Shown piece after piece: positions 1-64,000 of a stretch of 64,000 nucleotides of DNA. Within the stretch, counting starts at the first letter, position 1, and each line of letters starts with the position of its first letter. The position numbers were made by a program, and so were the translations under genes. Under the pieces are notes generated by a model. That model saw only the letters and a program-made list of their open reading frames with translations, ran no database searches and was not told the origin of the DNA. Source of the stretch: Phycomyces nitens (taxonomy: Eukaryota; Mucoromycota; Mucoromycetes; Mucorales; Phycomycetaceae); assembly GCA_022702545.1 (NCBI GenBank), contig JAHRBC010000008.1:1116001-1180000 (forward strand), in the 5' to 3' direction.

Positions 1-492
1 TTGTACTTTGGACATGCTGTCAACGATGCCGATTGAATTCAAGAGATTGAGAAAAGAAAAAGTTTAAATGTTAGAATGAGTAATAGTAATAGTCGCGAAT
101 AATACGGTGAAAGCTTTGAATAGGTACCCAGCACAAATAGTTAGAGAGAGTGAGAGAGTGAGTGAGTCAGTAGTTAAGGTTTCTTAGTTGGAGATACAAA
201 TAATTATTTATAGTATTTATAGGTTTCTACAGGCAAAAATACATGGCGTCTATTTACTAATAATGTCATAGTTGGTCTATACATGAGAATAAATTTATTT
301 GGGAACCAAAGCAATACAAGACATCTGGAATGAAGCAGGCCTTGGAATGTATATTGTTGTATTTCGATTATATAAAGATGTCCAGCCATTTATTAAATAT
401 TTGGACAGATACAAGATATATTGTGTGTTAGTGTGTCAGATATTTATAAATTAGTTATCCGCCTCTAAGTGTCATATCTATTTGCACCATCG

Positions 493-818
493 ATTTGCGA
501 ATACGGGGGACAAAAATCTTATTTTATAAAAAAAATGGAGGAAAAAAATTACGATGATTTAATTGATGTCCTTGGTATTAAGGGGTGAATAGGATATAAA
601 TCAACGTAATCTACACTGTAGCGAACAAACATAAACATTGAGACTGAAAATACATATGATTTTGCGAATACGGGGGACAAAAATCTTATTTTTAAAAAAA
701 ATAGGAAAAAAATTACGATGATTTAATTGATTTCCTTGGTATTAAGGGGTGAATAGGATATAAATCAACGTAATCTACACTGTAGCGAATAAACATAAAC
801 ATTGAGACTGAAAATACA
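493..818. repeat. Internal direct repeat inside repeat A
   Basis: A unit of about 160 bases starting TTTGCGAATACGGGGGAC occurs at 493 and again at 661, a period of 168. The same pair recurs in the second copy of repeat A near 5633 and 5801. Both units contain the shared phrase TAGGATATAAATCAACG. No coding or structural function is visible. Confidence 0.9.
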
Positions 819-1140
819 GACAAATACAGACAAATATAGAGAACATCCTATTGGTTACATTCAATGCACCTTTATGCACCTTTATGCACGTCTAGGTTAA
901 TAGTATTATTCCCTTGTCTTCCTTGTAAAGATACTTCATAAAACCAATCTACGGATTGTGGTAGGTGATATATTTTGTATCTGGGAATGTCTGCAACTTT
1001 CATTCGGCCAATTTTAACCCCAATTACGATTCCTTTTCTTAAATCAAAGTGTATACAGAGTATTATGGGGGCCGAGTGTTTTATACCTTCAGCATGTTGC
1101 AAAATATGACAACCCAATTCAAGAGATTAAGAAAGAAAAT

Positions 1141-1860
1141 TTTAAAGGTGGGGAAAGAAATTAAGAGGTGAGGAATATGAGATATTTTATTTATATGGAT
1201 TGAGAAGATAAGGGTTTGGGTGTGACGTTGAGTAAAAAGATTTTGTTGAATGAATGAATGAATGAATGAATGATTGAAGAGAAGGGGTAGAAGGATGAGA
1301 GTGAGTTTTATTGAATTTGAGTTGATTAGTTTGTTGTTGTTGAGATAAGTATGTGATATATTGTATGATATATTGTATGATTGTATTTTGTGAGTAAGGA
1401 TTGAAAAATTGAGGTTAGATAGGGGGGTATGATAAGAATTGCGGGATTTAAGGATTTGTGGAGAAAGTATAGTTTGTATAAAGTGAAAAAGAGTTTTTGA
1501 AGTGGGATATGTGGATTTTAAATGATTATTGTATGTGTGTTTGTGGTTGAGAGGGGTTGAGAGGGGAGAATTGATTGAATTGATTGAATTGAAGGAGATT
1601 GTGGATGTAATGATCCAGTATGGATAAGATGGGATGGATTTATAGAGTTTTTTGAAATATGGGATTATTGAGCGAACAAGTGTTTAGATTTGATTGGGTT
1701 AGTGTTGAGTGTATTGAATAAATGATTTAATAGAGGATCGATTAGTAGAAAAAGAGTTGAAAGACTAATAAAAAGGTTTAAAGATGGATATGATGGATTG
1801 GGATTTTGGGTGGGATTTTTTGCAGTGAAGATTTTGTAGCTGGTTAAATTGATCGAATGT
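1141..1860. other. C-depleted, G/T-rich strand-asymmetric tract
   Basis: By direct count the + strand has only 11 C in these 720 bases (7 in the first 600), while G stays near 30 percent. GC skew is therefore extreme. The tract contains a short GAAT microsatellite near 1247 and runs such as GAGGGGTTGAGAGGGG. The same composition is present in the second repeat copy at about 6273-6999. Open frames inside it are by-products of the skewed composition. I cannot assign a function. Confidence 0.85.
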
Positions 1861-2018
1861 GTCAAGGGGACTGAGAGACTATATTATTCTTATTTTTTGA
1901 TATTACTAAATTATGTGGATTGCGGTCAAATCAACAGAGATCAGATACAAGCTTGATAATGGATTCTATGGTGGGCGGTGTAATATAGGCTAATATTGAT
2001 TGTATATTGATTATAAGG

Positions 2019-2325
2019 AGCGATTTGTATGTAACTAAATGATCACAGCTAATATACGGAATTGTTTTCGGGTGCAAGAAATTGAAAACGATCCAGACTT
2101 GGATCCATCCAATTCGTACTTGTATTAGTTTATTGCGATTATAAAAACTTTGAATATGAATTGTGTTGTATGGTATATATTGAATTTTTATTATTATTGT
2201 TATTACTAGTCATTGATAAATTAAAAAATACAATAAAACGTAATTATTTAAGGTTATCATTCAGATAATGCTTTTTTGAATTCATATAGGTAATTCATAT
2301 GTAAGCAAGGTCATCATCATGATAT
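2019..2325. repeat. Segment B, uninterrupted copy
   Basis: This 0.3 kb segment directly follows repeat A in copy 1. A related segment lies at 14213-14522, beyond the inserted element. Shared phrases include TTTTCGGGTGCAAGAAATTG and GATCCATCCAATTCGTAC. The B copies look clearly more diverged (roughly 5 percent by eye) than the A copies. Its value is as the empty site that defines the insertion borders in copy 2. Confidence 0.85.
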
Positions 2326-2386
2326 TAAATAAATACGTACGCATTTATTTGTGCTTCGTCAAGCACTTTGCCCCACGATTCCCCAA

Positions 2387-2630
2387 CACCCGTAGGTAGT
2401 AGACGCCCTACTTTTTCAACCTGCAAACTTCCTCCCACCAGATACCGGCCTGAACAGATACCTGGCTGCGGACACCCCACACTTAAGACCTTGCAGATGC
2501 ATGGCTACCACAATACTTCCCCTCACCCGTAGGTAGTAGACGCCCTACTTTTTCAACCTGCAGACTTCCTCCCACCAGATACCGGCTTGAACGACTACCT
2601 GGCTGCGGACGCCCCACATTTTGAGACCCT
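2387..2630. repeat. 137-bp-period direct repeat in a GC-richer island
   Basis: A unit beginning CACCCGTAGGTAGTAGACGC occurs at 2387 and 2524, with about 105 bases conserved per unit and a short spacer. The island is clearly richer in GC than its surroundings. On the minus strand the string GTTCAAGCC fits the pol III B-box consensus, so a tRNA-derived SINE is possible, but no convincing A box or tail was found. Confidence 0.75.
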
Positions 2631-2767
2631 GGAACCCCACCACCATTAAGGCAGTGGGATAACCTCCCCACGCACTTTCGTGTCTATGGGAAAAGAGCTA
2701 TACATAGTATTAGGCTTATGTTTTACTTGGCGATTACAAATAAAAAGAAGAGGTACTTACAGTTGAC

Positions 2768-2895
2768 AGTCCACAGTCCACAGTCCAGAGTCTACAGTCT
2801 ACATTCACATCCACATCTACATTCACATCCACAATCTGCAAGTCCACTGTCAAAAATCCGCTCTACAGTCCACAGTCCACAGTCCACGGTCTAAA
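2768..2895. repeat. CAGTCCA minisatellite
   Basis: Imperfect short units built on CAGTCCA and CATTCACATCCA fill this stretch, giving a pyrimidine-and-A-rich cryptic minisatellite. No coding potential is seen. Confidence 0.8.
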
Positions 2896-5140
2896 GTGCA
2901 TAAGACCGGGTCCAGTTAGTGATGTTGTTTGTAATGTGCTAATTGCAATGCGTACTTACATCGTCATCGGCAAAAAAGGGCCCAAGCTGAGGTCAGCAAT
3001 GAAAAGTAGTAAGCTGGTGTACAAGAGAAAGGCGCTCTCCCCAAGTTCCCACTGTTGTTTATTTCTTATGGGAAAATTTTCAGTCAAACTTTTATTTGAC
3101 AGAGTGATCAAGTCATGTGAGCTCTATGGCTTACCACTGTGAGAATCCTTCATATTATGTGAGGGTTTGGCGCCCTGCAACGGCTCAATAGCTTGATAAT
3201 CTCTGCTTTTAGACGATTTTTCTTTACTGCTTGTATAACTTTTCTATTATTTATTGAATTTGAATATCTAGGCGATATTAAACAGCGAAAATGCCGTAGC
3301 TATATAGTTTATTAGAGTTTAATATAGTGTAGGCTAATATAATCGATTCAATATAATAGCTGTAATTACTAATAGTTTGTAGACATTTTTATATGTTTTA
3401 CTTTCTTTCTTTTCGGCAGATAATGCGTACAGCCGTTGTGGTACCATTGTTCTGTCAAAGGCTTCCTAAATTTAGGGGAAAGCATATTATAGATTAGGAA
3501 GGAATAGAATACAAGAAAACGCCGTGACTCGGTATGATTGTAAGTAGAAGGGCAGGTTGGAGTGGGATTATCTCTGGATAGTTAATATTAGATAAATTGG
3601 ATAAATATGATAAATCTGTTAATATTTGGTGAGTGTGTCAAAAGAGAATTATATAGAAAAATGTTGTTTTTGACACTACCAAGGTATATTATCAGTATTT
3701 TGGAGCATTTTAAAAATTCACAATTCCTTTCGTTGCTGCACATAATCGAAATGTACAAGGACAGCATGAATAAAGAAGAATAGACAGGCTCCGGTGTTTT
3801 GGAGGACTCTTTTACTTTACAAACGGCCAGGAACGGCGGCAGATGGTACAAAATACATGCTACCAACAGTTCAGGCCTATCTGATTTTGTGTCACCATAC
3901 AATCTATGCTTTCGCATACAGACGTTTTTATGCCTGGGCTCATCTTTTAGAACGGTGAGCGTTACTTTAACTTTGTTAGAGAGTGGACACAAAGTTACCT
4001 CTGTCAAAAGCACAGTGTACAGAGCGCACTTATTCTTTTCCGGACACTTTTTTATACTTCTTGGATCCTTTCTTGAATGACCCTCATCAAAGATTGACAC
4101 TAGGTTGAAACAGTGTTACTAGCCAATTGAAAACATTCCCACAAAATGGCCAAGGGGGTATAAAGTGTAAACAAAGCAGCCGATTCTGCAAATGAGCCAT
4201 CCAGCCAAACTCCATTTTTTTAACAAATGCTTTTATCCCCCTAACTAGCAGGCTAACGCTATGATTTTATTGCTGAAATGGATTTCTTAGACGTTTGAAA
4301 ATATTTGAGTCTATTCATGATTTTATAATGGCCAACTAGAAAGCTATTTTACTCACTATTTAATCTTGAAACCATAATCCCAATCCCAGATTAACATCCA
4401 ACATAATAGAGCCAGAAGGATGGGGCTATACCAGAATTTTAGCCCTTAAATATATCCAGTTTAAACATACAAGGACAAGAAATGCTATATCGCATGAAAC
4501 ATAACGAATTTTCGGTTGTTGTAGAGTGTACCATCAATCAACTTAAAGTGCGCTTGTAAAGGACTGAGCATTCGGCTTTTCTCAAAAGACAATAATACAT
4601 ATACACCAGAGTGAATATCTTTAGGAAAAGTGCGGTTTACTTTGTGCTATTATATACTAGAATGGCAGAGCGCATATTCTGGGTGCCTGTAGATACACAT
4701 GCTTGAAAAATAAATTTTCAAACACCCCAGTGATAAACCTAATATATATATATATATACTTGACATTAAATAGCAGTCGGTATGACCATACTAGACGCTC
4801 TCACTACTCTCATCCACCATCCTCATAATTAGAAACATTCTTGTATAATAGCAGAATATAATGTTTTAAAAAATACCCCAAAAAAAATGGTATCCAGGTT
4901 GCGATTCACTATAACAAATGGTCCAACCTCTCCTAAAAAAATACACCCCAAGACTATAATAGAGCCTCAATTTTCTTGTATTGTTTAATGGTACAAGGGG
5001 TTGTTGCGGACAGTATGGTTCCGTGTCTGCAGATGCATGCAATCTTCATTCCGTCTATGTTAAGCCTCATCATGATTTATTTCTTAAATATCAAAGGGTT
5101 TGAAAAAATAAAAACAAAAAAAGTCTGTGGGATGAGCATC
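2896..5140. other. Spacer between the A copies, no confident gene
   Basis: No recognisable gene was found. Two overlapping open frames stand out: a 170-codon frame on the minus strand (3588-4100) and a 93-codon frame on the plus strand (3799-4080). The minus frame is cysteine-rich in its first half and hydrophobic at its end, and I do not recognise it. A short AT repeat lies near 4750. Without homologues neither frame should be called a gene. Confidence 0.5.
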
Positions 5141-7150
5141 TTGTACTTTGGACATGCTGTCAACGATGCCGATTGAATTCAAGAGATTGAGAAAAGAAAA
5201 AGTTTAAATGTTAGAATGAGTAATAGTAATAGTCGCGAATAATACGGTGAAAGCTTTGAATAGGTACCCAGCACAAATAGTTAGAGAGAGTGAGAGAGTG
5301 AGTGAGTCAGTAGTTAAGGTTTCTTAGTTGGAGATACAAATAATTATTTATAGTATTTATAGGTTTCTACAGGCAAAAATACATGGCGTCTATTTACTAA
5401 TAATGTCATAGTTGGTCTATACATGAGAATAAATTTATTTGGGAACCAAAGCAATACAAGACATCTGGAATGAAGCAGGCCTTGGAATGTATATTGTTGT
5501 ATTTCGATTATATAAAGATGTCCAGCCATTTATTAAATATTTGGACAGATACAAGATATATTGTGTGTTAGTGTGTCAGATATTTATAAATTAGTTATCC
5601 GCCTCTAAGTGTCATATCTATTTGCACCATCGATTTGCGAATACGGGGGACAAAAATCTTATTTTATAAAAAAAATGGAGGAAAAAAATTACGATGATTT
5701 AATTGATGTCCTTGGTATTAAGGGGTGAATAGGATATAAATCAACGTAATCTACACTGTAGCGAACAAACATAAACATTGAGACTGAAAATACATATGAT
5801 TTTGCGAATACGGGGGACAAAAATCTTATTTTTTAAAAAATAGGAAAAAAAATTACGATGATTTAATTGATTTCCTTGGTATTAAGGGGTGAATAGGATA
5901 TAAATCAACGTAATCTACACTGTAGCGAATAAACATAAACATTGAGACTGAAAATACAGACAAATACAGACAAATATAGAGAACATCCTATTGGTTACAT
6001 TCAATGCACCTTTATGCACCTTTATGCACGTCTAGGTTAATAGTATTATTCCCTTGTCTTCCTTGTAAAGATACTTCATAAAACCAATCTACGGATTGTG
6101 GTAGGTGATATATTTTGTATCTGGGAATGTCTGCAACTTTCATTCGGCCAATTTTAACCCCAATTACGATTCCTTTTCTTAAATCAAAGTGTATACAGAG
6201 TATTATGGGGGCCGAGTGTTTTATACCTTCAGCATGTTGCAAAATATGACAACCCAATTCAAGAGATTAAGAAAGAAAATTTTAAAGGTGGGGAAAGAAA
6301 TTAAGAGGTGAGGAATATGAGATATTTTATTTATATGGATTGAGAAGATAAGGGTTTGGGTGTGACGTTGAGTAAAAAGATTTTGTTGAATGAATGAATG
6401 AATGAATGATTGAAGAGAAGGGGTAGAAGGATGAGAGTGAGTTTTATTGAATTTGAGTTGATTAGTTTGTTGTTGTTGAGATAAGTATGTGATATATTGT
6501 ATGATATATTGTATGATTGTATTTTGTGAGTAAGGATTGAAAAATTGAGGTTAGATAGGGGGTATGATAAGAATTGCGGGATTTAAGGATTTGTGGAGAA
6601 AGTATAGTTTGTATAAAGTGAAAAAGAGTTTTTGAAGTGGGATATGTGGATTTTAAATGATTATTGTATGTGTGTTTGTGGTTGAGAGGGGTTGAGAGGG
6701 GAGAATTGATTGAATTGATTGAATTGAAGGAGATTGTGGATGTAATGATCCAGTATGGATAAGATGGGATGGATTTATAGAGTTTTTGAAATATGGGATT
6801 ATTGAGCGAACAAGTGTTTAGATTTGATTGGGTTAGTGTTGAGTGTATTGAATAAATGATTTAATAGAGGATCGATTAGTAGAAAAAGAGTTGAAAGACT
6901 AATAAAAAGGTTTAAAGATGGATATGATGGATTGGGATTTTGGGTGGGATTTTTTGCAGTGAAGATTTTGTAGCTGGTTAAATTGATCGAATGTGTCAAG
7001 GGGACTGAGAGACTATATTATTCTTATTTTTTGATATTACTAAATTATGTGGATTGCGGTCAAATCAACAGAGATCAGATACAAGCTTGATAATGGATTC
7101 TATGGTGGGCGGTGTAATATAGACTAATATTGATTGTATATAGATTATAA
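5141..7150. repeat. Repeat A, copy 2 (2.0 kb)
   Basis: Near-identical second copy of bases 1-2018, in direct orientation. Its internal direct repeat and C-depleted tract are both retained. Similarity to copy 1 stops at the string GATTATAA (7143-7150), where foreign sequence with Helitron coding remnants begins. The same GATTATAA string reappears at 14205-14212, where similarity to copy 1 resumes. Confidence 0.95.
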
Positions 7151-7470
7151 AGACCAGTGGTTGGCTCTGTGGAAGAGCCTTTAGTTATCAGAGACATTCC
7201 TGTTAGTTCACCCAATGGCTCTGCAATCGCAGAAACAGATATTACTATCTCAATTCGTGAGACCTTGCCAATTGTCGCTGAATATTAACAACGAATGACC
7301 CAAGTTCAGGAGGTTCCAATTTTGAGCATTCTCCCAGTTGTAATGGGAATACCCATCAGCGCATTTCCAGTATCCTGTGCCCCAACAACCAGATAAATAA
7401 TCCAAATGGTCACAGATCTAATGCGAATAGCTCCCACACTATTGCCAGAAATGCTGAAACTCCTGAACCA

Positions 7471-10400
7471 ATGGAAGATAATAGAGTAAATATGGATGTA
7501 GAGTGCCAGTTCTGTGGTGCATTGATGCGGATCAATGAAAATAACAGTCAATCTTCAAGAAATAGCCCAAAATTCTCTATGTGTTGCAACAAAGGAAAAC
7601 ATATCGTTCTTAAACTTGATCCCACCTCTATCCCAATTCTTGAACTTCTTGATCATTCTACACCAGCTTGCGATAATTTCTTTTTGCATATCAGAAGCTA
7701 TAACAGCATATTGAGATTCACCTCACTGGGTGCTAACATCGATATTGCAGCTGCTAACAATCGAGGTAGTGCTTATAATTTTCGAATTCACGGAATCATT
7801 TGCCACAGAATTGGATAAATTGTCCCCATGAGCGAATCTGAGATCGCAAACCCTCAATTTTCTCAGATTTATATCTATGATCCAGTCTGTCAATTAGATC
7901 AAAGGCAACAGAATGCCTCGCACCTAAAAAGAGATGTCTTGGAGAAACTCCGGTCCGTTTTGATGGGTACTAATCCATTCGTCTCATTGTTCAGATCAAT
8001 GCATGAAATATCACAAGAGAATGGTCATACGGCAGACCTGACTTTGCGCTTGGTCGCTGAAGGCTCTCAAGATCAAAGACGCTATAATGCTCCAACTGCC
8101 GAGGAAGTGACAGTGTTAATCATGAACAACGAACCTGGCACCTCTAGGCACATCTTCCTTCATACCAAAACACATTTCTACCAAAACACCAATGAGTATC
8201 ATCGATCCTATAATGTTCTCCATTATGTTTTTCTCTTTCCCTCTGGCGAAGATGGCTGGACTATCAGTTCAAAGTCCCTTTCTGGAAATCGTGTCACTGT
8301 CATGCAATGGTATTCCAATCGGCTGGTTTACCGCCTAAACTCTCTTCATTATCTTTATCTCTTTGGCCGCCTCTTCCAGAAGCATATTATGGACATGTAT
8401 GCGAAAATTGAGCATAATAGACTCAATTATGCCACAAGCAACCAGGAGCGCCTCAGAGTAGATTTCTACAGTGGAATACAGGATGCTATTAATCTCAATG
8501 ACAATTATTTGGCAAATCTTGGTCGCTGAGTCATCCTTCCATCGTCATTTATTGGCAGCCCACGCCAGATGCGTCAACTCTACAAGGATCCAATGAGCAT
8601 TGTCCGCCATTTTGGCAAGCCAGGCCTCTTTGTGATGTTCACTTGCAACCCAACTTTACCAGAGATTGCTACCTCTATTTTGGCCGGACAAAGGGCTAAT
8701 GACCGCCCTGATCTTTGCTCCCGTGTTTTTAACATAAAGTTAAAAGATCTTATAGATAATCTGACCAGAAAGCATATTCTTGGAAAGGTGAAAGCCTTCA
8801 TATATGTAATCGAATTCCAAAAAAAAATAGGACTTGTACATGCACACATTCTCTTGATTCTTTACACAGATGACAAGCCTCTCTCGCCTAATTACTACGA
8901 TCTTATAGTCTTGGCCGAGCTTTCCAACCCTGTCGCGGAACCCTTAGCCTATGAAAGTGTACATAGAAATATGATGCCTAGACCATGTGGGCCGTCTCAT
9001 CCAAGAGCCCCATGCGTGGAAAATAGCCAGTGCAAGAAGTGGTTTCATAAAGCCTTTTGTAAAGAGACAGTAGAGGATGGATCAGGGTATCTTAAATACC
9101 GTAGAATAAATGACGGAAGTTATGACATGAAAGGATCCATTAAGTTGGATAACCGATGGGTAGTTCCCCACAACCGTAACCTTTGTGCAAAGTACAACGT
9201 GCACATTAATGTTGAGATAAGTACCTCTGTTTCTGCAGTGAAATACCTGTATAAATATGTATACAAGGACCATGACCGCGCAATGGCAAGCGTACAACCC
9301 ACATCTATCACCAACGCCACGTTACAGCAGCCTCAGGAGAACACCAATGAAGTCGAGGAATTCCCTGATGCTCGATATGTCTCGGCATCCGAAGCATATT
9401 GGAGAATCTTCTCATTCAAGCTTCACCAAGAGTACTCTTCCCACCAACGACTTGTCATCCACCTTGATTACTCCAAATTGGTGTATTACTATGACTCTGA
9501 TAATCTGGAACAATTGTCACATACAAATACAAAAACCACAATGCCAATGTGGTTTTCGTACAATGCAGCAAATCAAGAATCTCGGCGCCATCTGTACACT
9601 AACTCTCCTGCACATTATGTCTGGAATCCAAGGGACAGAGTGTAGACCCCACGCCAGAGATTCAAAAATGAAACAATTGGCAGAGTTTATGCAGTTTCTC
9701 CAAGAGATATTGAAAAATATTGCTTGAGAATATTGCTAAACAATGCACGAGGCTCCATGAGTTTCAAAGACATCCGCACTGTAGACGGCCAAATATTTGA
9801 AACAAACCAAGCTTCTTGCCGTGCTCTAGGCCTTTTGATGAATGATAATAAACGGAACGATTTCATGAAAGATGCTGCAACTCACCAGCTCCCGTAATAA
9901 CTGAGGCGGTTATTTGCTATGCTTTTGGGATTCTGTGAAGTTTCCGATCCTTTTGTCATCTAGATGTCTCATCACACTTCTATGATCGAATATTATCTTT
10001 ATCTGGCCATAAATAACGAAGCAGATTCTTCCTTGGAGCCTACCCAAGACATGTACGACAGATGTCTGTGGGATATTGAAACACACCTGTCCGTAAACTC
10101 CCTCACTCTCACTTCCTTTACCGGATTTATTTTTCCACATTTGCCCCAAAACCCCAGTCTTTTACAAAATCGCCAGACATCACAGCCAATTCTTTAAGAA
10201 CAGCAACAGCTCTGCAATGACGCCCGTCTCTTGTCCTGTCCTGACGACTTTACCTAAAATGATGATCAACACTCAGTATATGACACAATACTGGAAGCTG
10301 TTGATGCCTCTCAGCTTGCACCAAGACTGTTTTTGTCGATAGCCCGGGTGGCACAAGAAAGATATTTGTCTTTAATGCCTTGCTCCAGAAAGTACGCCAA

Positions 10401-11679
10401 ACAGGGAAAATTGCTCTTGCTGTTGCAACCGGTGAAATTGGTGCCCATCTGTTAGATGGTGGTCGTACAGCCTGTGCGAGGTTCAAGATACCAATTGACA
10501 TTGACACGAGTTCAATTTGTTCAATTTCTGCCAATTCGCAGTTGGCTGAGCTGACCAATAAAACCGAGTTGGTTATTTGGAATGAAGCGCCCATGATCAG
10601 TAAGGATGTCTTCAATGCAGTAAGCAGATTCATCCAGGATATCATGAATGCTGTGGACCCCCTGCTTGAGCACGTCCCATTTGGAGGAAAAATATTTATC
10701 TTTGGTGGTGACTTTTATCAGGTTCTTCCTGTTATCCCAAGAGCATCAAGATCACAAATAGTGTCCCAGTTCATCAACAGAGCCAATTCATGGAGACATG
10801 TAAATACGCTCAAACTCAGGAAGTATATGAGAATTTCCCAGGCGAACACTCCCAAAGAAGCAATGCAGCTCAAGATCTTTGCAACATTTCTCTTGCAGGT
10901 AGGCAATGGCGTTGTCCCCATCACATGTGGTTCTGACACAGTCCCCATCCCCTCAACAATGTTGATGCAAGGCCGCAACATTTCTCACCTGGCCAGTGCT
11001 GTATTCCCCAACCTCTCCTCAAATTCAATCATCCCTCAATTCCTTATGGGTCGTGCCATATTAACACCAAAAAACTCAGACGTCTCCGGACTCAACAACT
11101 TGATTCTTGATCAGTTTCCTGGACAGCTAAAAGAATACAAAAGCATTGATCAGGGTATAAATGAAGACAACCTCTTGGCATATCCAATTGAGCTCCTCAA
11201 CTCTCTTGATTCTGGATTCCTGCTACCCCACAGTCTTCGCCTTAAAAAGGGCTGTCCCATCATGCTGCTAAGAGACCTTGATCCAAACAATGGTATATGT
11301 AATGGCATTCGCCTTATATGCTGTCATTAGGGCAATGATTGGCACTGGGTCTAATGCTGGAAAACAAGTTCTCATCCCAAAGATCAAGCTCAATCCATCC
11401 GGATCAAATGCTTCGATCCAATTCCAAAGATACCAGTTCCCAGTCCGTCTTGCTTTTGCCATGACCATCAATAAGTCCCAGTGTCAAACATTGGACAGCG
11501 TTGGCTTATACCTTCCTTCCCCAGTTTTTTTTCATGGCCAATTATACGTTGCCCTTTCCCGTGTGCGGAACCCATCTGGGATTAAGATTATGTTTGATAC
11601 CCCCTATGACCCCAATATGCCCCAAACTACAACATTTACAACCAATGCAGTATATAAGGAAGTGCTTACAAGACATTAA
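7471..11679 (+). pseudogene. Helitron Rep/PIF1-helicase gene, decayed
   Basis: Replication initiator and helicase of a rolling-circle transposon. One frame runs from 7471 to 10197 and is broken by stops at 7816, 8527, 9643, about 9895 and 9961. It shows the N-terminal CCHC-like region (CQFCGAL, CCNKGK), the HUH metal motif as VHAHILLIL near 8835, and the tyrosine motif KYLYKYVYKDHDR near 9243, so the catalytic Rep residues survive. After a frame change the PIF1-like helicase follows (10320-11330). Its Walker A reads PGGTRKI instead of PGGTGKT, and Walker B reads WNEAP instead of WDEAP. A further frameshift near 11315 leads to the last helicase motifs (FAMTINKSQCQTL, YVALSR). The stop at 8527 fits a CGA to TGA change. 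It cannot encode an active transposase. Confidence 0.93.
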
Positions 11680-11904
11680 CTACTATGCGATTGACTCTAA
11701 GCATTTTATACCCTCATACACCTATGCCTTTATACACCTATGTCCTTATACATATGCTCTCATACACCTATTTCTATTTTTATTCAAGCTTATGCCACCT
11801 ATAATTCTATTTCTCCTCCACCCATTTAATATATATATATTATATTACCAGCTACACACATATGGTAACCATGCTAATTCTAATATTATATATATGAGTA
11901 AAGA

Positions 11905-12012
11905 CAATGACTCAACCGAACCAGCAGACCTATTTGCTGCGAAGTCAACGACTGAGTCAAACCAGTAAAACTATAAATTGCTCAGTCAACGACTGAGCCT
12001 ACCAGTCGACCT
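11905..12012 (-). repeat. Dispersed ~41-bp repeat patch
   Basis: Degenerate units containing GTCAACGACTGAGTCAAACC lie here. They are the reverse complement of the tandem array at 41541-41750, sharing ACGACTGAG, CAAACC and GTAAAA in the same order and spacing. The patch sits between the Helitron helicase remnant and the dioxygenase gene. Confidence 0.75.
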
Positions 12013-12370
12013 AGCATTTATTTAATCCAAGATAGAAAATAAGTAAAACTTAATTGGTATGAGGAATATCAATAGGTTAACAATTGTTTGCAATGATAAC
12101 GAAAAGATATAAACGGCTATATTCTATGGTACAAGTGTAATGAGAAAGGTTGTGTACAATTGATTAAGGAATAACGCAGAATATTAGTCTTTGGAGAATC
12201 CCAGTGTCATTAAGTGTATTGCGAAACAAGAAAAAATCTGACGCAATTCCAATCAAAGATGCACCAATTTTCACATTGATTTCGCGCAATACGCCCAATC
12301 TATCTATTACGCCATAGGACGTATATATTGAAAACAATATTCATCAAGAGTGAATTTTTGAATCTCAAGG

Positions 12371-12378
12371 TATATAAG
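12371..12378 (+). promoter_or_regulatory. TATA box of the dioxygenase gene
   Basis: TATATAAG lies 58 bases before the dioxygenase ATG, a normal distance for a fungal TATA-driven gene with a short leader. It suggests that the cargo gene carries its own promoter inside the inserted element. Confidence 0.5.
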
Positions 12379-12435
12379 TATCTCATATCGAGACCTGTTA
12401 TTCATCGTTAATACATCACAATATCAATACCAAAC

Positions 12436-13849
12436 ATGCCAAACATGCCAAACGCCACAGCCAAAGAAGCTTTGCCTATTCTCGATTTGAAGAAATTGTT
12501 TCTCCAGGAAAAGTCTTACTTGTCTTTCCCAAAGACAGTTGTAAGTCTTTCATATATTTTTATGTCTTGATATTTAATGCCTATATCTTTATAGTACCCT
12601 GAACTCGAGCCTTTTGAACACAAGGATCCTGGCCACCGTGCTGATCCCAAGAAAGCGTCTCTCTATGAAAATGCCGAAAAGATATTCGATGTTACTCCCA
12701 ACGTCGGTACCGAGATTCATGGCATTCAGCTCTCCAAGTTGACAAACCAGCAAAAGGATGACTTGGCACTGCTTATTGCAGAGCGTGGTGTTGTGTTCTT
12801 TAGAGATCAAGACATCAACTATGAGCAGGGCAAGGAGCTCGGAAGACACTATGGTAAGTTTTTATTTTGAAGAAGAAAAAACGTCAACTAAACAATCATC
12901 TTTATAGGTCCTCTGTATGTATATTAAATACACCTGTAGCTATTACAAAACACTAATATTTGTATATAGTCCTGTTCATCTTTTAGAAGGACATGTTCCC
13001 AATGAACCAGAGGTGCTCCCCATCTTTTATGACAAAAGGTAATAAGTTGATCAACAACACCAGCCTTCTTTATCTGACTGTGGTTATCTTTTTATAGTGA
13101 AGCAGCAGTCAAACGCGTCGCGGCCGCAAGAGACGGTGCTACCAATGGTACTTTGAAATATATTTAAAAGTGCTCTATTACTTATACATCAATGTTTAGG
13201 CTGGCACACTGATGTGAGCTATGAGCTTCAGCCTCCAGGATTTACCTTTTTGAAGATCGATATTTTGCCACCTGTTGGTGGTGACACCATCTGGGCATCC
13301 AGCTACGCCGCCTATGATAGTCTCTCTCCTCCTCTCCAAAAGTTCCTCGAGGGACTCGAGGTTGTGCATTCTGGTGTCGAACAGTGTTTGGGTGCAAAGG
13401 CTCGCGGATGGACTCAGCGCCGACAGAATGTGGAGCATACTCATCCTCTTATCCGTACTCATCCAGTTACAGGCTGGAAGGGACTCTTTGTGCAGCCTGT
13501 GTTTGCCCGTCGCATTGTTGGATTGAGCAGACGTGAATCGGATACTATCCTCAACTTCTTGTATGCTCACCTCTCTGGTGGATACGACTTCCAAGTGCGA
13601 TTCAGATGGACCGAAAACACCATCGCAGTCTGGGACAACAGAATCACTACTCACTGCGCAATCTTCGACTATTTGAAAATTGACAAGCGCCACGGATGGA
13701 GAATAACAACTCAGGTAATATATACATGCTAATAACCTATCTTTGTATCATATTACTTATCAACATAATAGGCCGAGAGACCATTCTTTGACCCCAAGAG
13801 CAAGTCCAGACTCGAAGAGCTTCGAAAGCAGCAGAATGCTAAAAAATAA
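12436..13849 (+). CDS. TauD/JLP1-like Fe(II)/2-oxoglutarate dioxygenase
   Basis: Predicted oxygenase of the TauD family, which in fungi releases sulfite from sulfonates such as taurine. The substrate here is not determined. Seven exons join in frame to 360 residues: 12436-12540, 12595-12853, 12908-12914, 12970-13038, 13098-13147, 13200-13714 and 13772-13849. All borders are GT-AG, and exon 3 is only 7 nt. The iron ligands are visible as the HTD motif (about His166, Asp168) and a distal His near 315 in NRITTHCAIFD. The 2-oxoglutarate-binding Arg is near 331 in GWRITT. No stop or frameshift interrupts it, in contrast to the decayed transposase just upstream. The first ATG is chosen; a second lies three codons on. 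It lies inside the Helitron-like insertion, so it may be captured cargo. Confidence 0.9.
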
Positions 13850-14212
13850 ACCCTCTTACCTATATCCTTCTATACCTGTAAAATTCCCTTTTTTTAAAAA
13901 AAAAAGCATAAATACTTTTATATACGCCAATAAAATCTTGATCTTTATCACAAGATACGTAAACTCTCTTGATGTTTTGCATGTTTGTATATGATATTCA
14001 AAGACATGTAGAGCGATATCTTGCGAGGCTTTAAATATAAATACACTTTACAATTTTATCCATGGCAGTGTATTTACTAATCACCTCTGTTGACATTACA
14101 AATATTTCATGGCCATTAGAAAGGTTCTTTTGGATACTAGAGTAATCTTATCAGCCTAAACGCACCATTGCAAGTGCCAATCAACAGTCGAATTGATTCT
14201 AGTTGATTATAA

Positions 14213-14522
14213 ATACAGATTTTTATGTAACTAAATAATCACAACTAATAAACAGAATTGTTTTCGGGTGCAAGAAATTGAAAACGATCCAAACTTGGAT
14301 CCATCCAATTCGTACTTGTATTAGTTTATTGCGATTATAATAAAAACTTTGAATATGAATTGTGTTGTATGGTATATATTGAATTTATTATTATTATTAT
14401 TATTACTAGTCATTGATAAATTAAAAAATAAAAAAAGTAATTATTTAAAGTTATCATTCAGATAATGCTTTTGAATTCACATAAGTAATTCATATGTAAG
14501 CACGCTCATCATCATGATATTA
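14213..14522. repeat. Segment B', copy beyond the insertion
   Basis: Matches 2019-2325 with scattered differences and resumes exactly where the inserted element ends. It is itself broken by a MITE at the TA of GATATTA, while the uninterrupted copy reads on. Confidence 0.85.
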
Positions 14523-14932
14523 GAGGGTTTGGTAAGTTATCAAAATATATCCTCCTACTTAAAAAAGGAAGCCACGGTCTTTGGCTTGTTTCAAATTATT
14601 TTCAAAAAAAATGCATTTTTTGTGAAAAATAGCGAGTATATAGTTGAAATTATATCTTCTTGCTGGCTGTTTTGTTGATATAACAGTATAAAGTATATAT
14701 AAGAGATGTATTAGCAATAAATATACAATTATTATTTACAAAAGCCTCTATATACTCTTATAATGTTATAAACATGTATCAATTGATATTTTGTTTATAG
14801 AACCAAAAAATCGATATTTTGGTAGTCCTAAAAAGGAAAGTTTTGCTTTATTGTTACACAAATATCCTATTAAGGTAGTGTTTTATTGCCTAGTCAAACT
14901 TGAATGATTTTTTGATTATTTACCAAACCCTC
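14523..14932. mobile_element. 410-bp TA-flanked MITE (Tc1/mariner-like)
   Basis: Starts GAGGGTTTGGTAA and ends with its exact reverse complement TTACCAAACCCTC. The inverted repeats continue for about 24 bases with three mismatches. It is flanked by TA on both sides (14521-14522 and 14933-14934), the Tc1/mariner target duplication. It has no coding capacity. The empty site in segment B confirms insertion. Confidence 0.85.
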
Positions 14933-14934
14933 TA

Positions 14935-17900
14935 ATATACAAGCATTTTTATAGCTCTATAATCTTAGGCGTTTATTAGATCTTTTATATACGATGCGAT
15001 ATGAACTGCTTGTATGCGGAGAGGGAAGAGAGTCATGTGAACTAGTGTGACAGGATGTTGCGGATAACCACAGTAAGGTGATAGTTGGTAGTAAATAAAG
15101 GTGTTTTCTTGACGGGTTTGACAATACAAAATAACCAGAGCGACCTCTGTTCTTTGCGGCAAATATAGACTTGTTGGGATAAATTCATTTTATTCAAATG
15201 GCTGCTAGTGGGTTAATAATGGCATTGCCACAAGGACAGTACTATATTGTGTGGTGGGATTATGCATTATTCTCGAGTATTTCCTTCAGTCCAGATCGAA
15301 CTGAATGGGTGGTTGTCCCGGGCAACATCACAGTGCCTATTTTATTTCTTACATATCAAAATAAATGGCAACAGCAGAAAATGTAAACCAGTGATCTCGG
15401 AATATAGAACGCCTATACAGTCCTAGGCTTTAAGTCCACGACTGTTGTTTTTTATCCAGCCAAAAAATCTTCTATTTTACATTTTACCTTCTCTTTTATA
15501 CGACACAGTGTGCGGTACTTTGTTTTCGCTCAGACCACAAACATCCTGCAAAGAAGTGTGACGTTCTTTACAGGATTTAGTTCAAAGCCTTGCCCAATAT
15601 TTGCCCTTGTGCATTTTATTTTATCATTTGGTACTGCTTAGAAGAAGTTTACAACAAAATAGTATATATTGTTCTAATACAAAATACTTTAGATGAAACA
15701 ACAATAAAACCTCTAACTTTATGCATCCTTATTTACTGATCAAACTCTTATCTTTATTTTGTACATCTATTTCATCGTCACTGGCTTATAACCACTCTTA
15801 GCAATAGTTTAAGCGTACTTTTTGATATATTTGTTTTATAAATACATTCTGCCACATATTTTTACTGTTTGATAGACCCGAGCATTATCACATTAACGTA
15901 TCCCTTTTATTATTATATATATATATATATGCCTTTTGAACTAGTTGGCAACCTTTATTCATCAATTGTATTTGACAGAGTTTCACCACAAAACCAATTC
16001 AATACTTGTCAATACTCTTGCATTCAATACTCGTATATTCTCTTTTACTACTATTCTTTCAAAATAATAGCATATTTTCCACTATAATATTATGTTTTAT
16101 TTCAATTTATATTACACTATATGATATAAACTTCGTCTTCAAGCTATGCATGAGGATTAATAATATATTGCTATGACTGAAAAGAAGAACAGAATATGTG
16201 CGGTAATAGTAGTCAAGGAAAAACATAATCATAGTACACTATTTTCATGATAGAAAATCGACTTTGGCACAGAATCAAACTATGAAACTCAAAACTAATG
16301 TGAGTCTAATTGTAATAGACAGACTAAGTATTTTTTTACAGAAAAGAAATGCTTGCAAATATCTCCAGGTATAAAAGAACAAACCTTGGTACAATACCAA
16401 CGTTTTATTTTTAATTTCTATCATTTCTGATAAAATGAGCTAGATGTGTTATATTCCTAAATTAAATGTAACATAACTGAAAATGCTGTGTAAAAAAATA
16501 GGGATTGGGAACTTGCAGATATACGAGAGTATTACTTATTCAATAAAGGATTATATGGTCGTTTATCAAGGTAGTAGTATGAGGTGTGGGTGTGCCTGGT
16601 ATGACACTGTTCCTGAGATGTAAATTTGTCAGGGCCGTTAGAAAAGATCAGCTCATGATTGGCTGTGGAATTTGTATTTTACTGGGCTGTGGTCTGTTTA
16701 GCACAAGGTTTTCTTTGAATATATGATATTTGGTGTTTTATAGAAAAGGAACGATAAGTAATTTGAGACAACTTTAATGTGTTTGAATAGAAGGTGTGAT
16801 AGTTAATCATATAAAAGTATGTGTTTCTTATATAGGACTTCATTATTATTTTATATCGATCTTTTGTAGGTCCAGCTGTTTGAATCTGTATATCACTATT
16901 TGATACTTTAGCCATGCCAAATACAATACTATAATTCTCACAATACATTTACTAAATTGTTTGATTTATTATAAAGTATCTTGGCACATTAAGATGAGTA
17001 ATAGATTATATTTTCTATAATATATTGGATGTATTTTTCAAAAGCATATATTCAGATTCCATAATAAATCTTAAGTTACATCTACCGCCACTATTACTAC
17101 ATAGCTGTAATTATAGTAGAATGGTTAGGCATAGAATACATGTAAATGAAACTCGGCACAATCAGTTTTTATTAAGTGGAAATCTTTGGGAAAAGTATTA
17201 TACAAACAGTCAAGATCACCTTTGTTAAAAAGACGTGGTTTAAGAAATGTATAGATTATTGCTGTTACAACAAAACTCGCTACGGTATAAATATTTCTGT
17301 TTCTTTTTTTATATTATAAGTGTTTTTGAATATTAAAATCTAATGAAATGTGGATATTTTTTTCTAGTACCTTTGTCTATTTAACTTGACTTTATTCGAC
17401 AATAATACTAATAGTATATTATTTATTTATTTCATTAACAATAATTCGTTTATAAAGTTTTTTTTAGTAATTATTCTTTCTTTTAACATCTGTACTTTTA
17501 TTTAGTTTTTAAATGTAGGAAAAGAGATATTTTTGGATTTACTCTTGATCTTACATGTTGCTATTGATCCTACTCACCAAGATATAATAGTTGGTTTATA
17601 CGGATAATAATGATCCATCGAATAAAAGATAATCACTGTATATTAGCAATGTTTGCTCATAAACTGTGTAGAAACCCTTACACTCTCTAGCCAAAGAGTG
17701 TCTAGATAAGGTGATTGTGGCTAATCTGACCTAACAATCATTCAATTGAATATTATCAAAACGATATATTGTTTTAAAGCACGAGTTATTATAATCCTGT
17801 GTATCTAGCAACCTTTTTTTCTGACAAGAACGTATCCTTATCTAAAGGCATTTTGGCCATTGATTTTCAAGGCCTGAGATTGTACCTTTCAAGAATCACA

Positions 17901-18526
17901 AAACCTTTTGGTCAAGGAATTCAATTTATCCTATCGATACCGCCGTTATAAATCCTTGGAGTCATAAAATCCATTTACAATGTTTCTGGAAAAACAAAAA
18001 GTATATGTAACCATCAATAATCTGGCTCAAAGCCCTAGGTTTTGCCGAGAACCCTATTGGGCGGAATCACAGGAAGTTCTCCATGGCGGAGAAGATGGTT
18101 ACCGGCAGATACATAGCTAGGATGGCTGGATTACGAATCCAAGTAAACATTCAGACTCCAAATGTACAATCTTCTCGGAAGAACAAATCACGTTTTCTTT
18201 AAAGTCTCTAAATGGAATGTTATATTATATGAATATTTCGAGTTATTATCACTGAAATAATAAAAAAGTTAAAATGTGAATAACTGAATTTCACATTATC
18301 AAATAATCTTTTGCTGTTGCCTTGTTGGTTAAATTCCACTTTTAAGCTTGATGCCTGTACATCATGAGGGCCTTCCATACCTCTGTAACAGATTAAAAAA
18401 ATCAATCAATTCATGAATTCAGTTAAACATGTTGGCAAATCCATCGTATTAATTAATCAGCTGGGAAGGTTGAATTTCTAGTATATTGTCTTGTGAAAGG
18501 CATTTACATATTGTATATTATGCTGC
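14935..18526. other. AT-rich stretch without a supported gene
   Basis: Only short open frames occur, for example 15198-15386 on the plus strand and 16679-16948 on the minus strand. None resembles a family I know. An AT microsatellite lies near 15917. The stretch may contain decayed repeats, but no termini could be recognised. Confidence 0.5.
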
Positions 18527-20799
18527 ACCCAAGCTTCTTTGTCGATTAAACCAAAATCATTTTGTACAAGCACATATCGCTGACTTTTTTTTTGTCTTTA
18601 AGAGTATAAAGAACCGATCTATATGGATATTTTTAAAGTGAAATGCTATGCTAATAAAAATATAAACATCTTGTATGTCCAACTGGATTCTCATAAAGGT
18701 CTTTGTGACAAACTAAAGTGCAACATCTTGTTTTCACAAGAAAAAAATTGAATATATATTTATATGCCAAAAGGCCATATGCTTTGATTCAATCAATACG
18801 TATTGTTAGTCCTGTTTTTGTTTTTTATGACCAATGACTTTACTGATCATGGCTCCTACAGCAGCTCCTGTAGCAGCTCCTGCGGTAGTCGCAGTTGATA
18901 CGATGGGAGCAGACATCCCAAGTGCACCCAAAGACTGCATTCCAGCAAAAAGACTGCCTGCTGGTACTGCACCAGCATAAGTTGCCATCCATGCTGCGGC
19001 AGGGGAGCCAGCTATTATTCCTCCTGGCCAGAATCCTAGCAAAAGCGGTGGTGCCATAACAACGAGAGGAGTTGCGATCCCCCCTACCACTACACCAGCA
19101 GCTCCAATTTTAACTCCATTTGGCACACGATCAAAAGCCTCTTTGACATTATCGTGAAATGTCTTGGATGTTGCTGCATTGCGAATGGCCGTTGCAGCGT
19201 TATTAATTTGTTCATTATTTTGCAGATTATTGTAAGCGACATTTGCTGACGATGCTACAAATGACAATGCATCCTTTGAATTGGAGGTGATGGTATCAAT
19301 GCTTGGCGCTTTTTCAGACAGTGCAATCAGCTTTGGCAATGAGTAATTCATGACACTGGAGGACTTTTGCTGAATGGTTTCTGCACTGGGTAGTTGGTTG
19401 ACTAAATAACCAACAGATGCCTGTGCTTGGCCTGCGAGTTGATTAACCTGGCACGGGTGTCAAGACTATTATTTGCCATGCATTACTTGATTGTATGTAT
19501 ACCTGTTCTTCTGATGGAATAGGTATATTCTTTGGAATATTTTCTGCGATAAAATTATACATTCCCTTTAAATCCATGGTTGATCTTGTTTGGCGAAGAA
19601 TATAAAGAAAAAGAAAAATCAAAAGCAATGGCCTACACTATGTATAATAGTTTATTTAGATGTGTAACGAAAACAAGTCCCCTTTTTGTACTTTCTCGTA
19701 CAATTGAACAAGGATATTCAAAAAATAATTGAATTAAACATGCTGTTCATGGTATGAACATCATACGTATTCCAACCAACTACAGGAAAGAGGTCAATAC
19801 AATAGTAATCAAGTCTGACTATATTGTCTGTAAAACCACTGTAAAAAAGTATTAAAAGCCAATGTGTTGGATACTATTCGCACACAATTTGATAGAGTAT
19901 CATACTAAATGTACTTTTCCTAACAGGATTGGCACTAGAGTATTAAATATAGATCTTCAAGTATTAAATTAAGCCATATTCCATGATAAAGTACGATTTA
20001 TATCATGATATTCAACTTCATTATTTTGTATTTTTCGATCCATGAATTTTTCCATTAAAAATCTAAACATATAATGACCATTCTTAATACTCAAATGCAC
20101 CGTAAAGACAGCTATATTGGCTCATTTCTGCTCATCCAAATACATAGTCTGCAATAATCTGCTATTAGTTAGTACATCACCTGAGAATCGATGTACCACA
20201 TTTCATTTCTGTAAACATTATTTTTCTTTATTGTTTGTGTGAATGAATATCTATAAAACTATATATGCCACCAATGAACATTAGGAAACCTCTAATATTA
20301 TTGCATATATAGACTCCTAGCCACAGATTTTCTTATTAATCTCTTTCCAAAGGCTGTCCCGCACCGTCTTTTTTTTAAATTTTAGTGGAACAAAGTGTTA
20401 CACTCAATGTTTTGGTCTGACAAGCCGGTATATATTCTATTTTCTACATTATTCCCTATGGACAATTCTTTATTGTCAAATCTTTTGTCATTCTGACAGC
20501 TTTCTCGGTTCATGCTTCCAAGATTTTATCACTAAACCATTCAAAAATCCTCTATAAATCCTCTTGTTTAATCTAGGCAGTTTTCTAAAACATCTCTACA
20601 TCGATTGCCTATGGTTGTGTAGCCAAAACCTAATATTGGTACTACATGCTACCATGCATCATTCTAAATTATATAATAAAAGCTTTAAAAATGGAGCGTC
20701 AATTTCTGGAAGCACTGTAGATTACGATAAATTCATTCTAGACCCATTGATTTTAGCTGTTTTCCAAGTCTTTTGAATGGGTTAAAAAGACATTATTAA
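18527..20799. repeat. Segmental duplication, copy 1 (2.3 kb)
   Basis: Nearly identical to 24745-27028 in direct orientation. It spans the 3' flank, both exons and at least 1.2 kb upstream of the IFI6-like gene. The flanking DNA differs at only a few percent of positions by eye. The coding 3' half differs far more. Similarity ends at the string AAAAAGACATTA, next to the LINE. Confidence 0.93.
18806..19577 (-). CDS. IFI6/IFI27 (ISG12)-like membrane protein, copy 1
   Basis: Predicted 238-residue protein from two exons (19577-19503 and 19447-18806) joined by a 55-nt GT-AG intron. The start is the first in-frame ATG. Residues 1 to about 110 are soluble, Asn/Ala-rich and probably helical. From about residue 120 there is a Gly/Ala-rich hydrophobic domain with GFWPGGIIAGSPAAAWM and GSLFAGMQSLGALG, the pattern of the interferon-inducible 6-16 family. 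The tail is HKKQKQD. Animal members are small organelle-membrane proteins linked to cell-death control. The role in fungi is unknown to me. A close paralogue lies at 25011-25776 with the same N-terminal half but a very different C-terminal domain. Confidence 0.85.
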
Positions 20800-21012
20800 A
20801 AACAATTGTTCTGTGTGGATAAATATTCTATCAGCCCACGATCTCATAATGAGCACTAGTATGAGTATCCCTGAGGGATCGAACTCACATAGCAATACTG
20901 TCAAGCCATAGCAGGTCCAACGACTAGCAATCTGTCTACAGAGCATAACACCCATTTTCAGAACAAGTCTTTTCATGTCTTTACTGCACCTGGTTTTGAC
21001 CAGAACCTCTCC

Positions 21013-22169
21013 ATGGATCCAGCATCTGCTGCCTGGGCCAGCACCATCCATCCGTCGAGTATTTTGTTCAATCTCGCTAAACTCGTTCCTGCTAGCGTAG
21101 TAGACGATGTCCTCTCCAGCGACATTGGTCAAATAACCTCGTTGACCTTGCGGAACATTCGTTCAAAGGACCATTTTTCAGAGACCCTTTTCATCGAACC
21201 TGCCACCCGGATGAAAGCCATTTCCGACGTCCTGGTGTATTAGAACACCAGGATTGTCGCATCTCCATGTTTACCTTCCAATAGTCATATTGTGAAGGTT
21301 AATATTTATCGTGTCAGCGCTTGCTATCCTAAAACTGACCTTCTTGCACTCATTGAAGAGGCCTCTCATTCGTATGAAAAGGTTGTTCAATTGCGTGCAT
21401 ACGTCTCCCACCGTGGAGAAGCTAGTGTCTTTCTGGAGACATCTGGATTAGATACACCCAAACCTCTCCCCAGCCGCTTTTATTCGTAAGGAACCATCTC
21501 CTGCACAGTGGAGCTGCGTTCCAAGGATATTCCACCAATTTGTGGGTGTTGCCGTGAGGAAGGTCACTTCCTGCGCCCATCTTGTACACTCTGGTTTAAG
21601 CGCTGTGGTATCTTGGATCATGAAATGGTCAGCAGAGACTGCCCTGCCCACCCCAACACTGTTGAGGCCGAGTGTCTTCATCAAGAACAGCTCCAATTGG
21701 AGATTGCTGAAGTAGAAGTTCTTCTTACTCATCAGGAAGCTGTTAACACTCCCCCATCTCCTCCTAGTGTAGTTGTAAGTTCGACGTCAAACATTACACC
21801 TCCTGCTCCCATCTCTTTGGCTCCCAAGCCCATTCGTCGCCGATCCATGCCGGTGATGACCACTCGGTCCAAGCCTGGATCCGATCGACCCCCTGCCTCA
21901 TTGGTGATGACATTGACATACCAATGTATGATCCCAGTGGTCGAGACACTGCTGTCAGCAAATACTCGTTTGCCGCTCGAGGCATTGCCCTTCCTGAGGA
22001 CGGTGTCTCCCGGCCCGTAATTACAGATGACGAATTTCGCCAGTCCTTGTTTGACCTCTCCGTCCAGGAACATTCCCAGTGTAATCAGCTCTTCACTGAT
22101 CTTGACGGCAATACGCCTATGGAAGAACTTGACCCTCCCTCTAGCCATTCTGGCCAGCCATCTTCCTAA
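21013..22169 (+). pseudogene. LINE ORF1 (gag-like, CCHC zinc knuckle)
   Basis: One frame runs from 21013 to 22020, interrupted by stops at 21241 and 21487, and then continues in another frame to 22169. A zinc knuckle CGCCREEGHFLRPSC (C-x2-C-x4-H-x4-C) lies near 21541-21585. A Pro/Ser-rich linker follows. This is the usual RNA-binding ORF1 layout of fungal LINEs. The stops and the frameshift show that it is dead. Confidence 0.8.
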
Positions 22170-22199
22170 ATTACTGTATAGTCTATCCGCTTAGGAACC

Positions 22200-24535
22200 T
22201 TGAATGCTCGAGGTCTCCTCTCCACAATCACTAATCCGCAATTCCCCAAACGTCTCTTTATCCGTCACCTCCGTTCCTTCTCTCCCTTACTTTCCATACT
22301 TGCTCTACAAGAGACCCATTTTCTTCCTTCCCATTATTCTACTATGCACCTTCTCTTCCAAGCCCAGGCAAGTCTTTAGACTTCGCACTGTGGCCTTATC
22401 TCTTTCGATCCCCTTCTCCACCTTGAACAACTGTAAGTGTCACCAGATGACCGTGCACTAGTTGTAAAGGTTAAACATACTGATCAACGCATTGATCCTT
22501 TTGCTGTTGTTGTTCTTTATGCTCACAATATCCGTGCCCAGAGGCGCACTTTCTTTTTTCTTTTGCCCTCCTTCTCCCTTCCCTAGTCCCTTCACTTCCT
22601 GCCTTTGTATTAGGTGACTTTAACTGCAATCTCCATCAACGTTGAAGCCATCCTGCAGACTGGCAAGGCTACCTCCAAGGTAATTGTATCGATGCTATCA
22701 CTAATTCCGCCTCTTCCCCTACCCCTACCTTCCATAGTTCCCGAACCCGCACATGCATCGACTACCTCTTCCGCCCCTCCTCCATCCCCACTGAATTACC
22801 TGAAGTCAGCTTCATCAATCCTTCTTGGACTGACCGCTGTCTCCTCGCTGTTTCCATTCCTCTCTCTCGTCCTTCTGGACCTGGGGTCTGGCGTTTCAAC
22901 ACCCAGTACCTTCTCCACGATGAATTTGACACTATCTTGACCAATCTTTTGGATAAGGCAAGCCACTCTTTTCCCGAAGATGCTTCCCCTGGGATCCGCT
23001 GGGATTGTCTCAAGCAGGCTGTCAAGCAATTGTCTCTCACTTATGGCAAAAAGGTTCAACGTCGCCTCCACCGCCTCCGCAATGAGCTCTCAGGATCTTC
23101 GTCCTCACCTCAACTCTCTTCCGTCGAGTCTGAGCTGGCCTCGATTCAACTATCTCGTGCCTCCACCATTGCAACCCGAGCTGGTGCCAAGTGGTGTGAA
23201 GAAAGCGAGACATCGCCCAAGTATTTTTCCGAGTACTCAAGCAACGCTCTGCTGCCAAGTCCATCACCACTCTCATTGACCCCGACATCTCCACCACCTT
23301 CACTTCACCAGCAGACCTGCTTGGCTACACACGCTCATTCTACCAATCTCTATGCTCTCAAGAAGCCATTGACCTCTTAGCCGCTCACTCCCTCCTCGAC
23401 CACATCCCTCCTTCTACAAGCCTTTCTTCTGATGACTCCACTCCTTTGACCTTTAAAGTGACGCTGGACGAACTCAAGTCTGTACTTAAGAACACCCCGA
23501 ACAACTCTAGCCCTGGCATGGATAGTCTGCCGTACCCTCTGTGGTCGCGCTTACTTGCTCACCCCACCATCCAGTCCCTTGCTATTGAGGTGTATCAGGA
23601 TGCTCTCTCTGTTGTTTTTCCTCCTTCCTAGCTGGAAACAGTCTTGGTCCTGCTTCCAAACTCTGGTGACCTGACTTCCCTTTGGAATTAGCGCCCTATC
23701 TCCCTCACCAGCTGCGACGCTAAACTCTTCACCAAGATGCTCACATCCCGTCTAAAATGTTGCATTGGCGATCTTGACACCCCCTTCCAAACAGGTTTAA
23801 TGACTGGTCGCTTCATTACGGGCAATGGACGTCTCTGTTCCCAACGTTGTGGTGGTCCCCCAAGAGCGCGGAACCACATTGGCCAATTCTCCAGCAAGAT
23901 CGATGCTGGTAGAATGGTCTATTGCTCTTGGTTTCTTCCATGTCTTCAACTCCCATTCCCTACCTCACCTCCTCCGTCTGGTCTATCCTCTTTACTCTCA
24001 GTAGTCCTTTTGGACAAATGCCTTCTGGGTAAAACATCCACAGGATCCTTGCGCCGGTATCTTCGTCCGTCCCCTCCTCTGCCTCTTCCTCCTCTTCCTC
24101 TTCCTCCTCCTGCTCGTTGGCATCGTTTTTGGTCTCTGGTTATCTCACACCATTGCCGCACTTTGTGGTGGAAAGTGTTATGGAAGCCGATTCCCACCCG
24201 ACTGGCCATTAACACCATCATGCCTTGTACCGTCTCTGACCCCATGTGATTGGTGTGCTCCACCGACACCAAAGACCTAGACCATCTCTTCTTCTTTTGT
24301 CCTAAGACACGCCAGGTGTGAAGCGTAGTCCTCTCTCGTTTCTGCTGTAGCTGGACTCTGGATGATGTTAAGCAGATGCTGGCATCCTGTCAAATCCCTT
24401 GTGTTTCTCCCATTTGGGATACTCAGATTCTGCTGGTGATTTTGACAGCCAGGGCAATTTGGAATGCTCATTGGAAGTTTGTCTTTGACAAGCAGTCCCC
24501 TTTTTCCTGGAGTATTGGCTATGAAGGCCTCCAGT
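22200..24535 (+). pseudogene. LINE ORF2 (AP endonuclease + truncated reverse transcriptase)
   Basis: Fragments appear in several frames. The apurinic-type endonuclease gives LALQETHF near 22300, GDFNCNLH near 22614 and IDYLFRPS near 22758. The reverse transcriptase begins near 23440 with SPGMDSLPYPLW. It continues with RPISLTSCDAKLFTKML and QTGLMTGRF up to about 23830. Soon after, the frame shows only the C-terminal RNase-H-less zinc-binding part (WKPIPTRLAIN near 24185, then HLFFFCP). The fingers-palm core, including the expected YADD box, is missing, so an internal deletion is likely as well as frameshifts. Confidence 0.85.
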
Positions 24536-24744
24536 AGTATAGAGAAACAGCGGGCTATACTAGCTTAGGGTGTTTTTCTTCTTCTCTTCTACTTATTTTC
24601 CATACTTTTCTTTTTTATTTATCACCTTATATTGCCCAATTTTATCTTTATCCCTGTTCTCCAAGTCCATTTCAAAGGCAATCTAAAATCTGCACGCTAT
24701 ACTTGACGTCAGATCATTAAAATATTAAGAAAAAATAATGTTGT

Positions 24745-27028
24745 CCCCAAGCTTCTTTGTGGATTAAGCCAAGATCATTTTGTACAAGCACATATTACTA
24801 ACTTTTGTTGTCTTTAAGAGTATAAGGAACCAGCCTATATGGATATTTTTAAAGTGAAATGCTATGCTAATAAAAATATAAACATCTTGTATGTCCAACT
24901 GGATTCTCATAAAGGTCTTTGTGACAAACTAAAGTGTAACATCTTGCTTTCACAAGAAAAAAAATTGAATATATATTTATATGCCAAAAAGGCCATATGC
25001 TTTGATTCAATCAATACGTATTGTTAGAATCAATGATTCTACTGAGCATGATTCCTCCAGTAGCTCCTCCAACAGCTCCTACGGTAATCGTAGCTAATAT
25101 AATGATAGCAGGTAGCCCACGTGCACCCAAAGACTGCATACCAGAAAGAAAACTTCTTGCTGGTACAAAACCACCAAAAGTTGTCATCCATCCTGCGGCA
25201 GGGGAGCCAAGTCGTATTCCACTTGGCCGGAATCCTAGAAAAAGTATTGATGTTATGACAATGAGAGGAGCTGCGGCCCCCCCTACAAGTGCACCAACAA
25301 TTCCAACTTTAACTTCATATGGCACATTGTCCAAAAGTTCTTGGAAAGTTTTCTGAAGATTTTCTGATGTTACTGCATTGCGAATGGCCGTTGCAGCGGT
25401 ATTAATTTGTTCATTATTTTGCAGATTATTGTAAGCGACATTTGCTGACGATGCTACAAATGACAATGCATCCTTTGAATTGGAGGTGATAGTATCAATG
25501 CTTGGCGCTTTTTCAGACAGTGCAATTAGCTTTGGCAATGAGTTATTGATGACATTGGAGGTCTGCTGCTGAATGGCTTCTGCACTGGGTAGTTGGTTGA
25601 CTAAATGACCAACAGATGCCTGTGCTTGGTCTGCGAGTTGATTAACCTAGCACCGGTGTCAAGACTATTATTTGCCATGCTTTACTTGATTGTATGTATA
25701 CCTGTTCTTCTGATGGAATAGGTATATTCTTTGGAATATTTTCTGCGATAAAATTATACATTCCCTTTAAATCCATGGTTGATCTTGTTTGGCGAAGAAT
25801 ATAAAGAAAAAGAAAAATCAAAAGCAATGGCCTACACTATGTATAATAGTTTATTTAGATGTGTAACAAAAAACAAGTCCCCTTTTTGTACTTTCTCGTA
25901 CAATTGAACAAGGATACTCAACAAAAAAAACTGGATTAAACATGCTGTTCATGGTATGAATATCATACGTATTCCAACCAACTACAAGAAAGAAATCAAT
26001 ACAATAGTAATCAAGTCTGACTATATCGTTTGTAAAACCATTGTAAAAAAAAGTATTAAAAGCCAATGTGTTGGATCCTATTTACACACAATTTGATAGA
26101 GTATCATACTAAATGTACTTTTCTTAACAGGATTGGCACTAGAGTATTAAATATAGATCTTCCAAGTATTAAACCAAGCCATATTCCATGATAAAGTACG
26201 ATTTATATCATGATATTCAACTTCATTATTTTGTATTTTTCGACCCATGAATTTTTCCATTACAAATCTAAACATCTAATGGCAATTCTTAATACTCAAA
26301 TGCACCGTAAAGACAACTATATATTGGTTCCTTTCTGCTTATCCAAATACATAGTCTGCAATAATCTGCTATTAGTTAGTACATCACCTGATAATCGCTG
26401 TACCACGTTTCATTTCTGTAAACATTATTTTTTCTTTGATCAACTTGACATTGTTTTTCTTTATTGTTTGTGTGAATGAATATCTATAAAACTATATATG
26501 CCACCAATGAACATTAGGGGACCTCTAATATTATTGCATATATAGACTCCCTGCCACAGATTTTCTTATTAATCTCTTTCCAAAGGCTGTCCCGCACCGT
26601 TTTTTTTAAATTTTAGTGGAACAAAGTGTTACACTCAATGTTTTGGTCTGACAAGCCGGTATATATTCTATTTTCTACATTATTCCCTATGGACAATTCT
26701 TTATTGTCAAATCTTTTGTCATTCTGACAGCTTTCTCGGTTCATGCTTCCAAGATTTTATCACTAAACCATTCAAAAATCCTCTATAAATCCTCTTGTTT
26801 AATCTAGGCAGTTTTCTAAAACATCTCTACATTGATTGCCTATGGTTGTGTAGCCAAAACCTAATATTGGTACTACATGCTACCATGCATCATTCTAAAT
26901 TATATAATAAAAGCTTTAAAAATGGAGCGCCAATTTCTGGAAGCACTTGTAGATTACAATAAATTCATTCTAGACCCATTGTGTTTAGCTGTTTTCCAAG
27001 CCTTTTGAATGGGTTAAAAAGACATTAG
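24745..27028. repeat. Segmental duplication, copy 2 (2.3 kb)
   Basis: Second copy of 18527-20799, same orientation, carrying the paralogous IFI6-like gene. Non-coding parts are almost identical to copy 1, including the sequence just after the stop codon and the upstream 1.2 kb. Beyond AAAAAGACATTA the copies part. Confidence 0.93.
25011..25776 (-). CDS. IFI6/IFI27 (ISG12)-like membrane protein, copy 2
   Basis: Predicted 236-residue paralogue of the gene at 18806-19577, with the same two-exon structure (25776-25702 and 25646-25011) and the same intron position. The first ~110 residues are about nine-tenths identical to copy 1. From there the hydrophobic domain diverges to roughly half identity: GFRPSGIRLGSPAAGWM replaces the first motif and SFLSGMQSLGARGL the second. 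The C-terminus is SNNTY rather than a lysine-rich tail. The reading frame is fully open despite this divergence, which argues for a working gene. A pore or scaffold role in an organelle membrane is only inference. Confidence 0.83.
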
Positions 27029-28987
27029 CAATGAGTACAGATTATTTGATTGATCTAAAATGGACCTCTGAAGGATCTAGTGTATATGTTTTTGCGTATT
27101 TATATAATACAGTGCAACCTACAGAATGAGAGAAATTAGTTGACTACTGCCACTAAATAGACTTTCTAGAACCTCATTAAACCCATCTCTGAATCCTTGG
27201 TAGACTCGCCATTTAGTCCATACTCCTGTCCTAGGCAAAACCAATCTAGACAATCTTTGTAAAAATTGCTCGTGTGTCAAAAATATGCTCCTCATTAACA
27301 ACAACAATCAACCAGACACACTTTTGTTTTTTGTTTTTTTAGTATCATGGCTATATTTCCTATTGTATAACATATATATATAAATCTTTCTTTATGATCA
27401 TTATTTACTGGTTTTCTATCATTACAAAAAAATACATCTTTGCATTCTCACAATTTGTTAGAAAATAAATGCTCTAAAAATACGCCATTTCTCCCCCTTT
27501 GATAAAGAAAAGAAAGAAAAAAGGCTTGATACGGCTATCCCTTTTATGCCCCCCTCTTTCATCTTATCTTGCAGAACTGACAAAGCACGCAGCCAATTCG
27601 GTGCTATTGGCAACGCAGGCGACCTCAGTCGACCAGAATGCTGATTTACCCACATTGGACAGTCCAGCCGCTCGTATCATACCGCCCCTGTCCATTCCCA
27701 TATCTTCTGATTCGCCTCCTGTATATCTTGCGTTTCTCTAGTGCTTTACCCTCACCTCCCTTGACTGCCTCTCCTAATTATCAATTATTTTTTTTAAAAA
27801 AAAGGAAAATGCTTGGAAGAATATTAAAAATTAAAGATACGTTTATATCGTGCTCACAGCTATATAGTGATGTACAAGCACCAAACTCTATACATGAAAC
27901 CCATGAGAGCAAAAACAAAACAAAAAGAGTGCCACATGAAAAAATAAACGCACCTTTACTAGGAGCCCCATCTTGACTTGAACATTTAGTTAGTCCCAAA
28001 TACTTTTGGCTAAACATCTCACTTTTTGCAACAACTTGCTACGGTCTTTTTTTTGGATTGGCCATTGGATTCTAAAGAGTATTGGATTCATTTTAACGTT
28101 GCTATTAAATGTTACATTCTGCTCGTAATAAATTTCATTTATTTCTCGACAATGAACTCCCTGTGTATGTTGTGGCCAAGAGATAAAGGTTCATCAAAAA
28201 GGATCTCTAGCAACCCTACATTTATATTATAAATATAGATGTGTAAGTGTATGAATATGTTTGTGATTGAATTATGGATTGCATCCCAAAGAAATGCATT
28301 CTAATATCTCTCTTTTTTTTTTTAATAATTAACAGCTGTGCATTTCTGGAATGCAGCCTGTCAAATTTTTAGCTTTGCATTTTTTGCTGATAAATGGTAT
28401 ACCCTAGTTTAAATGAACATGTATCGAAAATCGCATTTGATTTGATTTAGCTTGATTTGGTTTGATTTACGGCTTGAAATTATAGATGATTCTTCACGAC
28501 AACCTTGACAGTAGAACATCATTTCATGCCAATTGCACACTATAGCTAATAATAATAAATAATAATAATAATAAAATTGCATTTGCCATGTATTGAATCT
28601 TATGAAACTTGCTTATCTGAATGCTAAACGCTTCTTTTGTTTTCCAAGATATTCTCCTTTCAGTACTAGATAAAAGTAGTATCTTGACATGTAATTGCGG
28701 CTGACATGAGATCCACTAGCAATTTGCAGTAAAACAGTTACAAAGCTAAAAAACATTTATATGGGTATTTTAAGAAATAATACTTGATCTCTTACTGTAT
28801 TTGGACCTATAGGGAAAATTTGTCAATTATTATTGGATTACTGCAGAAGCAGACAGTAGTAATGAGCACAAGAACCATGATTGAAATAAAGGATTAGATT
28901 ATGTAAAGTTCAAGAGCCAAGTTTGATTTCCAATTGATCCATCGACAAAAAATAACAAAGATAATCATTATAAGAATTAAAAATCAG

Positions 28988-29028
<41 letters not shown>

Positions 29029-30110
29029 TCAACTTGAGGCCATTGATTGCAATGCTTGATGGGTAAATGCTATATCAATTGTACGAGTAGATATAAACTA
29101 CAGGTTGGAAATCACTCTAGTACCCAATAAAACTGTAATACTATTAATGTGTGGCTCTGTTGTCTGGCGTAAACCCATCAATAAAACGGGCGTCTTGACT
29201 TTTAAGCTCTGTCAGCAGATGGTTCTTTTTATTTTGGAGTGTTAAAGATCATATCGGTACAATTTGTTGTTATTAATGGCTGATTGACCTTGTAGAGAGA
29301 GAAAAGACATGATGATTGCTATAATTGACAGGAGCAGATATATATTTATATTTCTGCAATAATAAAACGTTTCTTTAAAGCTTATTATATGGCCTGTTTT
29401 CTCCTCTATTTATTGTTTCTGGAATAAATAGAAAGCCAAGTCTCTATGTCATGTATAAAACCTGTAGATATTAAATCTAACAATAAATATTATTATAATT
29501 ATAATTATAAACCCCCCTTTATATTATTATTTGTATCAAGATCTACAGTATATATATGTATATGTATATAACACGGTTGAGTATCGATCATGTAGTAATA
29601 GGAGAACCCTTTTTTTTCCTGTTGTTAAATGGCTTTAATCATTGGATCTCGGCTATCCTGATGGATATGCAACCAGAGAGAACAATGATTTAAAGCTGGC
29701 AATCATTTGGGTGCTTTTTTAGCTCGATTGCCCCAGTATTAAAGAGAAAAGAGCGGCCAAAAAGGCTGTATACTATTGTGCCTAGAATAATCAAATAAAT
29801 AAAACTTGTTCTTGGATAGGAGGATAAGAAACAAAAGGGTATTTGTTTGCAATGCATTCCCAGATCCAAATTTAATCATTGTCGGTACCATTTGCACCTG
29901 CGATTCCCATTAAGTTTGATCGTGTACGATTATCTTTTTAGATATAGGAGAATAATAATAATAATAATATTGTATTTGATAGTAGATGTTGGTGTACAGA
30001 CGTTCGTTTGTTGTTGTTTTTATAGTTTTTTTGAATATATCAAAATAATAATAATAATAAAAAAAGAGTGGATTTAATATACAATATAAATGTGTATGTA
30101 TGTGTGTGTG
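27029..30110. other. Mostly non-coding AT-rich stretch
   Basis: No gene is firmly supported. A GC-richer patch at 27540-27741 encodes an 80-codon frame after a possible TTGCAG splice acceptor. It could be a 3' exon or a gene relic, and I do not recognise it. A 62-codon minus frame at 27119-27307 is also unassigned. An ATT microsatellite lies at about 28990-29030, and further AAT runs near 28550 and 29950. Confidence 0.5.
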
Positions 30111-30473
30111 TTAGGCGTGTGTTTGGATGATGTGTTCTGTACTGGTTGCTGGTATTTGAAGGGTTTTTGTGACAGTTGCAGTGATTGAGCTGATAAAAGG
30201 CAAATTGGTTTTGTATTGATCTAGACTGGGGTCTTGGTTGTGGCCATCGATTGCCATTGTGATTATATTGTCTTCGTATCTATTGGCTTCGTTCTTTGAC
30301 TTGTTGAGCAAGAGAGTTACTGATGTTGTGAGGAATATGCCGAGTATCAAGGCAATACAGACAAGGTAGATCCAGACCGGTAGATCAAACAGCTTGCAGG
30401 GTTTTCTGGTGGAGATGTTTTTCTCTAGTGCAGAATCTGATTGCTGTAGTGGGAATTCTGGTGTATGGCTCAT
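30111..30473 (-). CDS. Small single-pass membrane protein, unknown
   Basis: A 120-codon open frame starting MSHTPEF. It has an acidic/polar N-terminal part, then one hydrophobic segment (about residues 37-60, VWIYLVCIALILGIFLTTS) followed by KSKNEANR, and a Thr/Ser-rich C-terminal tail. No family is recognised. The single clear membrane helix between polar parts makes chance occurrence less likely in this AT-rich DNA. The ATG at 30473 is preferred because upstream sequence is poly-A/T-derived. An intron cannot be excluded. Confidence 0.5.
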   Translation of the reverse strand: MSHTPEFPLQQSDSALEKNISTRKPCKLFDLPVWIYLVCIALILGIFLTTSVTLLLNKSKNEANRYEDNIITMAIDGHNQDPSLDQYKTNLPFISSITATVTKTLQIPATSTEHIIQTHA

Positions 30474-31311
30474 TATAAGAGTGTTGATCTGTGCATAAAA
30501 TATTCTTTTGAAAAAAAAAAAGAAAAAGAACAAGATGGTATTATATCTCTTTTATATATATACTTATATACTTATATATACTTATATATATTTATATATA
30601 TATATACTCATGTAAATGTATAAATACAGAAACAGGATACCATTAGGATCTTGGTTTTATACTATACTGTACTATACTATATATATTGTACATTTTAAAG
30701 GATATTATCCTTCATGTAATCAAAATCAGTCTCCTCTCTTTCTGTCTTTCTGTTTTTCTGTCTTTCCTTTGTTTTTTGGCTCTTTGCTTTGCAATGACTG
30801 ATCATTGTATATAATATCAATTCAACTCAATTCAATAAATAAATAAAAATAAAACGTCTATTTAAGCCTTTGGTCCCTTGGGAATTCAAGGGAACACCTA
30901 GGAAAAACACAATTTGAATAGACTGGTGCATTGACGCTAGATATCATATTTTTTATTATTATTGGAAATATGTAATCTATAGTTAAATTGACGGGTATTT
31001 TATAGTTAAATATAAGTCTTGAGATTGGCTCGAAAGGGAGGGAGGGGGGGTGGTTTAATATACATCATTTAAAGACTATACAAAAAATGAATGGGAATCG
31101 ATTAACCCCTCGACACAGAATACTATACACAATCAATATTCATTGTAAGAAAAAATAAATATAAATATATTTATATTTTTTTATAAAGATAAGAGAATAT
31201 AATATAGACAGAATTATAAAGAGCTAAATAAAATGTACACCCAAGATATATATATATGTGTATGTGTATGTATAAATATTAAATAAAATAAAATAAATAA
31301 ATAGAAAAAAA
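30474..31311. other. Non-coding spacer with AT repeats
   Basis: Contains TATATACTTA-type simple repeats near 30550-30610 and A/T runs. I see no gene. It probably serves as 3' flank for the VTT gene and 5' flank for the small membrane protein gene. Confidence 0.6.
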
Positions 31312-32353
31312 TTATTCACGGTCATGGAGAGGCAGACGGGTGTAACCTGCGTCACCCAACTCAAGACCTTCTATCTTTTCAACCTCATTATTATCTTCAG
31401 TAGTCGGTGGAAGGCCCATTGAGCGGCGAATGGCCTTTTGAATTGCCTTGCCCCAGAGAACAGGCACAAGTGAGATAATGGAGACCCCAAGCAATTTAAG
31501 GACAAGGGAGACAGAAAGGATGTCCGAGGTCGAGGTCAGGTCTCCCAGAACATCACCTGCTTGTGCGCACACAAAGTTATATGGCATGGAACCCAAAAAG
31601 GTCGACCAGAAGAATGGCAGGACTGGAACGCCAAGAAGCGGAGATGCCATGTTGATGAACCTAGAATACGATTGTTACACTTCGTTTCCAGACCCTCCCC
31701 CCTCCCCTCCCACAAAAGAGCTCTTACCAATAGGGCGAAAAGGGAAACAGTCTGATAAATAACAACCACCAGAAAAGTCCGGCCTTGGTCTTGTTGCTCT
31801 TCATCTGCCGTGTCATGGAGTCTGCGCGCTTAGAAACCCAGCCAAGGTGCATAAAGGGCTTTCCGACCAAGAGAGCTAGTGCGTAAGCAAGTGTTGCACC
31901 ACCTGCTGTCAAGAGACTAGTCCAGATTGTAGCAATACCGATGCCATACAGATAACTGGCCAACAGATTCAATAGCACTGAACCTGGCACTGAAAAGGCT
32001 TGTTGCCAGAGGTAGAGTACCGAAAAACATCCGGCGACCGATAAAGAGTCTTGCCAAGACGAAGACGCAAGCTTCTCTAGTTGAGTGGCAGTCATTTGGG
32101 CATCTTCTAGGGTTCTTGGCAGGGTGATTCCCAAGACTTGGTTGGCCAGAGTGGCAGTGAATCCAAGAGAGATGAGTGCAATGGCAACAAATAGACCTAG
32201 TCTTGGTAGGAGATCCTTCCAGCTTGGAGATTGGATGGTCTGTTCTGAATGATAGATGCATTCATCATTATTGTCATTGTTAGCCTTGTATTCAAGAGGT
32301 GGAAAATCAAGCGAATCTTCACAGGTGCTTCTTGTATTCATACCAAGTGCCAT
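31312..32353 (-). CDS. TMEM41/VTT (DedA-like) membrane protein
   Basis: Predicted 324-residue integral membrane protein of the VTT superfamily. Animal TMEM41B and VMP1 of this group scramble phospholipids in the ER and support autophagy. Two exons (32353-31728 and 31660-31312) are joined by a 67-nt GT-AG intron that falls inside the Trp codon of SPYWFIN. The VTT core is visible: a re-entrant region PGSVLLNLLASYLYGI, then the glycine-rich AGGATLAYALALLVGK. It continues with RLFPFSPYWFINMASPLLG across the splice. About six hydrophobic segments are seen, with an acidic, polar N-terminus and C-terminus. The neighbour at 32711 is divergently transcribed, so the 350-bp AT-rich gap probably holds both promoters. 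Confidence 0.88.
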
Positions 32354-32710
32354 AATTATATAACAAGGATAATAATAAGAATATATAAGAATAAATAATA
32401 AAATATATAATAAAATATATAATAATATAAAATAATATATAATATAAAATATTTCTCTTTTTCTTTTTTTCTTTTTTTTTATTTCTTTTTTTGGTTGCCA
32501 AGTAACAGGAAAGAAGGAAGGTAAAAAAAAAAAAAAGAATGAAAGAAATATAAATTGTTGAATATATATATATATATATATACAATATTTCTGCTTTAAA
32601 TTTTAATTGGATAATGAGAATGGTAAACAAAAACAGCTTAAATATTATACAATAATAAAATTATATTTACCCTTTATATTTTATTTTATTTTCTGTCGCT
32701 AATCACCAGG

Positions 32711-34028
32711 ATGCCTAATTTGAATATTCTCAATAAAGAGGACGATCTAATCACCGAATCCAAACCACCATGCCAAATGTATGCCCAAATGAATATTATA
32801 AAATATAAAATATAAAATATAATAAAGAATTTTAAAGTGTGTGTGTGTGTGTTTTTTTTTTTTTGGATATGCATATAATAATAAATTGCAATTAATAATA
32901 ATTAATTGTTTAATGCCTAGATGCCAAAAACAATTCTCACACTATGTCTGTCCACGCTGCAATCTAAAGTACTGTTCGCTCGCGTGCTACAAGGATCTCG
33001 AACATGCCGAATGCACAGAGTCCTTTTATCGCGACAGTGTAACTGCAGAGATCAACTCGCGCAGTGACAAGGACGAATCAAAACAAAAGATGCTTCAATT
33101 GCTGCAGAGATTCGAAGCAGAAAACACTAGCAATCATGACAATCTTGAAGAAGAAGAGGAAGAGGAAGAGGAAGATCTTGCACAACGATTGAGGAATCTC
33201 AATGTAGAAACTGCAGACCCTGATATATTGTGGGACAAGCTCTCGAGTGAAGAAAGACAGGAATTTGAAATGATGCTCAAACAGCTCGAAATGGAGGAAG
33301 ACATGGCCTGGAGTAGCCTTGGATTGAAGCCTTATGAACCGTGGTGGGAAATCAATCCATCGTTGGTACAAGAAGTTGGACTAGACAATGACAATGACAT
33401 ACCCAATCTGCCAAACTTCAATCGTTTGGTGGGCCAAGGAAAGGCACCAAATCCCGTCATTCAATGGACAATGCTTCATATAGGAATGACCTACTGCTAC
33501 CTTATGCGACACTGTATGGGAGACCTGACCGAGGGAGATGTGTTTGATACCTTGGACATACTAAAACACCTCTCTCGATCTGTTCTGTTTTCTACTGATC
33601 CGCCTACATTTGGTCGAGAGATGGATGTTGTGGTGGATTTGGTAGATCAGATCATGTCACTCGATCCCAATAACAAGGATCCCAAGAGACGTTCACAGTT
33701 GATGATCCTGTGCTTAAAGGATGGATTGAGACTGTTGGAGAGTAACTATATGGTCCGGGCTTTGCATGCCCTTTGGGAGTTCCTCAACAACCTTGAGCAG
33801 AAAAGAAGAGTCTCATTAGCAGTCCGAAAGGTTTATTTTCACATTGCAGCTGCGGATTATATAATCACACTCGATTCCCAGTCCGGACGGATCGATTTAT
33901 TAAAGCAAGTTCTCCTGACAGCTCAGGAGAAGATTAGATCCGACGACATGGCGTTTGAGCAAGAGTACAATGCAGCAATCGAGGCAAGAAAGCGCAATAG
34001 CTCTTGTCCCAAAATTGTTCAATTATAA
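32711..34028 (+). CDS. ZNHIT2-like HIT zinc finger protein
   Basis: Predicted 391-residue protein. Human ZNHIT2 bridges R2TP chaperone complexes to the U5 snRNP and RNA polymerase assembly. Exon 1 (32711-32778) and exon 2 (32921-34028) are joined by a 142-nt GT-AG intron. The join restores the first cysteine pair as CQIC, which decides the model. The HIT finger then reads CPRCNLKYCSLACYK with downstream H and C. After it come an acidic run (about residues 95-105), a coiled-coil stretch, and the conserved WWE/RLVGQGKAPNP-type region and C-terminal helical part of this family. An in-frame ATG at 32841 lies in the intron and is not used in this model. Confidence 0.88.
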
Positions 34029-34330
34029 TGGTTTGATAATTTATAATCTCCAAGAAATGAATGTGAAGTTTTAAGGATAAATAGTTTAGGCAAACCATGA
34101 GCTGTCAAAAATGTTCCCCACATCAAGCGATTCTTTAATAATTAATTATCTGATCCCACAACCATCTACCCCATATTTCATCTGTCAATTCACCCCCACA
34201 GACCCACTGGTCCGCTAAACATGATATTAAAACCGGGTCACCCTTCCAAAGATGTCTATAACCAAATAATACAAAGGATAAATATTTTAGGCTGTGCCTA
34301 GAGTGGTACACCATTGACCCCGGATTAATG

Positions 34331-34336
34331 TATAAA
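34331..34336 (+). promoter_or_regulatory. TATA box of the alpha/beta hydrolase gene
   Basis: TATAAA 46 bases before the ATG at 34377, followed by a T-rich initiator-like stretch. Position and sequence fit a fungal core promoter. Confidence 0.5.
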
Positions 34337-34376
34337 AAAGAAACAATCTGTACTGCCTTTTTTTTTTTACCATCAA

Positions 34377-35831
34377 ATGCTCTATCTCGTCCCCACATCC
34401 CAACACGTTATTCCCGCCAGTCCACGCTGCCCTGGATACGACACCCTGCGTCTGGCAGTTGACAAGCATGTCTTTGCCAGTCCTAAACCTGCCCAAAGAA
34501 AGTTTGCGTTTCTGTGGTCTCATTCGAATGGATTCCACAAGGAATCTCTTCATCTCTTGATGCAAACCCATCTTGAAAAACTACGTGCCGATCCTCGCTA
34601 TGACAATGTCGAGATTCATTATGTCTCGTGGGATTCTCGTAACCATGGTGATTCTGCTCGTTTGAATGAGGATAGCAGCTTTGAACGCTGTAAGAATCTT
34701 GGCCATACCATTTTTTTGTTTTTGTTTTTTTTTGGACTATACTAATAATATAATGCCTTTTATAAAGACACCTGGATGGTCAATGCTATGGACACCTTGC
34801 AAGTTATCGAGGAAATGGGACTAGGGTCAAATGACTACCAGTCTTTTATTGGCATTGGACATAGCTTTGGTGCAACTTCGATGCAAGTCTCTTTTAGAGA
34901 TCGATCTGATAGCTAATACAAGTTTTTATTATTATTATTTTAGGATCCTGGCCGAGTTTCTTTATCCAAAGACCTTTGATGGCCTGTGTGTCATTGAGCC
35001 TGTCATGGCAACTAGCGTTTATGATTCTGAGGCCTGGAACCAGGCACCTGTGCTTGGATCTCGCAATAGACGAGACACGTGGAAATCTCGGTAAACGATT
35101 CAGGTTTTGCCAAATAACATTATGTGCTTAAATATATATTCTTATAGAAAAGATGCTCTAGAATCATTGGCCAAGGGCCGTTTCTGGAAGAAATTCCACC
35201 CAGATGTGCTGGAATCCTATGTGGTAGGCAGCCAAGACAATTGAACGATTACTGATATTGTAGCAATATGGCATGTACGAGACCAAGGAAGGAACGATTA
35301 TGCTAAAGTGTCCAAGAGAACAAGAATACGCAAGTATATATATATATAATAATTATACTTTATACTAACTTTTTTTTCTTTCTTTCTTTATTTTCTACAA
35401 TATAGCGCGTGTTTGAGTGCAGTTACTTTGATTGCGCAACTGCCTACGCCTCAATTCGCGCCCTTTCGATTCCTGTGCTCTTTTTGTACGCCCTTGATTC
35501 AACCTTGTAAGCCATGGTTTAGAGGCCTGACTGATATTATCAGGTGTTGTTGCACGTTCAAGTCCACTGATAGATATATATAGTATTATGCGAGACGATG
35601 CAGAATCAGTCACTGGACAATCGTCAATGGTGACATTGGAATTCGTCAAAGGCACCCATATGGCACCCAACGAAGAGCCTGAAGACATTGGTAATTGTTT
35701 TTTTTAAACCAGTCAATGATCTAGTGTACTCAATCTCTCTGTTTTTTTTGTTTGTTTTTGTAGCCATCAATGCAAAGGCGTTTACGGACAAGGCCCAGGG
35801 CTATCGCAGGATCACCAAGGCTAATCTCTAA
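34377..35831 (+). CDS. Alpha/beta hydrolase (LPX1-like fold)
   Basis: Predicted 330-residue serine hydrolase in eight exons: 34377-34689, 34768-34882, 34944-35090, 35148-35223, 35264-35329, 35406-35506, 35584-35690 and 35764-35831. All joins keep frame. The oxyanion region reads HSNGFHKE, and DSRNHGDS lies in the usual pre-elbow loop. The nucleophile elbow is GHSFG (Ser137), and the catalytic His is in GTHMAP (about His298). Two introns (34883-34943 and 35330-35405) begin GCAAGT rather than GT. No other donor restores the frame at these places. The substrate is unknown; relatives include peroxisomal lipases. The C-terminus (TKANL) is not a canonical peroxisome signal. The gene follows ZNHIT2-like on the same strand. 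Confidence 0.87.
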
Positions 35832-35880
35832 GACAAAAAGGATGTTGGATGCGTATGTATATTTATATAATATATACATG

Positions 35881-35937
35881 TTTTGATTTGATTTGATTTG
35901 ATTTGATTTGATTTGATTTGGTTTGGTTTGGTTTGGT
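35881..35937. repeat. TGATT/TGGTT pentanucleotide repeat
   Basis: About ten tandem five-base units, first TTTGA then TTTGG, just after the hydrolase stop codon. The unit switch by one transition suggests that one ancestral array mutated and expanded. Confidence 0.85.
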
Positions 35938-36154
35938 TAGGTGCTGAGGGGTTGGGTTGGGTTGTATGTAATGAAGTGTGTGCCGAGGATTATATACAAA
36001 ATGTATAAAAATATGGCAACGACTTTTTTTTAAAAAGAATGAAAAATGAGGATGAGAATATATATATGATATATGAAAAATGCTGTTTCAGTAACGAGGA
36101 ATATGTCTGTCTGCCAAGCGGCGGAATTGAGGAGGGCGTGGGACATAATGAAGG

Positions 36155-36973
36155 TTACGATTCTATAGAAAACATATTAGTATCTAGGCAACCCCACTCT
36201 TCCTTCTTGTGGACATTTACCATGTATGATGATGAGGGAATAGATGGGTAGTAGTGGTAATGGTGGGGGTGGGGGTGGCGAAGGGGCACGGACGAGGGCC
36301 GGACAAGTCGGTGTTGGCGCTGCTGATAATGGTGGTCTTCAGTCCAAGACGGGGCCCGGACGTGGGGGGTATACCGAGATGCCGGACGAGGGCCTCTAGA
36401 CTGACCGGTGCGTGATCGAGATCTTTCCCTTGGGCTTTCTCGGCCGCTAGTCGAGAACGCACAAGTAGAGACGACTGGCGTACTTGGAGGTGTGGTTGGT
36501 AGGCTGCTTTCAAGGGGGATTGCTGCGGTAGGCTTGTGTTTCTGTTCCTGAACCTGAACCTCCAAACGAGGTTGAAGCAGGTCTTTCATTGCCTGGAATA
36601 ACCGATGTTTCTCCTGTCGCAGTGCTTCCAGACGGCGCTGGACATTATCGGTATCAATAGGAGGGGGTGTCGCGACAGGTGAGATGGGGAGACTTGTGGC
36701 CAAGGAGGGAGAGGTCTTGGTTTCGAACTGGCAGTCTACGGGGGGTGATGGGAGACCGTTGTCGAGATGGTGGGAAGGGATGACCAGATGTGGAGGACGG
36801 TCGCCATGATGGCGTTCATTAGCCTTGGCCTTTGTGGGGGGCTGGATGCGTACACTGTTGTCTTGGCGCTGTTTCTGTAGCTGGAGTACAATCGAGCGTC
36901 GGATGGCGGGAAGGTTAGAAGGAGGGTCAAAGGCGTGGATTTGAGTGGTGGCAGGAGTAGAAGTAGCGAGCAT
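36155..36973 (-). CDS. Low-complexity protein with a central coiled coil, unknown
   Basis: A single open frame of 272 residues starting at the ATG at 36973. It is rich in Pro, Ser, Arg and His, with an Arg/Ser patch (SPRERSRSRTGQSRG) and a His/Tyr-rich tail (HPHPHHYHYY). One ordered element stands out near residues 110-130: VQRRLEALRQEKHRLFQAM, a heptad-like helix. I do not recognise the family. GC content is higher than in the neighbouring non-coding DNA, which supports a real gene. The composition suggests an intrinsically disordered nuclear or RNA-associated protein, but that is inference. Confidence 0.65.
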   Translation of the reverse strand: MLATSTPATTQIHAFDPPSNLPAIRRSIVLQLQKQRQDNSVRIQPPTKAKANERHHGDRPPHLVIPSHHLDNGLPSPPVDCQFETKTSPSLATSLPISPVATPPPIDTDNVQRRLEALRQEKHRLFQAMKDLLQPRLEVQVQEQKHKPTAAIPLESSLPTTPPSTPVVSTCAFSTSGRESPRERSRSRTGQSRGPRPASRYTPHVRAPSWTEDHHYQQRQHRLVRPSSVPLRHPHPHHYHYYPSIPSSSYMVNVHKKEEWGCLDTNMFSIES

Positions 36974-37876
36974 TGGTGAAGAAGAAGGAAGAAAGAATGA
37001 GAATAAGAATAAAAGAACAAAAAAAAAGCTATCTATAGAAAAAGACTAATAAGTTTTTTTTCTTTTTTTCTTTTCTTTTCTTTTTCTTTTTCTTTCTTTT
37101 TTTAGTTTATACTACATTTATTTATATGCACCTGTCTGTGTCTGCTTCGTAATAATCATATTATATATATATTCTCTTACCTTTTCTCCTTAGCCCCTCT
37201 CTCTTCTCTCTCTCTCTCTCACACTCTCTATCTATATCTCTCATAGTCTCTTTTCGGTCTATGGCTATTATACGCTTTACCAGCCCCGCCGGTTTGTGCA
37301 ACGTCATCATACTTTTTGTATAATAGTCTGGTTACACCTAACCAAAGCCCAATTTCCTTATATCAAAAAGAAATTTGATTATGTGACTGCTTATTTTATT
37401 TATTTTTATAAAACTGTATACAAGAAATGTATAAAGTGTGTGTGTCCATAGACCGCGAAACTTGTCACCCTCTCTTTAGATTTTACCTTTAAAATAAAAT
37501 ACAAAGAATGGTGCCAAATATTATTAAGTCTATCTTTCAATCTTGTCTCGTCTCAGGAAATGCTATACTGATTGAAAGCAGCACGCATGCAAATTCGAGG
37601 CGTAAGTTTTATGTAAAGATTTAAAAAAAGAGCAGAGCAATCGAGGATTTTTATAGCCATCAAGAAAAAAAAATTCCAAAAAAAATTTACAATACAATAG
37701 TATTATAAATCTGTCTTTTAAATACAGGACTATATAAAAATAAAATAAAGTAAAGTAAAACCTTGTCTGCGTCATCAATAAATATTCAAAAAAAATAAAA
37801 AAATTAATTGACGCGGCACAACGTAGAGCCGATTGAGATTGTCTTTTTTCCTTTTTTCCCAATTGTTCTCTCTCTC

Positions 37877-37907
<31 letters not shown>

Positions 37908-38222
37908 ATTGAACTTGTTCAACTATATAGATAATCTACAATATAGACCCAATGGATTTCTGTCTTGAAATAATATCATATCAATAATAATAGTATAATG
38001 ATGGAAAAATGCAGTTTTTATATTTTATATAATTGCGAAATTATTTCATTTTGATGTTTAGATGTACAAATATGTATGTATGTATATGTGTATATGTGTG
38101 TGTATATATGTGTGTATGTGTGTGTGTGTATGTGTGTGTATACGTGTATGTGTGTGTGTGATCCTGGAAAAAAAGCAAAGAGAGAGAGACTTGGTTTTGG
38201 ATCCTTTTGCTTTTCTTTTCTT
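36974..38222. other. Non-coding spacer with microsatellites
   Basis: Contains pyrimidine tracts near 37055-37110 and 37195-37250, an ATT microsatellite near 37880-37905 and a long TG/TATG tract at about 38072-38160. No gene is seen. It serves as the 5' flank of the low-complexity gene and the 3' flank of the pseudokinase gene. Confidence 0.6.
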
Positions 38223-39825
38223 TTAGGTGCCTGGATTTCTTGTCCCAAAACCTGCAAAGTCGCGGTAAGGCTGCTTTGGTGGCGGACAGGGGCCTTGGAA
38301 TACAAAAAGAAGCATCTGGCGCAAAAGACGCTTTGGCTTCTTCTTTTTCTTTTTTGAGGGTGTGGTTGGCTTTGTGGCTGCAAAGTGGGCCGGGGATTCA
38401 ACGGGTTGGGTTGGTACGACAACGCTGTAGGGTTTTAGCCATGGGTGGAACACAACCAAGTCCAGAGAGGCCCTAGTGGCATCGGGGGCCAACATACGCC
38501 GCAGTAGATCCTTTACGTCTATTGATTGTGATGTTGAGATGATTATGATATTGAGATGAATGAGATATTACCTGCAGACAGATGGGATGGAATGCCAAAG
38601 TCCCCTTGAAGCATCTTCTTGAACAGCTTGCGATCTGTGGTGGCTGTAAATGGATATTTACCCACGAGCATTCGGTAGAGGGAGATGCCGAGCACCCACA
38701 CATCCGCCAGTCCGTTTCGATAGGTGGCACCCAAGGATGCCTCGGGAGGAATGTACTGTGGGTTCCTATCAACCTGTCAGAATACAAACTGGTTTGATTG
38801 ACATTTTTCTTTTATATATATAAATATATATATATATAATATTATCATTTTACTTTAATTTTCTTACCCACAAAACACATGGAAATCTGTCCTTTGGCCG
38901 GGATTGAATAATCGAATGTGATTCACATCGTCTTTGGAGTTGAATATGATTTCTATTTCTGTTGGCTGGTGATTGTGTTCGTGATATTGGTAAGCGGCCT
39001 GGATCATTTTTACAAACTTTCGTTTACATTGGTCTTCATTGTTGACTGCCAAAGGACTGAACTGTGGCTCACCCTTTTGATGGTTTGGCCACTGGACCGG
39101 CGGGATATAGGATGAGCTAGAGGACATTGATGATATGGATAATGGGATTGTTTTATGTGGTGGAGGATTGTGTTCTGGATGGGTGGTAATTGTGTCTAGG
39201 ATGGATATGCTTTGTGGTTCATCTAGGTCTGAATGCGGTGGAGGGGGGGGTGCCATTGATGTCATTGATGGTATTGATTCTATTGATGCCATTGATGGTA
39301 TTGATGGTATTGATGAAATGGGGTTGGATGCTACGGATTCTTCGTCGGCTTCTAGGATAGGATACAGTCGACGAATACCAAATGTATTGCTGGTGTGCTG
39401 AAAGGATAAAGGCAGCTTTTTTTTGTTTTTTTGAGAAGGGTAGGACAAAGAATATAAAAATAAGGGGAGCAATGGATCACTTAATAACACATATAATATA
39501 AATATATAGAGATAATATCGTGACAGGGGTAAAGAAGGTTCAATGGAAGGATAATTATGTATGCTGTCTATTTTTGTCTTGAGCAAAACAAATATGTGTA
39601 TTTAGAAACACAAGTGTTGGAAATTACCTCGTAAGATGGGTAACGGACGTCTGGCACAAACATGGTTGGCCTCAAGGCACTCCCATTGATTATCGGTAGT
39701 GGAGGCTGGCTGGGTGATAGAGATCGCCAATCCTGCTCACTTGAATTGGCTCGTTTACGGCTACCGAACTTCCACCATGATGGTTTTGACGTAAATACAT
39801 TATGACCAAGGGCAAAAAGTCTCAT
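38223..39825 (-). CDS. Predicted pseudokinase (CAMK/Tribbles-like C-lobe)
   Basis: Four exons (39825-39628, 39397-38868, 38765-38572, 38518-38223) give 405 residues. The C-lobe is clear: FCGNPQYIPPEAS (activation loop end and APE), GLADVWVLGISLYRMLVGKYPF (helix F) and LLRRMLAPDATRASLDLVVFHPWL. The join at 38868/38765 recreates FCGNPQYIPPE, which fixes the splice. Upstream, helix E (KRKFVKMIQAAYQYHEHNH) is followed by QPTEIEIIFN where HRDLKxxN is expected, and RLFNPG replaces DFG. No glycine loop or Lys is seen: the preceding ~100 residues are Ser/Pro/Ile low complexity. It should not be catalytically active. The ATG at 39825 is the first in frame; coding-like sequence extends upstream, so a 5' exon may be missed. 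The tail is lysine-rich. Confidence 0.8.
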
Positions 39826-40834
39826 CAGACCATTCGTAAGCAATAAGATGAAAGTAGAAAGGAAGAAAGGAAGGGATGTGAAATGGATATTGGCTGTACG
39901 TCTTAACAATGACAGAAGATCGCTCGACACATAAGATATATCAATTGGACAAATGAATGTATATTATTATTATTATGAATTATATATTTTGTTTATCTTG
40001 ATTTTTTTTTCTAGTTGCACAATACAGATGCTAATTATTTACCGGGATTCAAGATTATTATTGGGATTCAAGGCCATCACATCATCTAATATATGACCTG
40101 AATACTCGATGATTTGATATTAACCCCTTTTCACTTGTCACTCATTCATTCTCTGTCCCACCTTGACATCAAAATGGCCTGATTTTTAAACAGACGTATA
40201 TATATATATATATCTTTTATTATTATTATTACTTTGAAATACTAGGCAAGACGAAACCTAATATTTGATTGACAAGACAGTTGTTTTTAATAAACTCATC
40301 ATCAAAAAGTCATTAGGGTTTTGCAAAATTGGGCCAAAAAGCAAAAAAGTTGCTTTTAATACTAAGATGATAATATGATAATAATAATAATAACAATCGT
40401 TTTTAAGAAATCCTCATATATAAAAATATACACATTTTAACTTTGTGGATCATTATCGATCATTTTGGTCCATTGGTGATAAAAATAAAAAAACAAATAA
40501 AGATAATAATAATAATAATAATAATAGATGTAGTTACTTTTATCTCTTATGTTTATTTATAATCCTTTTCTTATTTAAAAATCAACTCTACTTCTTTACA
40601 GTAGAGAGAAGGCATGGGGCAAGCCACTAGATGATGACGCAACGTGTGGAAATGCGGACATTCAAACATGTCTGGCAAGTCGTGGCTACCCTCAAATTAG
40701 GACCTAAACATAAACAACGCTCTTACAACTCCTCACTCTTAAACAAAAAGGTAATGTATTCAATTGACATTACAATTCATCAAAAATCGTTTTTAAAATC
40801 GCTTATAATTTTTGGCATTACCAGATTCATTAAA
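39826..40834. other. Divergent intergenic region
   Basis: AT-rich DNA between the pseudokinase (minus) and QCR8 (plus) genes, with ATT and TA microsatellites near 39965, 40200 and 40505. The part just upstream of 39825 is open in frame with the pseudokinase and might be transcribed. No other gene is seen. Confidence 0.6.
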
Positions 40835-41286
40835 ATGGGCGGACACGGATACATTGGAACGTAAGTCAGGACGCCAATATTGTTTCAATATTGGTCTTTT
40901 GTCTATTATAAGCAAACACATATTAATACTTTTTTTATATATACATATATATAGTTGGGGAAACATGGGTGGACCCACTCAGCGTGTATGTCACTCTATC
41001 TATTTAGCATATCTATAGGTCGATTGACGATTATTATTATTATTATTGTTATTATTGTTATTATTGTCTCTAGGGCATTGTCACCTACATCTTGTCGCCC
41101 TTTGAGCAAAAGCCCTTTGCCGGCGCTGCTTACAACGCTGTCTTCAACACCAGCCGTCGTGTCGCTTCCCAGATCCCCTACGTTGGTGTTGCCTTTGGCC
41201 TCGGTTTCTACATCTACACCGTCGCAAACACCAAGCACGCCTACCTTACCTCCAAGGCTGGTCATGCTGCCGAGGGTGGACACTAA
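40835..41286 (+). CDS. QCR8: Cytochrome bc1 complex subunit 8
   Basis: Ubiquinone-binding small subunit of respiratory complex III in the inner mitochondrial membrane. Three exons (40835-40860, 40955-40985, 41074-41286) give 89 residues. The sequence shows the QCR8 pattern: a short N-terminus (GGHGYIGTWGNMGG), then GIVTYILSPFEQKPFAGA. It goes on to RRVASQIPYVGVAFGLGFYIY, which is the single membrane helix. Length matches the family. The first two exons are tiny, so the gene is easily missed by open-frame scans. All introns are GT-AG. Confidence 0.93.
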
Positions 41287-41540
41287 GTCCAGCGTTTTAA
41301 TATTTTATTTTCCTTGCTTGAATAAATATATGAATCTGTTATTGGATTGTTTCTAGAGATTTTTATAAATATTTTTAATATAAAGGTGCAAACATGTGTA
41401 TGTAACTTTTTTTTTTTTGAATTTCTAGTATAACGAGCGCTGCTCGCTTTCCGAGGGGGGTCCCTGATTACCTCCCAATTACAGGCAGAAAGAAATATAT
41501 GGTTCTACTGCAAAAGCCTAATTATATGATTCTATATAAG

Positions 41541-41750
41541 AGGTCTACTGGTTTGGTTCAGTCGTATACTTGGCAACTTATAGGTCTATTGGTTTGGCTT
41601 AGTCGTAGACTTGGCAAGTTATAGGTTTATTGGTTTGGCTCGGTCGTAGACTTGGCAACTTATATGGTTCTACCGGTTTGACTCAGTCGTAGACTTTGCA
41701 ACTTATATGATTTTACCGGTTTGGCTCAGTCGTAGACTTTTGCATGTTAA
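41541..41750 (+). repeat. Tandem array of five ~41-bp units
   Basis: Units of 41-43 bases containing GGTTTGGCTCAGTCGTAGAC and TGGCAACTTATA repeat five times with point differences. Reverse-complement units occur near 11905-12012 beside the Helitron. Just before the array lies a short perfect palindrome (CGAGC-GCT-GCTCG near 41433). Confidence 0.9.
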
Positions 41751-43350
41751 AGGTTTTATATATATATATAAAAGATATTGTAACACGTGATGAGTTAGCT
41801 AGTAGGTAGATCCCGTGAACTGTAATTTCATTCTGTCTTAATAAGACGAACGAATGATGATAATAATAATTGTAACTGTAATTGTCACTATAATTGTAAT
41901 TGTAATTGTAATTATTGGAATTCATGAATGGCAGCAATTCATTGGCAATCTTTCAAAATTAAAAGTATTAAAATGGCAAGTGATTATATTAGAGATTGCA
42001 ACTCAGCCTGATTTTATCTATATCTATATATAGTTATAAAAAAGGCTATTTTAACAAACCAGTTCAAGGCCAATAAATCCCACAGATAGGGTAAAGCTTT
42101 CTGCCTGACCCTAAACTAGTGATAGCGAGAAATGCACATGCGCACATAGTTTGTAGAATAGATCAATTTCAGAAATAGTAATTCTTGGAGATTTCCACGG
42201 CCAAAACATGTATACTCCTGCATTGTTTGATATGACTATACTTGTGAGCTACAACAGCCTCTCCATCTCTCTCTCTCTTTTTTTTGGGTCGCAGGCTTCT
42301 CAGAATATCTAGCCTTGCAATCGAATAATCAGGTGGATTCGGCTCAGGATCAAGACAATAAATTCCAATCGTCATTGTTAACATTGGGAAATAACAGCTT
42401 TTACCCATTATGGCTATCATTGCCATAAAATGATTGTATTATTTGTTAATTACACTGCTTAGCCGCCCATTGTATTCTAATGCCTATTTCTCAAGGCATT
42501 AAATACCACATTTCGATTCTTATCTCATATACACATTAATAAGCAAAACGATCTACCAAAATAAATATTAAAAAATAAATAAAATTCTAATCTATGCCAC
42601 CAAAGAAGCCGGAAATATTCATGGCACTTGAATAGGCTGATCTCCTATCCGCAATCAATGTTTTCCTTGGCTATTGCTCTTCTTTTTCTTTCTGATCCAT
42701 GTTGTATATATTTTAATTCCGCTATATTTTTTTGTATCCTTGTCTCTTACAATAAATATATAAATACATACATATATTTACTAATTAGCCCTAATAAACA
42801 ATGTCCACAATCAATCTCGACCATTTGCAGAGTGGAATTCTCTTCTTTTTATACATATTTTATTAGATAGATATAGAGAGAGATAGGTTGGCTCTTTTTG
42901 TCTCGTTAAATTTCCCGCACAATTCCAGACAACTTCTCCAATTCTGGAAGTCTATCATGGTGTCCCATACTCAGTTTGGAGCTGGACACAAAGGGGAGAA
43001 CGGTTTACGCGCCTTTAACGGAGAGAAAATCAATCAAAATAGACAAAATGGCCCAAAATCCTTAATAGCCAGCACGCAGGGACACCTCGGCTCCGACGCC
43101 ACCTTTATCTGGTCGACAAAAAGTTGATTCAAGTGTTACGATGCCAGAATTGTCGCCTAAAAAAGGTCAATTTCATGGTTTTTCCGCCATTCGGACAACA
43201 GAGCGCATACTCAACCTTTTTTTCACTCACTACAAAACAAGAGAGGTGGAAAAACGCTGTTGATTTGGCGGAGAAGTCTAGTGTGATTTCCGGATGTTTT
43301 GCCGAAATCGAGATCACGAATCTACAGGAGGATCCATTAGCCCGAGGAAT
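41751..43350. other. Intergenic region before the ABC transporter
   Basis: Contains a TAATTG-type microsatellite near 41870-41920 and an 85-codon minus frame (42169-42426) that I cannot assign. The last 400 bases are less AT-rich and probably carry upstream regulatory sites for the transporter. I could not identify a specific factor site. Confidence 0.5.
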
Positions 43351-43351
43351 A

Positions 43352-43358
43352 TATAAAT
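43352..43358 (+). promoter_or_regulatory. TATA box of the ABC transporter gene
   Basis: TATAAAT about 127 bases before the ATG, followed by a C/T-rich stretch (near 43385-43420) typical of fungal transcription starts. A second TATAAAAA nearer the ATG (43461) is less likely to be the core element. Confidence 0.5.
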
Positions 43359-43478
43359 CCTGTCTGCTTCCAAGCATAGTCTTTTATCAACTCTTTCTTC
43401 TCTTATATTTCTCTTTCTTGGATAAGCATACCATTGGCCGCATTTTTTGTATAAATCATATATAAAAAAATCTGCACC

Positions 43479-46400
43479 ATGGAAATGACATCTTTTAAGG
43501 ATGTTCCTGTGGAGCAGACTCACCATGAACACCACCAGTATCGCAACAACAGCACCCACTCGGAAGAAACCACTGTCGAATACGACGAGAAAGAGTACCA
43601 CACCGAATTCCATTCGTCTTCTGCAATTGGCGGCTATGGCGAACGAGACGGCAATGCTGTTAATATCGAAGATGCAATGTCAAATTACGAAGAACTCCGT
43701 CGTGAATTGACACAACAATCTCGTCGCAAGTCCGTGAGCGCTGCCGAATTGGGTTCGTCTGAGGATTTCGATCTGACCAACTTCCTTACCGAGCAGCATC
43801 AGCAAGGTACTGCCGCCGGGTTCCATCCCAAGCATATGGGTGTTGTCTGGAAGGATCTGGTCGTAAAGGGTCTTGGCGCAGATGCAAAAGTTATCAGCAC
43901 CAATTATACCTGGATCGCTTCTGCTCTCCAGTTCTGGAAGTGGGGAAGAAAGTCTGGCCATGACTTTACCATTCTCAAGGGTAACGACGGTTTCTGCAAG
44001 GATGGTGAGATGCTTCTTGTCCTTGGTCGTCCTGGTGCTGGCTGCACCACCCTCTTGCGTATCATTGCCAACATGCGTGCCTCTTACACCCAGATCGATG
44101 GCGAGGTTTCCTATGGCGGTATTGAAGCCACAGAGTTCTCAAAGTATTTCCGTGGCGAAGTGTGCTACAACGAAGAAGAAGATCTCCATTATCCTACCTT
44201 GACCACCCGCCAGACTCTGCGCTTTGCTCTCAAGAACAAGACCCCAGGAAAGCGTCTGCCAAACGAGACCCGCGATGAATTCATCAACAAGATTCTGTAT
44301 ATGCTCGGAAACATGCTCGGTCTCACAAAGCAGATGAACACCATGGTTGGTAATGCCTTTGTCCGTGGTCTTTCTGGTGGTGAGCGTAAGCGTCTTTCGA
44401 TTGCGGAACAAATGACAACTCGCAGTTCTATCAACTGTTGGGATTGCTCAACCCGTGGTCTCGATGCTTCATCTGCTCTCGATTATGTCCGTTCTCTTCG
44501 CATCATGACCGACATTACCCACAAGACAACCATCTCTACTCTCTACCAAGCTTCTGACAGCATTTTCAACCTCTTTGACAAGGTCATGGTTCTTGATGAA
44601 GGTCGCTGCATCTACTTTGGTCCCACAGAAACCGCAAAGGGCTTCTTTGAGAACATGGGTTTCTATTGTCCTAGCCGCAAGTCTACCCCTGATTTCTTGA
44701 CCGGTCTTTGTAACGCCAACGAACGTGAATTCCGTCAAGGATTCGAGGGCAAGACTCCAATCAACTCTGTCCAGTTTGAAAAGGCTTACAAGGAATCCGA
44801 TATCTACCGCTCAATGATGCAGGAACGTGATGAATATGAAGCTAAGATCAATCTTGATCGTCCTGCAGAACATTTCAGAAATGCCATGGCTGATGCACAC
44901 CAGAAGCATGCTTCCAAGCGTTCTCCATTCACTGCCACATACTATGCTCAAGTCAAATCACTCACCATCCGTCAATTCCAGCTTATCTTGGGTGACAAGG
45001 GTGCTCTGATCTCTCGTTATGGTGGTGTGGTCGTCAAGGGTCTTATCATGGCTTCTGTGTTCTACATGATGCCTACCGATGCTTCTGGTGCCTTTTCTCG
45101 TGGTGGTGCCTTTTTGTTCTCTTTGCTCTTCAATGCTCTTATTGCCCAGTCTGAATTGGCCGCCTTTATGCAAGGTCGTCGTGTACTTGAGAAGCACAAG
45201 GGTTTTGCTCTCTACCATCCCTCTGCTTTCTACATCTCTCAAGTCATTGTCGATATTCCTCTTGCCATTGTCCAGGTTCTGGTGTTTGAGCTCTGTGTTT
45301 ACTTTATGATGGGTCTCGTCCTCGATGCTGGAAAGGTAATAACGAATATATATTTATATTTATATAATTTGCAATCATCGACTAACATTGTTTCTCTAGT
45401 TCTTTACTTTCTTTATCATCTTGGTGGTTACAAACATCTGTATGAATGGTTTCTTCCGTTTCTGGGGTGCCGTGTCTCCTAATTTCTTTACTGCTTCTCA
45501 GCTGTCGAGTATCTTGCTTATTGCCTGTCTCGTGTACTGTGGCTACCAGATTCCCTACAAGCTCATGCACCCCTGGCTTTTCTGGATCTACTGGATTAAC
45601 CCTCTTGCTTATGGCTACAAGGCATTGATCTCAAACGAGTTGACTGGCATGGAGTTCTCTTGCGAGGGTCCCAACTCGGTTCCCTATGGTCCCACCTATA
45701 CCGACCAAGCTTACAAGAGCTGTGTACTCCCTGGATCCCAGCCCGGTGCCGAATCGGTTCTTGGCGACGATTATCTCTCGTTTTCCTATGGCTATGAGAC
45801 TTGGCAGAGATGGATCGACTTTGTCGCCGTCATCCTCTTCTTCTTCTTCTTTACTATCCTGACCGCTTTGGCTATGGAGTACATTGATCTCCAAAAGGAA
45901 GGTTCTATTACCAAGGTCTACAAGAAGGGCAAGGCTCCCAAGGAAATTACCGAAGAAGAGCTTCTCCAGCAGACCAACACTACAAACGATGCTGCTATGG
46001 AGGCCGTTTCTGATGGTACTACCTTTTCTTGGCATCACATGGACTACACCGTTCCTATCAAGGGTGGTGAACTCAAGCTTTTGAACAACATTGGTGGCAT
46101 CGTCAAGCCTGGAAATCTCACTGCTCTCATGGGCTCTTCTGGTGCAGGCAAGACTACTCTTCTCGATGTTCTCTCTATGCGCAAGACTATTGGCAAGATC
46201 GAGGGTCGTATCTACATGAATGGCGAGCCTCTCAACATTGATTTCGAGCGCATCACTGGTTACTGTGAGCAGATGGATGTCCACAATCCTAATGCTACCG
46301 TCCGCGAGGCCCTCAAGTTCTCTGCTTACCTGCGTCAGGAAGCCAGTGTTCCCAAGGAAGAAAAGGATGCCTATGTTGAACAGATCATCAAGTTGATGGA

Positions 46401-47907
46401 GATGGACAGAATTGCTGATGCTTTGGTTGGTGATCTTGAGTCTGGTATTGGTATTTCGGTTGAAGAGCGCAAGCGCCTGACCATTGCTACTGAGTTGGTT
46501 GGCAAGCCCAAGCTTCTTTTCCTTGACGAGCCTACTTCCGGTCTTGATGCCCAGAGTTCCTATAACATTGTCCGTTTCATCCGTAAACTTGCTGACGCTG
46601 GCTGGCCAGTCTTGTGTACCATTCATCAACCCTCGGCCACTCTGTTTGAACACTTTGACCATCTGTTGTTGCTTGTCCGTGGTGGAAGAACTGCTTACTT
46701 TGGTGAGATTGGCAAGGATTCCCGTACTATGATTGAGTACTTCCAGAACAACGGTGGTCCCCAGTGCTCTCCCTCTGCCAACCCTGCTGAATACATCCTC
46801 GAGTGCGTTGGTGCTGGTACTGCTGGAAAGGCTACTCGTGACTGGGCTGATGTCTGGGCTGGTTCCAATGAAGCCAAGGCTCTTGAGGCCGAACTTGAGG
46901 TGATCCATGGAAGCATCAACCCTAACCACACCCGCAAGGCAACTACCTATGCTCTCTCTTTCTGGCAGCAGTTCTGGTTCGTCTACAAGCGTATGAATGT
47001 GTCCTGGTGGCGTTCTCCCAACTACAACATGGGCCGTTTCTTCAATGTCTGCTTTATTGGTCTCATCTCTGGTTTCTCTTTCTGGAAGCTTGGAAACTCT
47101 CCTGCTGATATGCAGAACCGTATGTTTTCTGTGTTTACAACCTTGCTCATGAGTAACGCCTTGATTATTCTTGCCCAACCTCGTTTCATGCAAGAGCGCA
47201 TGTGGTTCCGTCGTGAGCATGCTGCAAAGTACTATGGCTGGGCTCCGTTTGCGCTTTCCTGCATTCTTGTCGAAATTCCATACATCATTTTCCTGGCCAC
47301 AATCTTCTTGTTCTGTTTCTATTGGACCGCTGGCCTTGCTACTGATTCTGAACGCATTGGATTCTTCTATGTTCACTTTATCGTGTTCTTGCTTTACTCT
47401 GTCTCTCTCGGTTTCACAATTGCTGCATTCTCAAACTCTCCACCCATGGCAGCCGTGATCAACCCGTTCTTTACTTCTATTCTGATTCTGTTTGCCGGTA
47501 TCATGCAGCCCCCTAGTCAGATGCCTTATTTCTGGAGATCTTGGATGTATTGGCTCGATCCATACCATTATGTGATCGAAGGTCTGGTTGTCAATGCTCT
47601 GGACAGTGTACCAGTAATCTGTGGTTCCGATGATTTCATCAAGGTCCGTGCTCCTCCTGGTCAGACATGCGGTCAATACATGAGCGAGTTCTTTGGCAAC
47701 GGTGGTCTTGGTTACATTGGAAACCCAGACTCAACTGATCTCTGCGACTATTGTCAGTATACTGCTGGTAACGACTTTTATGAGGCTCGTATTGGATGGT
47801 CGTTTGACAACAGATGGCGCGACTTTGGCATCCTGTGTGCCTACTACATCTTCAACATTGTTGCCTTTATGTTCTTTGTATTCTTGTTCCGCAAGGCAAA
47901 GCGATAG
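43479..47907 (+). CDS. Full-size ABCG/PDR-type multidrug transporter
   Basis: ATP-driven plasma-membrane exporter of the pleiotropic drug resistance family, 1454 residues in the (NBD-TMD)x2 order. Exons 43479-45335 and 45400-47907 are separated by a 64-nt GT-AG intron within the first membrane domain. NBD1 has the fungal deviant Walker A GRPGAGCTTLLR (Cys for Lys, near residue 183), an intact signature LSGGERKR (about 297) and WDCSTRGLDA. NBD2 has a canonical Walker A GSSGAGKTTLLD (about 863), a degenerate signature SVEERKRLTI and FLDEPTSGLDA (about 990). This complementary degeneracy is normal for yeast Pdr5/Cdr1 relatives and leaves one working ATP site. Substrates cannot be read from sequence. 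The long open frame on the opposite strand is a codon-usage shadow. Confidence 0.97.
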
Positions 47908-50840
47908 ATACTTCTTTTCTTTTTCTTTTCTTTCTTTCTTATATTTTATTGTACCCTTTAAAGCCGTCATTAGATAATCACAACACATTCGGCGTCAGTT
48001 ATTGCTCTTTATACTTTATATTTATATCCTTGCATAGTCTTTATAGCATTACATATTTTTCTCACTACACAAAAAAAAAGAAATGTTAATAATAATATAA
48101 TAATAACAATAATTATTATTTTTTAAAAATAATAATAACAACAACAACCTTGATCGACTCTTTTTTTTTGTAAATCAATGTACTCAATAACTTGCAAACA
48201 ATGGACCATTATTTCACTACCATTGTCCATAATAATATTATATACAGTCTGTATGTATAAACCCAATAATAGTGTTAAAACATTAAATAAGGAAAACCAA
48301 GACAAATGAGGAGCATTATTACTTGATGTCAGAGTGATCATCGACCCTTTTTTTTTTAAAGAAAAAAAGGGGGGTTACATTTTAAATCTGCAGTGGCTAA
48401 AATGCTATGGAGGGCTGTAGGATGTCTAGATGATAGGTTGTAGTGATAATCAACAGTAGGTACGTATATTGACATTTGTGGTCATGCCAACCAATGTTTC
48501 TTTATTTTGTCTTTTTTATTATTATTATGAGCCTGGATGAGATTTACACCAAGCGATCTAGAGAGTAGAGCTGGTTCCACTGGCAAAAATGTAATGCTTG
48601 TGATGCCAAATGACAGTTTATGTGTATACTGTATTATAAAAAATAACCGTAATTTGGCATCTTGAGCACCATGAGCACTGTATACAAAATGTAACATGGT
48701 AACAAAGAAGAGGTACAAGGTATGAATTGTGCTTTGCGTGCCACTGAACAGAAAGAAATGATATGGAAATGTAAAGGTTTACGTTTAATCATGGGCTCAA
48801 ACAATCAAATCTCTCCCATTTCAAACAGTTTATTAAACAACAAACTTTCTTGTGTAATACACCAACAGTAGGTATTGATACATGACAACCATCGCAACAA
48901 AAAGGTAGCTTTATTAAAATTAATGTTGATCTTGCAACTCTTTCAAAATAATAGAGTATCCATTTACCAGCTTATATATATACATATAATACTATCATTA
49001 TCAAGGCGTTTGTTTATTTGTTATATTGAGGAATACAAAGACAACAAGTTTATTTTCATAAAATAATATAGAAATATACCATTATACCATTATACCAACT
49101 ATTATAGCAAACCCAATTACTGCTTACCATTTCCCTTTTTTAAAAATAATAATGATAATATTTATGGGATGTTTATTTCATTCAAATTTTAAAAAAAAAT
49201 GTCACTTTTGTCGATGGTGCAAATCTTTTACAAGATTGCGTCTTTTACAATAATATCCAGCCGATTGGAAGGTTTTCTTTGCCTTCCTGTCCTTCTATTT
49301 ATTTTATTTAAATAAATGAATTTTTTTACGTTTTTTTAGAGAGAGAAAAATAATAATATACACACATATACACTTTTTGGAACCAAGCATTAATAACCAT
49401 CAAGAGGTTATAACCAAATAATACAACCAAAACCATCAATTGTTTCATGGCATCAATTGCAAAAAGGGTGTGATTTTTTTTTATTATTGGTTCAAAAGAT
49501 TGCAAGATGACAAACCACAATCTTGTGAATTTGAAGTATGGCAATAATTATGACATGGCAATAATATAGAGCCCTTGTTCTTGGATAATTGTCCAAGTGG
49601 TGCCATTTGAGAAATGGCAGTAAACAGGACCCATGGCAAGGGTCCAATAGGTCACCTTCTTTAAACAGAATAATATCAGATTGTCTGATATGCGTTTTAT
49701 TGGACCAAAGTAATAGGGCTACAATCAAAAAAACTTTATAATCATTATCTGTATAATCTACCACACTTGACGATAAAAGTCGATGATTTGCCTTTTGTGG
49801 ATACAATTTCCCAATCTCGTATCGACAGAAACGATTAAAATGAACTCGTCCTACTCAATATTACACCAAGCACGCAATCTGCAGCAACCAGCAATTGTCT
49901 TGACACCTTTTATTTGGAATGGAATGGAATGGTTGTTAAACAAGCCACTTTTTTGAGGGACCTATAGTATTGGTGCCATGGAAACCTCAATTGACATGGT
50001 TCGTTTTTGTTACACGCTCTAACAAGACTGAGCACAGAGACACCAAGGGTGCACTATTGGTCCACATATCGTGGCAATATAGGCTATCTTTTTTTTTTTT
50101 TTAAAAAAAAAAAAGACAATGAGCCGTTACCGTTCTACAGCCCCATAGCAACTGAAGCACTCTGGAAATACACTACCTATTCCAAATATACTCCGACATG
50201 AAACTTATTGATTTGGACATCCAACCTTTTTGCATTCGAGATCATATGGACATGTTGCAGAAAGCACCTGCCAATTTTGGGAGTAGGGATCTAAAGAGTT
50301 TCCCTGGAGACCCAACGAGATGGACCACCCCCCCAAAGTCCGCCGAGAATTGGACCAAAGAAGAGACTCTAATTTGTGCTGATTGATGCCTAGAGCACAA
50401 CGATAGGGTTTGGTCAAAAGAAGATTAGGTCGGGGATCGCACTCAAGAACCTCTCCAATGACAGCTCGAATACCTGACGCCATCATCTTTTCCAATGCCA
50501 ATTTACCAGCCGCACAACACTTGGTGCTACCAAGACTCAAGGATTGCGAGATAAGATTCGGTTTTGACGAGATCTTTGTCCCTCATGAAGGTGAGAAATT
50601 GCTACAAAGCCGTGCGAAACCTTTTAAGCGACCAGACTCCCGACTCCAATTAACCAGCAAAATCTTTTTAGCCAGGAAACACAGTTTATTTATCACACCA
50701 TTCAGAACAATAACCATGGCTGATCTCCTGAATCAAGATGTTGGAAGGCGGTGTCTGTATTGCAATATGCCACCTAGCTTTCCAGATCAAACCGACTGAG
50801 ACTGATTTTGTAAATAAGTTCAAGGTGCGGTTTTCGAGAG
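47908..50840. other. Long intergenic region, no confident gene
   Basis: Largely A/T tracts. Several open frames of 60-130 codons occur, including an overlapping pair at 50205-50540 (minus) and 50410-50799 (plus) in a GC-richer patch. I recognise none of them. The patch at 50400-50800 could be a relic or part of the permease promoter. Confidence 0.5.
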
Positions 50841-50848
50841 TATAAAAG
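50841..50848 (+). promoter_or_regulatory. TATA box of the amino acid permease gene
   Basis: TATAAAAG lies 135 bases before the permease ATG. This gives a leader of about 100 nt if transcription starts 30 bases downstream. Confidence 0.55.
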
Positions 50849-50975
50849 CAACTTCAAAAGTATTGCTTTTATTACTACTTTACCTTTAAATCATTACATC
50901 CGGGTCTTCTGGCCACGACGACACCAATTCCATTTTCAAAAACATATATACCACAACCTTTTTAACCACACCAAC

Positions 50976-52656
50976 ATGGAAACCGAAAAAATTACTGCCC
51001 ATGGCGACACTACAAAGGTCGAAATGGTCAACAGCGTTGCCTCGGATCAAGAATCTGTAGTAGCCCCTCATGTACTCAAGCGTGGTCTCAAAGCCCGCCA
51101 CATCCAAATGATTGCCCTTGGAGGCACAATTGGTAAGTTTTTTTTTTATATAGGATTACAACTGTCCAATACTCATATAATCAACAGGTACTGGTCTCTT
51201 CATGGCCTCTGGTAAGGCTATTAACACTGGTGGTCCTGGTGGTGCCTTGGTTGGCTACAGTATCGTCGGTCTTCTCGTCTTTGCTGTCATGATGAGCTTG
51301 GGTGAAATGGCTGCTCACATCCCAATTGCCGGCAGTTTTGCTCACTTTGCCACTCGCTTTGTCGATCCCTCTCTTGGCTTCTGTGTCGGCTGGGTCTACT
51401 GGGCCAACTGGGCCGTAGGTGTTGCTGTTGAACTGACTGGTGTTGCCATTATTATGGAATACTGGGTGCAGAGCGTCAACAGTGTCGTCTGGAGTGTCAT
51501 TTGTCTCGTCATCCTTGTTGCTATCAATGTCTTTTCTGTAAAAGGCTACGGTGAAATTGAATACTGGATTTCATTTGTCAAGATCTTGACCGTCATCATC
51601 TTTATCATCGTTGGTCTCTGTGTCGACACTGGCAGTGCCGGTGGAGTCAACATTGGAACAAGCAACTTCCACTTGGCCGGCGGTGCTTTCCCTGGTGGCT
51701 TCCTTGGCGTCTTTAATGTCTTTTTGACTGCAGCCTTTTCCTTCAATGGTGTTGAAATTGTCGGTATCACTGCTGGTGAATCTGTAAACCCCCACAAGAC
51801 TGTCCCTGCTGCCGTCAAGCAAGTGTTTTACCGTATCGTTCTCTTTTACGTCCTTTCCATCCTCGTCATTGGTCTCGTCATCCCCTACACCGATCCTCGT
51901 CTCCTCAAGGGTGCCAACGACATTACTGTCAGTCCCTTTACCCTTGTGTTCCAAAAGGCCGGTGCTGCCTGGGCTGCTGATCTCATGAACGCTGTTATTC
52001 TTATCACCATGATTTCTGCCGGTAACTCTGGTGTTTACTCTTCCAGCCGTACCATGCTTTCCCTTGCTGAGCAGGGCTATGCTCCTCGCTTATTTACCCG
52101 TGTCAACCGTTGGGGTATTCCCATCTGGTCTGTCCTTATTTCCTGCGCTATCGGATGTCTTGCCTTCCTTACCAGCTTGTTTGGCTCTGGCATCGTCTTC
52201 ACTTGGCTTACCAATCTTACCTCGGTTGCTGGTCTCATCACCTGGGTCGTTATTTCCATTACCCATATCCGTTTCCGCCAGGGCTACCTTGCCCAGGGTC
52301 GCTCTTTGGCCGCCTTGCCTTATGTTGCTCCCTTTTTCCCCATCTGTGACATCTTTGTCATTGTTATCGGTACCATCATCATCTTTGGCCAGGGCTACTC
52401 CACCTTTATTGCCCCCATCAAGGGTAGCAACGTCGTGGCTTCCTACATTGGTCTCATCTTTGCCTTTGTTCTCTATGTTGGCCACAAGGTCATCCGTCGT
52501 CCTTCGTTTGTAAAGGCAGTCGACATGGACTTTGAGACCGGAACCATCAAGGAAGGTGTATTTGATATCCGTGACGATGAAAAAGACGATGTCAATGGTG
52601 TTCCTCTGCCTCTCTGGAGACGCATCTTTAACAAGGTGTTTTCTATCATTGCCTAA
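50976..52656 (+). CDS. Yeast-type amino acid permease (AAT/APC family)
   Basis: Proton-coupled amino acid importer of the plasma membrane, 541 residues, a typical length. Exons 50976-51132 and 51188-52656 are joined by a 55-nt GT-AG intron that interrupts the diagnostic first-helix motif ALGGTIGTGLFMASG. The join restores it and so confirms the model. Further family motifs follow: GGPGGALVGY, SLGEMAAHIPIAGSF and FVGWVYWANW-like FCVGWVYWANWAVGV. About twelve hydrophobic segments are present, with a charged N-terminus of about 40 residues and an acidic tail. The N-terminal lysines could be ubiquitination sites for turnover, as in yeast permeases, but that is inference. Which amino acids it carries cannot be told. 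Confidence 0.95.
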
Positions 52657-54201
52657 AAAGCACCTCATTTCAATTTTATTTTCCCCTTAAACCCGCATGT
52701 ATATATAATATTGGTTTCAACAACATATCTTTAGCATACAGTGTATATATTATTCTATATCAACCCTGACAAAACCACCTTACTAATAATAACAATAACA
52801 ATAATTATAATTATAACATCTCTATTCTTCTATCTTAAAAAAAAATCAAAATAATAAAACTTTCAACAAGATTAAAATACCAAACCATCACCTTTATTGA
52901 ATTTGGGACATTTGTTTTATTTTATTTTGGAATATCAAAAGTGGTATTTATAGTGTTGGTATCCATATTAGCATCCATTTTTAATAATAATAATAAATAA
53001 ATACAAGCTGGGTGCAACCCATGATACATTGTGGGGGTATTTGGTCAAGGAAAATGTAACTTATCCATTATGTCAAGGGGGCAGTAAAATCACATGGATA
53101 TTTAATGATAATACTGAAAATAATACCTATCCAGAAATAACTGGTTCTTTTTTTTCGCCAAGCATAGATTCTGAAAAGACCAAGTGAACCATGACTAGAT
53201 ATATTTCTGAATAATTGGCGCATATAACCGGGAAATATCACGCCCAAACATCCAGGTCAAACAACCTGTATAAATTAAGACACATTTTGGTTCCCAAGAG
53301 TATAAGCTAATAAATAAATAATACCAAGGATGATTACTTGTCAGTACATAAGAATTAGCATCTTGTTTCTTGAACTGACACTCATATTCGGGTAGGCAGA
53401 CCTATTTTTTTAAAAAATAAATAAATAATTCATATATTTATTGGGGGCTGGTTTAGTAGACATTGGGTTTATGTACAGAATCGAAATTTCAAACAATGCA
53501 TTATTGACCAATGCGTTTTCTAAATGGCTCTAGTCAACAGAATCCCCCTTGAAAAAAAATAAAAAACTTAAAAATCAACAATAACAACAACAGCATGGGG
53601 GGAGCCCCAACCCATGGACCTGGTATCCGCACCAAGCTAAAATGAATTTACCCCTCGGGATTGATTGATTGATTTTCCAAAGAAAAGAAAGAAATAATGG
53701 GTATTTTTAGCCAATGATAGACAAATTAGTCGATAAAAATATATCAAGAATCTCAAGTCGTACAGAGCTATTGATAAATCTAGTGATTTTGATATACGAC
53801 ACTATTCGTAAAGTTTAAAAAGTCAAGAAAGATGTCAAGTGTTGGTGTCACTGTCTTTCTTCAAGTTTAATAAAATGTAAGCTTGTACCTTGGACACACC
53901 CGATGGGTCTAGCTCATGGGACCATATAGCACCAATGGAAATACACCCCTGTGCCCTATCCTGCACAGTGGATTATTGGCATTTGCTTGATATCGGTAAA
54001 AGAATAAAGGAAAGGTTTCTCTTGTTCGGCAGCTATAGATGGTATGATCTGACAGCCTTTAGACTTGTATTAAGCTCATCTTTTTTACATGTAGTACACT
54101 TGCAGTGAGTCCTGTCTTTGTTTTGAAGCATATGCAAGTGCTAAGCTTTCTGTCTAAATACATTGGGGGTTTTTTTTAATAGGTCGAAAGAATCATCTGT
54201 G
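52657..54201. other. Intergenic region without a supported gene
   Basis: AT-rich with ATTATA and AATAAATA runs. A 72-codon plus frame at 53890-54108 lies in a slightly GC-richer patch but matches nothing that I know. Confidence 0.5.
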
Positions 54202-55722
54202 ATGATCAGTCTGTAAGTAGCTTGCCCAAAATAATAAAGTATCTGGTGTGTATATTTTCAAATCAACTTTAATATCTAGACACTCTATTTTGGAGCAATC
54301 TTGGAAAGAATTGGTTTCAAAAACGTTCATTATCCACTTCCAGATCGCTTGAATGCAAACATAAAAGTCAGAAATATGATGCGATATGGCCGCATAAATG
54401 CTATAGATACATCTAAATCTAGCTATAGCAAGTGTATGTAATTCTTTACGCGTCCTAGTAATCATACTGACGTTTCATACATTCAGGGGCTGAGAATTAT
54501 GGCCAGGGCAAGTCAGATTGAACCCTGCCAAGAGAATTCTGCTTATCAACAATAACCAACAATACCTAGATACATACAAGTGGGAATGGAACACACTTTG
54601 CAGAGTATCCGAGAATACGTACAAGCCTACATATTCAACTATTAGCATCTCAATCAATTTTGAAGACGCAGTGGGCCAACCACTGACCAAAGATCCTTCT
54701 ACTGTTGTGTCGCCATATGTCAATTCTTTGAAGTTTCACGATGTAAAGGTTAAAATAATCAATACCAAGTACACAAGCCATGGCAAGTGAATTATACAGA
54801 TAATCAAGTATACTGATACAAAGCAATATAGACAGAAAAGAAAGTATCAAGATATTCAATTGTCACAAAGTGCTCCTGGCTTCTGCTTCACCCTTTTTTA
54901 AGGAACTATTTGCAATTGATCCCAAGGAACCAGATATGTTATCCGTATACGGTATATGCCCAAACGCGTTCGAAAAGGTTCTGGCCTTTATATACGCATC
55001 GGCATACAGTGTAAAGAATATTTACGAAGCTTCACGAATCATCCAAGCCGCGAATTACTTTCAATTGCTTAGACTTTGTGAGCACATGTTTAAATACTTG
55101 CAAATTAAAATCAAAAGAGATAATATCTGGGTAATTTGGGAAGTATCAAGTAAGTCTATATACACGAATATATAATAATTGTTTCAATAATATATATATA
55201 TATATGTTTTTAGTTCTCTACAAGTGCGAAGAAACCAAAAAGATGTGCGAATCGTTCATAAGGAAAGAATCCCAGAAATTACTGGAGAGCGACGAATGGT
55301 TGAGTCTAGACCCTGATGCTGTCCTCAGGTTCCTAAATATTGACCATATTTACCCATTTGTTCCCGAATCACGATTCTATGAAGCTGTTCTGGCCTGGAG
55401 AGATAAATCGTTGATGATAGATCCCAATGAATTGGACAAACGAGGATTTCAGAAATTGATTCCGAAACCTCTGAAATATTTCCAGAAAAGCAAACACGCA
55501 GACAAAAGTATCGAGAATTACTTTGAAGACATGCTTGGTTTAATTCGGTTCAGTCAAATGGAAAACGAGTACTTGATAGAGCATGTCGAGACAAATGATG
55601 CAGTCATGAACATAGAGAGATTCAGGAATAGTGTGAGTGGATCATACCAGCACAACGATTTAGCCAATGCCTCTATTAACTGTAGCACATTAGATTCTAA
55701 AAGTAACATCATCCAACAATGA
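54202..55722 (+). CDS. BTB-BACK domain protein
   Basis: Predicted 367-residue substrate adaptor of the BTB-BACK type, the class that pairs with cullin-3 ligases. Exons: a tentative first exon 54202-54212, then 54517-54782, 54832-55149 and 55214-55722. The first exon is inferred, because the open frame has no ATG before the BTB; ATG-ATC-AGT-CT followed by GTAAGT joins it in frame. Intron 54783-54831 starts GCAAGT (GC-AG) and its removal reconnects the BTB core FHDVKVKI...IFNCHKVLLASASPFFKELF. A BACK-like helical part follows (LLESDEWLSLDPDAVLRFL, FYEAVLAWRD). Kelch repeats are absent. The N-terminal part (YKWEWNTL) may be a MATH-like remnant. The BTB assignment is firm; the 5' end is not. Confidence 0.82.
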
Positions 55723-57582
55723 TAAGCCTGCAAACAATCTTTCTCCTCAAGAGTTTTCTCGGTGTAGCTGTACCTAACAAAGACATTATTGAATGAACTA
55801 AATATTCGATTGGGGGAAGGGGTGTAATTCACTTTGCATACTTTATCAATTGACAAACATCTTGATTGTCTAGCAAATACTTTTATGATATATTTATCCC
55901 CAAAGAAACCCAAATATAATAAATTGACTGCATATCTAATAATAATAATAACAATTCTTTTTTTATTTTATTCAATTCAACAACCTAGAAATCTACCCCA
56001 AAAACAAAATAGCTGGTAAACAGACGTAAAAGGTACAAAATAAAGCTAGGGGGAGAATATATTATCTAGGTAGCGTATTATTGAAATGATGCACCCCTTT
56101 ATCATTTGATATACTTGTATTTATTCAAGAATCGATATTGAATATTTAAAAAAGCTATCAATTGGTTTCAAAAGTATCAAATTTGAGAGTGGTTTATAGA
56201 GTTGGGGAAATCAAGTGCTGGAACGAATAAGATGCCCACCGTATTGTATATTCCTACATACAAATGAAAAGGATGGTCTGCTAAATTTAGAGAAATTACC
56301 ATTGAATTAAATATGCATCTTTAAAAAAAAGACAGCTTCTATAAAGTATTTAATACAAGAATGAATTCTGAAGAACCTTGATTAGAGTTTTGTACTTTAT
56401 TTGGACTAAAATTACAAAGTAAAGGCATGTACCAGTAGCATTCATCATAATAGTAGAAAAAGGGGAAGTTGTCAAGTATCTTTCAATTGCTTTGTGTACA
56501 ATACAGTTTTAAAGCTTTATATATATATATATATATATATTCAAGACGCTCTATAAAACATTCAATTAAGCCACAGTAAATAACTAGAGCAAGCATCTGT
56601 CTTTTATCAAGTGTATAATGTACAATTAAAAGAAGAAGAAGAAATTCAGATACATGATCTTTATTTAGTACAAATTTAGTTTTCAGTACGACAATAATTC
56701 GTACAATAACCTTATACTTGATCTTGATCACATTTTGTAGCAATATTAACAAGTATTTTTCCCCTGAATAACACTACATAAGAGTTATATTGAATCTAGA
56801 GAAAAAGTAGATACTATATATACATATATTTAAAGAATAATAGTATCCAAAGACAATAAAATTGATTCATGATACTTTTAAAGTCGCTTAAATCAACAAT
56901 AAAAAATAATTTACAACGAATTTGCCAAAAGATAAAAAGATTGACATCAGTTTGGCTCAGATCAAGGGTCTCCCGAATATCTCTTTCTTGATGTGATACA
57001 AACTCAAAAGGGAGTTGGAAATATTGATCCTATTGTGACAAATAGTTCAAGTCATATAATAAAGTAAATATTCTGCTTTAAAAAAATTGTACTATCAATA
57101 GTTTAGTTATTTTAATTGTATTTTAAAAAAAACGTTTTAATAGAACGTGAACAAATTCAATTCACCTGACATAAGATGAATTGCAGAACTCTAAACCTAC
57201 TGTAAAAGGCATTCTTTCGATAATTATGTCGAAAAGCGTAGGTTACGGATCCTCTTTCAATGGCCATTGAATGGAATATTCTTGTACATTAGGATTTAGC
57301 AATGAGGAGAAACTATACTCGTTCTACTGACTGAAGGTCGCTAAGCATCTTAAATATTACATACTAAAAATAACTGACAATATATATATATATAATTTTC
57401 TTTTCTTATATATACGTATCTCTAGTACACACTTCTTGATCTCTAATATTTCCAAACATTTGTGCTCGTTATTGATAAAACCCCTTTTTTCGTAGTATAA
57501 TATTCTAGTATTCTAGTATTTTGTATTTTCATTGTCACATATAATCTTTTTTTTCAACTTCATACTTGTATATAAACCCATC
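55723..57582. other. Intergenic region without a supported gene
   Basis: Very AT-rich, with a TA microsatellite at about 56519-56540. No open frame is convincing. Confidence 0.6.
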
Positions 57583-58518
57583 ATGTATACATCGTTTCCT
57601 ATCAAAGCATACTTACACGCTGGATTGGTTGCCGATACTTTGAAAGACAAGAAAGAAGCTGCTCCAGACCCATTGAGCATCACATTGACTCCCGTATATT
57701 TGGTTGGCTCGCAATGCCGGGAATTCTACATATCTCGTCCTACTCCTCCTCTTTCTTCTTTTACTCCTCCTCCTCCTCATTGTACTCGGCATGGTGATAC
57801 AATTGATGACTACCCCATTCAACAAATGTTATCAAATGCCATCAAATGTCTTTCAGATTCACCGGATGGACAAGCAGACTTTAGTGAAGATATCCTAACA
57901 TGTTTAGAATACGCATACATCGCTCCCGGGCAAAGACTAGAGGACTATCCTGATTGGCAATGTATCAACCTTGGAGAGACATCCTTACATGGTCCACAAA
58001 AGTCTACAGGAAGCGAGTACTACACAACTAGTGCTCTGTCCATCGAACAAAATCATATAAATGGCAACTCGGCTATGGGTCCACGTCAGGGAACACTACA
58101 GCAGGCTGTCAAGGTGTCTCGGCCAATCCCACACTCGGCCTCCAACCAAACTTTCAGCCGTAGCCACTTGATGAATACTGTGCCAAAAGGCTCTTTACAT
58201 AACAATAATCATCATTATCATCATCATCATCATAGCAAGCAAAATCAAGTATACCAAGGCACCAACCAGTTCCATTTGTATGGGGATAGTTCAGCCAACA
58301 TAAAAAAACGAAAGTCCAAGAAAGACTATCCGCATACATATGACTGTGATCATTGCAGCTATTGGAGCAACAGACTTGGAAACATAAAACGTCATTTAAA
58401 AACCCACGACAAGAGCAATGATAAGCCAAAGTGTAACATATGCAACAAGCCATTTTCAAGCAAATTCAACGTTCGACGGCACACATCAGCGAATACAAAC
58501 TCTTGCAAGGCCACATAA
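57583..58518 (+). CDS. C2H2 zinc finger protein
   Basis: Probable DNA-binding transcription factor of 311 residues from a single exon. The ATG at 57583 is chosen; the frame extends upstream without another ATG. Two fingers lie at the C-terminus. The first, CDHCSYWSNRLGNIKRHLKTH, is a normal C2H2 finger. The second, CNICNKPFSSKFNVRRH followed by TSANTNSC, replaces the last His by a distant Cys, giving a C2HC-like finger. A basic KKRKSKK stretch just before the fingers may be a nuclear signal. A His/Asn run (HHYHHHHH) and Ser/Pro-rich sequence fill the middle. The N-terminal region has an acidic segment around SEDILTCLEYAY. Targets are unknown. Confidence 0.85.
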   Translation: MYTSFPIKAYLHAGLVADTLKDKKEAAPDPLSITLTPVYLVGSQCREFYISRPTPPLSSFTPPPPHCTRHGDTIDDYPIQQMLSNAIKCLSDSPDGQADFSEDILTCLEYAYIAPGQRLEDYPDWQCINLGETSLHGPQKSTGSEYYTTSALSIEQNHINGNSAMGPRQGTLQQAVKVSRPIPHSASNQTFSRSHLMNTVPKGSLHNNNHHYHHHHHSKQNQVYQGTNQFHLYGDSSANIKKRKSKKDYPHTYDCDHCSYWSNRLGNIKRHLKTHDKSNDKPKCNICNKPFSSKFNVRRHTSANTNSCKAT

Positions 58519-58543
58519 TATTTCACTATGCTAATATTTTTTT

Positions 58544-58747
58544 ATACCCCATACCAAATTTTATGCCTTGTATGCCCAATCCTTTACTGATGATTTACTT
58601 TATTTTATTTTTGTTAATACCCCATACCAAATTTTATGCCTTGTATGCCCAATCCTTTACTGATGATTTACTTTATTTTATTTTTGTTAATACCCCATAC
58701 CACATTTTATGCCTTGTATGCCCAATCCTTTACTGATGATTTACTTC
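58544..58747 (+). repeat. Three tandem 73-bp units after the zinc finger gene
   Basis: Units beginning TACCCCATACCAAATTTTATG repeat at 58544, 58617 and 58690. Each contains GCCTTGTATGCCCAATCC and a T-rich end. They differ by about one base, and the last unit is cut short. They start 26 bases after the stop codon, so they lie in the expected 3' UTR. Confidence 0.95.
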
Positions 58748-58915
58748 CTTTATATATATACAACACCGTATGCCTAAATGTCAATTGTATCTCTCATGCT
58801 ACTCTTAATTATTGCCTTGATATTTTATTTTATTTTTTTTAAAAAAAAGAAGGTGCTCTACATCCCAGTCACATATATTTGTTTCTACAATCCAAATCCC
58901 AAACCAAACACAACC

Positions 58916-60169
58916 ATGTCCCCTCCCTGGTCAACTTTCTCATTGTCGGTCAAACGTACATTGAACACCAAGACAAGGACAATTGTACATGTTTAATTTG
59001 AACTCTTTACATCAAAACTAAATAATAATGACCTTCTTTTTTTTTTCTTAAAAAAAAAACATTGACTTAGACCTTGGGATTGTACCGTTCATTACTAAGA
59101 ATCTCTCAAAAGTTTGACAATGAAGCCCACCAGACATTCTTGTGGAATACAATCAGAGAAAGATTCAGATTTGAGCTCCACAATCATTCTCGTGCCCAGA
59201 CTCTGACACTCTTGCTGCAGGGAGAAAAGGTTGGAATGTCGCAAGATTGGGATCGCTTCTGTAATGACTAATACCAAAAAATAAAAATATAATAAAAAAT
59301 AAAAAATAAAATAAATAAATAGGCACTTGACCTACTCCGAATCGCACAGGGCGGCAATCAAACATACTTGAAACGGATCGACGCCATGGTTACCGCGAAA
59401 ATTGGACCCCTTGAACACGTCGCTCGAAATGTAAAGTGGTTGACGTACAAGCATAAATAATTGATTGATTGATTGATTGACTGACTGACTTACCGAATGA
59501 CTGATAATCGTGATAGCTTCGCAAGATACAACATGTAATTACCACCTCTAGTCCCCAATTGATCATTAATTCGGTAATATTTAGCCATTGAAACGCGCCT
59601 TGGCAGCAACGGATGCTCGGTCGCACGCATCGCGTATCAGACAAACAAAGCGGTCTAGCCGAATTCCTCTCTCCAAACAATTGTGCAACAAATTACGGAT
59701 AAAGATGGAATTGCCTCTCACACGCCGCCAAAGATTGGACTTTAGGACGAGGATCTATAGGAAAAAGAAGAAGCTGCGGGTGCGAACATTCTACCAACAG
59801 CCAATTACGACCTATAACGCGTGTGGATATGTGTTCAAGCGGGTGCGGGGCTGGAGACAGCCGGTCAGGACATCAATGATGATTAGGAATATCGTGAAAA
59901 AGAGACAACAGCGCCTTGATCTCAATGCTAGCTACAAAGAGCATTTGGAGTTGGTGCGACAAGAGGCCCAATTCCTTGCCAGTCTGATGGTCAAACATGA
60001 ATTGCAGGACTGCAGTAAGTCTTGACATTCACACAAAAAAAAAGACACTTACTGAATGGGGTTTTTTTTGTTAGTCCAAGGCCTCCAGACAGCCTATGAG
60101 GACAATAACCAAAAACTGTTCAATTCACGAGGAACCGTATATGAAAATAAAGTAGTCGGGATTGAATAG
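58916..60169 (+). CDS. LYR-motif mitochondrial protein with a basic C-terminal extension
   Basis: Predicted 286-residue protein from five exons: 58916-58984, 59071-59229, 59323-59430, 59585-60014 and 60075-60169. All joins keep frame. The LYR motif is seen as LGLYRSLLRISQKF near residue 25. A charged helix (TIRERFRFELH) and GPLEHVARN complete a compact LYR domain. LYR proteins act in mitochondrial Fe-S cluster delivery, complex assembly and ribosomes, usually with acyl carrier protein. The long C-terminal part is very basic (TRRQRLDFRTRIYRKKKKLR), suggesting RNA or ribosome contact. Intron 2 uses a poor donor (GTTGGA). Exon 3 could instead read on to a stop at 59458, giving a 121-residue LYR protein; then the last two exons would be a separate gene. 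I favour one gene because GTAAAG/TTTAG joins them in frame. Confidence 0.7.
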
Positions 60170-60486
60170 AAACAATGGATATATATATATAAAAATATAT
60201 AAAAATAATAATAATAAAACCCCATTTGTTGAGAAACTCAACAAAAAAAAACTTTGTCGATTCCTTTCCGCACAAAGTGATTACCAAGAAAGAAATGCCA
60301 CTCACACACTCACACACTCACACACATACACATAAGAGATATATACTTATATTTATTGTTGAAACATAAGGTAAAGGCCAAAAGGACTTTCTATAAATCA
60401 CACTATAGATATCCTAAAAGCAATGTAAATGTTGTGATTGAATGCTAAATGTAAAAAAAAATATAGATGGATCTGAATTTTGGGGT
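60170..60486. other. Convergent 3' spacer
   Basis: The LYR gene and the elongase gene end towards each other here. It contains AAT and CACACT microsatellites, and no gene is seen. Confidence 0.7.
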
Positions 60487-61399
60487 TTAGTCGACCTTCT
60501 TGGCAGCTGCCTTGCGCTTGCCGTAGGTTCTGCGAGCAAAGTCAACAAAGAGATAGGTAAGAGGGAAGAGGTAGGCGACATTGACAGCAACACCAAACTT
60601 CTGGCCAGGGGTGGAGAGGCAGGAGGGGATAAAGAAGTAGCTGACGGCAGTGGTGGTACCAACAAGGAACTGGGTGATTTGCATGGTTGTGATGTAACGC
60701 TTTCCGGGAGGGTGGATACCAACACAGGTCATGGCATAGTAGAGGTACATGACAGAGTGAACAAAGGAGTTAAAGACAACAAAAATCCAGATGGGCTGTG
60801 CCTGGTAGCGGATACCAGCCCACATGGTGAGCATGGCGCCAGAGTGGTGGTAGGTCTGGAGGAGAGAAGAACGGCGACCCTTGAGGAGGATAATGATGGT
60901 ATCGATGACTTCGTAGAACTTGGACAGGTAAAAGATATAACCCCAGTAGGCGAGAGAGTCTTTCCACAAGAAGCTGTCCTTATCACAGTACTGTTTGTCT
61001 AATTAGCGCATTGTTTTTGTTGATCACTGGCTACTTATTTGTACTTACAGCATCATGGAGAGTCTGGCCTCTGTTGAAAGAACGGTGCATTCCCTTGGCC
61101 ATGTTGTAAAAAGTGATCATGGAGTAGATCGAGAGACTGAGGTTGTGCAAAAACACAAAGGCTGTCATTGGGCCAGAGGACTTGGAGACATCCTTGACAC
61201 CACGGTTCTTGGCTTCGACTCTAGAGAGCTTGGAAACAGAAGGAGCAGGGTTCAAGAGAGTGACAGAAAGGGCATAGGTGGCGGCGATCGCAACTGGGGT
61301 CTTCCAGTCCATGAAGAACTCATAGTACTGAGGGAAGGGGATGCCTGGGATTGTGGTGAGCTTATCGACTTCTCCTGAGAGATATGCAGAGTTCATCAT
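60487..61399 (-). CDS. ELO-family fatty acid elongase, PUFA type
   Basis: Condensing enzyme (3-ketoacyl-CoA synthase) of ER fatty acid elongation, 284 residues in two exons (61399-61049 and 60990-60487) with a 58-nt GT-AG intron. The splice reconnects TLHDA with YCDKDSFLWKDSLAYWGYIFYLSK. Family motifs in order are the start of the KxxExxDT-type box (SKFYEVIDTIIILLKGR), the histidine box QTYHHSGAM, and the VHSVMYLYYAMTCVG segment. The first His of HxxHH is Gln. QxxHH is typical of elongases acting on polyunsaturated acyl chains, so PUFA substrates are likely. The C-terminus KKVD is a KKxx ER-retrieval signal. Six to seven hydrophobic segments are present. Confidence 0.93.
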
Positions 61400-61457
61400 G
61401 AAAAGAAAGGATTCCCAAAGAGATAAACGAAAAATATGTCACCATCCAGCCCCCTCC

Positions 61458-61464
61458 TTTTATA
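61458..61464 (-). promoter_or_regulatory. TATA box of the elongase gene
   Basis: Minus-strand TATAAAA followed by a G-rich run, 59 bases before the elongase ATG. Confidence 0.55.
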
Positions 61465-61649
61465 CACTCTTGAAAAGATTTTCCATATTTTTTGGGTTTT
61501 AGAATCCACCAACAATTGGTCTTTGAGCATGTTTCTTAGTGAAATTTATTAAGGCTCTCTCATCTCAGATAGAATTTAGGACCTATTGGGGATTAACTCC
61601 GATCCCCAGGAGTTGGGTTTCAGAGGAGTTTTTGTATGTACCAAATGTC

Positions 61650-62550
61650 TTAGAAGTTTGTCTGAGGCCCAGCAGATCGAGGGCTAATGTAGAGTGCCTT
61701 TGCTTCAGTGTAGACGGTTTGGCCATCGACAGACTCTAGTTGTGCTGTAGCATAGGCCTTGCGTCCCTCTAGTTTTGTAAGCTTGCCCCGAATAAGGACC
61801 CATTGATTGGAGTAGACAGGCTTACGGTAGTCTACATTCAGATTGGCTGTGAATCCGGTGAAATTAGGAAGACTTGGGAGTGTCTAAACCAATAAAAATG
61901 GTTGTAAGTATCAATATGTTTCAACAGCAAAATCATTTCAAATTTGTAATTCGAAATTAATGTTTGTATTTACCACATACGCCAGATGTTCGTCCAACAG
62001 TGTGGCAAGCATACCGCCGTGAATAATTCCATCATGTCCGCATCTGATAAAGCCAAATATATACATATATATATAAATATATATATAAGAATGTAGAAAT
62101 TAGGTGACTTGTCAATTGATACCCAAATCTAGTAATATAAAGTAGAAAATTGACTTGCAAGTTTGTTCCCAAATGAGCAATGATGATGCATTCCGTCTTG
62201 TCATTGTTAAAGAACTTGAGTGGCCGTCGCACAACCATTCCTGGACCTCGTAGGGTAGTTGCTGTCAGTGAGTGTGCTCTGGCGGATCCGGCCAAATGAC
62301 CATATGCAACCACCTCATGCCATTCCTTTGAATCTCGCAGGGTCATTGTGATCTTTAGGTTGTTTTCTTCTTTGCGCATCTTCTCTTCTTCTGGACTCAA
62401 CACTTCTTTGAATTCACTTGGTGCCATAAACTGCAGACTGTTTTCTGTCTGAGGTCCATGTGCTTTAATGGCCAGTTCTGACTTTGAGCTTGGCTCATGC
62501 ACGAACATGTCGCTGGCAGGGTTGGCAATGGGTTCTGAAAGTTCTGGCAT
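61650..62550 (-). CDS. PaaI/THEM4-like acyl-CoA thioesterase (hotdog fold)
   Basis: Predicted 231-residue single-hotdog thioesterase. Exons 62550-62159, 62043-61974 and 61883-61650 join in frame. The first intron starts GCAAGT (GC-AG). Removing it reconnects GTNLCGHDGIIHGGMLATLLDE, the diagnostic HGG motif with the catalytic Asp/Glu region, whereas a GT donor nearby breaks the frame. The C-terminal strands (FTANLNVDYRKPVYSNQWVLIRG) are typical of the fold. An N-terminal extension of about 100 residues is acidic and has no family I know. It follows the elongase on the same strand, so both act on acyl-CoA, although their promoters are separate. The exact substrate is unknown. Confidence 0.88.
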
Positions 62551-62848
62551 AGTGAGGGGTAGAGAGAGAGAGAGAGTATATGGATAAACTATGAACGCCT
62601 TACAAGTCTGCTTATGTGCTAGAATTTATTGATTGGTGGCTGGTCCTAAACAACGTGTGAATATGTCTTATTTTTAAACATCTCTGGAAGATAATTATTG
62701 TTGAGCTATCATGTTTCACACCACACAAACTCAATCCTACACAGACCCGCAGCCCCTCCAGATGCCACCCAGCCAGATCCTCTCTTATTGCAATTCCAAA
62801 CAGCCTAGACGAATTATAAAGGTCATAGATAAGCATTACTTGGCTGTC

Positions 62849-64000
62849 TTATTGGTTGATTTTATTATGCACCTTTTGTACGGATATGATTGGATTAAGC
62901 ACATACACCCACCGCAACGGATCTTTGGCTCCCTATAATATACACAACATTTTAGATCCAAGACAAGACATGAATCTCTTGGTATCAATCAGACTTACTG
63001 GTGATTTCTCGCCATCGACAAAGCGCAGGCTGTCTGATTTACTATCAAGTACGAGGTGGTAGAGACAAGGATGTCCAGTACTCTGCCAGTCATTATAGAT
63101 TGTCATCTGTGTGTGTCCCCCAAAAAACACACGCTTTTTACCTTGTCGCTTAGGCGCTTGGTGATCCTGCCCACATTGAGATAACCATCTGAACTACCAG
63201 ACACAATGTATCTGTGGTGCTCACTTGCCCCAATTGTCCATACCACTCCAGAATGGCCAATGTATTTGCCATTCTTTTTAAATTGGATATCGTATCCAAG
63301 GCGTACAGACAGCCCATGGACATTGTTCTCCGAATTCACAATGCTGATTACATTGTTACCTGTCCATGTTACAGCGTGTCGAGTGCCTGAATTGGGTTAA
63401 TGCGTATGTCTGGTTGCTTAGGTAATCGTCTTACCTGTTGCTCGGATTGCCTCTGTTCGTATTCCAATATCCTCAAGGTTGTGCACCAGAAAAGAACCAC
63501 TCCTGCCAGTCGACACAAAGTATTGGGTCTCTAAGCTGCCATGCCAAGCAATGGCCTCTACACCGTCCTCATGGTGCAGGATATGGTGAATAATTGTGTC
63601 TTTGGGACCAATTGGAGCATCTGTCGACAAGGCCAGTTTGACATCCTGGATCACAATGCCGCCTTTTGCACCATAAAAGCTCAATAAACTTGATTCTCAT
63701 TCAAATTTGGTTTTATTACCAGAAGTGCAGCCGCATGCCAGCAATGAATGGCCTCCCCATGCGATATTGGTGCAGGAGATCCTTGGGAGTGAGAATGTGT
63801 ACCGAGACTCTTGGGCTCGAACTAAAAAATAAAATAATAATCAACCCGTTATCTCTGACATTTGCCCCAATTCCCAACCTACGATAAACGGTTCCCTTGT
63901 GGGTTTGGAAAGTGTTTGGGTGCGGAACAACAAAGAGCCGCACTGTATTATCTCCACACGCCACAGCCAGGATTCCTAGCTTGGCCCATGTCCCTTGTTG
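62849..64000 (-). CDS. WD40 protein resembling a TFIIIC subunit (GTF3C2/TFC6-like), partial
   Basis: The gene enters from the right edge, so its 5' part is outside. Exons read from 64000: to 63883, 63821-63720, 63662-63434, 63386-63142, 63106-62999 and 62932-62849 (stop). Degenerate WD40 blades are seen: GILAVACGDNTVRLFVVPHP, then ISCTNIAWGGHSLLACGCTS, YFVSTGRSGSFLVHNLED and YIVSGSSDGYLNVGRI. The first two match the layout of the TFIIIC beta-propeller subunit that recruits RNA polymerase III to tRNA genes, and I consider that the best guess. A generic WD40 protein remains possible. Intron 63141-63107 is only 35 nt, and without its removal the frame closes. Confidence 0.72.

Follow-up and report, generated by a model that had tools for sequence, protein, structure and literature searches.

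Two neighboring genes of Phycomyces nitens raise the question of how a membrane domain can change extensively while the non-coding DNA around it hardly changes at all. The genes, A and B, lie in a stretch of 64,000 nucleotides (the window) and form a pair of spliced twins within direct repeats of about 2.28 kb (Table 1). Their products resemble IFI6/IFI27 (ISG12, FAM14; PF06140), a family of induced antiviral membrane proteins in animals. Phycomyces, to our knowledge, has no interferon.

Like IFI6/IFI27, both twins match PF06140 above the cut-off of 29.1 bits, the exon 2 product of gene A with 43.4 bits and gene B with a lower 29.6 bits; unlike IFI6/IFI27, they have about 140 residues before the Pfam match begins. 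A profile built from A, B, and protein P0003 matched the structure of human IFI27-like protein 1 (2loq_A, E 2e-4), and a full-length search of 5.8 billion proteins, with 2578 candidates scored, returned three proteins, all from Phycomyces. Structure models of A and B, built from three-sequence alignments, had mean pLDDT values of 36 and 34, too low for further use. The product of gene B is identical, letter for letter, to NCBI CLU79DRAFT_774814 (P0002), and the product of gene A ends with NCBI protein P0001. These records, whose longest contig of 192,654 bases is shorter than the contig studied here, probably come from another assembly, possibly of the same strain, and their agreement therefore speaks against an assembly error at the twins.

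Table 1. Features of the twin locus (positions in the window)
Feature	Position	Strand	Description
Duplicate unit with gene A	18520..20795		Non-coding DNA 3-6% different from the gene B unit
Gene A	18806..19577	-	IFI6/IFI27-like, 238 aa; exon 1 19503-19577; exon 2 18806-19447
Gene A intron	19448-19502	-	55 nt, GT..AG
Gene A diverged block	18806..19174	-	Codons 117-238 and stop; hydrophobic IFI6 domain inside
Segment present in A only	18810..18828	-	About 19 nt directly before the gene A stop; absent from B
LINE (non-LTR retrotransposon)	20800..24738	+	Single copy occupying the DNA between the units; A-rich 3′ end
Duplicate unit with gene B	24738..27027		From the DNA alignment of both units
Gene B	25011..25776	-	IFI6/IFI27-like, 236 aa; exon 1 25702-25776; intron 25647-25701; exon 2 25011-25646
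Gene B diverged block	25011..25373	-	Codons 117-236 and stop

The initial annotation had described the twins as nearly identical outside the domain, and the DNA alignment agreed. Mismatches between A and B amounted to 0 of 74 in exon 1, 3 of 55 in the intron, 12 of 274 in exon 2 outside the diverged block, and 40 of 1216 in the upstream DNA; downstream of the A stop, they numbered 6 of 206 (18600-18805), or 16 of 284 over the whole of 18520-18805. The block itself showed 86 of 349 (A coordinates 18806-19173), so that introns and flanks are more conserved than the coding DNA of the block. The ranges used here for exon 1 and the intron are shifted by one base; all three intron mismatches also lie within the true intron. 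In the codon alignment, in which gaps are placed differently, 96 of 360 nucleotides differ from codon 117 to the stop, mostly as replacements, compared to 12 of 348 in the N-terminal coding half. At the protein level, the block has 54 identical residues among 114 gap-free sites of A and B, about half, as had been estimated, and residues 46-116 have 64 among 71; replacement differences are strongly concentrated in the block relative to the N half (Fisher p = 3e-19). The limits of the block are abrupt. Its end falls at a stop codon, that of gene A, as first reported, but its start had been placed near residue 110 and lies instead at codon 117 (base 19173). The last codons of gene B run into the conserved flank because A has the extra nucleotides before its stop; A ends with HKKQKQD and B with DSNNTY, which resembles EPNNTN of P. 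blakesleeanus.

Strong diversifying selection had been proposed for this pattern, with dN/dS along the gene as its measure. By NG86, dN was 0.403 and dS 0.156 in the block, compared to 0.034 and 0.039 in the N half. Maximum-likelihood estimates of omega were 2.9-3.9 for the block (likelihood-ratio test against an omega of 1, p 0.0016 to 4.6e-5, varying with the codon-frequency model), 4.3-7.1 for the domain core (residues 133-230; p 0.001 to 1.5e-5), and 1.0-1.2 for the N half (p 0.8 or more). In the core, 2 of 39 four-fold sites differed against 22% expected in a neutral simulation with equal nucleotide change (p 0.0008), and 11 third-position changes were observed against 21.5 expected in neutral simulation (p 0.001). 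Multi-nucleotide mutations do not by themselves explain the result, since codons with a single change also show the excess, with 33 replacement and 3 silent changes in the core (p 0.0018) and a p value of 0.0066 for the whole block. The evidence covers one pair of sequences and one protein outgroup, the N-terminus of which is perhaps misannotated. Collectively, counting, likelihood, and simulation support strong positive selection on the block, with its 5′ edge as the exception: among single-change codons in codons 117-132 (five multi-change codons left out), 7 replacement and 3 silent changes gave no replacement excess. Because of this edge, and because dS is higher in the block than in the N half (Fisher p 0.03), the block may in part predate the flanks or suffer from poor alignment. 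Silent divergence equal to replacement divergence, which the initial annotation named as the outcome that would speak against selection, was thus not found for the whole block, with the edge set apart.

The changes are not shared evenly by the two genes. Among 93 core sites, A alone matches P. blakesleeanus at 24, B alone at 7, and neither at 13, so that B carries most of the changes relative to that species. Since B departs most, selection appears asymmetric and looks more like the directional retuning of a single copy than like a set of alleles kept in balance. On the whole, the earlier interpretation is partly supported. In gene B, arginines occupy the positions of W165, I170, G189, and L201 of A, and the number of lysines and arginines in the core rises from 2 to 6. 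The changed residues gave no signal of helical periodicity in any of three segments, and hence no interaction face was found.

How the twins arose is suggested by the DNA between them, which is exactly one LINE copy whose ends abut both units. LINE matches in the P. nitens genome comprise at least 45 pieces, the window copy included (40 of 128 candidates scored). Relative to other copies, the one in the window has a 1.3 kb internal deletion, and its frames are broken. Its ends were compared with those of 11 other copies picked from the 45 pieces: 12-17 nucleotides are common across the LINE ends in 10 of the 11 and 7 in one, compared to 5 in the window copy, which is without the short target-site duplication typical of the others. 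Since the LINE fills the gap exactly, adjoins both units, and has no such short duplication, its insertion probably made the twins. The LINE was also considered as a clock and dropped. Its divergence from one relative (copy L013) is uneven, ranging from 5% to 17% (p 0.053 at mid-length and 0.170 at one of its ends). In an alignment of 8 of the 11 copies (L017, L019, and L020 left out), C-to-T and G-to-A changes make up 152 of the 302 that are private to the window copy. For these reasons, no age was taken from it.

The sharp edges of the block would also be expected if A and B were old paralogues whose flanks and N halves had been homogenized by gene conversion, leaving a spared block that shows ordinary long-term divergence. 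Two mismatch-free upstream runs of 283 and 187 nt (p about 0.001) suggest some homogenization or constraint of the flanks. The raised dS of the block, the edge without replacement excess, and the resemblance of B to an ordinary functional homologue are consistent with such a history, and the LINE parts that are 15-17% diverged from a relative would suit an older event. However, ordinary old divergence is mostly silent, yet four-fold sites differ at only 3 of 41 in the block (2 of 48 in the N half). Furthermore, an omega of 1 is rejected within the block itself, regardless of the flanks, and the identity of A and B in the block is as low as that between B and another species (55 of 114). Old paralogy is unlikely on this evidence.

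It is less probable that the tests overreach, with a true omega of about 1 or slightly above and the excess produced by small samples, by codons hit more than once, and by the post hoc choice of the block. The block holds only about 13 silent changes, and the p values vary with the codon-frequency model and stand at 0.0066 for its single-change codons. Several treatments nevertheless concur, single-change codons included, and an omega of 1 would still require the block to mutate several times faster than the flanks.

The initial annotation had also offered cassette exchange, in which the membrane domain of B (or A) would have been converted from another member of a larger family. Abrupt edges at codon 117 and the stop fit such an exchange, but searches of the P. 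nitens genome found only two PF06140 places, both over the cut-off, and only two places with related DNA, which leaves the exchange without a donor. An imported old cassette should, moreover, differ at silent sites, and those of A and B are nearly identical. Cassette exchange thus appears very unlikely.

Nor can much be said for local hypermutation or an overlapping code. The changes are sharply clustered and fewest at third codon positions (43, 29, and 24 at the first, second, and third), but hypermutation would have struck four-fold sites too, and the spectrum is mixed, with transitions and transversions. Both IFI6 frames are open, as had been stated, with no stop across the block in either copy, and the other five frames are all interrupted by one or more stops in both A and B. 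An overlapping code would gain from a plus-strand frame that lacks stops across most of the gene B block (25006-25356); its counterpart is absent from gene A, where two or more stops occur. Since A and B have no second frame in common that runs open through the whole block, an overlapping code was rejected.

Gene A keeps the invariant or nearly invariant domain positions (16 in an alignment of 21 sequences), and gene B keeps 14 of the 16, with VPAG changed to VPAR and one alanine to serine (read by eye). Against a family profile from which P. nitens sequences and homologue fragments under 40 residues had been excluded, B scored 63.7 bits; neutrally mutated versions of A averaged 33.1 bits, and 1 of 1000 reached the score of B. 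Glycines changed at 3 of 17 positions (14 kept) compared to 61 of 103 other residues (p 0.0016). The profile fit and the kept glycines argue that B is not a decaying copy and suggest that it has retained a function. Neutral drift under relaxed constraint would account for the altered near-invariant positions and the lower PF06140 score of B, but it is the least credible explanation, as drift should not outrun the neutral rate, replacement change is far above the flanking divergence, the frame of B is open, and B outscores 999 of the 1000 simulated neutral versions of A and keeps its glycines.

The best reading, and a probable one, is that the twins are LINE-born duplicates with strong positive selection acting mainly on the membrane domain of B. 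The geometry of the locus suggests that, in the P. nitens lineage, a LINE landed next to an IFI6/IFI27-like gene then present as a single copy and that an unusually long target-site duplication of about 2.28 kb left a full gene copy on each side. Copy A would have retained a membrane domain similar to the ancestral one. As the sequence statistics show, copy B acquired dozens of amino acid replacements in this domain under positive selection and kept its glycine positions and overall hydrophobicity; its upstream DNA, intron, and N-terminal half are nearly the same as those of A. B is likely to be another membrane protein built like A that has either gained a new lipid or protein partner or altered its membrane activity, an effect to which the four arginines and the rise in basic core residues point. 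Such speed may be best explained by an antagonist, for example an incompatible strain or a mycovirus, judging from the antiviral role of the family in animals and by analogy, and conflict is a plausible, though unproved, driver. That the one-step, LINE-born twin is a fast-evolving fungal counterpart of antiviral IFI6/IFI27, locked in genetic conflict with a mycovirus, a selfish element, or non-self hyphal contact, and with the membrane domain as the sole contested surface, is a tentative and rather doubtful extension.

Compared to known systems, the twins show several likenesses and differences. First, within the family, IFI27 of the pig-tailed macaque is reported to be a stronger inhibitor of HIV-1 than its human counterpart (PMC10182734). 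Second, a study on snake-venom toxin duplicates describes introns and untranslated regions that are alike and coding changes that are mainly replacements (PMC2711939). The twins resemble this accelerated exon evolution in that their non-coding DNA is alike and the coding block has changed by replacement. Unlike the toxins, they encode a fungal membrane-type protein, exist as two copies, are affected in one domain, and have no known target. Third, abnormally large target-site duplications are described at new L1 inserts in repair-deficient human cells (PMC5223499). Like the inserts described there, the Phycomyces LINE is flanked by a duplicated genomic segment; unlike them, the fungal segment spans 2.28 kb and contains an entire gene that has since diverged, in an event that is inferred rather than observed. 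Among the matches listed, no paper dealt with IFI6-like genes of fungi or with this twin pair, and PMC9815663, on fungal NLR effector domains, contains no mention of interferon, Ifi, or PF06140.

As a pair that differs little in upstream DNA, intron, and N-terminal half, the twins provide a clean natural experiment and a candidate case of a new gene made in one step by LINE insertion. If the reading is true, strong positive selection confined to the shared membrane domain of a fungal IFI6/IFI27 protein would indicate where the fold meets an opponent or partner, in an organism that, as far as we know, lacks interferon.

Genes A and B, the twin IFI6/IFI27-like genes of the two direct units of about 2.28 kb, are alike in layout, each having an exon 1 of 25 codons followed by a 55-nt intron and exon 2. 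The NCBI protein CLU79DRAFT_774814 is identical at every residue to the gene B product; gene A (18806-19577) is represented publicly by P0001, a model of 181 aa that begins from an internal Met, without exon 1 or the beginning of exon 2. Both proteins end in a PF06140 (interferon-induced 6-16 family) domain that scores above the Pfam cut-off (A 43.4 bits, B 29.6 bits). A search of the P. nitens genome (48.98 Mb, 11 contigs) for this family found two places only, A and B, and protein and DNA searches of the genome found no further relatives.

Features of the window
Feature	Position	Strand	Description
Gene A	19577-18806	minus	spliced; 238 aa
Gene B	25776-25011	minus	spliced; 236 aa
LINE copy	20800-24738		single copy making up the DNA between the twins
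Second direct duplication	1-1948 and 5141-7082		spacing 5134-5140 nt
Helitron remnant	7819-11327		Helitron_like_N split over two open pieces, plus PIF1 helicase
Open frame	13157-13732		TauD-type dioxygenase domain (PF02668)
Tandem repeat	58534-58752		73-nt unit three times, copies 90-100% alike

The units mismatch at 40 of 1216 upstream sites, 3 of 55 intron sites, and 6 of 206 sites immediately downstream (16 of 284 across a longer downstream stretch), and at 86 of 349 sites in the block, which begins at codon 117 and ends with the stop. Aligned by codon, the N half (the coding part before codon 117) shows 12 differences in 348 nt and the block 96 in 360. NG86 estimates for the block are dN 0.403 and dS 0.156, against 0.034 and 0.039 for the N half; the four-fold sites that differ number 3 of 41 in the block and 2 of 48 in the N half. 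A pairwise codon model with three codon-frequency choices gave an omega of 2.93, 3.13, and 3.93 for the block (p 0.0016, 0.00064, and 4.6e-5), 4.28, 5.31, and 7.06 for its core, residues 133-230 (p 0.00099, 9.7e-5, and 1.5e-5), and 1.0-1.2 for the N half.

Under neutral simulations with the amount of change set equal to that observed, the core is expected to have 21.5 third-position changes and has 11 (p 0.001); at four-fold sites 22% should differ, and 2 of 39 do (p 0.0008). The corresponding p values over the whole block are 0.025 and 0.0006. Among codons with a single change, 33 were replacement and 3 silent in the core (p 0.0018), and 41 and 6 in the whole block (p 0.0066). Since the core shows this excess and the 5' edge (codons 117-132; 7 replacement, 3 silent) does not, the signal is located in the membrane domain proper. 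Greater age or poor alignment may account for the 5' edge. Two stretches shared by the units are mismatch-free for longer than expected by chance (187 nt, 19482-19669; 283 nt, 20319-20602, with a 2-nt indel inside; p about 0.001). They may be conversion tracts or reflect constraint, and the flanks may be partly homogenised; the silent-versus-replacement contrast within the block is independent of any flank homogenisation or LINE date.

Most of the change occurred in B. At 93 core sites compared with the P. blakesleeanus homologue (P0003), 24 match A only, 7 match B only (chi-square 9.3), and 13 match neither. Block identity between A and B (54/114) is as low as that between B and P. blakesleeanus (55/114), despite the near-identity of A and B elsewhere. 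The C-terminal part of A is conserved with P. blakesleeanus (68/114) no less than residues 46-116 (39/71). Therefore, the domain is not inherently fast, and the burst is specific to the A/B pair.

To judge from its sequence, B is not a decayed gene copy. Against a family profile of 19 homologue rows (both P. nitens rows excluded, homologues under 40 residues left out), A scored 96.6 bits and B 63.7. When A was mutated neutrally to the observed number of nucleotide changes, one of 1000 versions reached B (mean 33.1 bits); when matched to the observed number of amino-acid changes, none of 1000 did (mean 26.0 bits). Leaving out P. blakesleeanus as well gave 81.5 for A and 54.8 for B, with neutral means of 26.2 (one reaching B) and 20.0 (none). 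From A to B, 3 of 17 glycines changed versus 61 of 103 other residues (p 0.0016). Hydropathy was maintained (A 0.60, B 0.69 versus 0.30 simulated; 22 of 1000 reached the level of B), and core lysines plus arginines rose from 2 to 6, a gain of charge. Among 21 aligned sequences, 16 positions are invariant or nearly so; B departs at 2 of them, one being VPAG to VPAR.

The LINE between the twins has at least 45 matching pieces in the genome including itself (40 of 128 candidates scored). It begins where unit A ends, and its A-rich tail adjoins the start of unit B, an order with the geometry of a candidate 2.28 kb target-site duplication. The genes could thus have been duplicated through a long target-site duplication of this LINE, without the ordinary short one: its ends share 5 nt, and those of other copies share 12-17 nt in 10 of 11 and 7 nt in one, as target-site duplications do. 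Abnormally large duplications are recorded for new L1 inserts in repair-deficient human cells (PMC5223499). Alternatively, the LINE inserted later, precisely at an existing tandem junction. Divergence from its relative L013 is uneven, at 5-7% mid-element and reaching 17% towards the ends, which would suit a mosaic copy, and the LINE yields no reliable date. The second direct duplication is much younger than the twin units, because four repeat families in it (D2, D3, D6, and D7) are 100% identical.

A full-length protein search returned three proteins, all from Phycomyces and including A and B; the C-terminal part returned two. A domain profile search gave 19 proteins at E up to 0.1, A included, three of them weak (E 0.046-0.089), with matches in Apophysomyces, Ceratobasidium, Rhizoctonia, and the mussel Dreissena. 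A literature search for fungal IFI6/IFI27-family members found none among the matches listed. Animal members are described as antiviral, with IFI27 potency varying across host species (PMC10182734), and Littorina snails carry a fusion of an IFI6/IFI27 domain with an actinoporin-like protein (PMC12197748). The A/B pattern matches that of venom gene duplicates, in which the coding part is accelerated and introns and untranslated regions stay alike (PMC2711939).

Collectively, A and B have a common gene architecture, replacement-driven change is confined to the membrane domain, and family features are kept. An antagonist as the driver of this change is speculative. We infer that selection has adapted the domain of B to a new partner or activity in the membrane, with A retaining the old role.
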